The notes beneath the pieces are model-generated. The model searched no databases. It was not told the DNA's origin and saw nothing but the letters and a program-made list of their open reading frames with translations. Both the position numbers and the translations under genes were made by a program. This document shows, one piece after another, positions 1 through 37,634 of a stretch of DNA of 37,634 nt; the stretch's first letter is position 1, and the number at the start of each line of letters is the position of its first letter. Source of the DNA: an uncultured Porphyromonadaceae bacterium (GTDB lineage Bacteria > Bacteroidota > Bacteroidia > Bacteroidales > Muribaculaceae); contig CAMJZI010000010.1 in assembly GCA_946410185.1 (NCBI GenBank), positions 1 to 37,634 of the forward strand, given 5' to 3'.

Positions 1-216
1 GTGCGGCGCACTGTGTCACCACAATGCCCGGTGGGCTCTTACCCCGCCTTTTCACCCTTACCGCACATGGTGCGGCGGTTGTTTTCTGTCACCTTAACCC
101 TGCAGTCTCCCGCAGCTTCCCGTTAAGAAATGTGATGCCCTGTGTTGCCCGGACTTTCCTCTCGCAACCAATGTGTTAACGAGCGACAAGCCGCCATACT
201 GCTTTCTTAATTCTGA
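1..216 (-). ncRNA. rnpB: RNase P RNA, 5' part (runs off the window edge)
   Basis: This is the catalytic RNA of RNase P, which trims the 5' leader from tRNA precursors. On the minus strand the sequence contains the conserved element GAGGAAAGTCCGGGC (around 150-165) and further on AGGGTGAAAAGGCG followed by GGTAAGAGCCCACCG (around 33-60). Both are universal RNase P RNA signatures. The 5' end is placed near 216 from the promoter immediately upstream. The 3' half lies beyond position 1, so the gene is partial here. A riboswitch was considered but does not carry these two elements. Confidence 0.93.
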
Positions 217-219
217 GCA

Positions 220-251
220 CAAAATTATATCAAATAATCATTGTGTGCAAA
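220..251 (-). promoter_or_regulatory. rnpB promoter, Bacteroidetes type
   Basis: On the minus strand a TTTG (248-251) and a TAATTTTG (220-227) are separated by exactly 20 nt. This matches the Bacteroidetes -33/-7 consensus (TTTG and TAnnTTTG). It predicts transcription start near 216, just ahead of the RNase P RNA. Confidence 0.8.
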
Positions 252-302
252 TTTTTTGACACTTTTACTGATAATCTTTCAGTAGAATGAGCCTTTTTTG
301 TT

Positions 303-380
303 GTGAGTCAACAACTAAAATCGGTTGCCATTATGACAATTAAAAACGGTTTTGTGCGTTATAAAGATAATTTGACTCAC
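303..380. repeat. 9-bp inverted repeat ahead of the DUF4153 gene
   Basis: GTGAGTCAA (303-311) and TTGACTCAC (372-380) are perfect inverted copies about 60 nt apart in the region before the gene at 391. The right copy lies just before the start codon. The rest of 252-390 holds no gene. A weak -7-like TAATTTG at 368-374 lacks a convincing -33 box, so the promoter of the downstream gene is unresolved. Confidence 0.35.
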
Positions 381-390
381 TGTGAAGACT

Positions 391-2100
391 ATGAACATCC
401 TCAAAAGGTTCTCTATCGCTAATTGGAGCCGGCAGTTCGCAACGAGTTGTCGACGCTTTCCTGTGGCCCTGTGCCTGTTGTTATTCCTGACCTGTTTTCT
501 TGTTTTTATGAATCATGGGGGCAAGGTGGAAAGCCATTGGCAGTTTTTCTATATATTTTATCCGGCTACCGGCGCACTGCTGGCTGTGTCGCTGCGGTTA
601 CTCACCGAGGATTTCAAGAGCCGTGTCATGTCAGTCGTTACCCAGGTGGTGGCTCATGCGGCATGGCTGGGTATCTCGGTTTACTTGACGCAGTTTGACA
701 AGTTCTCTCTGCCACAGTTCATCGCGGTGGCCGCAACCATTGTTACGATGGTGCTGTCGGTGTTTCTGCTGTGTTTCTACCGCAGGAATGATGATGTGCC
801 GTTCTGGAACTTCTCGGTAAACGTGCTGGTGGCCATTGGTGCCGGTTGCATTGTTGGAGGAGTGCTCACGCTGGGACTCATCTTGTTTGTTCAGTCTCTT
901 GACTGGCTGTTCGGTATCAGCATCGATGATTGCGTCTTTGCCGACATCCCGTCGGTGTGCATGGTTTTGCTGGCTCCACTGCTGACCATGAACCTGATTC
1001 CAGACGGTGAGGACAAGCGCATCAGTCAGGTGGCATCCTATCCGGGCTTTATCAATGGTGTGATTCAGTACCTGTTCATTCCGCTATTGCTTTTATACAT
1101 GGCGACGCTTTACATCTACGCCATCAAGATCTTGACCTCCTGGCAACTGCCTGTGGGATGGGTGTGTTATCTGGTGTCGGCCAGCATGCTGGGCATGGTT
1201 GCCGTGATTTACTTGACCTATCCCTTGCAGCACGAGCAGGGCAACACCTTCTTCAGGCAAGTGACTCGCTGGATGCCGCTGGCGATGATTCCGCTGTTGG
1301 CGTTGATGACGGTCGCCATCGGCCGGCGCCTGAGTGACTATGGCATCACGGTGAGCCGCCTTTATGTGCTGGTATTCAACATCTGGTGTTATGTGGTGTG
1401 CATCGGGCTGTTATTGGTGCGCAACAAGCGCATCTGGTGGGTTCCCGCCTTGTTTGCCGTCGTGCTTTTCCTGATTTCGGTGGGGCCACAATCCATCCCT
1501 AACATCACGCAGCGCCAATTGTTGGACGAGGCGCGTAAGGCTTTTGCCGCAACAGTAGCCGGGCAACTGCCCCTCAGCGGGGAGCAGTATAACCGGTGGC
1601 TGGACAGTGTGGACCCGAAGGTCGCTGCCGCTATCGACGGAAAACTCGACTATCTGGACCGTGATTTCGGCTATGTGAGTGTCAGCGCTCTGGTAGGGCG
1701 CGATGTGATCACTGGCGCCTATTCGATCGAGAAAGGGGCGGTCGATTACACATTGGTGAACCTGAATTATTACAACAATGACATGATAGCCGCTGTGATA
1801 ATCCCTCAGGGCTTTACCACAGTCAGCGTGGTCAATGTCCAAATCGATACTACCCTGGAAAAAGGCAATGACAAATTACAACTCATCGTCGAGTCGCCAA
1901 TCGATGCCCACAAGGAGTATCGCTTTGAACTCACCATCAAGCAGTTTGCCGATCTTGACAAAGAGAAGAACCCTGATAGAGTGCAACCAATTGTTGCACG
2001 CAATCAAGAAGCAGTCTTGATGATTAATCAATACGCGTTCCACATTTACGGGAACTTGAATTGCAGTGTCACCTGTTCGGGCATCTTGTTTACCCGATAG
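391..2100 (+). CDS. DUF4153-family multi-pass membrane protein
   Basis: A 569-residue inner-membrane protein of unknown biochemical function. The first two thirds contain about ten to twelve hydrophobic segments, for example around residues 24-40, 100-120, 140-165, 225-240, 260-275, 297-312 and 325-365. The last ~170 residues are a soluble domain with several VSV/VNV beta-strand-like stretches, probably periplasmic. The architecture and length fit the DUF4153 family, common in Bacteroidales. An in-frame GTG lies 9 nt upstream (382), but the ATG at 391 gives MNILKRFSI, a normal start for a membrane protein. It is monocistronic and followed by a strong hairpin terminator. The family name is recognition from sequence, not a search result. 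Confidence 0.72.
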   Translation: MNILKRFSIANWSRQFATSCRRFPVALCLLLFLTCFLVFMNHGGKVESHWQFFYIFYPATGALLAVSLRLLTEDFKSRVMSVVTQVVAHAAWLGISVYLTQFDKFSLPQFIAVAATIVTMVLSVFLLCFYRRNDDVPFWNFSVNVLVAIGAGCIVGGVLTLGLILFVQSLDWLFGISIDDCVFADIPSVCMVLLAPLLTMNLIPDGEDKRISQVASYPGFINGVIQYLFIPLLLLYMATLYIYAIKILTSWQLPVGWVCYLVSASMLGMVAVIYLTYPLQHEQGNTFFRQVTRWMPLAMIPLLALMTVAIGRRLSDYGITVSRLYVLVFNIWCYVVCIGLLLVRNKRIWWVPALFAVVLFLISVGPQSIPNITQRQLLDEARKAFAATVAGQLPLSGEQYNRWLDSVDPKVAAAIDGKLDYLDRDFGYVSVSALVGRDVITGAYSIEKGAVDYTLVNLNYYNNDMIAAVIIPQGFTTVSVVNVQIDTTLEKGNDKLQLIVESPIDAHKEYRFELTIKQFADLDKEKNPDRVQPIVARNQEAVLMINQYAFHIYGNLNCSVTCSGILFTR

Positions 2101-2127
2101 ACTGCTGCATGAACAGACAACAAACTG

Positions 2128-2172
2128 GCCCGGAAAAGTTACGGTTGTTGATAACTTTTTTCGGGCTTTTTT
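2128..2172 (+). terminator. Rho-independent terminator after the DUF4153 gene
   Basis: A 14-15 bp stem, GCCCGGAAAAGTTA (2128-2141) pairing with TAACTTTTTTCGGGC (2152-2166), encloses a 10-nt loop and is followed by a run of T (2167-2172). This is a textbook intrinsic terminator 28 nt after the stop codon. Confidence 0.88.
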
Positions 2173-2204
2173 GATGCCCGTATCATCACTTAGTAGTAAT
2201 TTTG
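2170..2204 (+). promoter_or_regulatory. Probable promoter of the secreted protein at 2230
   Basis: TAATTTTG (2197-2204) is a full match to the -7 box. The nearest TTTG (2170-2173) is 23 nt upstream, longer than the usual 19-21, so the -33 assignment is weak. The predicted leader is about 20 nt. Confidence 0.5.
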
Positions 2205-2229
2205 TAACATCAAATAATAATGTGTGCAA

Positions 2230-4206
2230 ATGAAGCGTTTTTTCTCGATTTTCTTGATGGCCATCTTGGCCTTTTCTGCATCAAGGGCGTCGGTTGTCAC
2301 CTTTGACTTCTCCACACCCGGGGGCATTACTGCGATGGGTTATCCAGTTCCTGCCCAAAGTTCTGCGACCAACCTCACCCAGGCTGGCCCCGTGACCGTC
2401 GACGGCGTGACACTGTCGGCTACCGACGGTGCCACCCCAACCCGCATCTGGAACTCGCAGGGCAATTACACGTTGCGCATCTATGTCGATGGCTCGATTA
2501 CCCTGTCGGTGGCCGAAGGCTCCATCGCGGGCATCACCGTCAATACCGCCAACTCGTCAAACTTTGACCTCATTGCCGACGTGGGCGACTACAGCGCCGA
2601 TGGCACTGTGGGTACCTGGACTGGTAGTGCGACGGCTGTGACGCTGACCCATGTGGGCTCCAAGAATGCCCAGGTGGCAAGCCTTGTGGTAACCACCAGT
2701 GCCGATGGACCCGGTGACGACCCCGAAGACCCTATCGACCCCAATATCGAGAAACTCGACTCGCTTCATCACTTGCCGGCCTTGGCCAATGGCACCCCAT
2801 TCCAGTTCACCAGCGACGTGTATGTCAACTACCAGTGGAATGATTACCTCTGGGTGATGCAACTCGACGATGAGGGTGAAGCCCTGGCAGCGCTCATCTA
2901 TGGCGACACGGGCAAGCAGTACCGCCTGGGGGTGGTGATTCCTGCTGGCTGGACAGGCAAAAAGGATACCTACAAGGGCATGGTCGAGGTGACCGATCCT
3001 GCTCACTTTGCCAACGCCAAGAACATTCTTGACGAGGATTATTACTCGGCATTTGATTGCACGGGTTATCTGGGTCATGTCGCCAATATCGAGAATGGTT
3101 GGGAAAACTATAAGGTCTTTTTTGATGGCGTTTGCCTGAGTGAAATCGATAGCAGGGGCAACTTCACCATCAAGAGCAACGAGACTGATGACGCAGGCAA
3201 CCCTGTTGAGGCCACGATGGCTGGATTTAACAAGTTTGGCATCGATTATCCCGTGGTGGATTCCACCGAGGTTTATTCTATCGAGGGCATGCTCATCAAC
3301 TACGACGGCAAGATGGAGTTCTATCCCATCAGCATCGCCAACGACCCCGGCACCCGCCTGTGGAAAGTGCTCTATGCTGGCGAGGATGGCGTTCAGTATA
3401 AACTGAATGACACCCTCTATGTCGCTGCTGCCGTTGATAGCGATGCTGGCAAGCTGGTTTATGTGACCGACAATGTGGACGAGATCTATTATGATTTATA
3501 TGCCGAGTGGGGCTATGCCGAATGGATGGCATGGTATCCCGATTGGATAGCACTCGATTGCTCGGGCGACGATCAGTTGTTTGCCGCTCTTGCCGATGAG
3601 CAGGTGCTTGCCCCTGGAACAGTCAAGGGTTCACTGGCCGATCGCATGACCAACCCGCGCCTGGTGCTCAACAGCACGCCTGTTGCACTCGAGGGCGTAG
3701 AATTGCCCACACTGACGCTGTTCCGTTATGACCTGAGTACCGATTACTTGACTGCCCTGGGTAGCGAAGTGGGACGTGCCGATGGCTATTTCTTCTATAA
3801 GGATGGACAGCCCTGCCTGTGCAGCGAACAGGACACCGTGGTTGTGAAGCTCAACTTTGACTACGCTCCGTCGCTCGAAGCCGAAATGGCTGCCAGAGAG
3901 GGCTTCTACTATGGCTTGCTGTGCGTCTTCACCCTGGATGAACCCTGGCAAGAGAACACCGAGGGCGCATCCATGCGCCGCATCCATGCCACCGACGATA
4001 ATTATTACACCAACTACACCATCCATCCGCTGGCTGTCCTCTCCTGCGCGGCCGTCGAGGAAATCAATGGCGATAACCAGGTGGTGGATGTGAAGTATGT
4101 GAGCCCCACTGGAATCGTGAGCAAGTTGCCACAGGACGGCATGAACATTATCGTCACGACCCACAGCGACGGTTCACGCACCACCGTGAAGCGCATGGGC
4201 CGTTAA
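2230..4206 (+). CDS. Large secreted protein of unknown function, Bacteroidales type
   Basis: A 658-residue exported protein. MKRFFSIFLMAILAFSASRA is a clear signal peptide, followed by a beta-rich domain (about residues 22-160) beginning VVTFDFSTPGG, a style common in Muribaculaceae secreted proteins. A D/P-rich linker (GPGDDPEDPIDP, about residues 157-168) leads to a long middle region rich in aromatic and acidic residues. The C-terminus reads PQDGMNIIVTTHSDGSRTT before a basic end. It resembles the short conserved tail at the end of many Bacteroidales secreted proteins, possibly a sorting or anchoring tail. An in-frame GTG at 2224 precedes the ATG chosen here. I recognise no catalytic motif and assign no function. 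Confidence 0.6.
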   Translation: MKRFFSIFLMAILAFSASRASVVTFDFSTPGGITAMGYPVPAQSSATNLTQAGPVTVDGVTLSATDGATPTRIWNSQGNYTLRIYVDGSITLSVAEGSIAGITVNTANSSNFDLIADVGDYSADGTVGTWTGSATAVTLTHVGSKNAQVASLVVTTSADGPGDDPEDPIDPNIEKLDSLHHLPALANGTPFQFTSDVYVNYQWNDYLWVMQLDDEGEALAALIYGDTGKQYRLGVVIPAGWTGKKDTYKGMVEVTDPAHFANAKNILDEDYYSAFDCTGYLGHVANIENGWENYKVFFDGVCLSEIDSRGNFTIKSNETDDAGNPVEATMAGFNKFGIDYPVVDSTEVYSIEGMLINYDGKMEFYPISIANDPGTRLWKVLYAGEDGVQYKLNDTLYVAAAVDSDAGKLVYVTDNVDEIYYDLYAEWGYAEWMAWYPDWIALDCSGDDQLFAALADEQVLAPGTVKGSLADRMTNPRLVLNSTPVALEGVELPTLTLFRYDLSTDYLTALGSEVGRADGYFFYKDGQPCLCSEQDTVVVKLNFDYAPSLEAEMAAREGFYYGLLCVFTLDEPWQENTEGASMRRIHATDDNYYTNYTIHPLAVLSCAAVEEINGDNQVVDVKYVSPTGIVSKLPQDGMNIIVTTHSDGSRTTVKRMGR

Positions 4207-4258
4207 CTGGCCACAGGGTATTGTAGCCATCACTGCATACCTGCATGATCAATTATAT

Positions 4259-4356
4259 TATAAACAACTGAATACTCTGATCAATCTGAATGATTTGATG
4301 CCAATGGTTTGTTGTGGATCAAATCGTTTTAAAATCAGATCATTCAGTTGTTTATA
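4259..4356. repeat. Nested inverted repeat between convergent genes
   Basis: A perfect 15-bp outer pair, TATAAACAACTGAAT (4259-4273) and its complement at 4342-4356, encloses an 8-bp inner pair, GATTTGAT (4292-4299) with ATCAAATC (4318-4325). It sits between the convergent genes ending at 4206 and 4410. No T-run follows immediately on either side, so it may be a bidirectional transcription stop, an mRNA-stabilising hairpin, or the remnant of a small inverted-repeat element. Confidence 0.6.
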
Positions 4357-4409
4357 TTATATTTTCATGTTTCTAAAGTAGCGACAAAAGGTCTTAACGG
4401 TTTCAGCAT

Positions 4410-5279
4410 TCAGTCTTGCTGGCGCAGTTTGATTCGTTGTAGCACAATCACGATGTTGCCTTTATTGTCCAGCAGCGCCATTTCATGCTGGTTGATGCGT
4501 TTGCACGATTCTGTTTTCTCGAGGGCGAGTAACAAGGCTGTCTCGTTGTCGATGTCCTCGCATTGATGTTCGGTGGAGTGCAGGTCTTCGAACTGGATGG
4601 CCATGTCCTTGGTCGGGTCAAGCGTGATCACACCGTTGATGATGTTACAGCCAGAATCGCCGTGAATGGTCTGCATCACAGCGTCGACAACCACACGCAT
4701 GTTTTTCTCACTCACGTTCTTGCTGTCAATCTCCTTAATCAGCCAGGCACCGTTCATGGCATCAAGATTGTGGCGCTTGAGCACCATGACCACTGCGCCC
4801 TTGGCGTTCATCAAATTCATGTATTGGGCATTGTACTGCGACTCAACCTTGTACTTCCTGACGTCGGCCAGTGCATGCATGATGCTCTTCTCGCTGGTCA
4901 CGTTATGGCAGGATTCCTCACTTGAGATGAAGTCGTTGAACTTCAGGTTGTAGCCGTTGATTTGGAACGTGCCGTTGATGGTGTTGCAGCCGTTGTTGCC
5001 ATAGACCTTGTTGCCATTGGCAAAATCCAGGTAAATATAGGCGCGCTCAAGCGTGTACACTTTCTTCTTGCGCATCGAAACGATGTCCCACTCGCCATAT
5101 AATTGCTTGGCTGGGTCGGTGATAGTGACTTCGCGCAGGGGCTGGTCAACGTTGGCAACGACGTTTTCCACTTTTACCTCGCGTTTGGCCATTTTCTTGT
5201 CTTTTTTCTTGCGGGCATCCATGGTCGCGGGGGCCAAGAGAAAGGCCAGCAAAAGGCTGATGACTATATATTTTCTCAT
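4410..5279 (-). CDS. Exported tandem META-domain (HslJ-like) protein
   Basis: A 289-residue protein. A signal peptide (residues 1 to about 24, hydrophobic run VISLLLAFLLAPATMDA) is followed by a Lys-rich stretch and two META domains. Each domain carries the family hallmark G-x-x-GCN-x-I-NG: GNNGCNTINGTF around residue 95 and GDSGCNIINGVI around residue 208. Each is followed by a Cys in an S/T-E-x-x-C context (SSEESCHN, STEHQCED). META domains occur in heat-shock protein HslJ and in secreted proteins, but their biochemical role is unclear. The ATG at 5279 was preferred to the GTG at 5285. Its promoter carries a palindrome shared with the yigZ promoter. It diverges from the TPR gene at 5460. 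Confidence 0.85.
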   Translation of the reverse strand: MRKYIVISLLLAFLLAPATMDARKKKDKKMAKREVKVENVVANVDQPLREVTITDPAKQLYGEWDIVSMRKKKVYTLERAYIYLDFANGNKVYGNNGCNTINGTFQINGYNLKFNDFISSEESCHNVTSEKSIMHALADVRKYKVESQYNAQYMNLMNAKGAVVMVLKRHNLDAMNGAWLIKEIDSKNVSEKNMRVVVDAVMQTIHGDSGCNIINGVITLDPTKDMAIQFEDLHSTEHQCEDIDNETALLLALEKTESCKRINQHEMALLDNKGNIVIVLQRIKLRQQD

Positions 5280-5310
5280 TGTCACTGGGTCTTGTTGATT
5301 TTTTAAACTT

Positions 5311-5343
5311 CAAAATTACCATTTTTCGCCCATTTGGCCAAAT
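5311..5343 (-). promoter_or_regulatory. Promoter of META-domain gene with palindromic site on the -33 box
   Basis: On the minus strand TTTG (5339-5342) and TAATTTTG (5311-5318) are 20 nt apart, a perfect Bacteroidetes promoter. The -33 box is embedded in the 12-bp palindrome ATTTGGCCAAAT (5332-5343). The same palindrome occupies the same place in the yigZ promoter at 14325-14336. Confidence 0.78.
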
Positions 5344-5409
5344 CATTTAGCCGTTTTTAAGATTTTGTGCCATTAAATGTGAAAAATACCGGGAACAAGG
5401 CCAGTGTTT

Positions 5410-5440
5410 TTTGCTGTTGTGAAATTTTGGCCTACTTTTG
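5410..5440 (+). promoter_or_regulatory. Promoter of the TPR gene at 5460
   Basis: TTTG (5410-5413), a 19-nt spacer and TACTTTTG (5433-5440) fit the Bacteroidetes consensus. Transcription should start near 5444, giving a leader of about 16 nt. Confidence 0.75.
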
Positions 5441-5459
5441 TCGTTATATATCCGTTTAA

Positions 5460-7553
5460 ATGAATCTGATAGTTAATACATATTACCGCTTGGCACTCTT
5501 GCTGGCTATGCTGTTGGCGGCTTCCGGCGTGCATGCTCAAATCAATACCGATCAGGTGGTGAACATTGGCCGCAATGCCATGTACTTCGAGGATTATATC
5601 CTTGCCATCCAGTATTTTAACCAGGCCATCAAGGCCAAGCCATTTCTTGCCGAGCCCTACTTTTACCGTTCGGTGGCTAAAATCAGTCTTGAGGATTACA
5701 GCGGCGCCGAGCAGGATGCTGGTATGGCGATAGAGCGCAACCCGTTTATCGTGGACGCTTATCAGGTGCGTGGCGTGTCCCGTCAGAATCTTGGCGACTA
5801 CAAGGGCGCAGTAGAGGATTATGATGCGGGACTGAAATTGATGCCCGAGGACAAGAATCTGCTGTTTAACCGTGCTGTTTGCGAAACAGCCTTGAAAAAT
5901 TATGATGAGGCGCAGGTGACCTTTGACCGCCTGTTGCAGCTCGACCACCGCAATGACCGTGCCTACATCGGCCTGGCCCAGATGAACCTTGCCAAGGCCG
6001 ATACAGCGACCGCGTTCGAGAATCTGAACCGTGGCATTGCTTTGAGCAAGAACAACGCCAGCGCCTATGTCATGCGGGCCGAAATAGCCACCAGGGCCCA
6101 TCGTGACTTTGAAAGCGCCGTAGCCGATATGGACAGCGCCATCATGCTCGAGCCGCGATATGCAGGCTACTTCATCAACCGTGCATACATGAAGTATAAT
6201 CTGGACGACTACTTTGGAGCGATGTCCGACTATGATTATGCCATCAGTCTTGACCCTTCCAGCCAGGAGGCTCACTTCAATCGTGGCCTGTTGCGTGCCG
6301 AGGTAGGGGACAACAACAAGGCCATCAGCGACTTTGACTTTGTGCTTAAGAGCAATCCTTCTAATTTCATGGCGCTGTATAACCGGGCCTTGCTGCACAT
6401 GCGCACACGCCAGTTCCGCGAGGCGGTCAATGATTTTACCGCAATCTTGAAGAAATATCCCAACTTTGAGGCGGGCTATATGGCAAGGGGTGAGGCCAAG
6501 CGCCGCATGGGCGACTACAAGGGTGGTGACGCCGATTATGAGAAGGCAATGGCCATCTTCCGTCGCAACAAGACGCATGTCTCGACCTTCAACCCGGCCG
6601 AAATCGAAGCCACCGCTGCTATCAAGAAGGCAGAGCAACGTGCCCTCAATGGCAATGATGAGCCCGAAACCGCCGAGGAGATCATGAATCGTTTCAACAC
6701 CTTGCTCACCGTCAACGACAATGACGCCGTCAAGCCCGAGTATGCTAACCGTCAGCGCGGTCATGTCCAGAACGATAATATCGAGGTGGAGCCCATGCCC
6801 ATGTTCACCCTGTCCTATTATGCCAGGGACAATAAACTGAATGGAAAGACGCACTACATCCGTGAGATTGGCGATATCAACGACTCCAGGTTGCTCTCGG
6901 GCACGTTGACGCTGGTCAATGGCGAGCCCCAGCTCGATGAGGACGAGATCCAGCGCCATTTTTCCAATATCGAGTATTATAACTCGTTGCTCTCGTCGGC
7001 CAAGCCCCGCAGCATCGATTACTTTGCACGCGGCCTGGATTACTTGCTCGTCAAGAATCCCGATGCGGCTATCGCCGATGCCGACGCAGCCATTGAGCTG
7101 AGCCCGCAATTCACGCTGGCCTATGTTCTGCGCGCCGATGCGCATTACATGCAGTACCGCATGGCACAGGCACGGGACGAGGGCATGTCATCGCAGTTGC
7201 TCGCTGCAGCACCCGATGCCAGGGCCCAGGCGATGCTGCGTCAGCGCCAGGACGTCACGACAATCGACTTGCTGATTCGTGATCTGGAACAGGTATTGAA
7301 GCTATCGCCCAAGAACGTTTACGCTCTCTTCAACAAGGGCAATGCCCACATGCTGCAAGGCGATTTCACCAGCGCCATCAGTTGTTACACAGCGGCTATT
7401 GAACTCAAACCAGACCTGGCCGAGGCCTATTACAACCGTGGCTTGATGTATTTGAGAATGGGAAACAAGACGCTGGGCGTCAGCGACCTGAGTAAAGCCG
7501 GAGAACTCGGCGTGTTGCCCAGTTACAATGTTCTCAAGCGCATGTCCCGATAA
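5460..7553 (+). CDS. Secreted/periplasmic tetratricopeptide-repeat protein
   Basis: A 697-residue protein. An N-terminal signal peptide (hydrophobic LALLLAMLLAASGVHA, cleavage near residue 25) is followed by at least ten TPR units. Repeated forms of A-x-x-D-Y-D-x-A-I-x-L-x-P and A-Y-x-N-R-G recur, for example DYDYAISLDPSS and YYNRGLMYLRMG. The first array covers roughly residues 35-385. A less regular segment (about 385-510) follows, then a second TPR group to the C-terminus. TPR proteins form helical scaffolds for protein-protein contact; no partner can be inferred. The ATG at 5460 follows a good promoter, and the gene shares a bidirectional terminator with the convergent gene at 7643. Confidence 0.85.
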   Translation: MNLIVNTYYRLALLLAMLLAASGVHAQINTDQVVNIGRNAMYFEDYILAIQYFNQAIKAKPFLAEPYFYRSVAKISLEDYSGAEQDAGMAIERNPFIVDAYQVRGVSRQNLGDYKGAVEDYDAGLKLMPEDKNLLFNRAVCETALKNYDEAQVTFDRLLQLDHRNDRAYIGLAQMNLAKADTATAFENLNRGIALSKNNASAYVMRAEIATRAHRDFESAVADMDSAIMLEPRYAGYFINRAYMKYNLDDYFGAMSDYDYAISLDPSSQEAHFNRGLLRAEVGDNNKAISDFDFVLKSNPSNFMALYNRALLHMRTRQFREAVNDFTAILKKYPNFEAGYMARGEAKRRMGDYKGGDADYEKAMAIFRRNKTHVSTFNPAEIEATAAIKKAEQRALNGNDEPETAEEIMNRFNTLLTVNDNDAVKPEYANRQRGHVQNDNIEVEPMPMFTLSYYARDNKLNGKTHYIREIGDINDSRLLSGTLTLVNGEPQLDEDEIQRHFSNIEYYNSLLSSAKPRSIDYFARGLDYLLVKNPDAAIADADAAIELSPQFTLAYVLRADAHYMQYRMAQARDEGMSSQLLAAAPDARAQAMLRQRQDVTTIDLLIRDLEQVLKLSPKNVYALFNKGNAHMLQGDFTSAISCYTAAIELKPDLAEAYYNRGLMYLRMGNKTLGVSDLSKAGELGVLPSYNVLKRMSR

Positions 7554-7571
7554 TGAAGAGGAGAAGATCAG

Positions 7572-7619
7572 AAGAACCTGCCAGACCACGCAACGCCATT
7601 AGTGGTCAGGCAGGTTCTT
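7572..7619. terminator. Bidirectional terminator hairpin
   Basis: An 18-bp stem with one mismatch, AAGAACCTGCC.. (7572-7589) pairing with ..GGCAGGTTCTT (7602-7619), lies between two convergent genes. A T-rich stretch follows on the plus strand and an A-rich stretch precedes it, so it can stop transcription in both directions. Confidence 0.85.
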
Positions 7620-7642
7620 TAAGTTTGTAATGCCGCAGCGGA

Positions 7643-8824
7643 TCAGTTCATACTCTTGATGGCCTCGGCGGGAACCAGATTGAATCCTAATACCTTGCCC
7701 GCTTCATCATAGAGGAGAACGACCGATAGCTGAGATTTCTCAAAATTCAAGAGCGTGGTATATGCATTGTTGCCATGAATGTGCTGAATCTGCCAGGGTT
7801 CGTGGCCTTGATACTTACCCATCTTGCTCTCAATCTTGGCAATGGCACCATCAAAACTGGTGGGCTTCACTTTCTCTTTCACCTTTTCCGACATCAAGTC
7901 ATAGATTTCCTGGCTCTTGTTCTCAATCATGTAGGTCAACACCTGCTCGCTCATGATGGTCTTGGGGTCGTCGGCTGGAGCGGGAGTAACCTTGATTTTG
8001 GGGGTGACTTTACTGGCGGTTGCAGGAGCGGGCGCGGGGCCAACTTCCATGGCTGTCGTCAGTTCTTTGAGTTTGGCCTCGACCTTATTGAGGCTGCCTT
8101 CGTTCTTGACAATCACCTTGAACTGCTTGTCTACCAGATAGAAACAAGGCAAGGTGGGCAGGTCATAAAGCTCGGCGTACTCAATATTGCGGCTCTGGTT
8201 CCAACCATTGATCATCATCTTGGGATATTTGGCCTTTTTCCACAGCTTCTGGTCATCGTACGGGTAGATGGCCAGCACGATGAGTTTTTTATCATTGACC
8301 ATCTGGTTGATCAACTCATTGCCGTTCAGACGTTCCTTGACGGTCTCGCACGACTCGCAGTCGGGATTATTGAAATAGATGAGGATATAATCGGCTCTCA
8401 GGTCTTTTAGGTGATGGACCGTCTTGTCGTTGGGGGTGATGTAATCAAAGTCGGCGGCGGTAGAACCTATCATGTTCTTCTTGGCCCCTTCAAGCATCAG
8501 CCGTTGTCTCTCTTTCTCGGCGGCGCTGAGGATGAAGTTATCGGTAGCATGTTTCAATGCTGTCATGTAGAGTCCCTCGTTGTGAATGGGGTCGGCCGCA
8601 TCGCTGAAGCGTTTCTCGGCCAGTTCCAGCATTTGTCGATAAGCCTTGGGATCCTTGGCCAGTGTTTCCAGGGTCGCTTTCATCATGAATTCGGCTTTGA
8701 CTTGTTCAAGTTGGGCCATTTGTTCAAGAAAAGAGTTGTACTTCTCGGGAGCAGGTGATGACTGGGCCTGGACGTTGATCCAGCCTGTGATAGCGATCAT
8801 CACGGCGATAATGAGTTTTTTCAT
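7643..8824 (-). CDS. Exported thioredoxin-fold protein with DUF5106-like N-terminus
   Basis: A 393-residue protein that begins with a signal peptide (MKKLIIAVMIAITGWINVQA). Residues about 22-120 are helical and resemble DUF5106 regions found before thioredoxin domains in Bacteroidetes. Residues about 122-245 form a thioredoxin-like domain with the redox motif CESC (in DCESCETV) and a cis-proline-type LPTLPCFYL. Residues about 285-393 resemble a small DUF3887-type alpha+beta domain. A Pro/Ala-rich linker (APAPATASKVTPK) joins the last two. It probably acts on disulfides in the periplasm or at the envelope. It is divergent from ybaK. The domain family names are from memory of the sequence style. 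Confidence 0.75.
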   Translation of the reverse strand: MKKLIIAVMIAITGWINVQAQSSPAPEKYNSFLEQMAQLEQVKAEFMMKATLETLAKDPKAYRQMLELAEKRFSDAADPIHNEGLYMTALKHATDNFILSAAEKERQRLMLEGAKKNMIGSTAADFDYITPNDKTVHHLKDLRADYILIYFNNPDCESCETVKERLNGNELINQMVNDKKLIVLAIYPYDDQKLWKKAKYPKMMINGWNQSRNIEYAELYDLPTLPCFYLVDKQFKVIVKNEGSLNKVEAKLKELTTAMEVGPAPAPATASKVTPKIKVTPAPADDPKTIMSEQVLTYMIENKSQEIYDLMSEKVKEKVKPTSFDGAIAKIESKMGKYQGHEPWQIQHIHGNNAYTTLLNFEKSQLSVVLLYDEAGKVLGFNLVPAEAIKSMN

Positions 8825-8872
8825 TACTATGGTCTTGTTTTAATTATTTGTTACTGATATTTATTTATTGTG

Positions 8873-8880
8873 CAAAATTA
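8873..8880 (-). promoter_or_regulatory. -7 box for the thioredoxin-fold gene
   Basis: TAATTTTG on the minus strand matches TAnnTTTG. Only a partial TTG lies about 21 nt upstream for the -33 box. It lies back to back with the ybaK -7 box, 3 nt away. Confidence 0.5.
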
Positions 8881-8882
8881 AT

Positions 8883-8890
8883 TATCTTTG
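8883..8890 (+). promoter_or_regulatory. -7 box of the ybaK-aroC-thioesterase operon
   Basis: TATCTTTG (8883-8890) matches the TAnnTTTG consensus 20 nt before the ybaK ATG. No good TTTG is visible at -33. The two divergent promoters occupy the same ~40 bp, so they may compete for polymerase. Confidence 0.55.
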
Positions 8891-8910
8891 CCGAATAAAG
8901 GCAATAATCG

Positions 8911-9402
8911 ATGAAAAAAATAACAAAAACCAATGCCGCGCGACTGCTTGATGCCGCATCAATAGAGTATGAACTCATCCCCTATGAGGTCGATGAAACC
9001 GACTTGGGCGCTGGCCACATCGCCGACCAGCTGGGTGAGAATATTGAGCAGGTGTTCAAGACGTTAGTTCTACAGGGCGACAAGACAGGCCATCTGGTGT
9101 GTGTGATTCCCGGCGCCGAGGAGGTTGACTTGAAGAAGGCCGCCAAGGTGTCTGGCAACAAGAAGGTGGACCTCATTCCCATGAAGGAGTTGCTGCCCAC
9201 CACGGGATACATTCGTGGTGGTTGCTCACCAGTGGGCATGAAGAAACCTTTTCCCACATTCTTTGACGAGACATGCATCCTGTATGATTACATCTATGTG
9301 AGTGCGGGCGTGCGGGGACTTCAGTTCAAGATCAATCCCGATGTCCTTGTCAACTTTGTGCAAGGGCAAACCGTTGACCTGATAGCAGAGAAGACAGAAT
9401 GA
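8911..9402 (+). CDS. ybaK: YbaK/EbsC-family Cys-tRNA(Pro) deacylase
   Basis: A 163-residue protein that hydrolyses Cys-tRNA(Pro), a mischarging product of prolyl-tRNA synthetase, in the cytoplasm. It is full length for the family. Conserved features visible are KTNAARLLDAASIEY at the N-terminus, the QVFKTLVL segment with the conserved Lys, KKAAKVSGNKKVDLI, and GYIRGGCSPVGMKKPFP, which matches the family's GY.xGG.SPxG motif. It is the first gene of an overlapping operon: its stop overlaps the aroC start by 4 bp (ATGA), which suggests translational coupling. Confidence 0.93.
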   Translation: MKKITKTNAARLLDAASIEYELIPYEVDETDLGAGHIADQLGENIEQVFKTLVLQGDKTGHLVCVIPGAEEVDLKKAAKVSGNKKVDLIPMKELLPTTGYIRGGCSPVGMKKPFPTFFDETCILYDYIYVSAGVRGLQFKINPDVLVNFVQGQTVDLIAEKTE

Positions 9403-10370
9403 ATACGATAGGCAAGATATTGGCGCTCACCACATTTGGCGAGTCGCATGGGTCGGCCATGGGAGGCATCCTCGATGGCATGCCCGCGGGCGTTGCTGTT
9501 GACCTTGACGAGTTGCAGCGCTTTGTGGACAGGCGGCGCACCGGGCAGTCGGCTGGCAGTAGCACCCGCGATGAGCGGGACAGGGTAGAGGTTCTCTCGG
9601 GCATCTGGCAAGGCAAGACGCTGGGCACACCCATCGGCTTTGTTGTCCGCAACACCGATGCCCGCAGTACCGACTATGACGAGATAGCCCGGTGTTATCG
9701 TCCCAATCATGCCGACTTCACATGGGATGCAAAATACGGACTTCGTGACCCTCGGGGCGGCGGGCGTGCTTCGGCTCGCGAGACCGTTGCCCGTGTGGTG
9801 GCGGGTGGCATCGCCGTCCAGGCGTTGCAGCGCTTGGGCATCACCATCAGCGCCAGTGTCGACGCTCAATCCTGCGTTACCCCTCCCGCCGATGGCGACA
9901 CCCTGGGTGGCATCATCGAGTGCACAGTCAAGGGGGTGCCCGCAGGCTTGGGTGAGCCGGTATTTGGCAAACTCCATGCCCAACTGGCCGCGGCAATGAT
10001 GAGCATCCCCTCGGTTCACGGCTTTGAGTATGGCGATGGCTTTGACATGGCAGGCAAGCGTGGCAGTGAGGTGATGGACTTGTTTGTGAAGCGCCCCGAT
10101 GGCAGTATTGGCACATCTACCAACCATTCAGGCGGCATCCAGGGCGGCATCAGCAACGGCGAGGACATCGTCATGCGCATCGCTTTCAAGCCTGTGCCGA
10201 CACTCATGCAGCCTGTACCGACGCTGTACCGTGAGGGTAATCCCGTGGTCCTGCATCCCCGTGGCCGCCACGACGCTTGTGTGCTGCCGCGTGCATTACC
10301 CATTGTCGAGTCGATGGCTGCTATTGTGATTTTAGATAACTATTTGATAAGAAAAACAAATGTGCTCTGA
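9399..10370 (+). CDS. aroC: Chorismate synthase, internally shortened
   Basis: AroC makes chorismate from EPSP, the last shikimate step, using reduced FMN. Family motifs are plain: GESHG (residues 14-18, catalytic His17), RRRTGQS (45-51), RPNHADFTWDAKYG with conserved His104, GGGRASARETV, SGGIQGGISNG, and GRHDACVLPRALPIVE near the end. The protein is 323 residues, whereas family members are usually 350-370. The missing piece lies after residue 153 (SASVDA), where the region normally carrying a CPD-type motif and a helix before GD-S/T-x-GG is absent, and the sequence passes directly to DGDTLGG. The frame is intact and flanking motifs are well conserved. It overlaps ybaK by 4 bp and the thioesterase gene by 11 bp. 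Confidence 0.93.
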   Translation: MNTIGKILALTTFGESHGSAMGGILDGMPAGVAVDLDELQRFVDRRRTGQSAGSSTRDERDRVEVLSGIWQGKTLGTPIGFVVRNTDARSTDYDEIARCYRPNHADFTWDAKYGLRDPRGGGRASARETVARVVAGGIAVQALQRLGITISASVDAQSCVTPPADGDTLGGIIECTVKGVPAGLGEPVFGKLHAQLAAAMMSIPSVHGFEYGDGFDMAGKRGSEVMDLFVKRPDGSIGTSTNHSGGIQGGISNGEDIVMRIAFKPVPTLMQPVPTLYREGNPVVLHPRGRHDACVLPRALPIVESMAAIVILDNYLIRKTNVL

Positions 10371-11106
10371 GAATAATAAGAAAGTCTTTTACAAGGATTA
10401 CTATCTCGCCGCTGGCGAGTGTAATCCCCAGGGCGAAATGCCCCTGACGCTGTTGATGACCCGCATCATCGAGGTCGCCACCTTCCATGCCAACTCCTGG
10501 GGGGTGGGTTATGCACGCCTCATCCAGGATAATCATGTGTGGGTGCTCTCACGTGTCACCATCGAGATGAAGGCTTATCCAAAGGTGAATACCAACTACC
10601 GCCTCACCACTTGGATTGAGGACTACAACCGCCACTTCTCGCAGCGCAACATGCGTCTCGACGATGCCGACGGCAACACGCTGGGCTATGTGCGCACCAT
10701 CTGGATGGTCATTGACCTCAACACCCGTGCGAGCGTCGATATATCCCAGCTGGAGTATATTCGCGAGAACGTGTCCGACATCCCATGCCCCATCGAGCCG
10801 ATGAGCCGCCTGCGACCCATCGAGGAAGGCCATGCCGTGGACTACACCTTTGGCTATATGGATTGCGACTTTAACCGCCACGTCAACACCGTGCGCTACC
10901 TGTCACACCTGATGAACCTGTTCGACATGGACTGCTATGACCACTACTTTATCCGCCGCATGGAGATTTCCTTCATCAAGGAGACCCACTATGGCGAGAC
11001 CGCTCAGGTTGTCATCGACGACAGCGACCCGCTGGACTCCCGCATGAGCATCACTGCCGATGGCGATGATCACGTCCGTGCCCGTTTCCACTGGCAACAG
11101 CGCTGA
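10360..11106 (+). CDS. Acyl-ACP thioesterase (FatA/FatB-like)
   Basis: A 248-residue cytoplasmic enzyme with two tandem hot-dog folds that releases fatty acids from acyl carrier protein. The N-terminal domain carries ATFHANSWGVGYARL and VLSRVTIEMKAYP. The C-terminal domain carries MDCDFNRHVNTVRYLSH, the conserved D-x-N-x-H-x-N catalytic region of plant-type and bacterial thioesterases. Length and motifs agree with the PF01643 family, which is widespread in Bacteroidetes. The ATG at 10360 lies inside aroC, giving an 11-bp overlap, so it is the third gene of the ybaK-aroC operon. No functional link to aroC is obvious. Confidence 0.88.
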   Translation: MCSENNKKVFYKDYYLAAGECNPQGEMPLTLLMTRIIEVATFHANSWGVGYARLIQDNHVWVLSRVTIEMKAYPKVNTNYRLTTWIEDYNRHFSQRNMRLDDADGNTLGYVRTIWMVIDLNTRASVDISQLEYIRENVSDIPCPIEPMSRLRPIEEGHAVDYTFGYMDCDFNRHVNTVRYLSHLMNLFDMDCYDHYFIRRMEISFIKETHYGETAQVVIDDSDPLDSRMSITADGDDHVRARFHWQQR

Positions 11107-11197
11107 TTTCAATCGTTAGTCTTCATCGAACTGACAACTAAAACTATAAAACAGTGAGCAAGTTAACTGCATGTGAAACTTATATAAACCGATAGAT

Positions 11198-13606
11198 ATG
11201 AAAAAAGGATTACTTGTTCAAGTGGTGGCTCTCGCAGTGTGCCTGATGTGTTCAGTCGGCACTGCGGCCCAGGAGGCTTATTCGGTATATACCGAGGCCG
11301 ACAGCACGCTGGCATTCTACTACGATGAACAGCGCGCTTCACGCACCGGCACCACCTATTCGTTAAATACTGCAGATAATTATCCTGATTGGCTTGAGAA
11401 CAGGGAATATATCACTCATGTTGAAATTGACTCTTCTTTTATTGATGCCCGTCCCACAACCACCTATTGTTGGTTTGCAGCCATGTCGCAGCTCAGGTCT
11501 ATTAATGGATTAAAAAACCTTAACACCGAGGAAGTGACAAACATGTCAGACATGTTCTATTACTGCAAATCGTTGTCGTCACTTGACTTGAGCGGCTTCA
11601 ATACCTCAAAGGTGACAACCATGGAATTCATGTTTGCCAACTGTATGTCGCTGACGTCACTGGACTTGAGCAGATTTAACACCGAGAATGTTGAAAGCAT
11701 GAATAACATGTTCAAGATGTGTTCTGCTATGGAATCACTTATCCTGAGTGGCTTCAATACCGAGAAAGTGAATGACATGGCTTTTCTGTTCTTTAACTGC
11801 AATTCGTTGTCGTCACTTGACTTGAGCGACTTTAATACAGCCAATGTGACAAACATGGCAGGCATGTTTGCTGGGTGCAAATCGTTGTCGTCACTTAACT
11901 TGAGCAACTTCAATACCTCAAGTGTGAATAACATGTTTGCCATGTTTGAACGCTGTGCATCATTGAAATCCCTTGACCTAAGTCGCTTTAACACCGAAAA
12001 TGTGGAAAACATGGGCTCCATGTTTGCATTTTGTACATCCATGGCTTCTATCGACTTGAGTAGTTTTAATACTTCAAATGTGATGAACATGGCGAGCATG
12101 TTCCATGAATGCGATTCATTGGTTACCCTTGACATGAGGCGTTTCAATACCTCAAGAGTTAAGGACATGGGAGACATGTTTAGCTATTGCGGTCATCTTG
12201 AAACAATTTATGCAGGCAATGCCTGGTCAACAGATTCACTGGTTGCACCCACCGACATGCTCATGTTTTATGGTTGTACCAGTCTTATGGGTAGCCGGGG
12301 AACAGTCTATGATGAGAATTTTGTGGATGCTACCCGTGCCCACATCGACGGCGGACGAAACAATCCCGGCTATCTTTCCACTACAAGCGTAGCCTATGCT
12401 GTCCTTTCTACCGATTTCACAAAGTTAACGTTCTATTTCGACACCCTGCAAACCACACGCGAGGGCACTCCCTATCTGCTGAATAAGGCAGGAGACATTC
12501 CCGGCTGGAATAATGCTGTTGCTAACGTCACACATGTGCAGTTCGACACCACTTTTGTCGATGCTTATATTACGTGTACTAACAGTTGGTTCAGCAAGAT
12601 GAGTAAACTTGACACCATCACAGGAATCGACTATCTGGAAACCAGCTCGGTGACAGACATGAGACGGATGTTCTCGGGCTGCCAGTCGTTGTCCTCGGTT
12701 GACCTGAGCGGCTTCAACACCATGAGTGTGGCAAGCATGTGGGCCATGTTTGCTGACTGTGAATCTTTGACATCCCTTGACCTGAGCAGTTTTAGCACCC
12801 CAAGTGTGACAAACATGGCTCGCATGTTCTCGGGCTGCAAATTATTGAAATCTTTGGACCTGAGTGGCTTCAACACAGCTAGTGTGACCGACATGGCAGG
12901 CATGTTTGCCGATTGCGCGTCATTAACATCGCTTGACCTGAGCCGCTTCAACACCACGAATGTGAAATACATGAGCTGGATGTTTGCCGGCTGCAATTCG
13001 TTGACATCCGTAGATATGAGAAACTTTAACACTCCTAATGTTAAAGAGATGCAATCCATGTTCATGTCCTGCACATCATTGGAGTCCATCGATCTGAGTC
13101 GCTTCAACACCTTGAACGTGAGAGAAATGGGGTCCATGTTCCAGGGATGCTCAACATTGTCATCACTTGACCTGAAGAGTTTCAAGACCTCGAGTGTGCA
13201 GAGCATGAATGACATGTTCAATGGCTGCGACTGTCTGGAATCCATTTATGTCGGCAATGGCTGGACGACAGATGCCGTGACCAGATCCGGCAACATGTTC
13301 CTCGACTGCATCAGCATCGTCGGCGGCCAGGGAACGACCTATGACGAGAACCATGTGGATGCCGCCCGTGCCCATATCGATGGCGGCCCTGATAATCCTG
13401 GCTACTTCACGGGAAGTGGTGATATAGATGTGCCGCATGGCGACGTGAATGGCGACGGCGAGGTGAATATCACTGATGTGAATTGCATCATCAGTGTCAT
13501 TCTGGGCGGCCTTGACATCTATGAAGGCCGTGCTGATGTGGATGCCGATGGCGAGGTAATTATTGCCGATATCAACGCTGTCATCAGAATCATCCTTGGC
13601 AATTGA
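11198..13606 (+). CDS. BspA-like surface protein with DUF285 repeats and dockerin-like end
   Basis: An 802-residue exported protein. The signal peptide (MKKGLLVQVVALAVCLMCSV) is followed by two similar modules of about 360 residues. Each module has a ~75-residue lead containing TFYFD/AFYYD and THV-x-F/I-D, then 26-residue repeats of the type L-x-S-L-D-L-S-x-F-N-T-x-x-V-x-x-M-x-x-M-F-x-x-C. I count nine in module 1 and eight in module 2. Each ends with a YDENxVDAxRAHIDGG segment. The C-terminus (about 747-802) has two Ca-binding dockerin-type repeats, GDVNGDGEVNITDVN and ADVDADGEVIIADIN. Such proteins are usually surface adhesins or ligand binders. No clear promoter was found in 11107-11197. 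Confidence 0.88.
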   Translation: MKKGLLVQVVALAVCLMCSVGTAAQEAYSVYTEADSTLAFYYDEQRASRTGTTYSLNTADNYPDWLENREYITHVEIDSSFIDARPTTTYCWFAAMSQLRSINGLKNLNTEEVTNMSDMFYYCKSLSSLDLSGFNTSKVTTMEFMFANCMSLTSLDLSRFNTENVESMNNMFKMCSAMESLILSGFNTEKVNDMAFLFFNCNSLSSLDLSDFNTANVTNMAGMFAGCKSLSSLNLSNFNTSSVNNMFAMFERCASLKSLDLSRFNTENVENMGSMFAFCTSMASIDLSSFNTSNVMNMASMFHECDSLVTLDMRRFNTSRVKDMGDMFSYCGHLETIYAGNAWSTDSLVAPTDMLMFYGCTSLMGSRGTVYDENFVDATRAHIDGGRNNPGYLSTTSVAYAVLSTDFTKLTFYFDTLQTTREGTPYLLNKAGDIPGWNNAVANVTHVQFDTTFVDAYITCTNSWFSKMSKLDTITGIDYLETSSVTDMRRMFSGCQSLSSVDLSGFNTMSVASMWAMFADCESLTSLDLSSFSTPSVTNMARMFSGCKLLKSLDLSGFNTASVTDMAGMFADCASLTSLDLSRFNTTNVKYMSWMFAGCNSLTSVDMRNFNTPNVKEMQSMFMSCTSLESIDLSRFNTLNVREMGSMFQGCSTLSSLDLKSFKTSSVQSMNDMFNGCDCLESIYVGNGWTTDAVTRSGNMFLDCISIVGGQGTTYDENHVDAARAHIDGGPDNPGYFTGSGDIDVPHGDVNGDGEVNITDVNCIISVILGGLDIYEGRADVDADGEVIIADINAVIRIILGN

Positions 13607-13610
13607 TTGC

Positions 13611-13662
13611 TTTTCAGTTGTCGGTTTGCCTGCGGCGCCAGCATAGAACTGACAACTGAAAA
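13611..13662. terminator. Hairpin between convergent BspA-like gene and yigZ
   Basis: TTTTCAGTTGTCGGTTT (13611-13627) pairs with GAACTGACAACTGAAAA (13646-13662) with few mismatches around an 18-nt GC-rich loop. The stem is flanked by T on one side and A on the other, so it can act as a terminator for both convergent genes. Confidence 0.75.
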
Positions 13663-13689
13663 ACTCCTGCTGATACTGACACAGGACGG

Positions 13690-14286
13690 TCAATCGATGA
13701 TGCTGGTACCGTCGATGCCGGCGAACTGGTCGCGCAGGGCAGGCACTTTGTCGGCATCGGCCTCGATTGTCATCGTGCACACGTTGTCAAACGCCTGTTC
13801 TATAACCCGCAGGTCGCTCCTTTTTACCACCTTCATCACATCATTCATGCTCAGGTAGGGAAAGGTGAACGATAGCCGCGCCTGCTCGTGGCACTCCAGA
13901 ATTTCACCTGCTTCGATAGCCAGACGGGCCGCCTCGCGGTAAGCGACAATCAGTCCCGATGTGCCCAGCTTGATGCCGCCAAAGTAGCGGATGACCACGA
14001 TCACGATGTTTGTCAATTCAAATGAGTTGATCTGGCCCAGAATGGGCTTGCCTGCCGTGCCGCTGGGCTCACCATTGTCGCTGCTCAGGTACTCGTTGCG
14101 CTCGGTGCCAATCATGTAGGCCCAGCAGCAATGCCGCGCATCATGGTACTCGTTGGCATAGCGCTTGATAACGGCACGGGCCTCCTCGGCGCTCGACACG
14201 GGCTCGGCAAACGCCAGAAAACGGGACATCTTCTCGCGATAGATGCCCTGTGATACGCCCTTTACTGTTTTGTAGAAATCACTCAT
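13690..14286 (-). CDS. yigZ: YigZ/IMPACT-family protein
   Basis: A 198-residue member of the UPF0029/IMPACT family, whose eukaryotic relatives regulate Gcn2; the bacterial role is uncertain. The N-terminal domain carries the hallmark DARHCCWAYMIG, SSDNGEPSGTAGKPIL and VVIRYFGGIKLGTSGLIVAYREAA. The C-terminal ferredoxin-like domain (about 140-198) matches the YigZ C-terminal extension. The start MSDFYKTVKG (14286) fits the family better than an upstream in-frame ATG at 14334, which would place the promoter inside the gene. It is divergent from the cobalamin operon. Confidence 0.92.
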   Translation of the reverse strand: MSDFYKTVKGVSQGIYREKMSRFLAFAEPVSSAEEARAVIKRYANEYHDARHCCWAYMIGTERNEYLSSDNGEPSGTAGKPILGQINSFELTNIVIVVIRYFGGIKLGTSGLIVAYREAARLAIEAGEILECHEQARLSFTFPYLSMNDVMKVVKRSDLRVIEQAFDNVCTMTIEADADKVPALRDQFAGIDGTSIID

Positions 14287-14303
14287 AATGCGATATGATT
14301 TGA

Positions 14304-14336
14304 CAAAATTAGAGAAAAAACGCCATTTGGCCAAAT
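14304..14336 (-). promoter_or_regulatory. yigZ promoter with palindrome on the -33 box
   Basis: On the minus strand TTTG (14332-14335), 20 nt and TAATTTTG (14304-14311) form a perfect promoter. The -33 box is inside ATTTGGCCAAAT (14325-14336), identical to the site at 5332-5343. Homology continues into the spacer as GG(G)CG. Confidence 0.78.
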
Positions 14337-14397
14337 AATGAGGTATATTTAGGGCAGTGAATAGCTTCTCTGGATTCTCTTTATCGATATTTTGGTG

Positions 14398-14405
14398 TAC
14401 CTTTG
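14398..14405 (+). promoter_or_regulatory. -7 box of the cbiA operon
   Basis: TACCTTTG (14398-14405) is 9 nt before the cbiA ATG. In this promoter class the start site falls about 4 nt after the G, so the 5' leader would be only about 6 nt. No clear TTTG lies at -33. Confidence 0.6.
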
Positions 14406-14414
14406 TAGCTCGAA

Positions 14415-15668
14415 ATGAAACATGGTTTTTTAATAGCGGCGCCAGCCAGTGGATCGGGCAAGACGACAGTTGCCCGGGGGCTGATGGCTTTGTTTACAGG
14501 TATGGGATACAAAGTGCAGCCGTTCAAGTGCGGACCTGATTATATCGACACGAAGTTTCATGCTGCGGTGTGTGGCAGGCCAAGTGTCAATCTGGACACG
14601 TTTATGGCCTCTGAGGAGCATGTTTGTGAGCTTTTTGACTGTTATGGTGATGATGTCGACGTGTGCATTGTCGAGGGCATGATGGGACTATTTGACGGGT
14701 ATGATCGTGACCATGGGTCGGCGGCCCAGATAGCCCGTGTGCTCAGACTTCCTGTTGTGCTGGTGGTCGATGCCAAGTCGGCTGCCTATTCGATGGCTGC
14801 GTTGCTGCAGGGCTTTATCAATTTTCGTGCTGACGTGCATATTGCCGGCGTGATTTTTAATCGCGTGGGATCGGCAAGGCATTTTGCCATGCTGCAGCAG
14901 GTATGCGATGATCTGGGTGTGGAGTGTTATGGTTATTTGCCCCAAAATGCCGCCCTTGAGCAAGGCTCGCGATACTTGGGATTGGATTTCAGCAAGAAGC
15001 CCGAGAATCAGCAGTTGATTGAACTGTTGAAAACCCATGTGCAATGGCAACGATTGTTGAAACTGACTAATGATGACGTCGCGTATGCTGCATCGCCTTG
15101 CATGAAGCCAAAACACATGGATCGCACTCTGATTGCCCGCAATGGCGAATCATTCTCTTTTGTTTACCAAGAGAATATCGATGCGTTGCAAAACGTGTCT
15201 TTCTTTGATCCCGAGACCGAGGTGCCCTGTTTGGACAACGTGGATCTGCTCTACCTGCCCGGCGGATATCCAGAGAAGCATCTGGAGGCACTGGTAAAGG
15301 CCGAGGCCACACGTCGAGCCATTAATGAATATGCTGAGCGTGGCGGTCGCATCATCGCCGAGTGTGGAGGCATGATGTACTTGTGCGAAAAGATTGTCAC
15401 CGACGACGGCGAGTTCCCGATGTGCGGCGTGTTGCCTTACAATATAACCGCCCGCAAGGCCGACCGCCGGCTCTCGTTGGGCTATCGCCGCTTCATGCTT
15501 GACGGCAAGGAATATCGTGGCCATGAGTTTCATTACACGCAATTCCTGGACGTAATGCCCCCATCGGTTGTCCAGGTCTATAATGCTAAGGGAGAGCCCG
15601 TGCCCACACCCGTTATCCGCCACAAGAACGTATTGGCCAGCTATACCCATCTATATCAAATACAATGA
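14415..15668 (+). CDS. cbiA: Cobyrinate a,c-diamide synthase
   Basis: CbiA amidates the a and c side chains of cob(II)yrinate using glutamine and ATP. At 417 residues it is near the usual length. The N-terminal ATPase domain has the P-loop APASGSGKTT (residues 9-18), KCGPDYIDT and VEGMMGLFDG. The C-terminal class I glutaminase-like domain has LPGGYPE and the nucleophile Cys317 in AECGGMMYL, with a His near the end in GHEFHYT. It opens the five-gene plus-strand block and overlaps the next gene by 4 bp. Confidence 0.95.
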   Translation: MKHGFLIAAPASGSGKTTVARGLMALFTGMGYKVQPFKCGPDYIDTKFHAAVCGRPSVNLDTFMASEEHVCELFDCYGDDVDVCIVEGMMGLFDGYDRDHGSAAQIARVLRLPVVLVVDAKSAAYSMAALLQGFINFRADVHIAGVIFNRVGSARHFAMLQQVCDDLGVECYGYLPQNAALEQGSRYLGLDFSKKPENQQLIELLKTHVQWQRLLKLTNDDVAYAASPCMKPKHMDRTLIARNGESFSFVYQENIDALQNVSFFDPETEVPCLDNVDLLYLPGGYPEKHLEALVKAEATRRAINEYAERGGRIIAECGGMMYLCEKIVTDDGEFPMCGVLPYNITARKADRRLSLGYRRFMLDGKEYRGHEFHYTQFLDVMPPSVVQVYNAKGEPVPTPVIRHKNVLASYTHLYQIQ

Positions 15669-16165
15669 AGCAGATATATACCAAAACAGGAGATGAGGGC
15701 ATGACGAGCCTGCGCGATGGCGTGCGGGTGCCGAAAGATGACCCGCGCATCGAGGTCAACGGCCAGATTGACCAGCTGAATGCCCATCTGGGAATCGTGA
15801 GGTCGATGCTGGGTGGTGATGAAGTCAATCAGAGCCTGATTCATGCCGTGCAGCACGAGCTGATGACTGTCATGAGCCATATCGCCACCCCTGACAGTGG
15901 CGTTAACCCACGGGAACTGCACTCTGTAGAGTTGGTTCAACGGCTTGAACAGGCCATCGACCAGGCCGATTATAAGGGTGGTTTTGTCGTTCCCGGCGGC
16001 GGTTCCCGGCTGGCGGCCTTCATCCATTTGGCTCGCACCCAGGCTCGCACTGTGGAGCGACACATGTGGTCGTTGCATCGTGAGCACCCGGTTGACAGTG
16101 GCATCATGGTAATGATGAACCGCTTGTCCGACTATCTGTTTGTTTTAGCTAACGATAAAGAATGA
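15665..16165 (+). CDS. pduO: PduO-type ATP:cob(I)alamin adenosyltransferase
   Basis: A 166-residue enzyme that transfers the adenosyl group of ATP to cob(I)alamin or the a,c-diamide. The N-terminal KTGDEGMTSL matches the TxTGDxG ATP-binding segment, and KDDPRIEVNGQIDQLNAHLG matches the next conserved block. ARTQARTVER carries the Arg/Arg/Glu set of the active site, and NRLSDYLFVLA is the conserved C-terminal motif. The usual GTTGL and AYG-x-x-DEL are slightly altered (GMTSL, VNGQIDQL). It lies between cbiA and cbiP, the step at which adenosylation happens. Overlaps of 4 bp on both sides suggest coupled translation. Confidence 0.93.
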   Translation: MKQIYTKTGDEGMTSLRDGVRVPKDDPRIEVNGQIDQLNAHLGIVRSMLGGDEVNQSLIHAVQHELMTVMSHIATPDSGVNPRELHSVELVQRLEQAIDQADYKGGFVVPGGGSRLAAFIHLARTQARTVERHMWSLHREHPVDSGIMVMMNRLSDYLFVLANDKE

Positions 16166-17646
16166 ACAACCGACCACATTTGCATCCACTCATGTTTGCC
16201 GGCACAGGCAGCGATGTGGGCAAGAGCATCGTTGCTGCCGCCTTTTGCCGCATTTTCAAGCAAGACGGCTATCAACCCGCCCCGTTCAAGGCCCAGAACA
16301 TGGCGCTGAACTCCTATGCCACGCCCGATGGACTGGAAATTGGCCGTGCCCAGGCCGTTCAAGCCGAGGCTGCCGGCATTCCATGCCATACCGACATGAA
16401 TCCGCTGTTGTTGAAACCCCAGTCCGATCACACGTCGCAAGTCGTCCTGCATGGTCGTCCCATCGGCAACAAAAATGCCTATGATTACTGGCGCCGAGGC
16501 AAGTCGGATATCGACTTCCGCAGTGAGGTTTGTAACGCCTTTGACCGCTTGGCATCGCGCTATAACCCCATTGTGTTGGAGGGCGCTGGAAGCATCAGCG
16601 AGATCAACCTGCGTGACACCGACCTCGTGAACCTGCCCATGGCTCGTCACGCTCATGCCGATGTCATCCTGGTGGGCGACATTGACAGGGGAGGGGTGTT
16701 TGCCTCGGTCTATGGCAGCATTGCCCTGCAGACGCCAGACGATAAGAAACTCATCAAGGGCATCATCATCAACAAGTTTCGCGGCGACATGCGCCTGTTT
16801 GACGAGGGACGTAAGATGCTGGAGGACATCTGCGGTGTTCCCGTGCTGGGTGTGATCCCTTATTACAGGGATATTCACATCGAGGAAGAGGATAGCGTGG
16901 CGCTGGTGCAAAAGTCGATGCAGGCTGAGCGTGGCAAGGTCAACGTTGCAGTAATCATGTTGCGCCACTTGTCCAATTACACCGACTTTGATGCCTTGGA
17001 GCGCGACCCCCGCGTGCACCTTTTCTATACCAATAATACCGAAGATATCAAGAAGGCCGACATCATCATCCTGCCGGGCACAAAGTCCACACTGCACGAC
17101 TTGTATGAACTGCGTCGCAACGGCTGCGCTCAGGCCATTGTGCGTGCCCGTCGCGACGGAGCAACGGTGCTGGGTATCTGCGGTGGCTATCAGATGATGG
17201 GTGTAGAGGTGATTGATCCTGAGCATGTTGAGGGTGATATTGAACGGCTTCCTGGCCTTGGGCTATTGCCTACTACCACAGCAATGAGCGGCGACAAGCA
17301 GACGCGACAAGTCTCTTGCCAATATGGCCAGGGATACGAGATTCATCAGGGTGAGACACGCCCTGTGGGTGATGCCAAGCCATCACCGTTGCTGCATCTC
17401 GACGACGGGCGCGACGACGGCTACATCGTGGACCGCAAGTGCATGGGAACCTATGTTCATGGCATTCTCGATAACGCTCCGTTTGTCGATTTTCTGTTGC
17501 AGCCCTATCAGGACAAGATAGCAGAAGGAACAGCCCCGTTTGACTATGCAGCCTTCAAAGAAGAACAATACGACAAGTTGGCCGACCATGTGCGCCGGTA
17601 TGTCGATATGGAGCAAATCTACAAAATTTTGACTGACCATGATTGA
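16162..17646 (+). CDS. cbiP: Cobyric acid synthase
   Basis: CbiP/CobQ amidates the b, d, e and g side chains of adenosylcobyrinate a,c-diamide. It is 494 residues, the usual length. The N-terminal ATPase domain shows FAGTGSDVGKSIVAAAFC, PFKAQNMALNSYAT and GDIDRGGVFAS. The glutaminase domain carries Cys340 in LGICGGYQMMG and a C-terminal His in TYVHGILDN. The start is the ATG overlapping the pduO stop. It overlaps the following cobD gene by 8 bp. Confidence 0.95.
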   Translation: MNNRPHLHPLMFAGTGSDVGKSIVAAAFCRIFKQDGYQPAPFKAQNMALNSYATPDGLEIGRAQAVQAEAAGIPCHTDMNPLLLKPQSDHTSQVVLHGRPIGNKNAYDYWRRGKSDIDFRSEVCNAFDRLASRYNPIVLEGAGSISEINLRDTDLVNLPMARHAHADVILVGDIDRGGVFASVYGSIALQTPDDKKLIKGIIINKFRGDMRLFDEGRKMLEDICGVPVLGVIPYYRDIHIEEEDSVALVQKSMQAERGKVNVAVIMLRHLSNYTDFDALERDPRVHLFYTNNTEDIKKADIIILPGTKSTLHDLYELRRNGCAQAIVRARRDGATVLGICGGYQMMGVEVIDPEHVEGDIERLPGLGLLPTTTAMSGDKQTRQVSCQYGQGYEIHQGETRPVGDAKPSPLLHLDDGRDDGYIVDRKCMGTYVHGILDNAPFVDFLLQPYQDKIAEGTAPFDYAAFKEEQYDKLADHVRRYVDMEQIYKILTDHD

Positions 17647-18622
17647 AGGACACGGCGACGACCTGTACCGTTACAACCATATCAAAATGAACTTCAGTTC
17701 CAACATCTTTAATGGGACTGACATGAGTGCGCTCAAAGATTACCTGTGTTCCTGCCTGGATGTCGTGCGCTCTTATCCTGAACCCTCTGCGGCCACGTTA
17801 GAGCAGCTGATTGCTGATGAGTGTGGCATCCGCCCCGATGAGGTGCTGGTGACCAGTGGGGCTGTCGATGCCATCTATCTGATTGCCCAGGCCTATCGCC
17901 ATGAGGGCACCTGCCATGTGATACAACCCACGTTCAGGGAATATGAGGACGCCTGTCGCGTGTTCGGCTATCAAGAGCGCGATGGCGGTGTCTTGTGCTG
18001 GCTGTGCAACCCCAACAACCCAACAGGCAGCGTGATGCCTGTTGAGGATGTGCTGGCACTTGCTGACCAATATGGGCTGCTCGTTGTTGACCAGTCCTAT
18101 GAGGACTACACCATGGCACCCCTGTTAGCGCCAGCCGATGTGATTGTTCGCGGAAATATCATCCTGTTGCATTCCATGACCAAACGCTTTGCGGTGCCTG
18201 GCTTGCGGCTGGGGTATGTCACGGCTTCGTCTCAAGTGATAAAACGCCTTCGTGACCAATATCGCCCTTGGGCAATCAACGCCTTGTCGCTGGAGGCGGG
18301 TAAATGGCTGGTAACACAGGGCAGAACGGCCATTCCCGATTTGCCATCCTATCTGGCCGAGACTGAGCGCTTGCGCTTACAACTCAATGAAATAGAAGGA
18401 ATCGATACTCAAGACACACAGACCAACTTCTTCCTGTGCACCATTCGGCAATCAACGGCTGCCGAATTGAAGGAATATCTGGCTCAAGAGCATGGCATCC
18501 TCATCCGTGACGCTTCCAACTTCACGGGTCTTACGCCACATCACTTCCGCATTGCCACCCAGTCGCCAGCCGAGAATGATGCCTTGATTCATGCTGTAAA
18601 TCAATTCATTACCACACGATGA
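17639..18622 (+). CDS. cobD: Threonine-phosphate decarboxylase-type PLP enzyme
   Basis: A 327-residue class I/II aminotransferase-fold enzyme. In this context it should decarboxylate L-threonine phosphate to (R)-1-aminopropan-2-yl phosphate, the linker used by CbiB. Visible motifs are FSSNIFNG near the start, VTSGAVDAIYL, CNPNNPTGS, VVDQSYEDY and the PLP lysine K182 in SMTKRFAVPGLRLGY, with a late Arg in HHFRIAT. Histidinol-phosphate aminotransferase is the nearest alternative by fold, but position between cbiP and cbiB settles the choice. It overlaps cbiB by 4 bp. Confidence 0.9.
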   Translation: MIEGHGDDLYRYNHIKMNFSSNIFNGTDMSALKDYLCSCLDVVRSYPEPSAATLEQLIADECGIRPDEVLVTSGAVDAIYLIAQAYRHEGTCHVIQPTFREYEDACRVFGYQERDGGVLCWLCNPNNPTGSVMPVEDVLALADQYGLLVVDQSYEDYTMAPLLAPADVIVRGNIILLHSMTKRFAVPGLRLGYVTASSQVIKRLRDQYRPWAINALSLEAGKWLVTQGRTAIPDLPSYLAETERLRLQLNEIEGIDTQDTQTNFFLCTIRQSTAAELKEYLAQEHGILIRDASNFTGLTPHHFRIATQSPAENDALIHAVNQFITTR

Positions 18623-19575
18623 TGAATAATTTGATCTCTCTTTATCCCTTGCTGTTAGGTTGGTTGCTGGACTATTTCATTGGCGACCCGTCACGGTTGC
18701 CGCATCCTGTTGTCTGGTTCGGCAGAATGATTTCGCGGGGCGAGCATCGACTCAATAAGGGTAGTCGTCGCATGGCCAAGGGCGCCGTGATGGCTGTGTT
18801 TCTCATTTTGATGGTGTATTTTGCCGTTTGGGGACTGAAACGCTTAATTCCCAACTTGGCGTTGTGGCTTGTGCTGGATACCATAATCATATTTTACTGT
18901 CTGGCGGGAACGACGCTTATCCGCGAGGTGCGAGACGTGTTCCTGGCACTGGACCGTTCTTTGGACGATGGGCGTAAACAAGTCGCCCGAATCGTTGGCC
19001 GTGATACCTCTCAACTCACAGCCCAGGAGGTGCGAACCGCAGCCCTCGAGACCCTGGCCGAAAACCTGAGCGACGGTGTTATCGCACCGCTCTTCTGGCT
19101 AGCCTTGCTGGGCACACCAGGCATGCTGGCCTACAAGATGGTCAACACTTTGGATTCGATGATTGGCTATCGTACCGAGCGCTATAAAGACTTCGGCTGC
19201 TGGGCCGCCCGCATCGATGACGTGGCAAACTACATTCCCGCTCGCCTGACCGCCCTGCTGATGGTCTTAGCATCTGGCAAACCGTCGCTTCTGAAATTCG
19301 TCTGGAAAAATGGTCGCAAACATGCCAGCCCAAACAGCGGCTACCCCGAGGCTGCCCTCGCCGGCATTCTCAACTGCCGTTTCGGTGGTCCTCACTACTA
19401 TTTCGGTGAACTCTTTGACAAGCCCTACATCGGCGAGAACGACCGCCCCCTCACGACCCCAGACATGCACAAGGCCGTACGCATCAACCGCCTCGCCGAA
19501 CTGATGATGCTCGCCTTGGTCCTGACCGGTTGGCTGTCGATGTGTTGCAAGCCTCTGGCTTGTATGGGCGTTTAG
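18619..19575 (+). CDS. cbiB: Adenosylcobinamide-phosphate synthase
   Basis: CbiB joins adenosylcobyric acid to the aminopropanol (phosphate) linker at the inner membrane. The 318-residue protein shows the family start LLGWLLDYFIGDP followed by LPHPVVWFGRMI. It also has TLAENLSDGVIAPLFW, KMVNTLDSMIGYRTERY, GWAARIDDVANYIPARLTA-like (here CWAARIDDVANYI) and SPNSGYPEAALAG. Four to five membrane segments are visible. It is the last gene of block 1, and its TAG overlaps the cobT TAA on the other strand. Confidence 0.95.
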   Translation: MMNNLISLYPLLLGWLLDYFIGDPSRLPHPVVWFGRMISRGEHRLNKGSRRMAKGAVMAVFLILMVYFAVWGLKRLIPNLALWLVLDTIIIFYCLAGTTLIREVRDVFLALDRSLDDGRKQVARIVGRDTSQLTAQEVRTAALETLAENLSDGVIAPLFWLALLGTPGMLAYKMVNTLDSMIGYRTERYKDFGCWAARIDDVANYIPARLTALLMVLASGKPSLLKFVWKNGRKHASPNSGYPEAALAGILNCRFGGPHYYFGELFDKPYIGENDRPLTTPDMHKAVRINRLAELMMLALVLTGWLSMCCKPLACMGV

Positions 19576-20615
19576 AAGTACTTGGTGATGTGGGCAGTGT
19601 CGAAGTTGTTCATCTCGTTGATCATGTGGACCGACGAGGCGATGATTGGGTAGGCGCATAGGGCACCGGTTCCCTCGCCAAGACGCAGCCCCAGATTGAG
19701 CAACGGTTTGGCATCCACGATGTCGAGCATACGACGGTGGCCGCTCTCGTCGCCGCAATGGGTGAAAATCATGTAATCCTGAGCGGCGGGGTAGAGGCGG
19801 ATGGCCGCGATGGCACAGGCCGTCATGATAAAGCCATCCACCAGCACGACGAGCCCCTTCTCGGCCCCGTGCAGCATCGCACCGATAGCCGTCACCATTT
19901 CATAGCCGCCAAAGTAGCGGATGGCGTTCTCGACGGTGTGCTCCATGGTCTCATGGTAATGCTTGAGTGCCTGACTCAAAACCTCGCGCTTATGCACGAT
20001 ACCGGGATGGTCAAGACCCGCTCCCGCACCGATGCACTCGTCAAGAGGGATGTTGCCAAACAGGCTCATCCAGATGCTTGACGGTGAAGTGTTTGCAATA
20101 CCCATTTCGCCGACACACAGCACCTGGCACCCCTCGGCTATGCAATCGTCCACTAGGTCAACGCCCGTCTGGATGGCGCGGTCAAATTCCTCTTGGCTCA
20201 TCGCCGGCTCATGCAGGAAATTGCGGGTGCCACGGGCAATTTTGCGGTCGATGATGCCCTCGACGGCACTCAGGTCGTAGTCCACGCCCGTATCAACGAT
20301 GCGCAATTTAAAGCCATGCTGGCGGCAAAACATGTTCACACCGCCACCGCCATGGGTGAAGTTGATCATCTGCTGCCAGGTGACCTCGCGCGGTGACACG
20401 CTGACGCCTTCGCGCTCAATACCATGGTCACCGCCCAGTAGCAGATGGCACGGATGATTCAGGCTGGGCGACAGGGTCTGCTGGATAAGGCAAATCTGCA
20501 ATGCCAATTCTTCCAGCCGTCCCAGTGAGCCTTTGGGTTTGTTCAAGTGGTCGATTTTCTTCTGGATGCTCTGTGCCAGCTCCTTATCAGTGTAGTTGAT
20601 ATTGAATGATTTCAT
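19572..20615 (-). CDS. cobT: Nicotinate-nucleotide-dimethylbenzimidazole phosphoribosyltransferase
   Basis: CobT activates the lower-ligand base by making its alpha-ribotide. The protein is 347 residues. Visible motifs are LNKPKGSLGRLEELA at the N-terminus, GGDHGI and FTHGGGGVN, VGEMGIANTS, GAGAGLDHPG, GGYEMVTAIGAM and RLGEGTGA, in which Glu314 (Glu318 from the alternative start at 20627) matches the known catalytic base. The start MKSFNI fits relatives better than an in-frame ATG 12 nt upstream; the two ATGs lie in a duplicated AAACATGAAA context. It is the last gene of the cobS-cobC-cobU-cobT operon. Confidence 0.95.
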   Translation of the reverse strand: MKSFNINYTDKELAQSIQKKIDHLNKPKGSLGRLEELALQICLIQQTLSPSLNHPCHLLLGGDHGIEREGVSVSPREVTWQQMINFTHGGGGVNMFCRQHGFKLRIVDTGVDYDLSAVEGIIDRKIARGTRNFLHEPAMSQEEFDRAIQTGVDLVDDCIAEGCQVLCVGEMGIANTSPSSIWMSLFGNIPLDECIGAGAGLDHPGIVHKREVLSQALKHYHETMEHTVENAIRYFGGYEMVTAIGAMLHGAEKGLVVLVDGFIMTACAIAAIRLYPAAQDYMIFTHCGDESGHRRMLDIVDAKPLLNLGLRLGEGTGALCAYPIIASSVHMINEMNNFDTAHITKYF

Positions 20616-20627
20616 GTTTAGTTTCAT

Positions 20628-20672
20628 GTTTGGTTTCTAGATACTCCAGATTAACTAAATGCTCTAGAACTT
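20628..20672. repeat. TCTAGA-rich spacer between cobU and cobT
   Basis: Read on the minus strand, the spacer contains TTCTAGAG, a TTAGTTAATCT core and TATCTAGAAACCAAA just before the cobT start. A near copy (ATCTAGATTAACTAGAT and TATCTAGAAACAAA) lies before btuC at 23803-23841. The conserved 3' part adjoins the start codon in both. Confidence 0.55.
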
Positions 20673-21182
20673 CTAACCCTTAACTTTTACGGCTATTCCC
20701 GAGACCATTAGGATGACCTCGTCGGCACGGCTGGCTATGTACTGGTTCATCCAGCCTTGCAGGTCGGTAAATCGCCGTTGCACAGCATCAACACTCACGC
20801 CGCCGCTGCCAATTTCGTTGGTCACGAAGATAAAGGTGCCGTCATGGGCGGTGAAACGGTCAAACTCCTCTTTTGCAGCCTTCAGCGTCTTGTCAACATC
20901 TTGCTGTTCAAAGAAGAAATTGGTCAGCCACAGCGTCACGCAGTCGATAACGGCCACGCGCCCAGTCAGGTCATGTCGGCTCAGGTATTTTTCTTCCTCG
21001 ATGTTGGTCCATTGGGGCCCACGGCGCTCCTGGTGACGGTGCACCCGCTCGCGGAATTCCTCGTCCCACACATGTGCTGTAGCCACATATACAGGGCTAT
21101 CGGTGAGGCTCAAAGCCATTTCCTCGGCCTTCGAACTCTTGCCCGACCGTTGTCCGCCGGTAATCAGGATAATTTTACTCAT
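20673..21182 (-). CDS. cobU: Adenosylcobinamide kinase / phosphate guanylyltransferase
   Basis: CobU phosphorylates adenosylcobinamide and adds GMP from GTP, preparing it for CobS. The protein is 169 residues, close to the usual 170-180. It starts MSKIILITGGQRSGKS with the P-loop at residues 9-16. It also has VYVATAHVWDEEFRERVHRHQERR, which contains the guanylylated-His region, and VIDCVTLWLTN and FVTNEIGSGGVSVDAVQRRFTDLQGWMNQ. An upstream in-frame ATG at 21218 would add 12 residues with no family match, so 21182 was chosen. Confidence 0.95.
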   Translation of the reverse strand: MSKIILITGGQRSGKSSKAEEMALSLTDSPVYVATAHVWDEEFRERVHRHQERRGPQWTNIEEEKYLSRHDLTGRVAVIDCVTLWLTNFFFEQQDVDKTLKAAKEEFDRFTAHDGTFIFVTNEIGSGGVSVDAVQRRFTDLQGWMNQYIASRADEVILMVSGIAVKVKG

Positions 21183-21225
21183 TGTTATAGAATGATTCTC
21201 TATGACGTGGCATGCCACGGCCCTA

Positions 21226-21756
21226 TTATATTTTTATTAACATGTGCCCCCCGAAGGGTGATAGATTGCTCCATGCATCCTCCCATTGATATACCCCAGC
21301 ATAGAGGCCCGCGCTGATGAGTACCCCGCCATGAGCGAATATGCCAACCCGTTGATATCCTGTCCCTTTTAACTCATCCAGGAAACGGGCAACGCGATCA
21401 TATAGGTCGGGAAAAGCCTCGCCATCAGTCGTGGGCTGGTGCATGTAATCATTGTACCATTCTTGCAGGTGCGGGTCCTGGATTTCGTCATACAGCTGCA
21501 TTTCCCACTTGCCCATGTACATCTCCATCAGGCGGTCGTCGGTCTCGGCATCGGGATATCCACAGTAGTCAGCCAGTTTGCGAGCACGCGTCAGTGGCGA
21601 GGAAAACACCTTGTCAAACGGCAGGTATTGTTCGAGCGACTGGCGTGTTACCTCGGCCTCCTGCTCAAAGGTGTCACGCACGGGCACATCGGTCTGCCCG
21701 TAACACGTCCCCCGGGGGACATCGACGCTTGTATGCCTTACCAAGATAATTTCCAT
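21226..21756 (-). CDS. cobC: Alpha-ribazole phosphatase (histidine phosphatase fold)
   Basis: CobC removes the 5' phosphate from alpha-ribazole phosphate or from adenosylcobalamin phosphate. It is 176 residues long. The RHT motif near the N-terminus (EIILVRHTSVD) holds the phospho-accepting His. GQTDVPV, SSPLTRARKLADYC, a Glu in MEMYMGKWE and IFAHGGVL with the second His complete the family set. It belongs to block 2, between cobS and cobU. Family alone could mean another phosphoglycerate-mutase-like phosphatase; context favours CobC. Confidence 0.92.
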   Translation of the reverse strand: MEIILVRHTSVDVPRGTCYGQTDVPVRDTFEQEAEVTRQSLEQYLPFDKVFSSPLTRARKLADYCGYPDAETDDRLMEMYMGKWEMQLYDEIQDPHLQEWYNDYMHQPTTDGEAFPDLYDRVARFLDELKGTGYQRVGIFAHGGVLISAGLYAGVYQWEDAWSNLSPFGGHMLIKI

Positions 21757-21780
21757 TCTTTGTTGGTTATTGGTGATGAG

Positions 21781-22569
21781 TTAAAGGTTAATGACTTGGG
21801 CGCTGGCTACCAGATAGACGGCCAGCTCTACCAGCAGGCAAACCGCACCGCAGCAATCGCCCGTGTAGCCGCCTATCTTGTGCAAAATGAGAAGGTACAG
21901 GAAGTACATTACCACAGGGGGAATGGCGATCACAAGATACCAACTGATTCCTGTGAACCAAATCATCAATGCCATGGGCAACAATCCCTGGACTGTCAGG
22001 CTCACTCCCGCTGCCAGAGTGGGTTTGCGGTATATGGTTTTGTTCTTGGCTTCTTCCTCACGACGGGCATAGGGGAGTATGTTGATCAGTTGACTGGCAA
22101 CCATTTTTGAGAACGGGTCGGCAGCAAACACGGTTAGTGCAGCAACAAGTGGTGGCATGCTATAGAGTGCCGTTACTAAAAGCAGCATATAGACGATGAG
22201 GCCCAGCACACCATAGGTGCCGATGTGCGAGTCCTTCATGATGGCGAGGATGCGACTCCGGTCACCACCGCCGCCAAATCCGTCCAGGAAGTCGGCCAGG
22301 CCGTCCTCGTGCAGCGCCCCGGTAATGAGCAGCCTCACGGCAATCGCAGCAATCACTGCGACGGGCCACGGCATGATCATGCTGCCAAAATACAACGTGG
22401 CAGCCATGGCCCCACCTGTGAGCCACCCCGCCAGCGGCCAGTATTCAACTACAGCCTTGTAACTCGCTTGTGGGGGCTGATAAATACGCCATAACGGCAG
22501 CCGTGTGAAAAAAATCAGTGCCGCCCACACGTTGTCATGCCACTTGATTCTTGCTGCATTAACTTCCAT
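21781..22569 (-). CDS. cobS: Cobalamin synthase (adenosylcobinamide-GDP ribazoletransferase)
   Basis: CobS condenses adenosylcobinamide-GDP with alpha-ribazole (phosphate) in the inner membrane. The 262-residue protein has the family start WAALIFFTRLPLW, the Mg-binding block DGLADFLDGFGGGGDRSRIL and MKDSHIGTYG, and about six membrane segments. It is the first gene of block 2. The start codon lies 4 nt after a -7 box, so the transcript may be leaderless. It diverges from btuF. Confidence 0.95.
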   Translation of the reverse strand: MEVNAARIKWHDNVWAALIFFTRLPLWRIYQPPQASYKAVVEYWPLAGWLTGGAMAATLYFGSMIMPWPVAVIAAIAVRLLITGALHEDGLADFLDGFGGGGDRSRILAIMKDSHIGTYGVLGLIVYMLLLVTALYSMPPLVAALTVFAADPFSKMVASQLINILPYARREEEAKNKTIYRKPTLAAGVSLTVQGLLPMALMIWFTGISWYLVIAIPPVVMYFLYLLILHKIGGYTGDCCGAVCLLVELAVYLVASAQVINL

Positions 22570-22573
22570 GCTG

Positions 22574-22581
22574 CAAAATTA
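22574..22581 (-). promoter_or_regulatory. -7 box of the cobS operon, predicted leaderless start
   Basis: TAATTTTG on the minus strand ends 4 nt before the cobS ATG (22569). With a start site about 4 nt after the box, the mRNA would begin at or within a base of the start codon. No clear TTTG is seen at -33. Confidence 0.55.
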
Positions 22582-22658
22582 CAAAATAAAATCCATCTTC
22601 CCCCTATTTATGTAGGCTTTTAGGCCTTGTTAAACGCTTTTATCTCGCTAAAAAATGC

Positions 22659-22666
22659 TACCTTTG
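22659..22666 (+). promoter_or_regulatory. -7 box of the btuF-btuC operon
   Basis: TACCTTTG (22659-22666) matches the consensus and predicts a leader of about 23 nt before the btuF ATG. The -33 box is not clear. Confidence 0.6.
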
Positions 22667-22692
22667 CACCATTATTTAATACAATAACGAAA

Positions 22693-23793
22693 ATGAAGAA
22701 AATTTACGGAATCATAGCGGTTTTCTTGCTGTTGTGCTCCTGCACATCCCAGGGTAAGAAGCAGACCAATTCAAGTAATAACCAGTTGGCAGAAGTCACG
22801 GTGAAATATGCCACCGGGTTCAGTGTACGAGACTCAGCCGATATCCGATTGGTTGATGTGGGCAAGAAGGACCACTTTGCCCTTGTCCGTGATGCCGAGG
22901 TTACCGTGCCCGAGGGATACGTCAAGGTCAAAGTGCCCATCGAGCGCACCATCTGTATGACCTCGTTGCAGTTGTCTAACTTTACCATCCTTGAAGCCCA
23001 CGATGTGGTCAAGGGCATCACGGGCACCAAGAACCTTTTTAATGAGGATATCAAGACCCGCGTCAAGGACGGCCGCATCGTCAAGATTGGCATGGAAGGC
23101 GAATTTGATCCTGAGGTGGTCATGGCCGCCAATCCTGATGTTATCTTCATTTCACCCTCCAAGCGTGGCGGCTATGATGCCATCAAGGAAATTGGCATCA
23201 CACTTGTTCCCCATCTGGGCTACAAGGAACTCGACCCGCTGGGTCAGGCCGAGTGGATCAAGTTCATCGGCATGTTTATCGGCAAGGAGAAAGAGGCTGC
23301 AGAAATCTTCGCCGGCATCGAGAGCCGTTACAATGAGTTGAAGGAGAAGGCCGCCAAGGTCGAGACCCGTCCCACCGTCACCAGCGGCGAGATGCATTAC
23401 GGCAACTGGCACGCTGTGGGTGGCAAGAATTATCTGGCACAGATTTTCCGCGACGCAGGTGCCGACTATGTCATCAACGATGATGAGACCTCAGGCGAGG
23501 ATCTCGAGTTTGAAAAGATGTATGCCCTGTCGGCCAACGCTGACTACTGGCGAATCCTCAATAGCTATCCTGGCGAGTTCTCATATGATGCCCTCAAGGC
23601 CTCAGAACCCCGCAACGAGATGTTCAAGGCATTTAAGGAGAAAAAGGTCATCTACTGCAACATGAAGCAAACGCCCTACTACGAAATCGCTCCCGTCAAG
23701 CCTGATGTGCTACTCAAGGACTTCGTCGCCATCTTCCATCCCGAACTGGTCGAGAAGGACTACCAGCCCACCTTTTACCACTTGCTTCAATAA
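22693..23793 (+). CDS. btuF: ABC importer substrate-binding lipoprotein, probably for corrinoid
   Basis: A 366-residue periplasmic-binding lipoprotein of the BtuF/FepB class. The N-terminus MKKIYGIIAVFLLLCSC has a lipobox with Cys17. The two-lobed fold is supported by RTICMTSLQLSNFTIL, the NPDVIFISPSKRG segment and later VTSGEMHYGNWHAVGGKNYLA. An in-frame ATG 66 nt upstream falls before the promoter -7 box, so it is rejected. Substrate is inferred from position between cobS and a BtuC-type permease; iron-siderophore or haem relatives have the same fold. It is separated from btuC by a 54-nt repeat-rich spacer. Confidence 0.8.
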   Translation: MKKIYGIIAVFLLLCSCTSQGKKQTNSSNNQLAEVTVKYATGFSVRDSADIRLVDVGKKDHFALVRDAEVTVPEGYVKVKVPIERTICMTSLQLSNFTILEAHDVVKGITGTKNLFNEDIKTRVKDGRIVKIGMEGEFDPEVVMAANPDVIFISPSKRGGYDAIKEIGITLVPHLGYKELDPLGQAEWIKFIGMFIGKEKEAAEIFAGIESRYNELKEKAAKVETRPTVTSGEMHYGNWHAVGGKNYLAQIFRDAGADYVINDDETSGEDLEFEKMYALSANADYWRILNSYPGEFSYDALKASEPRNEMFKAFKEKKVIYCNMKQTPYYEIAPVKPDVLLKDFVAIFHPELVEKDYQPTFYHLLQ

Positions 23794-23847
23794 GTCTAAA
23801 CCATCTAGATTAACTAGATTTTCTATAATATCTAGAAACAAAGAAAT
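23794..23847. repeat. TCTAGA-rich spacer between btuF and btuC
   Basis: The spacer holds ATCTAGATTAACTAGAT (23803-23819), a near palindrome, and TATCTAGAAACAAA directly before the btuC start. It is a variant of the cobU-cobT spacer at 20628-20672. Confidence 0.55.
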
Positions 23848-24879
23848 ATGAGACGCACGTTGCCCTTAATGCTTGCCCTTGTGGTCGCGATTGTCGTGCT
23901 GATGATTGTCAACTTGTTTATTGGCTCGGTCGAGATTCCCGTTGCCGACATCTGTCGTATCTTGGTCGGGCAGGGTAGTGAGAGCGAAATCTGGACCAAC
24001 ATCATCCTCAGTTCCCGTCTGCCGCAGGTCCTGACCGCTATCGTGGCCGGTGCCGGACTGGCCGTGAGCGGCCTGATGATGCAGACCATCTTCCACAACC
24101 CGCTGGCAGGCCCGTCTATTTTGGGTATCTCCAACGGTGCCAGTCTGGGCGTGGCCTTTGTAGTGTTGCTGTCGGGGCAATTGGGTGGTGTGGCATTAAG
24201 CAGTTTGGGCTATCTGGGTGACGCTGCCGTCTCGGTGGCAGCCATCATAGGAGCCCTGGCCGTGATGATGCTCATTGTGTGGATCTCAGGCAAAGTCAAG
24301 GGTAATGTCACCTTGCTGATTATCGGTGTAATGATCGGTTATCTGGCCACTGCCATCATCGGTGTGCTCAAGTTTCTCAGTCCCGAGGAGGACGTGAAGG
24401 CCTTCGTCGTGTGGGGACTCGGGTCGTTCTCCCGTGTGTCGGGCGACGAGATGATACTTTTTGTCATGCTCATGTGCATCCTGCTGCCATTGAGTTTCCT
24501 GTTGGTCAAGCCGCTGAACGCCATGCTACTGGGCGACCGTTATGCCGCCAACCTGGGCGTGAACGTCAAGCGGGCTCGCACATGGATCATCGTATGCTCG
24601 GGCACGCTGGTCGCCATCGTCACGGCCTATTGTGGCCCCATCATGTTCCTCGGTATGGCCGTGCCCCATCTGGCCCGTGGCATCTTCCGCACCAGTGACC
24701 ACTGGCGGCTCATGCCCGCGACAGCCCTCTGTGGTGCCGCCTTGGCCTTAATCTGTAACCTGATTGCCCGTGCTCCAGGCTTCGAGGGTGCCATGCCCGT
24801 CAACAGCGTTACCGCCCTTGTCGGTGCCCCTATCATCATCTACGTCCTCTATCACCGCCGCAAAACCTCCTACGAGTAG
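23848..24879 (+). CDS. btuC: ABC importer permease, FecCD/BtuC family
   Basis: A 343-residue inner-membrane permease with about ten membrane segments. Family motifs are LSSRLPQVLTAIVAGAGLAVSG, QTIFHNPLAGPSILGISNGASLG, WGLGSF, and the coupling segment GPIMFLGMAVPHLAR that contacts the ATPase. It works with the binding protein upstream. The partner ATPase (BtuD) does not follow; instead, the last 30 bp of the gene are repeated 701 bp downstream at the far side of a toxin-antitoxin insert. The coding end (TAC GAG stop) is unchanged except that TAA became TAG. Confidence 0.88.
   Translation: MRRTLPLMLALVVAIVVLMIVNLFIGSVEIPVADICRILVGQGSESEIWTNIILSSRLPQVLTAIVAGAGLAVSGLMMQTIFHNPLAGPSILGISNGASLGVAFVVLLSGQLGGVALSSLGYLGDAAVSVAAIIGALAVMMLIVWISGKVKGNVTLLIIGVMIGYLATAIIGVLKFLSPEEDVKAFVVWGLGSFSRVSGDEMILFVMLMCILLPLSFLLVKPLNAMLLGDRYAANLGVNVKRARTWIIVCSGTLVAIVTAYCGPIMFLGMAVPHLARGIFRTSDHWRLMPATALCGAALALICNLIARAPGFEGAMPVNSVTALVGAPIIIYVLYHRRKTSYE
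24849..24878 (+). repeat. 30-bp direct repeat, copy 1 (end of btuC)
   Basis: This sequence begins ctatcaccgc and ends cctacgagta. It is perfectly repeated at 25550-25579. Copy 1 is the functional 3' end of btuC and includes the first two bases of its stop codon. Confidence 0.97.
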
Positions 24880-24964
24880 CCAGGCTCTTCAAGATAATGC
24901 AATAATTATTGAGTGCTAATTAGTTAATATCTAACTTAATACCTTGTTCATTCAAGGACTGTTC

Positions 24965-25243
24965 CTATTTAGCGTAATGAAAACGCATGGATAGGACATA
25001 GACATAAATCTTTCCCTTACTGACAGAATAGACAAGACGATGCTCATCTGTGATGCGGCGACTCCACAAACCATGTTGCTCACCTTTTAATGGCTCGGGT
25101 TTCCCTATGCCATCAAATGGATGTTGGACAATGTCGGCCAACAAGGCCGAGATACGTTTCATTATTCGCTTGTTGCCCGTTCTTTTCCAATAGTCTCGGT
25201 CAGCAAGGGCTTGGGGAGTAGGACTATTTCCATAGTTCATCAA
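24965..25243 (-). CDS. yoeB: YoeB/Txe-family mRNA interferase toxin
   Basis: A 92-residue ribosome-dependent RNase toxin. The core reads DYWKRTGNKRIMKRISALL, then HPFDGIGKPEPLKGE and WSRRITDEHRLVYSV, and ends FHYAK. The Glu in KPEPLK, the Arg in SRRITDEHR and the terminal His-Tyr correspond to the catalytic Glu46, Arg65, His83 and Tyr84 of E. coli YoeB, so the active site looks intact. It overlaps the antitoxin gene by 20 bp. Either of two adjacent ATG codons could be the start. Confidence 0.92.
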   Translation of the reverse strand: MMNYGNSPTPQALADRDYWKRTGNKRIMKRISALLADIVQHPFDGIGKPEPLKGEQHGLWSRRITDEHRLVYSVSKGKIYVYVLSMRFHYAK

Positions 25244-25463
25244 GTTCTACTACTTGTCCGTTGCCGTTCTTGATATCTTCTTGACCTTGTCGGATTATAT
25301 CAGCCATGGCTGGCGAAGACATCAGGTACTCCGTTTCATCCATCGCCTGTTTTTTTGCGGTAAGCTTTTTCGCATACTTCAATAATTTCCGCATCAAACC
25401 CTCGTCCTCGGCTATGATACTTAGCTCTCGGAAAAGTTCAGCATTCATTTCTACCGGTGTCAT
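25224..25463 (-). CDS. Antitoxin partner of the YoeB-type toxin
   Basis: A 79-residue acidic protein encoded just upstream of and overlapping the toxin, the usual order for type II modules. The C-terminus ETEYLMSSPAMADIIRQGQE followed by VVELDELWK resembles toxin-neutralising tails of YefM-like antitoxins common in Bacteroidetes. The N-terminus (MTPVEMNAELFRELSIIAEDEG) is helical and does not look like a standard Phd/YefM DNA-binding fold, so autorepression is uncertain. An alternative start is the ATG at 25448. Confidence 0.82.
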   Translation of the reverse strand: MTPVEMNAELFRELSIIAEDEGLMRKLLKYAKKLTAKKQAMDETEYLMSSPAMADIIRQGQEDIKNGNGQVVELDELWK

Positions 25464-25501
25464 AATTGTATTCTTTTAGTGAGCTTGATTATTTTGTAGT
25501 G

Positions 25502-25533
25502 CAAAGATAATCAATTATTCACAGATACACAAA
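25502..25533 (-). promoter_or_regulatory. Promoter of the toxin-antitoxin operon
   Basis: On the minus strand TTTG (25530-25533), exactly 20 nt, and TATCTTTG (25502-25509) form a full-consensus promoter inside the insert. Leader length is about 35 nt. The module therefore brings its own promoter. Confidence 0.82.
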
Positions 25534-25549
25534 TCTTGCACCATTTTAA

Positions 25550-25579
25550 CTATCACCGCCGCAAAACCTCCTACGAGTA
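25550..25579 (+). repeat. 30-bp direct repeat, copy 2
   Basis: Perfect copy of 24849-24878. It is followed by a, completing TAA, which would be the ancestral btuC stop. It lies 4 bp before the stop of the convergent gene. Confidence 0.97.
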
Positions 25580-25583
25580 ATTC

Positions 25584-26639
25584 TTAATTGTTGCCGATGA
25601 TTATTTTGATGATGGCGTTCACGTCGGCAATGTTGATCTCGCCATCACCATTCACGTCGACACTCTGTTCACTTTCAACATTATCTTCACTGGGTACGCG
25701 GGTGTGGCCTCCGTTTCCACCCATGACAACGATATCAATCACGCTGTTGGCATCGGCAATGTTGATTTCACCGTCTCCATTCACATCGCCCAGAAGATCT
25801 TCAGTGACATCGCCAATGATTGTCATGAACTGTCCCCAATAGATGCTTGACTTATAAACTGCTTCACAGCCTGTCGGAACGTGTAAAGCCGTATGATAAT
25901 ATTCATTGGTCGAAAACAATGACCTGTCTTTCCATGATGGAGGCGTTGTTGCCTTACAGATGATTGTTTCGATTCCTGTTGCATTCTGGAATGCCTCTTT
26001 GCCAATGTATGTAACAGATTTGCCGATGCTCACTTTAGTCAAACCCGTGCATCCCCAAAATGCATAGTCGTCGATTCTTGTAACCGAGTTGGAGATAGTG
26101 ACATTCAACAGTCCGCTGCATCCCCAAAACGCATACTTGTTGATTGCTGTGATGCCGTCGGGGATGTTCAAGTCAGTGACCTCGGTGCCATTCATGTACA
26201 GATGGTTGGCATAAATGAGAGGATTGCAATTACCCATCTCGATTTTGCACCATGCTTCAATGTCTGTGATGTTGACACGGGTCAGTCCTGTGCAAAGATA
26301 AAACGCATTATCCCTTATCGTGGTGATGGATTCAGGAATGGTGATGCTCGTTAATCCAATGCAATAATTGAATGCAGAATAGTCGATGATTGTGACCGGG
26401 TAGGTTTTGCCTTGATAGGTGACTTGCGCAGGGATAACCACGTCATTGTGATAATCACTCAGGTGCATACCATTTTCATATTTTTGGTAGGTCACACAGG
26501 CTTCGTCACCTTCGATCAGGTAATAGATGCCATCCACCTCAAACTCATAGTTAATGCGATTGTATGGTGGAAGTGCAATAACTGTAACTGGCATCATGAG
26601 TGTCAGCATCAATGTCATCAGTTTCTTCGTCATGCTCAT
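25584..26639 (-). CDS. Secreted LRR_5/BspA-type protein with dockerin-like end
   Basis: A 351-residue exported protein. The signal peptide (TLMLTLMMPVTVIALP) is followed by a beta domain with YEFEVDGIYYLIEGDEACVT, then leucine-rich repeats of the LRR_5 type: IIDYSAFNYCIGLTSITIPESI, AFYLCTGLTRV, INKYAFWGCSGLLNV, IDDYAFWGCTGLTKV. The C-terminus has two dockerin-type Ca loops, GDVNGDGEINIADANSV and VDVNGDGEINIADVNAI, separated by a Gly/Ser/Glu-rich linker. The in-frame ATG at 26732 is upstream of the promoter -7 box and was rejected; 26633 is an alternative start. Likely surface-exposed; ligand unknown. Confidence 0.83.
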   Translation of the reverse strand: MSMTKKLMTLMLTLMMPVTVIALPPYNRINYEFEVDGIYYLIEGDEACVTYQKYENGMHLSDYHNDVVIPAQVTYQGKTYPVTIIDYSAFNYCIGLTSITIPESITTIRDNAFYLCTGLTRVNITDIEAWCKIEMGNCNPLIYANHLYMNGTEVTDLNIPDGITAINKYAFWGCSGLLNVTISNSVTRIDDYAFWGCTGLTKVSIGKSVTYIGKEAFQNATGIETIICKATTPPSWKDRSLFSTNEYYHTALHVPTGCEAVYKSSIYWGQFMTIIGDVTEDLLGDVNGDGEINIADANSVIDIVVMGGNGGHTRVPSEDNVESEQSVDVNGDGEINIADVNAIIKIIIGNN

Positions 26640-26685
26640 TGTATCATTGCTTTTTTTAGGTGAATGCTTGTGATTTCCACGCCAG

Positions 26686-26693
26686 CAAAGATA
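26686..26693 (-). promoter_or_regulatory. -7 box of the LRR/dockerin-like gene
   Basis: TATCTTTG on the minus strand (26686-26693). A TTTG lies at 26717-26720, 23 nt upstream, a little far. Predicted leader is about 43 nt. Confidence 0.55.
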
Positions 26694-26863
26694 GCTAAAA
26701 ATAATTTGAAATTGCACAAATAATCCTAACATTTTGACCTCATTTCTATAAGTGTAACATGTTGTAAATCGGGAATCTAAAAAACATAAATCTCATTTTG
26801 TACTCACGATGCTCTAAAATGGGCAGTAAAGAGTTTCTTAGATGCCGGATTTTGGGGCCTGTT

Positions 26864-28216
26864 TCACCTTGAACCAGGAGTGACATTGTTGCACTGCTGC
26901 GTGCCCCACTGGCTGTTGAGCCAGGCCACTTTCTTGTCAAAGCTGGGTTTAAAAAATGCTCTCATGCGCGCTGTGATGTTATCTCCTGAATATTGCGGCC
27001 ATCGATTGTGATCACAATTCCCTGCGGCCTCAATTCTTGCCGTAAATTCTTCCATAAATGTTTCCATTGCGGGATAAACATCTTTAATGAACCTCTTCCA
27101 GTGATACCTTACCCGTTCCTGGAAACGGGGAAATCGGGCAATCTCGGCTATCCACCTCGAACGACAGTAGCTGGGCATGTTCTCATAGATGAAGTCATTA
27201 AACTCGTAACCCTTGTTCCATCGTTGAAAAGCGCTGCCGCAATCCCACAAGGGCCCAAAAATCAGTTTCGTGCTATCCCCTTGATGTTTATACATGTAAC
27301 AACTGCCCGAGAAGGCTTCGGGATTGTCAATCACTTCCTGTACAATATAGAATACCGCCAGCGAGTCGATGTCGATGAATTCCTCCCACCGTGTACTGCT
27401 CTTGTCACTGCAATAGATGGCTTCGTCGGCAGCTTTCAAGAAGTCGGTGATGTATTCGCGTTGCTCGGGGCTCAGGAGTTCTGGAGCGTGGGGCGTTACC
27501 CAGAAGGGCATGCCATTGCCCTCGATAAACGTAATGTTGTCAGGCTCAATATAGTTGTCAATCTCAAGCAACCATCCGCCAGTAATGTGCTCTGGCGCGG
27601 TTTCAAAGTCATCTTGTTGCTCAATGTTGACGCGGTTGTTGGCAACCTTGATTTTCTCGGTCAGGAAATACAGGCCGATGTAATCCCCATTGAGCACGAC
27701 CTCGACAGGTTGCATACGAGGGTTCCACGCCATACCCATCCTGCGACCGACTTCAAAGGGTAGTGCGTCATTCATCTGACCCATCCAGTATTCGGCATTG
27801 GCCAGCAGCACCCAATGACGACTCGATGGCATGTCAAGCATCTTGTGTTTCTCGTCAAGTTTGAGTCGGTAAGGTTTCTTGTCAAGATTGGTCCATGTGA
27901 CGTTTCCCCGACCCTTAATCTGCATGCCCAGTGGTGATTGCCTGGAGCCGATGGGCTCAAATCGCTCGTCCCCCAGGTTATCCAGCCACCATGAGGCGTC
28001 AACATACTCCTCCTTGCTGGTGATTTCGCAACTGTCCTTGGTGTTGATGAACAGCAATGGCAAGGTGCGCGAGCAGGGAATTTTAAGAATAAGTGTGTCG
28101 ATGGGTGCAGGTGCCTCTGGCTCGGGATAAGGCTCTGGCAAGACGGGCTCTTCGTGGCAACCCGCCAATGTCAGCATCAAGGTAGAAATTGATGTGAAAA
28201 GAATCGTCCTCTGCAT
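26864..28216 (-). CDS. CotH kinase-family lipoprotein
   Basis: A 450-residue protein with a lipoprotein signal (MLTLAGC, Cys20) and a Pro/Glu-rich linker (PEPYPEPEAPAP). The CotH domain covers about residues 55-440. Visible family features are IKGRGNVTWTNLDKKPYRLKLDEK, NGDYIGLYFLTEKIKV, the GGWLLEIDNY segment and LIFGPLWDCGSAFQRWN. CotH proteins of spore formers are atypical protein kinases; the substrates of the many Bacteroidales members are unknown, so a kinase role here is only family-based. It lies 131 bp upstream of the LRR gene, in a stretch where I see nothing, and has its own promoter. Confidence 0.83.
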   Translation of the reverse strand: MQRTILFTSISTLMLTLAGCHEEPVLPEPYPEPEAPAPIDTLILKIPCSRTLPLLFINTKDSCEITSKEEYVDASWWLDNLGDERFEPIGSRQSPLGMQIKGRGNVTWTNLDKKPYRLKLDEKHKMLDMPSSRHWVLLANAEYWMGQMNDALPFEVGRRMGMAWNPRMQPVEVVLNGDYIGLYFLTEKIKVANNRVNIEQQDDFETAPEHITGGWLLEIDNYIEPDNITFIEGNGMPFWVTPHAPELLSPEQREYITDFLKAADEAIYCSDKSSTRWEEFIDIDSLAVFYIVQEVIDNPEAFSGSCYMYKHQGDSTKLIFGPLWDCGSAFQRWNKGYEFNDFIYENMPSYCRSRWIAEIARFPRFQERVRYHWKRFIKDVYPAMETFMEEFTARIEAAGNCDHNRWPQYSGDNITARMRAFFKPSFDKKVAWLNSQWGTQQCNNVTPGSR

Positions 28217-28253
28217 GGGTTATTGTCGTTTTATTGATGATTTTTGTTACTGG

Positions 28254-28261
28254 CAAAGGTA
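28254..28261 (-). promoter_or_regulatory. -7 box of the CotH-family gene
   Basis: TACCTTTG on the minus strand (28254-28261) with a TTTG at 28284-28287, 22 nt upstream. Predicted leader is about 34 nt. Confidence 0.6.
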
Positions 28262-28402
28262 GGCAGGCAAAATGTTAAATAGACAAAAATTCAGATTCAT
28301 TCAAATCTCATTTTACGACACATAAAGTACCGATAACCAATGAGTTTGAAAAATAAATTCCAATTGTGGCCTCATCTGCTGTCATTATTGGGTGGGATGT
28401 GT

Positions 28403-28410
28403 TAATTTTG
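28403..28410 (+). promoter_or_regulatory. -7 box of the TPR sensor-like gene
   Basis: TAATTTTG (28403-28410) is a full -7 match. It lies downstream of the in-frame ATG at 28366 and so argues for the later start at 28453 or 28474. No clear -33 box. Confidence 0.5.
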
Positions 28411-28452
28411 CATTTGAATTTAAACGGATTTGCGTGTGAAAGACTGCAATCC

Positions 28453-30204
28453 ATGCCCAAACATATAGACCAAATGATACACAGCAGACACATCATTATC
28501 CCGCTTGCGGCAATTGTATTCTTTGTGTTGGCGAGTTGCCGACACAATAGTGCCACCATGCGGCAGCTGACCCACATCGACTCGATGGTCTATCATCAGC
28601 AAGAGAAGGAAGCCCTGCCCTTGTTGCAGCAGATGGATACGCGGCAATTCAGCAAGCGGGAGCGGGCTTATCATGCCGTGCTCTTGTCGATGGCAATGTA
28701 TAAGAACTACATCCTCTGCACTAGCGATTCTGCCATCAACAAGGCGGTAGGTTATTTCAGGAATTCGGGCGACGATTTGATGTACCTGAAAGCCCTCGTT
28801 GCCCAGGGATGCGTCAACGAGGATATGGGCAAGCTGGAACAGGCGGTTGAGAGTTACCATCGTGCCGAGCAGATTCCCTTGGCCACCGACAGTTCGATGA
28901 TCGCCTATGCCAAGCTTCGACTGGGCACGCTCTATCAATCACAGGTCGTGGGGACTAACACCATCGCCCTGGAGAAATATAAGGAAGCATTGCCGATTTA
29001 CAAGGCACTTGGAAACAGCCACTATGAGCTGGTGTGCCTCACGAGCATCGGCGGCATTTACCGCAATATCGATGAGAAGCATGACTCGGCCGTGGTCTAC
29101 TTGAAAGATGCGATAGCGCTGGCCCAGAGGGTTGGCGACCAGTATCATGCTTTTGCCAATCGGTATCTACTCTCTGAATACTATCTTGTGCGGGTAAAAA
29201 ATTATCAGTTGAGCAAGCAATACGGATTGCAGGCAATCAAGGCCGATAAAGCCATCATCGACCATCCACGTGCCCATTATCGCCTTGCCGAGTGTTGCTT
29301 GCTGATGGGACTGGCCGATTCTGCAGTTTATTTCTTGAATAATGCCCCAAAACCCGCCACAGCTAGGGATAGTGTTCTTTATTATGAGCTAATGTCAGAG
29401 ATGGAGCATCGACGCTGGAAGAATGAGGAAAAGTCCAAATACTATATCCAGCAGGCACACGCCATAGCCGACTCGATAACTATCAATGGATTGAATCATC
29501 GCCTACTGGAAGTGGAAAAGAAATACGATGTGCAGTTGGCAGAGTTGAATCAAGTTAAGAATCAGTCCCGCCTGAGAGGTGCCATGCTTGTTTCGGCATT
29601 GTTGGCATTGGGATTGTTGGCACTGGCCTTCATGGTGTGGAGATATAAGAATCGGTTGAAGATGAAGCAGAACGAGGCCGAGATGCTGAAAACCGACCTG
29701 GAGGCTTCGTTGGTCAGCCTGCGACAGATGCAGAAACGGCTTGACGATTACGAGCAGGGCAAGCAGGATGATACCGCCTTCCGCCACCAGGGTGACCAGC
29801 TGCGCTCTATCATCAACCAGCAGATAGACAACGTGCACAAGCTGATGGAATGGTCTTACCAGTTTGACAGCGAGAAATTTGCGGCAAAGTTCAAGGAAAT
29901 GATGTCACTGCCCCCCAATGGTGCCGACAGCGGTTATTGGACCAATTTGCAAGCCTTGGTCAACGACCTGCACGACAACATCCTCAATCAAGCCCAGGAG
30001 GCAGCCGGTGGTACCTTAACCGATAGCGAGCTGAACTTGTTGGCGCTCTACTGTTGCGGTTTCTCGCGCACCGTCATTATGTTGACCATGGGCTACAGGA
30101 ACATCGGCACCGTGTATAACAAAAAAATCCAAATTGCCAAGAAGCTAGGCGTAACCGACTTGGACGTGTTTGTCAATCGATGGCAACAAAAGAATCAGCT
30201 CTGA
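28453..30204 (+). CDS. Membrane-anchored TPR protein with C-terminal HTH-like domain
   Basis: A 583-residue protein. A hydrophobic N-terminus with lipobox-like FFVLASC is followed by TPR-like helical repeats (about residues 50-370; for example KLEQAVESYHRAEQI, ALEKYKEALPIYKALG). A single membrane segment (LVSALLALGLLALAFMVW) comes next, then a coiled coil (KMKQNEAEMLKTDLEAS) and a C-terminal helical domain containing LTDSELNLLALYCCGFS. Many Bacteroidales proteins of this shape carry a LuxR-like DNA-binding end, giving a periplasmic sensor and a cytoplasmic output. The start at 28474 (MIHSRH) is also possible. It converges on cbiJD with only 27 bp between. Confidence 0.72.
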   Translation: MPKHIDQMIHSRHIIIPLAAIVFFVLASCRHNSATMRQLTHIDSMVYHQQEKEALPLLQQMDTRQFSKRERAYHAVLLSMAMYKNYILCTSDSAINKAVGYFRNSGDDLMYLKALVAQGCVNEDMGKLEQAVESYHRAEQIPLATDSSMIAYAKLRLGTLYQSQVVGTNTIALEKYKEALPIYKALGNSHYELVCLTSIGGIYRNIDEKHDSAVVYLKDAIALAQRVGDQYHAFANRYLLSEYYLVRVKNYQLSKQYGLQAIKADKAIIDHPRAHYRLAECCLLMGLADSAVYFLNNAPKPATARDSVLYYELMSEMEHRRWKNEEKSKYYIQQAHAIADSITINGLNHRLLEVEKKYDVQLAELNQVKNQSRLRGAMLVSALLALGLLALAFMVWRYKNRLKMKQNEAEMLKTDLEASLVSLRQMQKRLDDYEQGKQDDTAFRHQGDQLRSIINQQIDNVHKLMEWSYQFDSEKFAAKFKEMMSLPPNGADSGYWTNLQALVNDLHDNILNQAQEAAGGTLTDSELNLLALYCCGFSRTVIMLTMGYRNIGTVYNKKIQIAKKLGVTDLDVFVNRWQQKNQL

Positions 30205-30231
30205 AGGGTCAAAAGGGCACCGATGGCTTGT

Positions 30232-31989
30232 TTAGGTGGCACGGTAAATGTCACCTGTGTCGCTGATGAGGAGGATGGTTAGTTGGCCGTCGGGGAGTAG
30301 AGGGGCACAATATTGAGTGCAATGGCTGATGACGACGGTGGCAAAGTCTTGGAGTCTTTCTTGAGGGATACGTTCCCATAGTTCGCGGGCTAGGGTGAGG
30401 TCGCTGATGTTGATGTCGATGCTCGCCTCGTGAAGCATGGTCGTGACAAATTCCTTGTCCATCGTGGCTCGTCGGCTGTGGGTGTCAAGATTCCCGGCAG
30501 CTAGTTTCACCGCCTTGCCCAGCATCACGCCCAGGGTGATGCTCTTAATGCCCAACTCGTTGGCAATGGCCAGCGTCTCGCCAATGTAATTGCCGTATTC
30601 CACAAACGCCTGCTGCGGCAGGTCGGGGTATTGCGCTTTTACAAAGCGCTCACTCTTGCCGCCACTGTTAATGACCACACGGTCGCTGCCCGAGGCTTGG
30701 GCGACCTGCATACACTTGCGGATACTTGCCACAAAAGCCTCCTCGCTGAAGGGCTTGACGATGCCCGACACGCCGATGATGCTGATGCCTCCCTCGATAC
30801 CCAGTCGTGGATTGAAGGTGCGACGGGCAATCTCGGCTCCTTGGGGTACACTGATGGTAACGCTGACGTCCTCCCGGATGTTCTCTCGTATCATCTGGCG
30901 CGGTGCCTTGTTGATGGCGGCCTCGCCTGGTGGAAAATCAAAGCCTGGCACGGTAAAGCGTCCTACGCCCTCACCACCCAGTATTTCAAAATGGTCGCTT
31001 GGCTTGACTTGGGCACGGATCTCGATACCATTAGTCACATCAGGGTCATCGCCCGAGACCTTGACAACCGACGCATAGTCCTCTCCATATCGCACCGCCA
31101 CATGGATTGTCTCGCCGTTTGGCAAGATAACAGGGACCTTGTTGGGCATTTCGCCCGTTTTCATGCGATGAGTTGCTGCTATTGCCGCTGCTGTGGCACA
31201 GGTCCCTGTGGTCAATCCGCTGTGCAACGGATAGAACTCGGGCAACAGGCGTTCCACAGCACGACGCAGGCCATGAGGACCGTTAACGTGCTCAATCGTT
31301 ATGCCAGGGGCAATTGGATAATCAGGGCGCTCCACGACAAAGACTTTGATTCCTGCTTGCCGTGCCGCCTCGATTTTCTCGTTGAAGCCGCCGCTGTTGC
31401 CGCTTTCTTTGGTAATGATGGCTTGAGGGTGCAACTGACTGATCAACGTAGCGGTATCATCCTGTTCATAATAAACCAAATGATCGGCAGGAAATCCTGA
31501 TGTTTCGGCCATGCGTTGCGACTCCTCTCTATTTAGGATGCGGAACCAGCATTCATGCTCTTGCCAATAATTCCTCAATTTTGAAATAGTCTTGACACCC
31601 GTGAGCGCCAACAGCCGGACAATGCCTTGTGTCTTGAGTTGATCGACAGCCTCGTCATAATCGCCGCACCATGCGAGGTCATCGTCATGGGGCGGGTAGA
31701 TACGCTCATAGCGGATAATGGGAATGTTCAGCGCCTGGGCAACCTGAACGATATTGCGATGCAGATTCTCGGCAAACGGGTGTGCGGCATCAACCAGCAG
31801 GTGGATGTCATGCTCCTGGCAGAAGGCTGCCATCTTCGGCTCCTTCATCGCTCCGGTGATGTGAATGCCGTGAGTCAGTTGTATGTCCTGCTGATCTCCA
31901 TGGGTGGAATAGTAGTAGGCGGCCCCCGATTCATCGAGCACCTTAATCGCTTTGCGACCTTCTGTCGTTCCACCGAATACGAGAATCAT
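30232..31989 (-). CDS. cbiJD: Fusion of precorrin-6A reductase (CbiJ) and precorrin-5B C1-methyltransferase (CbiD)
   Basis: A 585-residue two-enzyme protein of the anaerobic corrin pathway. The CbiJ part (about 1-245) starts MILVFGGTTEGRK and includes LLVDAAHPFAENLHRN and ALTGVKTI. The CbiD part (about 255-585) opens with the hallmark GLTTGTCATAAAIAATHR and has VPQGAEIARRTFNPRLGIEGGISI, GTSGIV-like (here GVSGIVKPFS) and LGVMLGKAVKLAAG. CbiD adds the C1 methyl and CbiJ reduces the ring one step later, so the fused partners act in consecutive steps. It is the last gene of block 3. The stop of the preceding gene lies within a 14-bp tandem repeat just upstream of this ATG. Confidence 0.94.
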   Translation of the reverse strand: MILVFGGTTEGRKAIKVLDESGAAYYYSTHGDQQDIQLTHGIHITGAMKEPKMAAFCQEHDIHLLVDAAHPFAENLHRNIVQVAQALNIPIIRYERIYPPHDDDLAWCGDYDEAVDQLKTQGIVRLLALTGVKTISKLRNYWQEHECWFRILNREESQRMAETSGFPADHLVYYEQDDTATLISQLHPQAIITKESGNSGGFNEKIEAARQAGIKVFVVERPDYPIAPGITIEHVNGPHGLRRAVERLLPEFYPLHSGLTTGTCATAAAIAATHRMKTGEMPNKVPVILPNGETIHVAVRYGEDYASVVKVSGDDPDVTNGIEIRAQVKPSDHFEILGGEGVGRFTVPGFDFPPGEAAINKAPRQMIRENIREDVSVTISVPQGAEIARRTFNPRLGIEGGISIIGVSGIVKPFSEEAFVASIRKCMQVAQASGSDRVVINSGGKSERFVKAQYPDLPQQAFVEYGNYIGETLAIANELGIKSITLGVMLGKAVKLAAGNLDTHSRRATMDKEFVTTMLHEASIDINISDLTLARELWERIPQERLQDFATVVISHCTQYCAPLLPDGQLTILLISDTGDIYRAT

Positions 31990-32026
31990 AGTTTTAAGTT
32001 TTTAGTTTTAAGTTTTTAGTTTTAAG
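31990..32026. repeat. Tandem 14-bp repeat between cbiGF and cbiJD
   Basis: Two full and one partial (9 bp) copies of agttttaagttttt run from 31990 to 32026. They fill the spacer directly before the cbiJD start codon and include the cbiGF stop codon. Slippage could alter spacer length. Confidence 0.9.
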
Positions 32027-33815
32027 TATGATTACTATCGTCGGAGTCCCCTTTGCGGAAAAGGTGGGTGAAGTGCTTGTTATATAGTTCTGACAGGCCC
32101 TTGCGGTTATCGATGGCTTCGCCCACGACGAGCATGGTCGTGAGTGTGAGGTTGTTGTCATGGACTATTTGGGCTAGGTCCTTTAGCACGCCGCGGTAGA
32201 TGCGCTGGTCGGGCCAGGTGAGGTGGTAGCAGGCGGCAACGGGAGTGTCCTCGGGGTATTCCTGGAGCAGTTCCCGCTGTACATCATCCACGATGGCGGC
32301 ACTCAGAAAGATGCACATTGTGCTCTGGCTTCGGGCCAGCAGGTGCAGTTGCTCTTTCTCGGGCATGGGCGTGCGGCCCTCGCCACGGGTTAGAATGATG
32401 GTCTGGGTGCGCTCGGGGATGGTGAATTGGCTTCTCAACTCGGCTGCGGCGGCGAGGAACGACGAGATACCCGGCGTGATGTGATAGCGCATATGGTGCT
32501 TGTCAAAAAAGGCCATCTGCTCCTGGATGGCACCAAAAATGCACGGGTCGCCCGTGTGCAGGCGCACGATAAATTGCCCCTTGTCATAGAACTCCTTCAT
32601 CAACGCGCACTGTTCATCCAGATTCATGCCCGCCGAACTGCGCACCAAGGCTCCAGGCTTGGCGCACAAGGTGAGTTCACGCGGCACCAGTGAACCTGCG
32701 TACAGGATGAGGTCGGCTCGCTCCAGCATCTTGCGGCCACGCACCGAAACCAAGTCAGGGTCGCCAGGTCCAGCACCCACAATCTCGATAAATCCTTCCT
32801 CGTCGCGCAGGTGCTTGTGGTCGATGGCCAGTGCTACTGTGAAATGCTTGCCCTTGATTTTGGGCACGATGAGTTTGCCGTGGTTGGAGCCGAGGATGGC
32901 CGCCGCCTCGCACACGCTGGGCGTGCCCACATGCTTGGCCACTGTGTCACTCGGGTTGGGCACCTCGACCGTCGCCAGCTGCTCGGCTGTGAAGAACTCA
33001 ACATCCTCATCATATCCGTCCTTTAATAACTGCACAAACGGATCGTCGGCCTTGACGTCGATGGTGCAGTAGCGGCAGGCGCAGGGCAGGATACCCCGTT
33101 TGGCCAAGGCTTCGTCCATCTGGTCATAGATGAGCTTGTAGTCATCGGGGTGATGGGCCAGGCCAAAACCGATGGTCCCCACCATGGGCACAAAATGCAA
33201 CGATAACATACCGTCAGGCGCATAGCGGCAATAAGGAGTTACCATGATGAGCAACCCGTATTTCTTGGGGTCTGCCTCGCTGATGTCGTTAATGATAGTG
33301 ACGTGGTCGGGAAGGGTATTTTCTAGATAATCGGTCCCCTTGTCACGCACTTCCATGAGTAGTGCGGTGGGCTTGCGGTTGACAAAGGCAAAGATGCACG
33401 CATTCATGTCGTCCTCGCTGGCGATGGGCCAATTAAAGCGTTCCTCCAGCGTGTCAAGTGCCCACAGGCCCGCATTGTCGCTCTGGGTAGTGATGACAGG
33501 GTCGGCTCCAAGTGCTGACGCCACACGGCGTGTCAACTCATTGGCGCCCCCCACATGACCCGATAGAACCGAAATGACGTGGTTGCTCATACTGTCCGCA
33601 CAGATGACTGCCGGGTCAGTGTGTTTGTCCTCGATGAGGGGCGCTATCGTGCGCACGCAGATGCCCATAGCACCGATAAAAATGAAGGCATCAAATTCTT
33701 TCCATCGCTTGGCGACCTCAGCACGCTTGATGACTGAGGCTTGGAACTCTTGCTGGAGCGTTTCGGCCAGATTGCGGCCCTCGTCGCTCACAGGAATAAT
33801 GGCTATCTTTTGCAT
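32022..33815 (-). CDS. cbiGF: Fusion of CbiG and precorrin-4 C11-methyltransferase (CbiF/CobM)
   Basis: A 597-residue fusion. The CbiG part (about 1-335) opens the C20-bridged lactone of cobalt-precorrin-5A and releases acetaldehyde. It shows FIGAMGICVRTIAPL, LSGHVGGANELTR and, later, the C-terminal CbiG segment GTPSVCEAAAIL. The CbiF part (about 340-597) is a SAM-dependent uroporphyrinogen-III-methyltransferase-like domain with EIVGAGPGDPDLVSVRG, LYAGSLVP, RLHTGDPCIFGAIQEQM and TPGISSFLAAAA. The product of the methylase is the substrate of the hydrolase. The start MQKIAIIP (33815) was chosen; an upstream ATG at 33890 translates spacer repeats. Confidence 0.94.
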   Translation of the reverse strand: MQKIAIIPVSDEGRNLAETLQQEFQASVIKRAEVAKRWKEFDAFIFIGAMGICVRTIAPLIEDKHTDPAVICADSMSNHVISVLSGHVGGANELTRRVASALGADPVITTQSDNAGLWALDTLEERFNWPIASEDDMNACIFAFVNRKPTALLMEVRDKGTDYLENTLPDHVTIINDISEADPKKYGLLIMVTPYCRYAPDGMLSLHFVPMVGTIGFGLAHHPDDYKLIYDQMDEALAKRGILPCACRYCTIDVKADDPFVQLLKDGYDEDVEFFTAEQLATVEVPNPSDTVAKHVGTPSVCEAAAILGSNHGKLIVPKIKGKHFTVALAIDHKHLRDEEGFIEIVGAGPGDPDLVSVRGRKMLERADLILYAGSLVPRELTLCAKPGALVRSSAGMNLDEQCALMKEFYDKGQFIVRLHTGDPCIFGAIQEQMAFFDKHHMRYHITPGISSFLAAAAELRSQFTIPERTQTIILTRGEGRTPMPEKEQLHLLARSQSTMCIFLSAAIVDDVQRELLQEYPEDTPVAACYHLTWPDQRIYRGVLKDLAQIVHDNNLTLTTMLVVGEAIDNRKGLSELYNKHFTHLFRKGDSDDSNHT

Positions 33816-33921
33816 TGTATTTAGTTTTAGTTTTAAGCTGTAAGTTTTAAGTAAGAACACCTTTGCCTCGCTGTATCTCAGGCGATACAAATCATACTAA
33901 TATCTTAAAACTGACAACTTA
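33816..33921. repeat. Repeat-bearing spacer between cbiET and cbiGF
   Basis: The 106-bp spacer contains TTTTAAG-type repeats (33819-33851) like those before cbiJD. AGTTTTAAG near 33843-33851 is inverted as CTTAAAACT at 33904-33912, with a smaller GTATC/GATAC pair inside. No consensus promoter was found. It may form a hairpin in the mRNA. Confidence 0.5.
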
Positions 33922-35115
33922 TTACTTTTTTTTGCATTTCAGTATTTCGATTGGGTTGTTGTCATTCAGGATGATGCGTGTGGCTGGCTCTTGTTTGAGG
34001 CACAACTCGTCACACGCCTCGTTAAACATCTTGTGGCTATCGGTATGCACCACGGGCGAGGTGACACTATTCATCACGATGCAGCCGTCATCGGTGAGAA
34101 CGGTAAGCACCCGTGCCATGATTTCCTTGAGGTGTCCGCCATGCCCGCCAATGAAAACCGCATCGGGGCGTGGTAGGGTGTCAATGTCGGCATTCAGGAA
34201 ATCGCCGATGTGGACCTCGATTCCAGGAGCGCCAAAGCGGCGGCTGTTCTCCTGTATCAGCGCTTCACATTCTGGACGTACCTCAAATGCCTCGACATGA
34301 ACGTGAGGGAATTGCAACCTTGCCTCAATCGACACGCTGCCGGTGCAGAAACCGATGTCCCACAAGACACGTTTCTCCTGCAATTCCAGCGCTTGAAGCG
34401 ATAACAGACGGATGGGCGCCTTGGTAATCATCTTCTCCCTGCCGTCGAGGAGTGAAAATTCATTTTCTGGGATACCGAATTGTCGTGGCCGCTGGTCATC
34501 GCCGACAAGAATCAGGCAGTTGGGATACTCAAACTCCCTGTCCACGACATCAGCAAGCGGCATGGTGGAAATTTGCTCCTTCTCAGGGTTGCCCAGGTGC
34601 TCGCCGATGTGCATGGTGTAATCGCAATAGCCATAATCAAGCATACGCTGGGCAATAGCGGCGGGAGTGTGAACGCGATCAGTGAGAACGCCGATTTTTC
34701 CGGCCCGCTCGATAAGGGCTTGGTCAAACGCTGGCCAGGGGCGGCCTGTGAGTGAGACGATGTGCATGTCATGATAGGGCAGTACCAAGTGGTGAGCCAG
34801 CATCTGCAATGAATTGAAAGTGGGGTAGAGCAGAATCTTGGCATCTGGCATCCGGCGCTTGATGGTGTTGGCAAAGCCGTAGAACAGCGGATCGCCGCTG
34901 GCAAACACAATCACCTCGTCATGATATTGCCCGAACACAGCATCCAAGTCAGCAGTGATTTCAATCCATTCGGCACCTTCGGGTAAGTAGGGAGCAACAA
35001 GGCCATAATGACGTTTGCCACCCGAGAAAACGCGTCCCTGACAAATGATTTTAATCACCTCTGGCGGTAAATAGGGCCGAGGCGCGTCACTGATGCCTAT
35101 CACATAAAATTTCAT
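33922..35115 (-). CDS. cbiET: Precorrin-6Y C5,C15-methyltransferase, decarboxylating (CbiE-CbiT fusion)
   Basis: A 397-residue CobL-type fusion. The CbiE part (about 1-200) methylates C5; it shows MKFYVIGISDAPRPYLPPEV, VFASGDPLFYGFANTI and FNSLQMLAHHL. The CbiT part (about 205-397) methylates C15 and decarboxylates the C12 acetate. It shows the SAM loop LWDIGFCTGSVSIEA, a following acidic EAFEVRPE, and the FIGGHGGHL segment. The start at 35115 (MKFYVIG) matches the family; translation from 35223 would read through the tandem repeats of the spacer and overlap cbiHC. Confidence 0.94.
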   Translation of the reverse strand: MKFYVIGISDAPRPYLPPEVIKIICQGRVFSGGKRHYGLVAPYLPEGAEWIEITADLDAVFGQYHDEVIVFASGDPLFYGFANTIKRRMPDAKILLYPTFNSLQMLAHHLVLPYHDMHIVSLTGRPWPAFDQALIERAGKIGVLTDRVHTPAAIAQRMLDYGYCDYTMHIGEHLGNPEKEQISTMPLADVVDREFEYPNCLILVGDDQRPRQFGIPENEFSLLDGREKMITKAPIRLLSLQALELQEKRVLWDIGFCTGSVSIEARLQFPHVHVEAFEVRPECEALIQENSRRFGAPGIEVHIGDFLNADIDTLPRPDAVFIGGHGGHLKEIMARVLTVLTDDGCIVMNSVTSPVVHTDSHKMFNEACDELCLKQEPATRIILNDNNPIEILKCKKK

Positions 35116-35156
35116 ATCATTCTCTTGTTTACGAAATGCGAATTTAGCAAAATGAT

Positions 35157-35182
35157 ATTCGTTGAATTCGTGGGATTCGTAG
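35157..35182. repeat. Tandem 9-bp repeat between cbiHC and cbiET
   Basis: Three copies of attcgtNNN (attcgttga, attcgtggg, attcgtag) follow one another at 35157-35182 in the 70-bp spacer. It is another short-repeat spacer in this operon, with a different unit. Confidence 0.8.
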
Positions 35183-35185
35183 TTT

Positions 35186-36586
35186 TTAAAGGTCTCGTCC
35201 GGGTTTGAGTTGTGCTGCGTCATCCAGGGTCAAGATGGCGTTGCACAGGGTCGCGGCCAGGTTGCTGCCGCCCTTGCGTCCCTCGACGATGATTTTGGGG
35301 ATGTCCTTGAAGGGTTTGACCATGTGCTTGGACTCGCGAACGTGGACAAATCCCACAGGGGCAGCGATGATGCCGGCGGGATGGGCTTTGCCCTTGCGGA
35401 TGAGGTCGCACAGTTCCATCAGGGCCGTCGGCGCGTTGCCGAAGGCAAACAGAGCATCTGGGTGCTCCTCTACGGCCAGGCGGATGCCTGCTTGGGTGCG
35501 GGTGATGCCTTGCGAGGTGGCCATCTCGGCAACTCGAGGGTCGCTCAAGTAACACTTGGCCTCAACACCTAACCTGGCGAGTGCTCCCTTGCGGATGCCG
35601 CTGGTCACCATCGTCACATCGGTGACAATGGTCTTTAATTCACCCTTAGCCACTTTGCCATACAAGGTTTCCACGGCTCCAGGGTCGGTATGGAGGATGC
35701 GTTCCATCTCAAAGTCGGCCGTCGTGTGGATGGCATGCAGCAAGGCCCACTTGTGGTCGAGGGGAATCTCCTTGTTGCGTAGTTCGCTCTCGATAGTCTT
35801 GAAGGAGTTCATCATAATCTGCTGGCCTGGCTTGATGTCCTTGTCACCGCACTCGCGATAATAGCCGCGCGGGGTAATGATGTGGCCATCGCTAATATAT
35901 GATTGCGAGTTGCCGATGAGGATGACGGTGAACATATCCACATCCTCGGGGTCAAATTCGCCGAGGGTGGTCACCTTTATTTCCTGATCATCGCGTCCCG
36001 CTTGTCGCACATAGCCCACAGGCGTGTTTGCTGCTCGTTGCTGCAAGAACAACTCCACCAAACGGTACAGCTGCCAGTAGCGGCCATTGGACTTGGGGTT
36101 ATAGACGGCGGTGACAAAATCGCCCACGGCGGCAGCCTTGATGCGTCGCTCGATAACCTCCCACGGGGTCATCAGGTCGCTCAGCGAGATGATACACAGG
36201 TCATGGCCGATGGGAGCGCCCAGCAGCGAAGCTGCCTTCTGGAACGCCGAAATACCAGGCAATGATTTAATCTCCACATCTGAACCACGCTCGCGCTTCA
36301 TCTCATAGATGAGCGGGGTCATTCCGTAGATGCCCGCATCGCCCGAGGAAATCACCACGACCGTTTTGCCCTGCTCGGCCAGTTCAAAGGCCTGCTCAGC
36401 ACGTTCCCGTTCACGCTTCATTCCCGTGTCGATGCACTCACACCCATCATGAACGTATTCCTGGATGAACTGGAAATAATACTTATATCCGACAATAGCA
36501 TCTGCCGCACGCACTGCTTCGAGTACGGCGGGAGTGATGTCTTCTTTACTGCCAGGCCCAATGCCTGCTACAATGATCTTACTCAT
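35186..36586 (-). CDS. cbiHC: Fusion of precorrin-3B C17-methyltransferase (CbiH/CobJ) and precorrin-8 methylmutase (CbiC)
   Basis: A 466-residue fusion. The CbiH part (about 1-250) contracts the ring after C17 methylation. It shows IIVAGIGPGSKEDITPA, VVVISSGDAGIYGM, SLPGISAFQKAASLLGAP and TAVYNPKSNGR. The CbiC part (about 255-466) moves the C11 methyl to C12 and shows HAIHTTADFEM with the catalytic His, VTDVTMVTSGIRKG, and IIAAPVGFVHVRESK. CbiH acts early and CbiC last among ring steps, so the fused enzymes are not consecutive. It is the first gene of block 3, under a full-consensus promoter that leaves only about 5 nt of leader. Confidence 0.94.
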   Translation of the reverse strand: MSKIIVAGIGPGSKEDITPAVLEAVRAADAIVGYKYYFQFIQEYVHDGCECIDTGMKRERERAEQAFELAEQGKTVVVISSGDAGIYGMTPLIYEMKRERGSDVEIKSLPGISAFQKAASLLGAPIGHDLCIISLSDLMTPWEVIERRIKAAAVGDFVTAVYNPKSNGRYWQLYRLVELFLQQRAANTPVGYVRQAGRDDQEIKVTTLGEFDPEDVDMFTVILIGNSQSYISDGHIITPRGYYRECGDKDIKPGQQIMMNSFKTIESELRNKEIPLDHKWALLHAIHTTADFEMERILHTDPGAVETLYGKVAKGELKTIVTDVTMVTSGIRKGALARLGVEAKCYLSDPRVAEMATSQGITRTQAGIRLAVEEHPDALFAFGNAPTALMELCDLIRKGKAHPAGIIAAPVGFVHVRESKHMVKPFKDIPKIIVEGRKGGSNLAATLCNAILTLDDAAQLKPGRDL

Positions 36587-36594
36587 AATGACTG

Positions 36595-36625
36595 CAAAGA
36601 TAGTGAAAACTGAGCGGAAAACAAA
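36595..36625 (-). promoter_or_regulatory. Promoter of cobalamin block 3
   Basis: On the minus strand TTTG (36622-36625), 19 nt and TATCTTTG (36595-36602) form a full Bacteroidetes promoter. The start site should be near 36591, 5 nt before the cbiHC ATG. There is no room for a riboswitch. Confidence 0.8.
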
Positions 36626-36652
36626 ATCTATTTTTTTATCCCAAGGCGCAGT

Positions 36653-36874
36653 CTATCTTGCCTGCAGCACCGCATCGAAGAAGATGTCGCCTGCATCGAC
36701 CTCTTTGCGGGTGATCATGCCGAAGATGTCGAGGTTCTGGGGACAGTCGGCCAGGGGCAGTTCTATCTCCATGCTGTAGTCGTCGGCGTCGGTGAAGATG
36801 CGGTTCTCCGATACGTACTCTATCGAAGACCCCTTCTTCAGCGCTGCCTGCTTTCCGTTTATCGTCAGTATCAT
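36653..36874 (-). CDS. Short protein like the N-terminus of a phage tail protein, probable remnant
   Basis: A 73-residue protein starting MILTINGKQAALKKGSSIEY, followed by VSENRIFTDADDYSMEIELPL and IFGMITRKEVDAGDI. I recall this N-terminal pattern (LTING..A.LK.G.S.EYV.ENR.F and PL..CP.N..IFG.I.R) from large tail/baseplate-like proteins of Bacteroidales prophages, which run several hundred residues. Here the frame stops after 73 residues, so it is either a truncated remnant or a small stand-alone relative. A -7 box sits upstream within an inverted repeat. The start at 36874 was preferred to one at 36901. Confidence 0.5.
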   Translation of the reverse strand: MILTINGKQAALKKGSSIEYVSENRIFTDADDYSMEIELPLADCPQNLDIFGMITRKEVDAGDIFFDAVLQAR

Positions 36875-36883
36875 AAAGAAAAA

Positions 36884-36916
36884 TCGGTTGATTTGCCACA
36901 AAGGTAAATCAACCGA
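36884..36916. promoter_or_regulatory. Inverted repeat flanking a -7 box, operator-like
   Basis: TCGGTTGATTT (36884-36894) and AAATCAACCGA (36906-36916) are perfect 11-bp inverted arms with an 11-nt spacer. The spacer holds most of TACCTTTG (minus strand, 36899-36906), the -7 box for the small gene at 36874. Arm centres are 22 bp apart, two helical turns, as expected for a dimeric repressor site. Confidence 0.65.
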
Positions 36917-36957
36917 GTTTTGCGGGAAAAGACGTAATAAATGGTAAAACTTATCTT

Positions 36958-37476
36958 TTACTTATAGAACCATTCTCTAAGGCTTTTTATACGGTCGTAA
37001 AATTCAGATGCTGAGCTATCTGTCTCCAAAATAAGCATTTGAATATCAAAAAGCTTTATGATGTAATTTCTTTTGAAATACCATCTTGTTATCTTGCCAT
37101 TCTCTATAATAGAAACGCACATGGTGCCGAATTGAGTGCTATTTAAAAGTGAATCAGAAGAGAGCACTTTTTGGGGATATTCTTCTATAGATTTTTTGAT
37201 TTCATCATAGCAATTCTTATTTATTTTATATGAAAAAACCGGTCCCATTATCGAGTCCCTCCATCTGAGGCCGTAATAAAAAACCTTATTGGTTGAATCG
37301 GTACCAGGAACCTTATAACTACCTAAATCACTATATGAAATTTGAGTTGCCCAAACTGGCTTATCTTGAATTCCAATATGGGAATAGATTATTTTGTTTA
37401 TTGCATTCGTCAATTCCTCAGAATAACAAATGTTGAGCAATAAAAACGACAATATTACTAACAAAATCCTACGCAT
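36958..37476 (-). CDS. AT-rich secreted protein of unknown function
   Basis: A 172-residue protein with a signal peptide (MRRILLVILSFLLLNICYS). The mature part has many Lys, Ile, Tyr and Ser residues, for example YSHIGIQDKPVWATQISYSD and GKITRWYFKRNYIIKLFD. I recognise no family. By eye its base composition is markedly more AT-rich than the cobalamin genes next to it, which suggests separate origin. An in-frame TTG at 37485 is possible, but the ATG at 37476 gives a better signal peptide. Confidence 0.6.
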   Translation of the reverse strand: MRRILLVILSFLLLNICYSEELTNAINKIIYSHIGIQDKPVWATQISYSDLGSYKVPGTDSTNKVFYYGLRWRDSIMGPVFSYKINKNCYDEIKKSIEEYPQKVLSSDSLLNSTQFGTMCVSIIENGKITRWYFKRNYIIKLFDIQMLILETDSSASEFYDRIKSLREWFYK

Positions 37477-37512
37477 GAAAAACAAAGCATATTAAATCAA
37501 CAAGTTCTGTCG

Positions 37513-37520
37513 CAAAGGTA
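37513..37520 (-). promoter_or_regulatory. -7 box of the AT-rich orphan gene
   Basis: TACCTTTG on the minus strand (37513-37520) lies about 36 nt before the ATG at 37476. No clear TTTG at -33. Confidence 0.5.
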
Positions 37521-37542
37521 GCGATTTTTCGCCTTATACACT

Positions 37543-37634
37543 TCATTTTCTCTTATTTTTCGGTGATTTATTGTTCATGAGGCGCTGGTACTCGTCCTGC
37601 GCCTGTTTTATGCCCTTGTCGCCGGTCACGGTGT
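37543..37634 (-). CDS. C-terminal end of an unidentified gene (cut by window edge)
   Basis: The last 92 bp read on the minus strand as an open frame ending TGA (37543-37545). The 29 visible residues end with QDEYQRLMNNKSPKNKRK, a charged, probably helical tail. The upstream part is outside the window. The neighbouring tail-like remnant raises the possibility of a prophage or mobile region to the right, but this fragment alone does not show it. Confidence 0.5.
   Translation of the reverse strand, partial: TVTGDKGIKQAQDEYQRLMNNKSPKNKRK

Follow-up and report, generated by a model that had tools for sequence, protein, structure and literature searches.

The mechanism by which toxin-antitoxin (TA) systems integrate has not been elucidated, according to the accessible text of a review (PMC7167474). 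Direct repeats flanking a mycoplasma TA pair have been noted as recombination scars in the available part of another report (PMC8562856), and IS1549 and IS1634 are accompanied by direct repeats that can be long and range in size from 8 to 514 bp, for which the accessible portion of the paper proposes no mechanism (PMC2266710). In the open-licence literature, as far as its accessible text extends, we found no report of TA modules with long target duplications that had been checked against TA-less relatives.

We analyzed a window of 37,634 nucleotides (the whole stretch of DNA under study, contig 10 of a 1.84-Mb genome that is 62% complete and in 117 contigs) and conclude that one of its segments is probably a minimal TA cassette that entered at the btuC 3′ end and duplicated 30 bp of the target, by a process that recurs in the Bacteroidales examined. 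The relevant features, in window coordinates, are the following.

19573..19640, minus strand: 3′ end of cobT, in a single copy, with cobD/cbiB behind it
23848..24879, plus strand: btuC (FecCD-type permease), intact open reading frame; PF01032, E 3e-77
24849..24878, plus strand: repeat copy 1, the btuC 3′ end through the second base of the stop codon
24879..25549, minus strand: putative inserted cassette of 671 bp, the interval between both copies, with the TA pair and short flanks
24965..25243, minus strand: YoeB-type toxin, 91-92 aa; PF06769, TIGR02116, 2a6q_E
25224..25463, minus strand: antitoxin candidate, 79 aa, an open reading frame upstream of and overlapping the toxin start
25502..25533, minus strand: promoter-like TTTG-N20-TATCTTTG inside the cassette, 5′ of the 79-aa partner, read from the sequence
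25550..25579, plus strand: repeat copy 2, the duplicated btuC 3′ end; the following A completes TAA
25584..26732, minus strand: convergent LRR/dockerin gene, ending 3 bp from the TAA of copy 2; PF13306, PF00404, open reading frame

The initial annotation had described a complete YoeB-type module between identical 30-bp stretches, with btuC left intact, and these observations were borne out. Positions 24849-24878, the final 30 bp of btuC short of its last base, are found again at 25550-25579 with an identity of 30/30 bp. The btuC end reads CTATCACCGCCGCAAAACCTCCTACGAGTA followed by G, which gives the stop codon TAG and the full open reading frame 23848..24879, and the same 30 bases in the second copy are followed by A, which completes TAA 3 bp from the end of the convergent gene (25584), again as first read. 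When the last 180 bp of btuC were compared with the window's own genome, we obtained two good matches (the 24849 and 25550 copies) and one weak match elsewhere (E 0.08), and the 731-bp unit of repeats and cassette occurred only once.

The toxin scored 97.3 bits against PF06769 (cut-off 27, E 5e-28) and 96.1 bits against TIGR02116 (cut-off 51.8), and its residues 13-89 aligned with the E. coli YoeB chain 2a6q_E (E 3e-19). The overlapping 79-aa partner had no match to any Pfam family, and a YefM/PhD-type identity found no backing in NCBIfam, where the one match, below the cut-off, was to an unrelated protein. Of 39 GTDB loci compared by tblastn, 32 have a YoeB relative 3′ of the antitoxin relative and in the same orientation (the toxin match at one of them, L220, spans only 21 aa), and none was found at the other seven. 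No further open reading frame of at least 60 aa occurs between the repeats and hence no integrase or transposase gene, in agreement with the earlier description of a minimal cassette at a gene end without such an enzyme of its own; the YoeB toxin and the 79-aa partner are plausibly its only genes. Upstream of the partner, TTTG (25533-25530), a 20-bp spacer and TATCTTTG (25509-25502) on the minus strand form a promoter-like arrangement, and TTTG-N20-TATCTTTG presumably fits the Bacteroidota promoter consensus. Judged from its sequence, the toxin is a common YoeB type whose partner falls into no known class; the unusual part is the manner in which this module and others like it entered.

The closest relatives of the module in named records are from metagenome genomes of Prevotellaceae and Bacteroidaceae, many of them from ruminants. 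Besides the window, G137 alone matched the module DNA over most of its length among 397 genomes of the family, and this closest relative in the genus (88-89% protein identity) lies at a different locus without repeats. A phage or plasmid carrier of the antitoxin was also considered and rejected, as none of 26 candidate stretches in viral contigs was confirmed, phage records gave no match, and the single plasmid match was just 48% identical. The 30-mer was absent from the viral contigs searched.

At other loci, filled sites could be compared with relatives in which the TA pair is missing. In L282, a PIN-type pair lies behind cobT and the last 69 bp of cobT, including the stop codon, are repeated after the pair, while all sites compared (11/11, the window's own cobT included) hold one copy of the cobT end; cobD is directly next in three of them (the window, G129 and G134), and other sequence comes first or instead elsewhere. 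By this comparison, the window's own genome shows one of the unoccupied forms of the cobT end at which G034 has its PIN-type TA insertion. The repeat of L113, 31 bp with a -7-like promoter element and the leader of a helicase gene, is found once between the same neighbours in the TA-less relatives L349, L350 and L373, and once in L357 as far as that partly masked site is readable. In L120 the repeat is a 47-bp terminator, present in one copy in L309 and in a weaker one in L343; L344, at the same site, has the module with a diverged repeat pair. The L252 repeat consists of 86 bp of a gene end and terminator, and L352, L354, L355 and L356 have this gene end once, with the TA pair unmatched in the ~0.5 kb behind it, L356 additionally matching the far flank of L252. 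Since the TA-less relatives of L113, L120, L252 and L282 hold one copy, we read these alignments as showing that a TA cassette arrived and its target was doubled at all four loci, with the same footprint seen elsewhere. In the case of L250 and L271, only one of the neighbours accompanied the single copy.

Seven GTDB repeats each occurred exactly twice in the 1.2 Mb searched. Those of L113, L120, L250, L252, L271, L282 and L417 were found twice at their own place in a search of 2.1 Mb, their further matches being single copies in related empty sites only. L143, L159, L245 and L418 were less clean in this search. Over both searches, the repeats of 14 loci besides the window did not recur at one another's loci. 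In the loci analyzed, the repeat is a copy of the local sequence, be it a gene end, a terminator or a promoter. The repeated piece is a promoter region in L250 and L417, and the 45-bp repeat of L417 extends from its -7-like element as far as the start codon, which would leave a copy each to the new pair and the old gene. L417 (1192-1806) is a tight ParE-type insertion, in which one repeat gives the promoter element, leader and start and the next begins with the toxin stop codon. Because the duplicated pieces are gene ends, terminators or promoters, they are often what keeps both neighbours working, and we take these neighbour-sparing duplications to reflect selection on where insertions survive.

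At btuC itself, we brought 40 relatives with the gene into one orientation for a comparison across about 6 kb, and 39 of them have their own btuC tail in one copy with varied genes behind it. The empty btuC-LRR site that the initial annotation had expected did not appear, as a close LRR relative adjoins btuC at 0 of the 40 btuC loci and no joined btuC-LRR match was among the matches listed for 101 genomes, of which 60 represent further members of the genus. The cobT and btuC ends belong to one gene cluster (window 19387-24879) and are variable junctions in the genus, the genes behind them varying between relatives. The remaining relative, G025, has a duplicated btuC tail around a different module, in the order btuC, DUF4160-type pair, 142-bp copy, pair fragment and third short copy. 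Pfam identified DUF4160 in this pair and gave no match for the partner, and the 142-bp copy corresponds to the btuC end and downstream sequence with 96% identity, so the same gene end took an unrelated module and was doubled. In L010 of G025 (1950-3230), the same place as L083, the three copies of the btuC 3′ end surround the DUF4160-type pair and its fragment. The G025 arrangement looks like a decayed or partial tandem array, and the gene end concerned is the one that is duplicated in the window.

Such an array is what would be expected if a tandem duplication running from inside btuC through the TA pair had been followed by deletion of the second TA, leaving an orphan btuC end. We consider this history unlikely for the window, because no TA remnant lies behind copy 2, which ends at a natural stop 3 bp from the LRR stop, as would be expected of an original junction, and because the single-copy TA-less relatives at L113, L120, L252 and L282 require one insertion event only. 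Insertion with target duplication, by comparison, is well supported.

A shade less probable than tandem duplication is one-sided homologous recombination, in which a donor gives the gene together with the TA and the far end joins illegitimately inside the recipient gene end. L109 (1234-2183) has a 65-bp copy of the 3′ end of a receptor-like gene beside its TA pair. The TA of this locus adjoins the same gene in G032 and G019 without a second copy, and the extra 65-bp copy is contiguous with a flank also present in G024, which has no such TA there; L109 looks like a better fit to one-sided recombination than to simple insertion. The cobT tail of L282 differs from that of L347, another species, at just 2/69 positions, and from its own second copy at 1/69, so identity alone is no argument against a donor-borne copy at that locus. 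In L252, however, both copies share non-coding sequence that is absent from the relatives compared, so the second copy would have come from the same or a very close genome, a same-species donor being possible. The homology-based entry with a donor-borne repeat that was first suggested is therefore unlikely as a general rule, although L109 may fit it. For the window, insertion of the cassette with duplication of its target is the reading that we prefer.

In a survey of 120 distinct TA modules of the YoeB, RelE/ParE, DUF4160 and PIN types, 21 lay between direct repeats 30-279 bp long. These modules were left from 176 entries after 29 were dropped with a contig end too near and 27 with an identical 60-bp module start already counted, a rule that also merged a few modules whose sites differ (L109 and L221, for example). 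We kept 39 of 55 GTDB loci with an antitoxin relative, plus the window, and omitted 16 (L224 and L227-L241, with a partial match or at most 49% identity) before the repeat search. A direct repeat of at least 42 bits spanned 7 of these 39 loci, which had enough flank, and 6 of the 35 GTDB modules that were distinct after de-duplication; the idea that related modules elsewhere are flanked by other repeats thus held for these six and not for the other 29. With the same test and an added limit of 84% identity, repeats spanned, in the genus, 3/20 other antitoxin relatives (8 more cut by contig ends), 2/22 YoeB toxins (6 cut), 6/22 DUF4160 (8 cut), 1/16 PIN (2 cut) and 6/26 ParE loci (4 cut).

Control windows of 500 bp from 18 arbitrary 20-kb stretches, not matched for accessory genes, were spanned in 6 of 3258 cases with 700-bp flanks and in 12 of 3114 with 1100-bp flanks, all of the positive ones, at both flank sizes, coming from the same two stretches. 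Control windows within the same GTDB loci, scored with no identity limit, were spanned in 25 of 1516 cases, and the strongest match among them (L221, 98% over 174 bp) in fact encloses a PIN gene and a partner ORF. This PIN-domain toxin gene and its partner (L221, 2060-3600) lie between direct repeats of 174-199 bp that are 92-98% identical, about 1.4 kb from the YoeB module. Acetyltransferase loci gave 0/25 (5 cut; P 0.025, weak on its own), and btuC-tail loci gave 0/20 as a second control that depends on the finding itself. A spanning repeat was found at 0/7 E. coli K-12 modules, too few to call the process confined to Bacteroidales. Among the 21 positives, L143, L159, L269, L418 and L419 are weaker, being hairpins or dispersed-looking, and L245 and L248 share a locus, so we judge that roughly 14-16 cases are independent. 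The repeats of L143 (1240-2542) and L269 (1146-2205) share the motif AAAGCCTGCTTACGCAGGAAA and may represent a dispersed non-coding repeat family instead of target copies. No repeat was detectable at 99 of the 120 modules, which age or insertion without duplication would explain.

Homology among modules at unrelated loci mostly ends within about 200 bp of the genes, suggesting that the travelling unit is little more than the operon. We compared the ends of 12 cassettes of 525-1113 bp, part of the repeat-flanked set, and found that the longest end-to-end inverted match averaged 4.7 against 4.3 for random sequence and that pairwise end matches were no longer than random; neither terminal inverted repeats nor common ends were found in these 12. 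Transposon-like ends were rejected on this basis. The site-specific recombination proposed in the initial annotation was also discarded, as each locus has a repeat of different sequence and length and no ends are shared among the 12 cassettes. The cassettes of L269 and L271 are 91% identical at different sites and end on one side at nearly the same base, indicating that cassette ends are not always free.

TA genes are present in Xer-mobilised pdif modules. An integrase or transposase acting in trans, from an integrative island, a pdif/Xer module or an IS like IS1549 or IS1634, would be an improbable source of the window repeats: the direct repeats of 8 to 514 bp given for these two elements in the accessible portion of their description (PMC2266710) would suit it, but the repeat sequence differs among loci, the 12 cassettes lack terminal inverted repeats and common ends, and the window cassette has no integrase or transposase gene. 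Chance or an assembly artefact is the least credible reading of all: although the window comes from an incomplete genome that is fragmented into 117 contigs, an exact 30-bp repeat within 700-bp flanks has an E value of 1e-11, and filled sites in separate assemblies retain both copies (L252/L353 and L120/L344).

In the explanation that we prefer, a cassette with the YoeB toxin, the antitoxin candidate and its own promoter-like site would have entered at the btuC 3′ end, where it now occupies 24879-25549, and 30 bp of the target would have been doubled, leaving btuC complete at one edge of the cassette and an orphan copy of 30 bp at the far edge. Small TA modules of several unrelated families would insert in this manner at gene boundaries in these Bacteroidales and duplicate a piece of the target that has no fixed length, about 30 to 130 bp or longer. 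Repeats and cassettes alike vary in sequence and length and the window cassette has no enzyme gene, from which we infer that the joining is illegitimate; the varied repeat lengths, and ends that are in general not fixed, likewise argue against a dedicated recombinase. A replication fork or repair synthesis may switch to TA DNA and return upstream of its departure point, or TA DNA may be caught in a widely staggered break that is then filled in, and either template switching with a back-step or staggered-break fill-in would account for insertion and duplication by a single event. Those duplications that leave both neighbours unharmed would survive, and the cassette would be kept despite its repeats because losing the TA pair poisons the cell, which makes addiction a plausible, if likewise inferred, reason for its persistence.

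The repeat copies of L252 (G042) match at 85/86 positions (99%) and those of L353 (G116) at 92% of 132, each within its own genome, and the non-coding half of the copies differs between the two genomes. L252 and L353 appear to have a common insertion, and this pattern suggests that the copies convert each other in place while the TA stays, which fits the prediction of an addiction lock; two independent insertions are the alternative. More tentatively, and as a possibility on which we would not insist, small TA modules of several families may be enzyme-free mobile cassettes that spread between loci by illegitimate copying or joining and duplicate 30 to >100 bp of their target, often a gene end, terminator or promoter whose second copy mends the damage; the direct repeats, though unstable, would then last because the modules punish their own deletion.

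Where TA-less relatives have a single copy, the target duplications are a direct record of TA integration, and TA pairs between copies of the local sequence could be the footprint of movement without a jumping-gene enzyme. Such footprints can help to date insertions, define cassette borders and show which sites are tolerant. They also make the addiction idea testable, as direct repeats less than 1 kb apart should be deleted quickly unless the intervening DNA is protected.

Compared with known systems, the window module resembles Txe/YoeB type II modules in its toxin family and its two-gene operon, with the antitoxin candidate first and the genes overlapping, but its partner has no Pfam family and the module is flanked by a duplicated target. 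Like horizontally gained chromosomal TA modules, the modules have a patchy distribution and are inserted between conserved genes. The mycoplasma TA pair differs in that the repeats described here were compared with single-copy TA-less relatives and across several TA families. As in integrative elements at gene 3′ ends, the gene end is rebuilt and a second copy lies on the far side; in contrast to them, there is no integrase here, target and repeat vary by locus, and promoters and terminators also serve as targets. Judged from the differing repeats, no common site flanks the modules as in pdif (XerC/XerD) modules. Direct repeats of variable length are shared with IS1549 and IS1634 (30 to 279 bp here), whereas the window cassette has no transposase, terminal inverted repeats or fixed ends.
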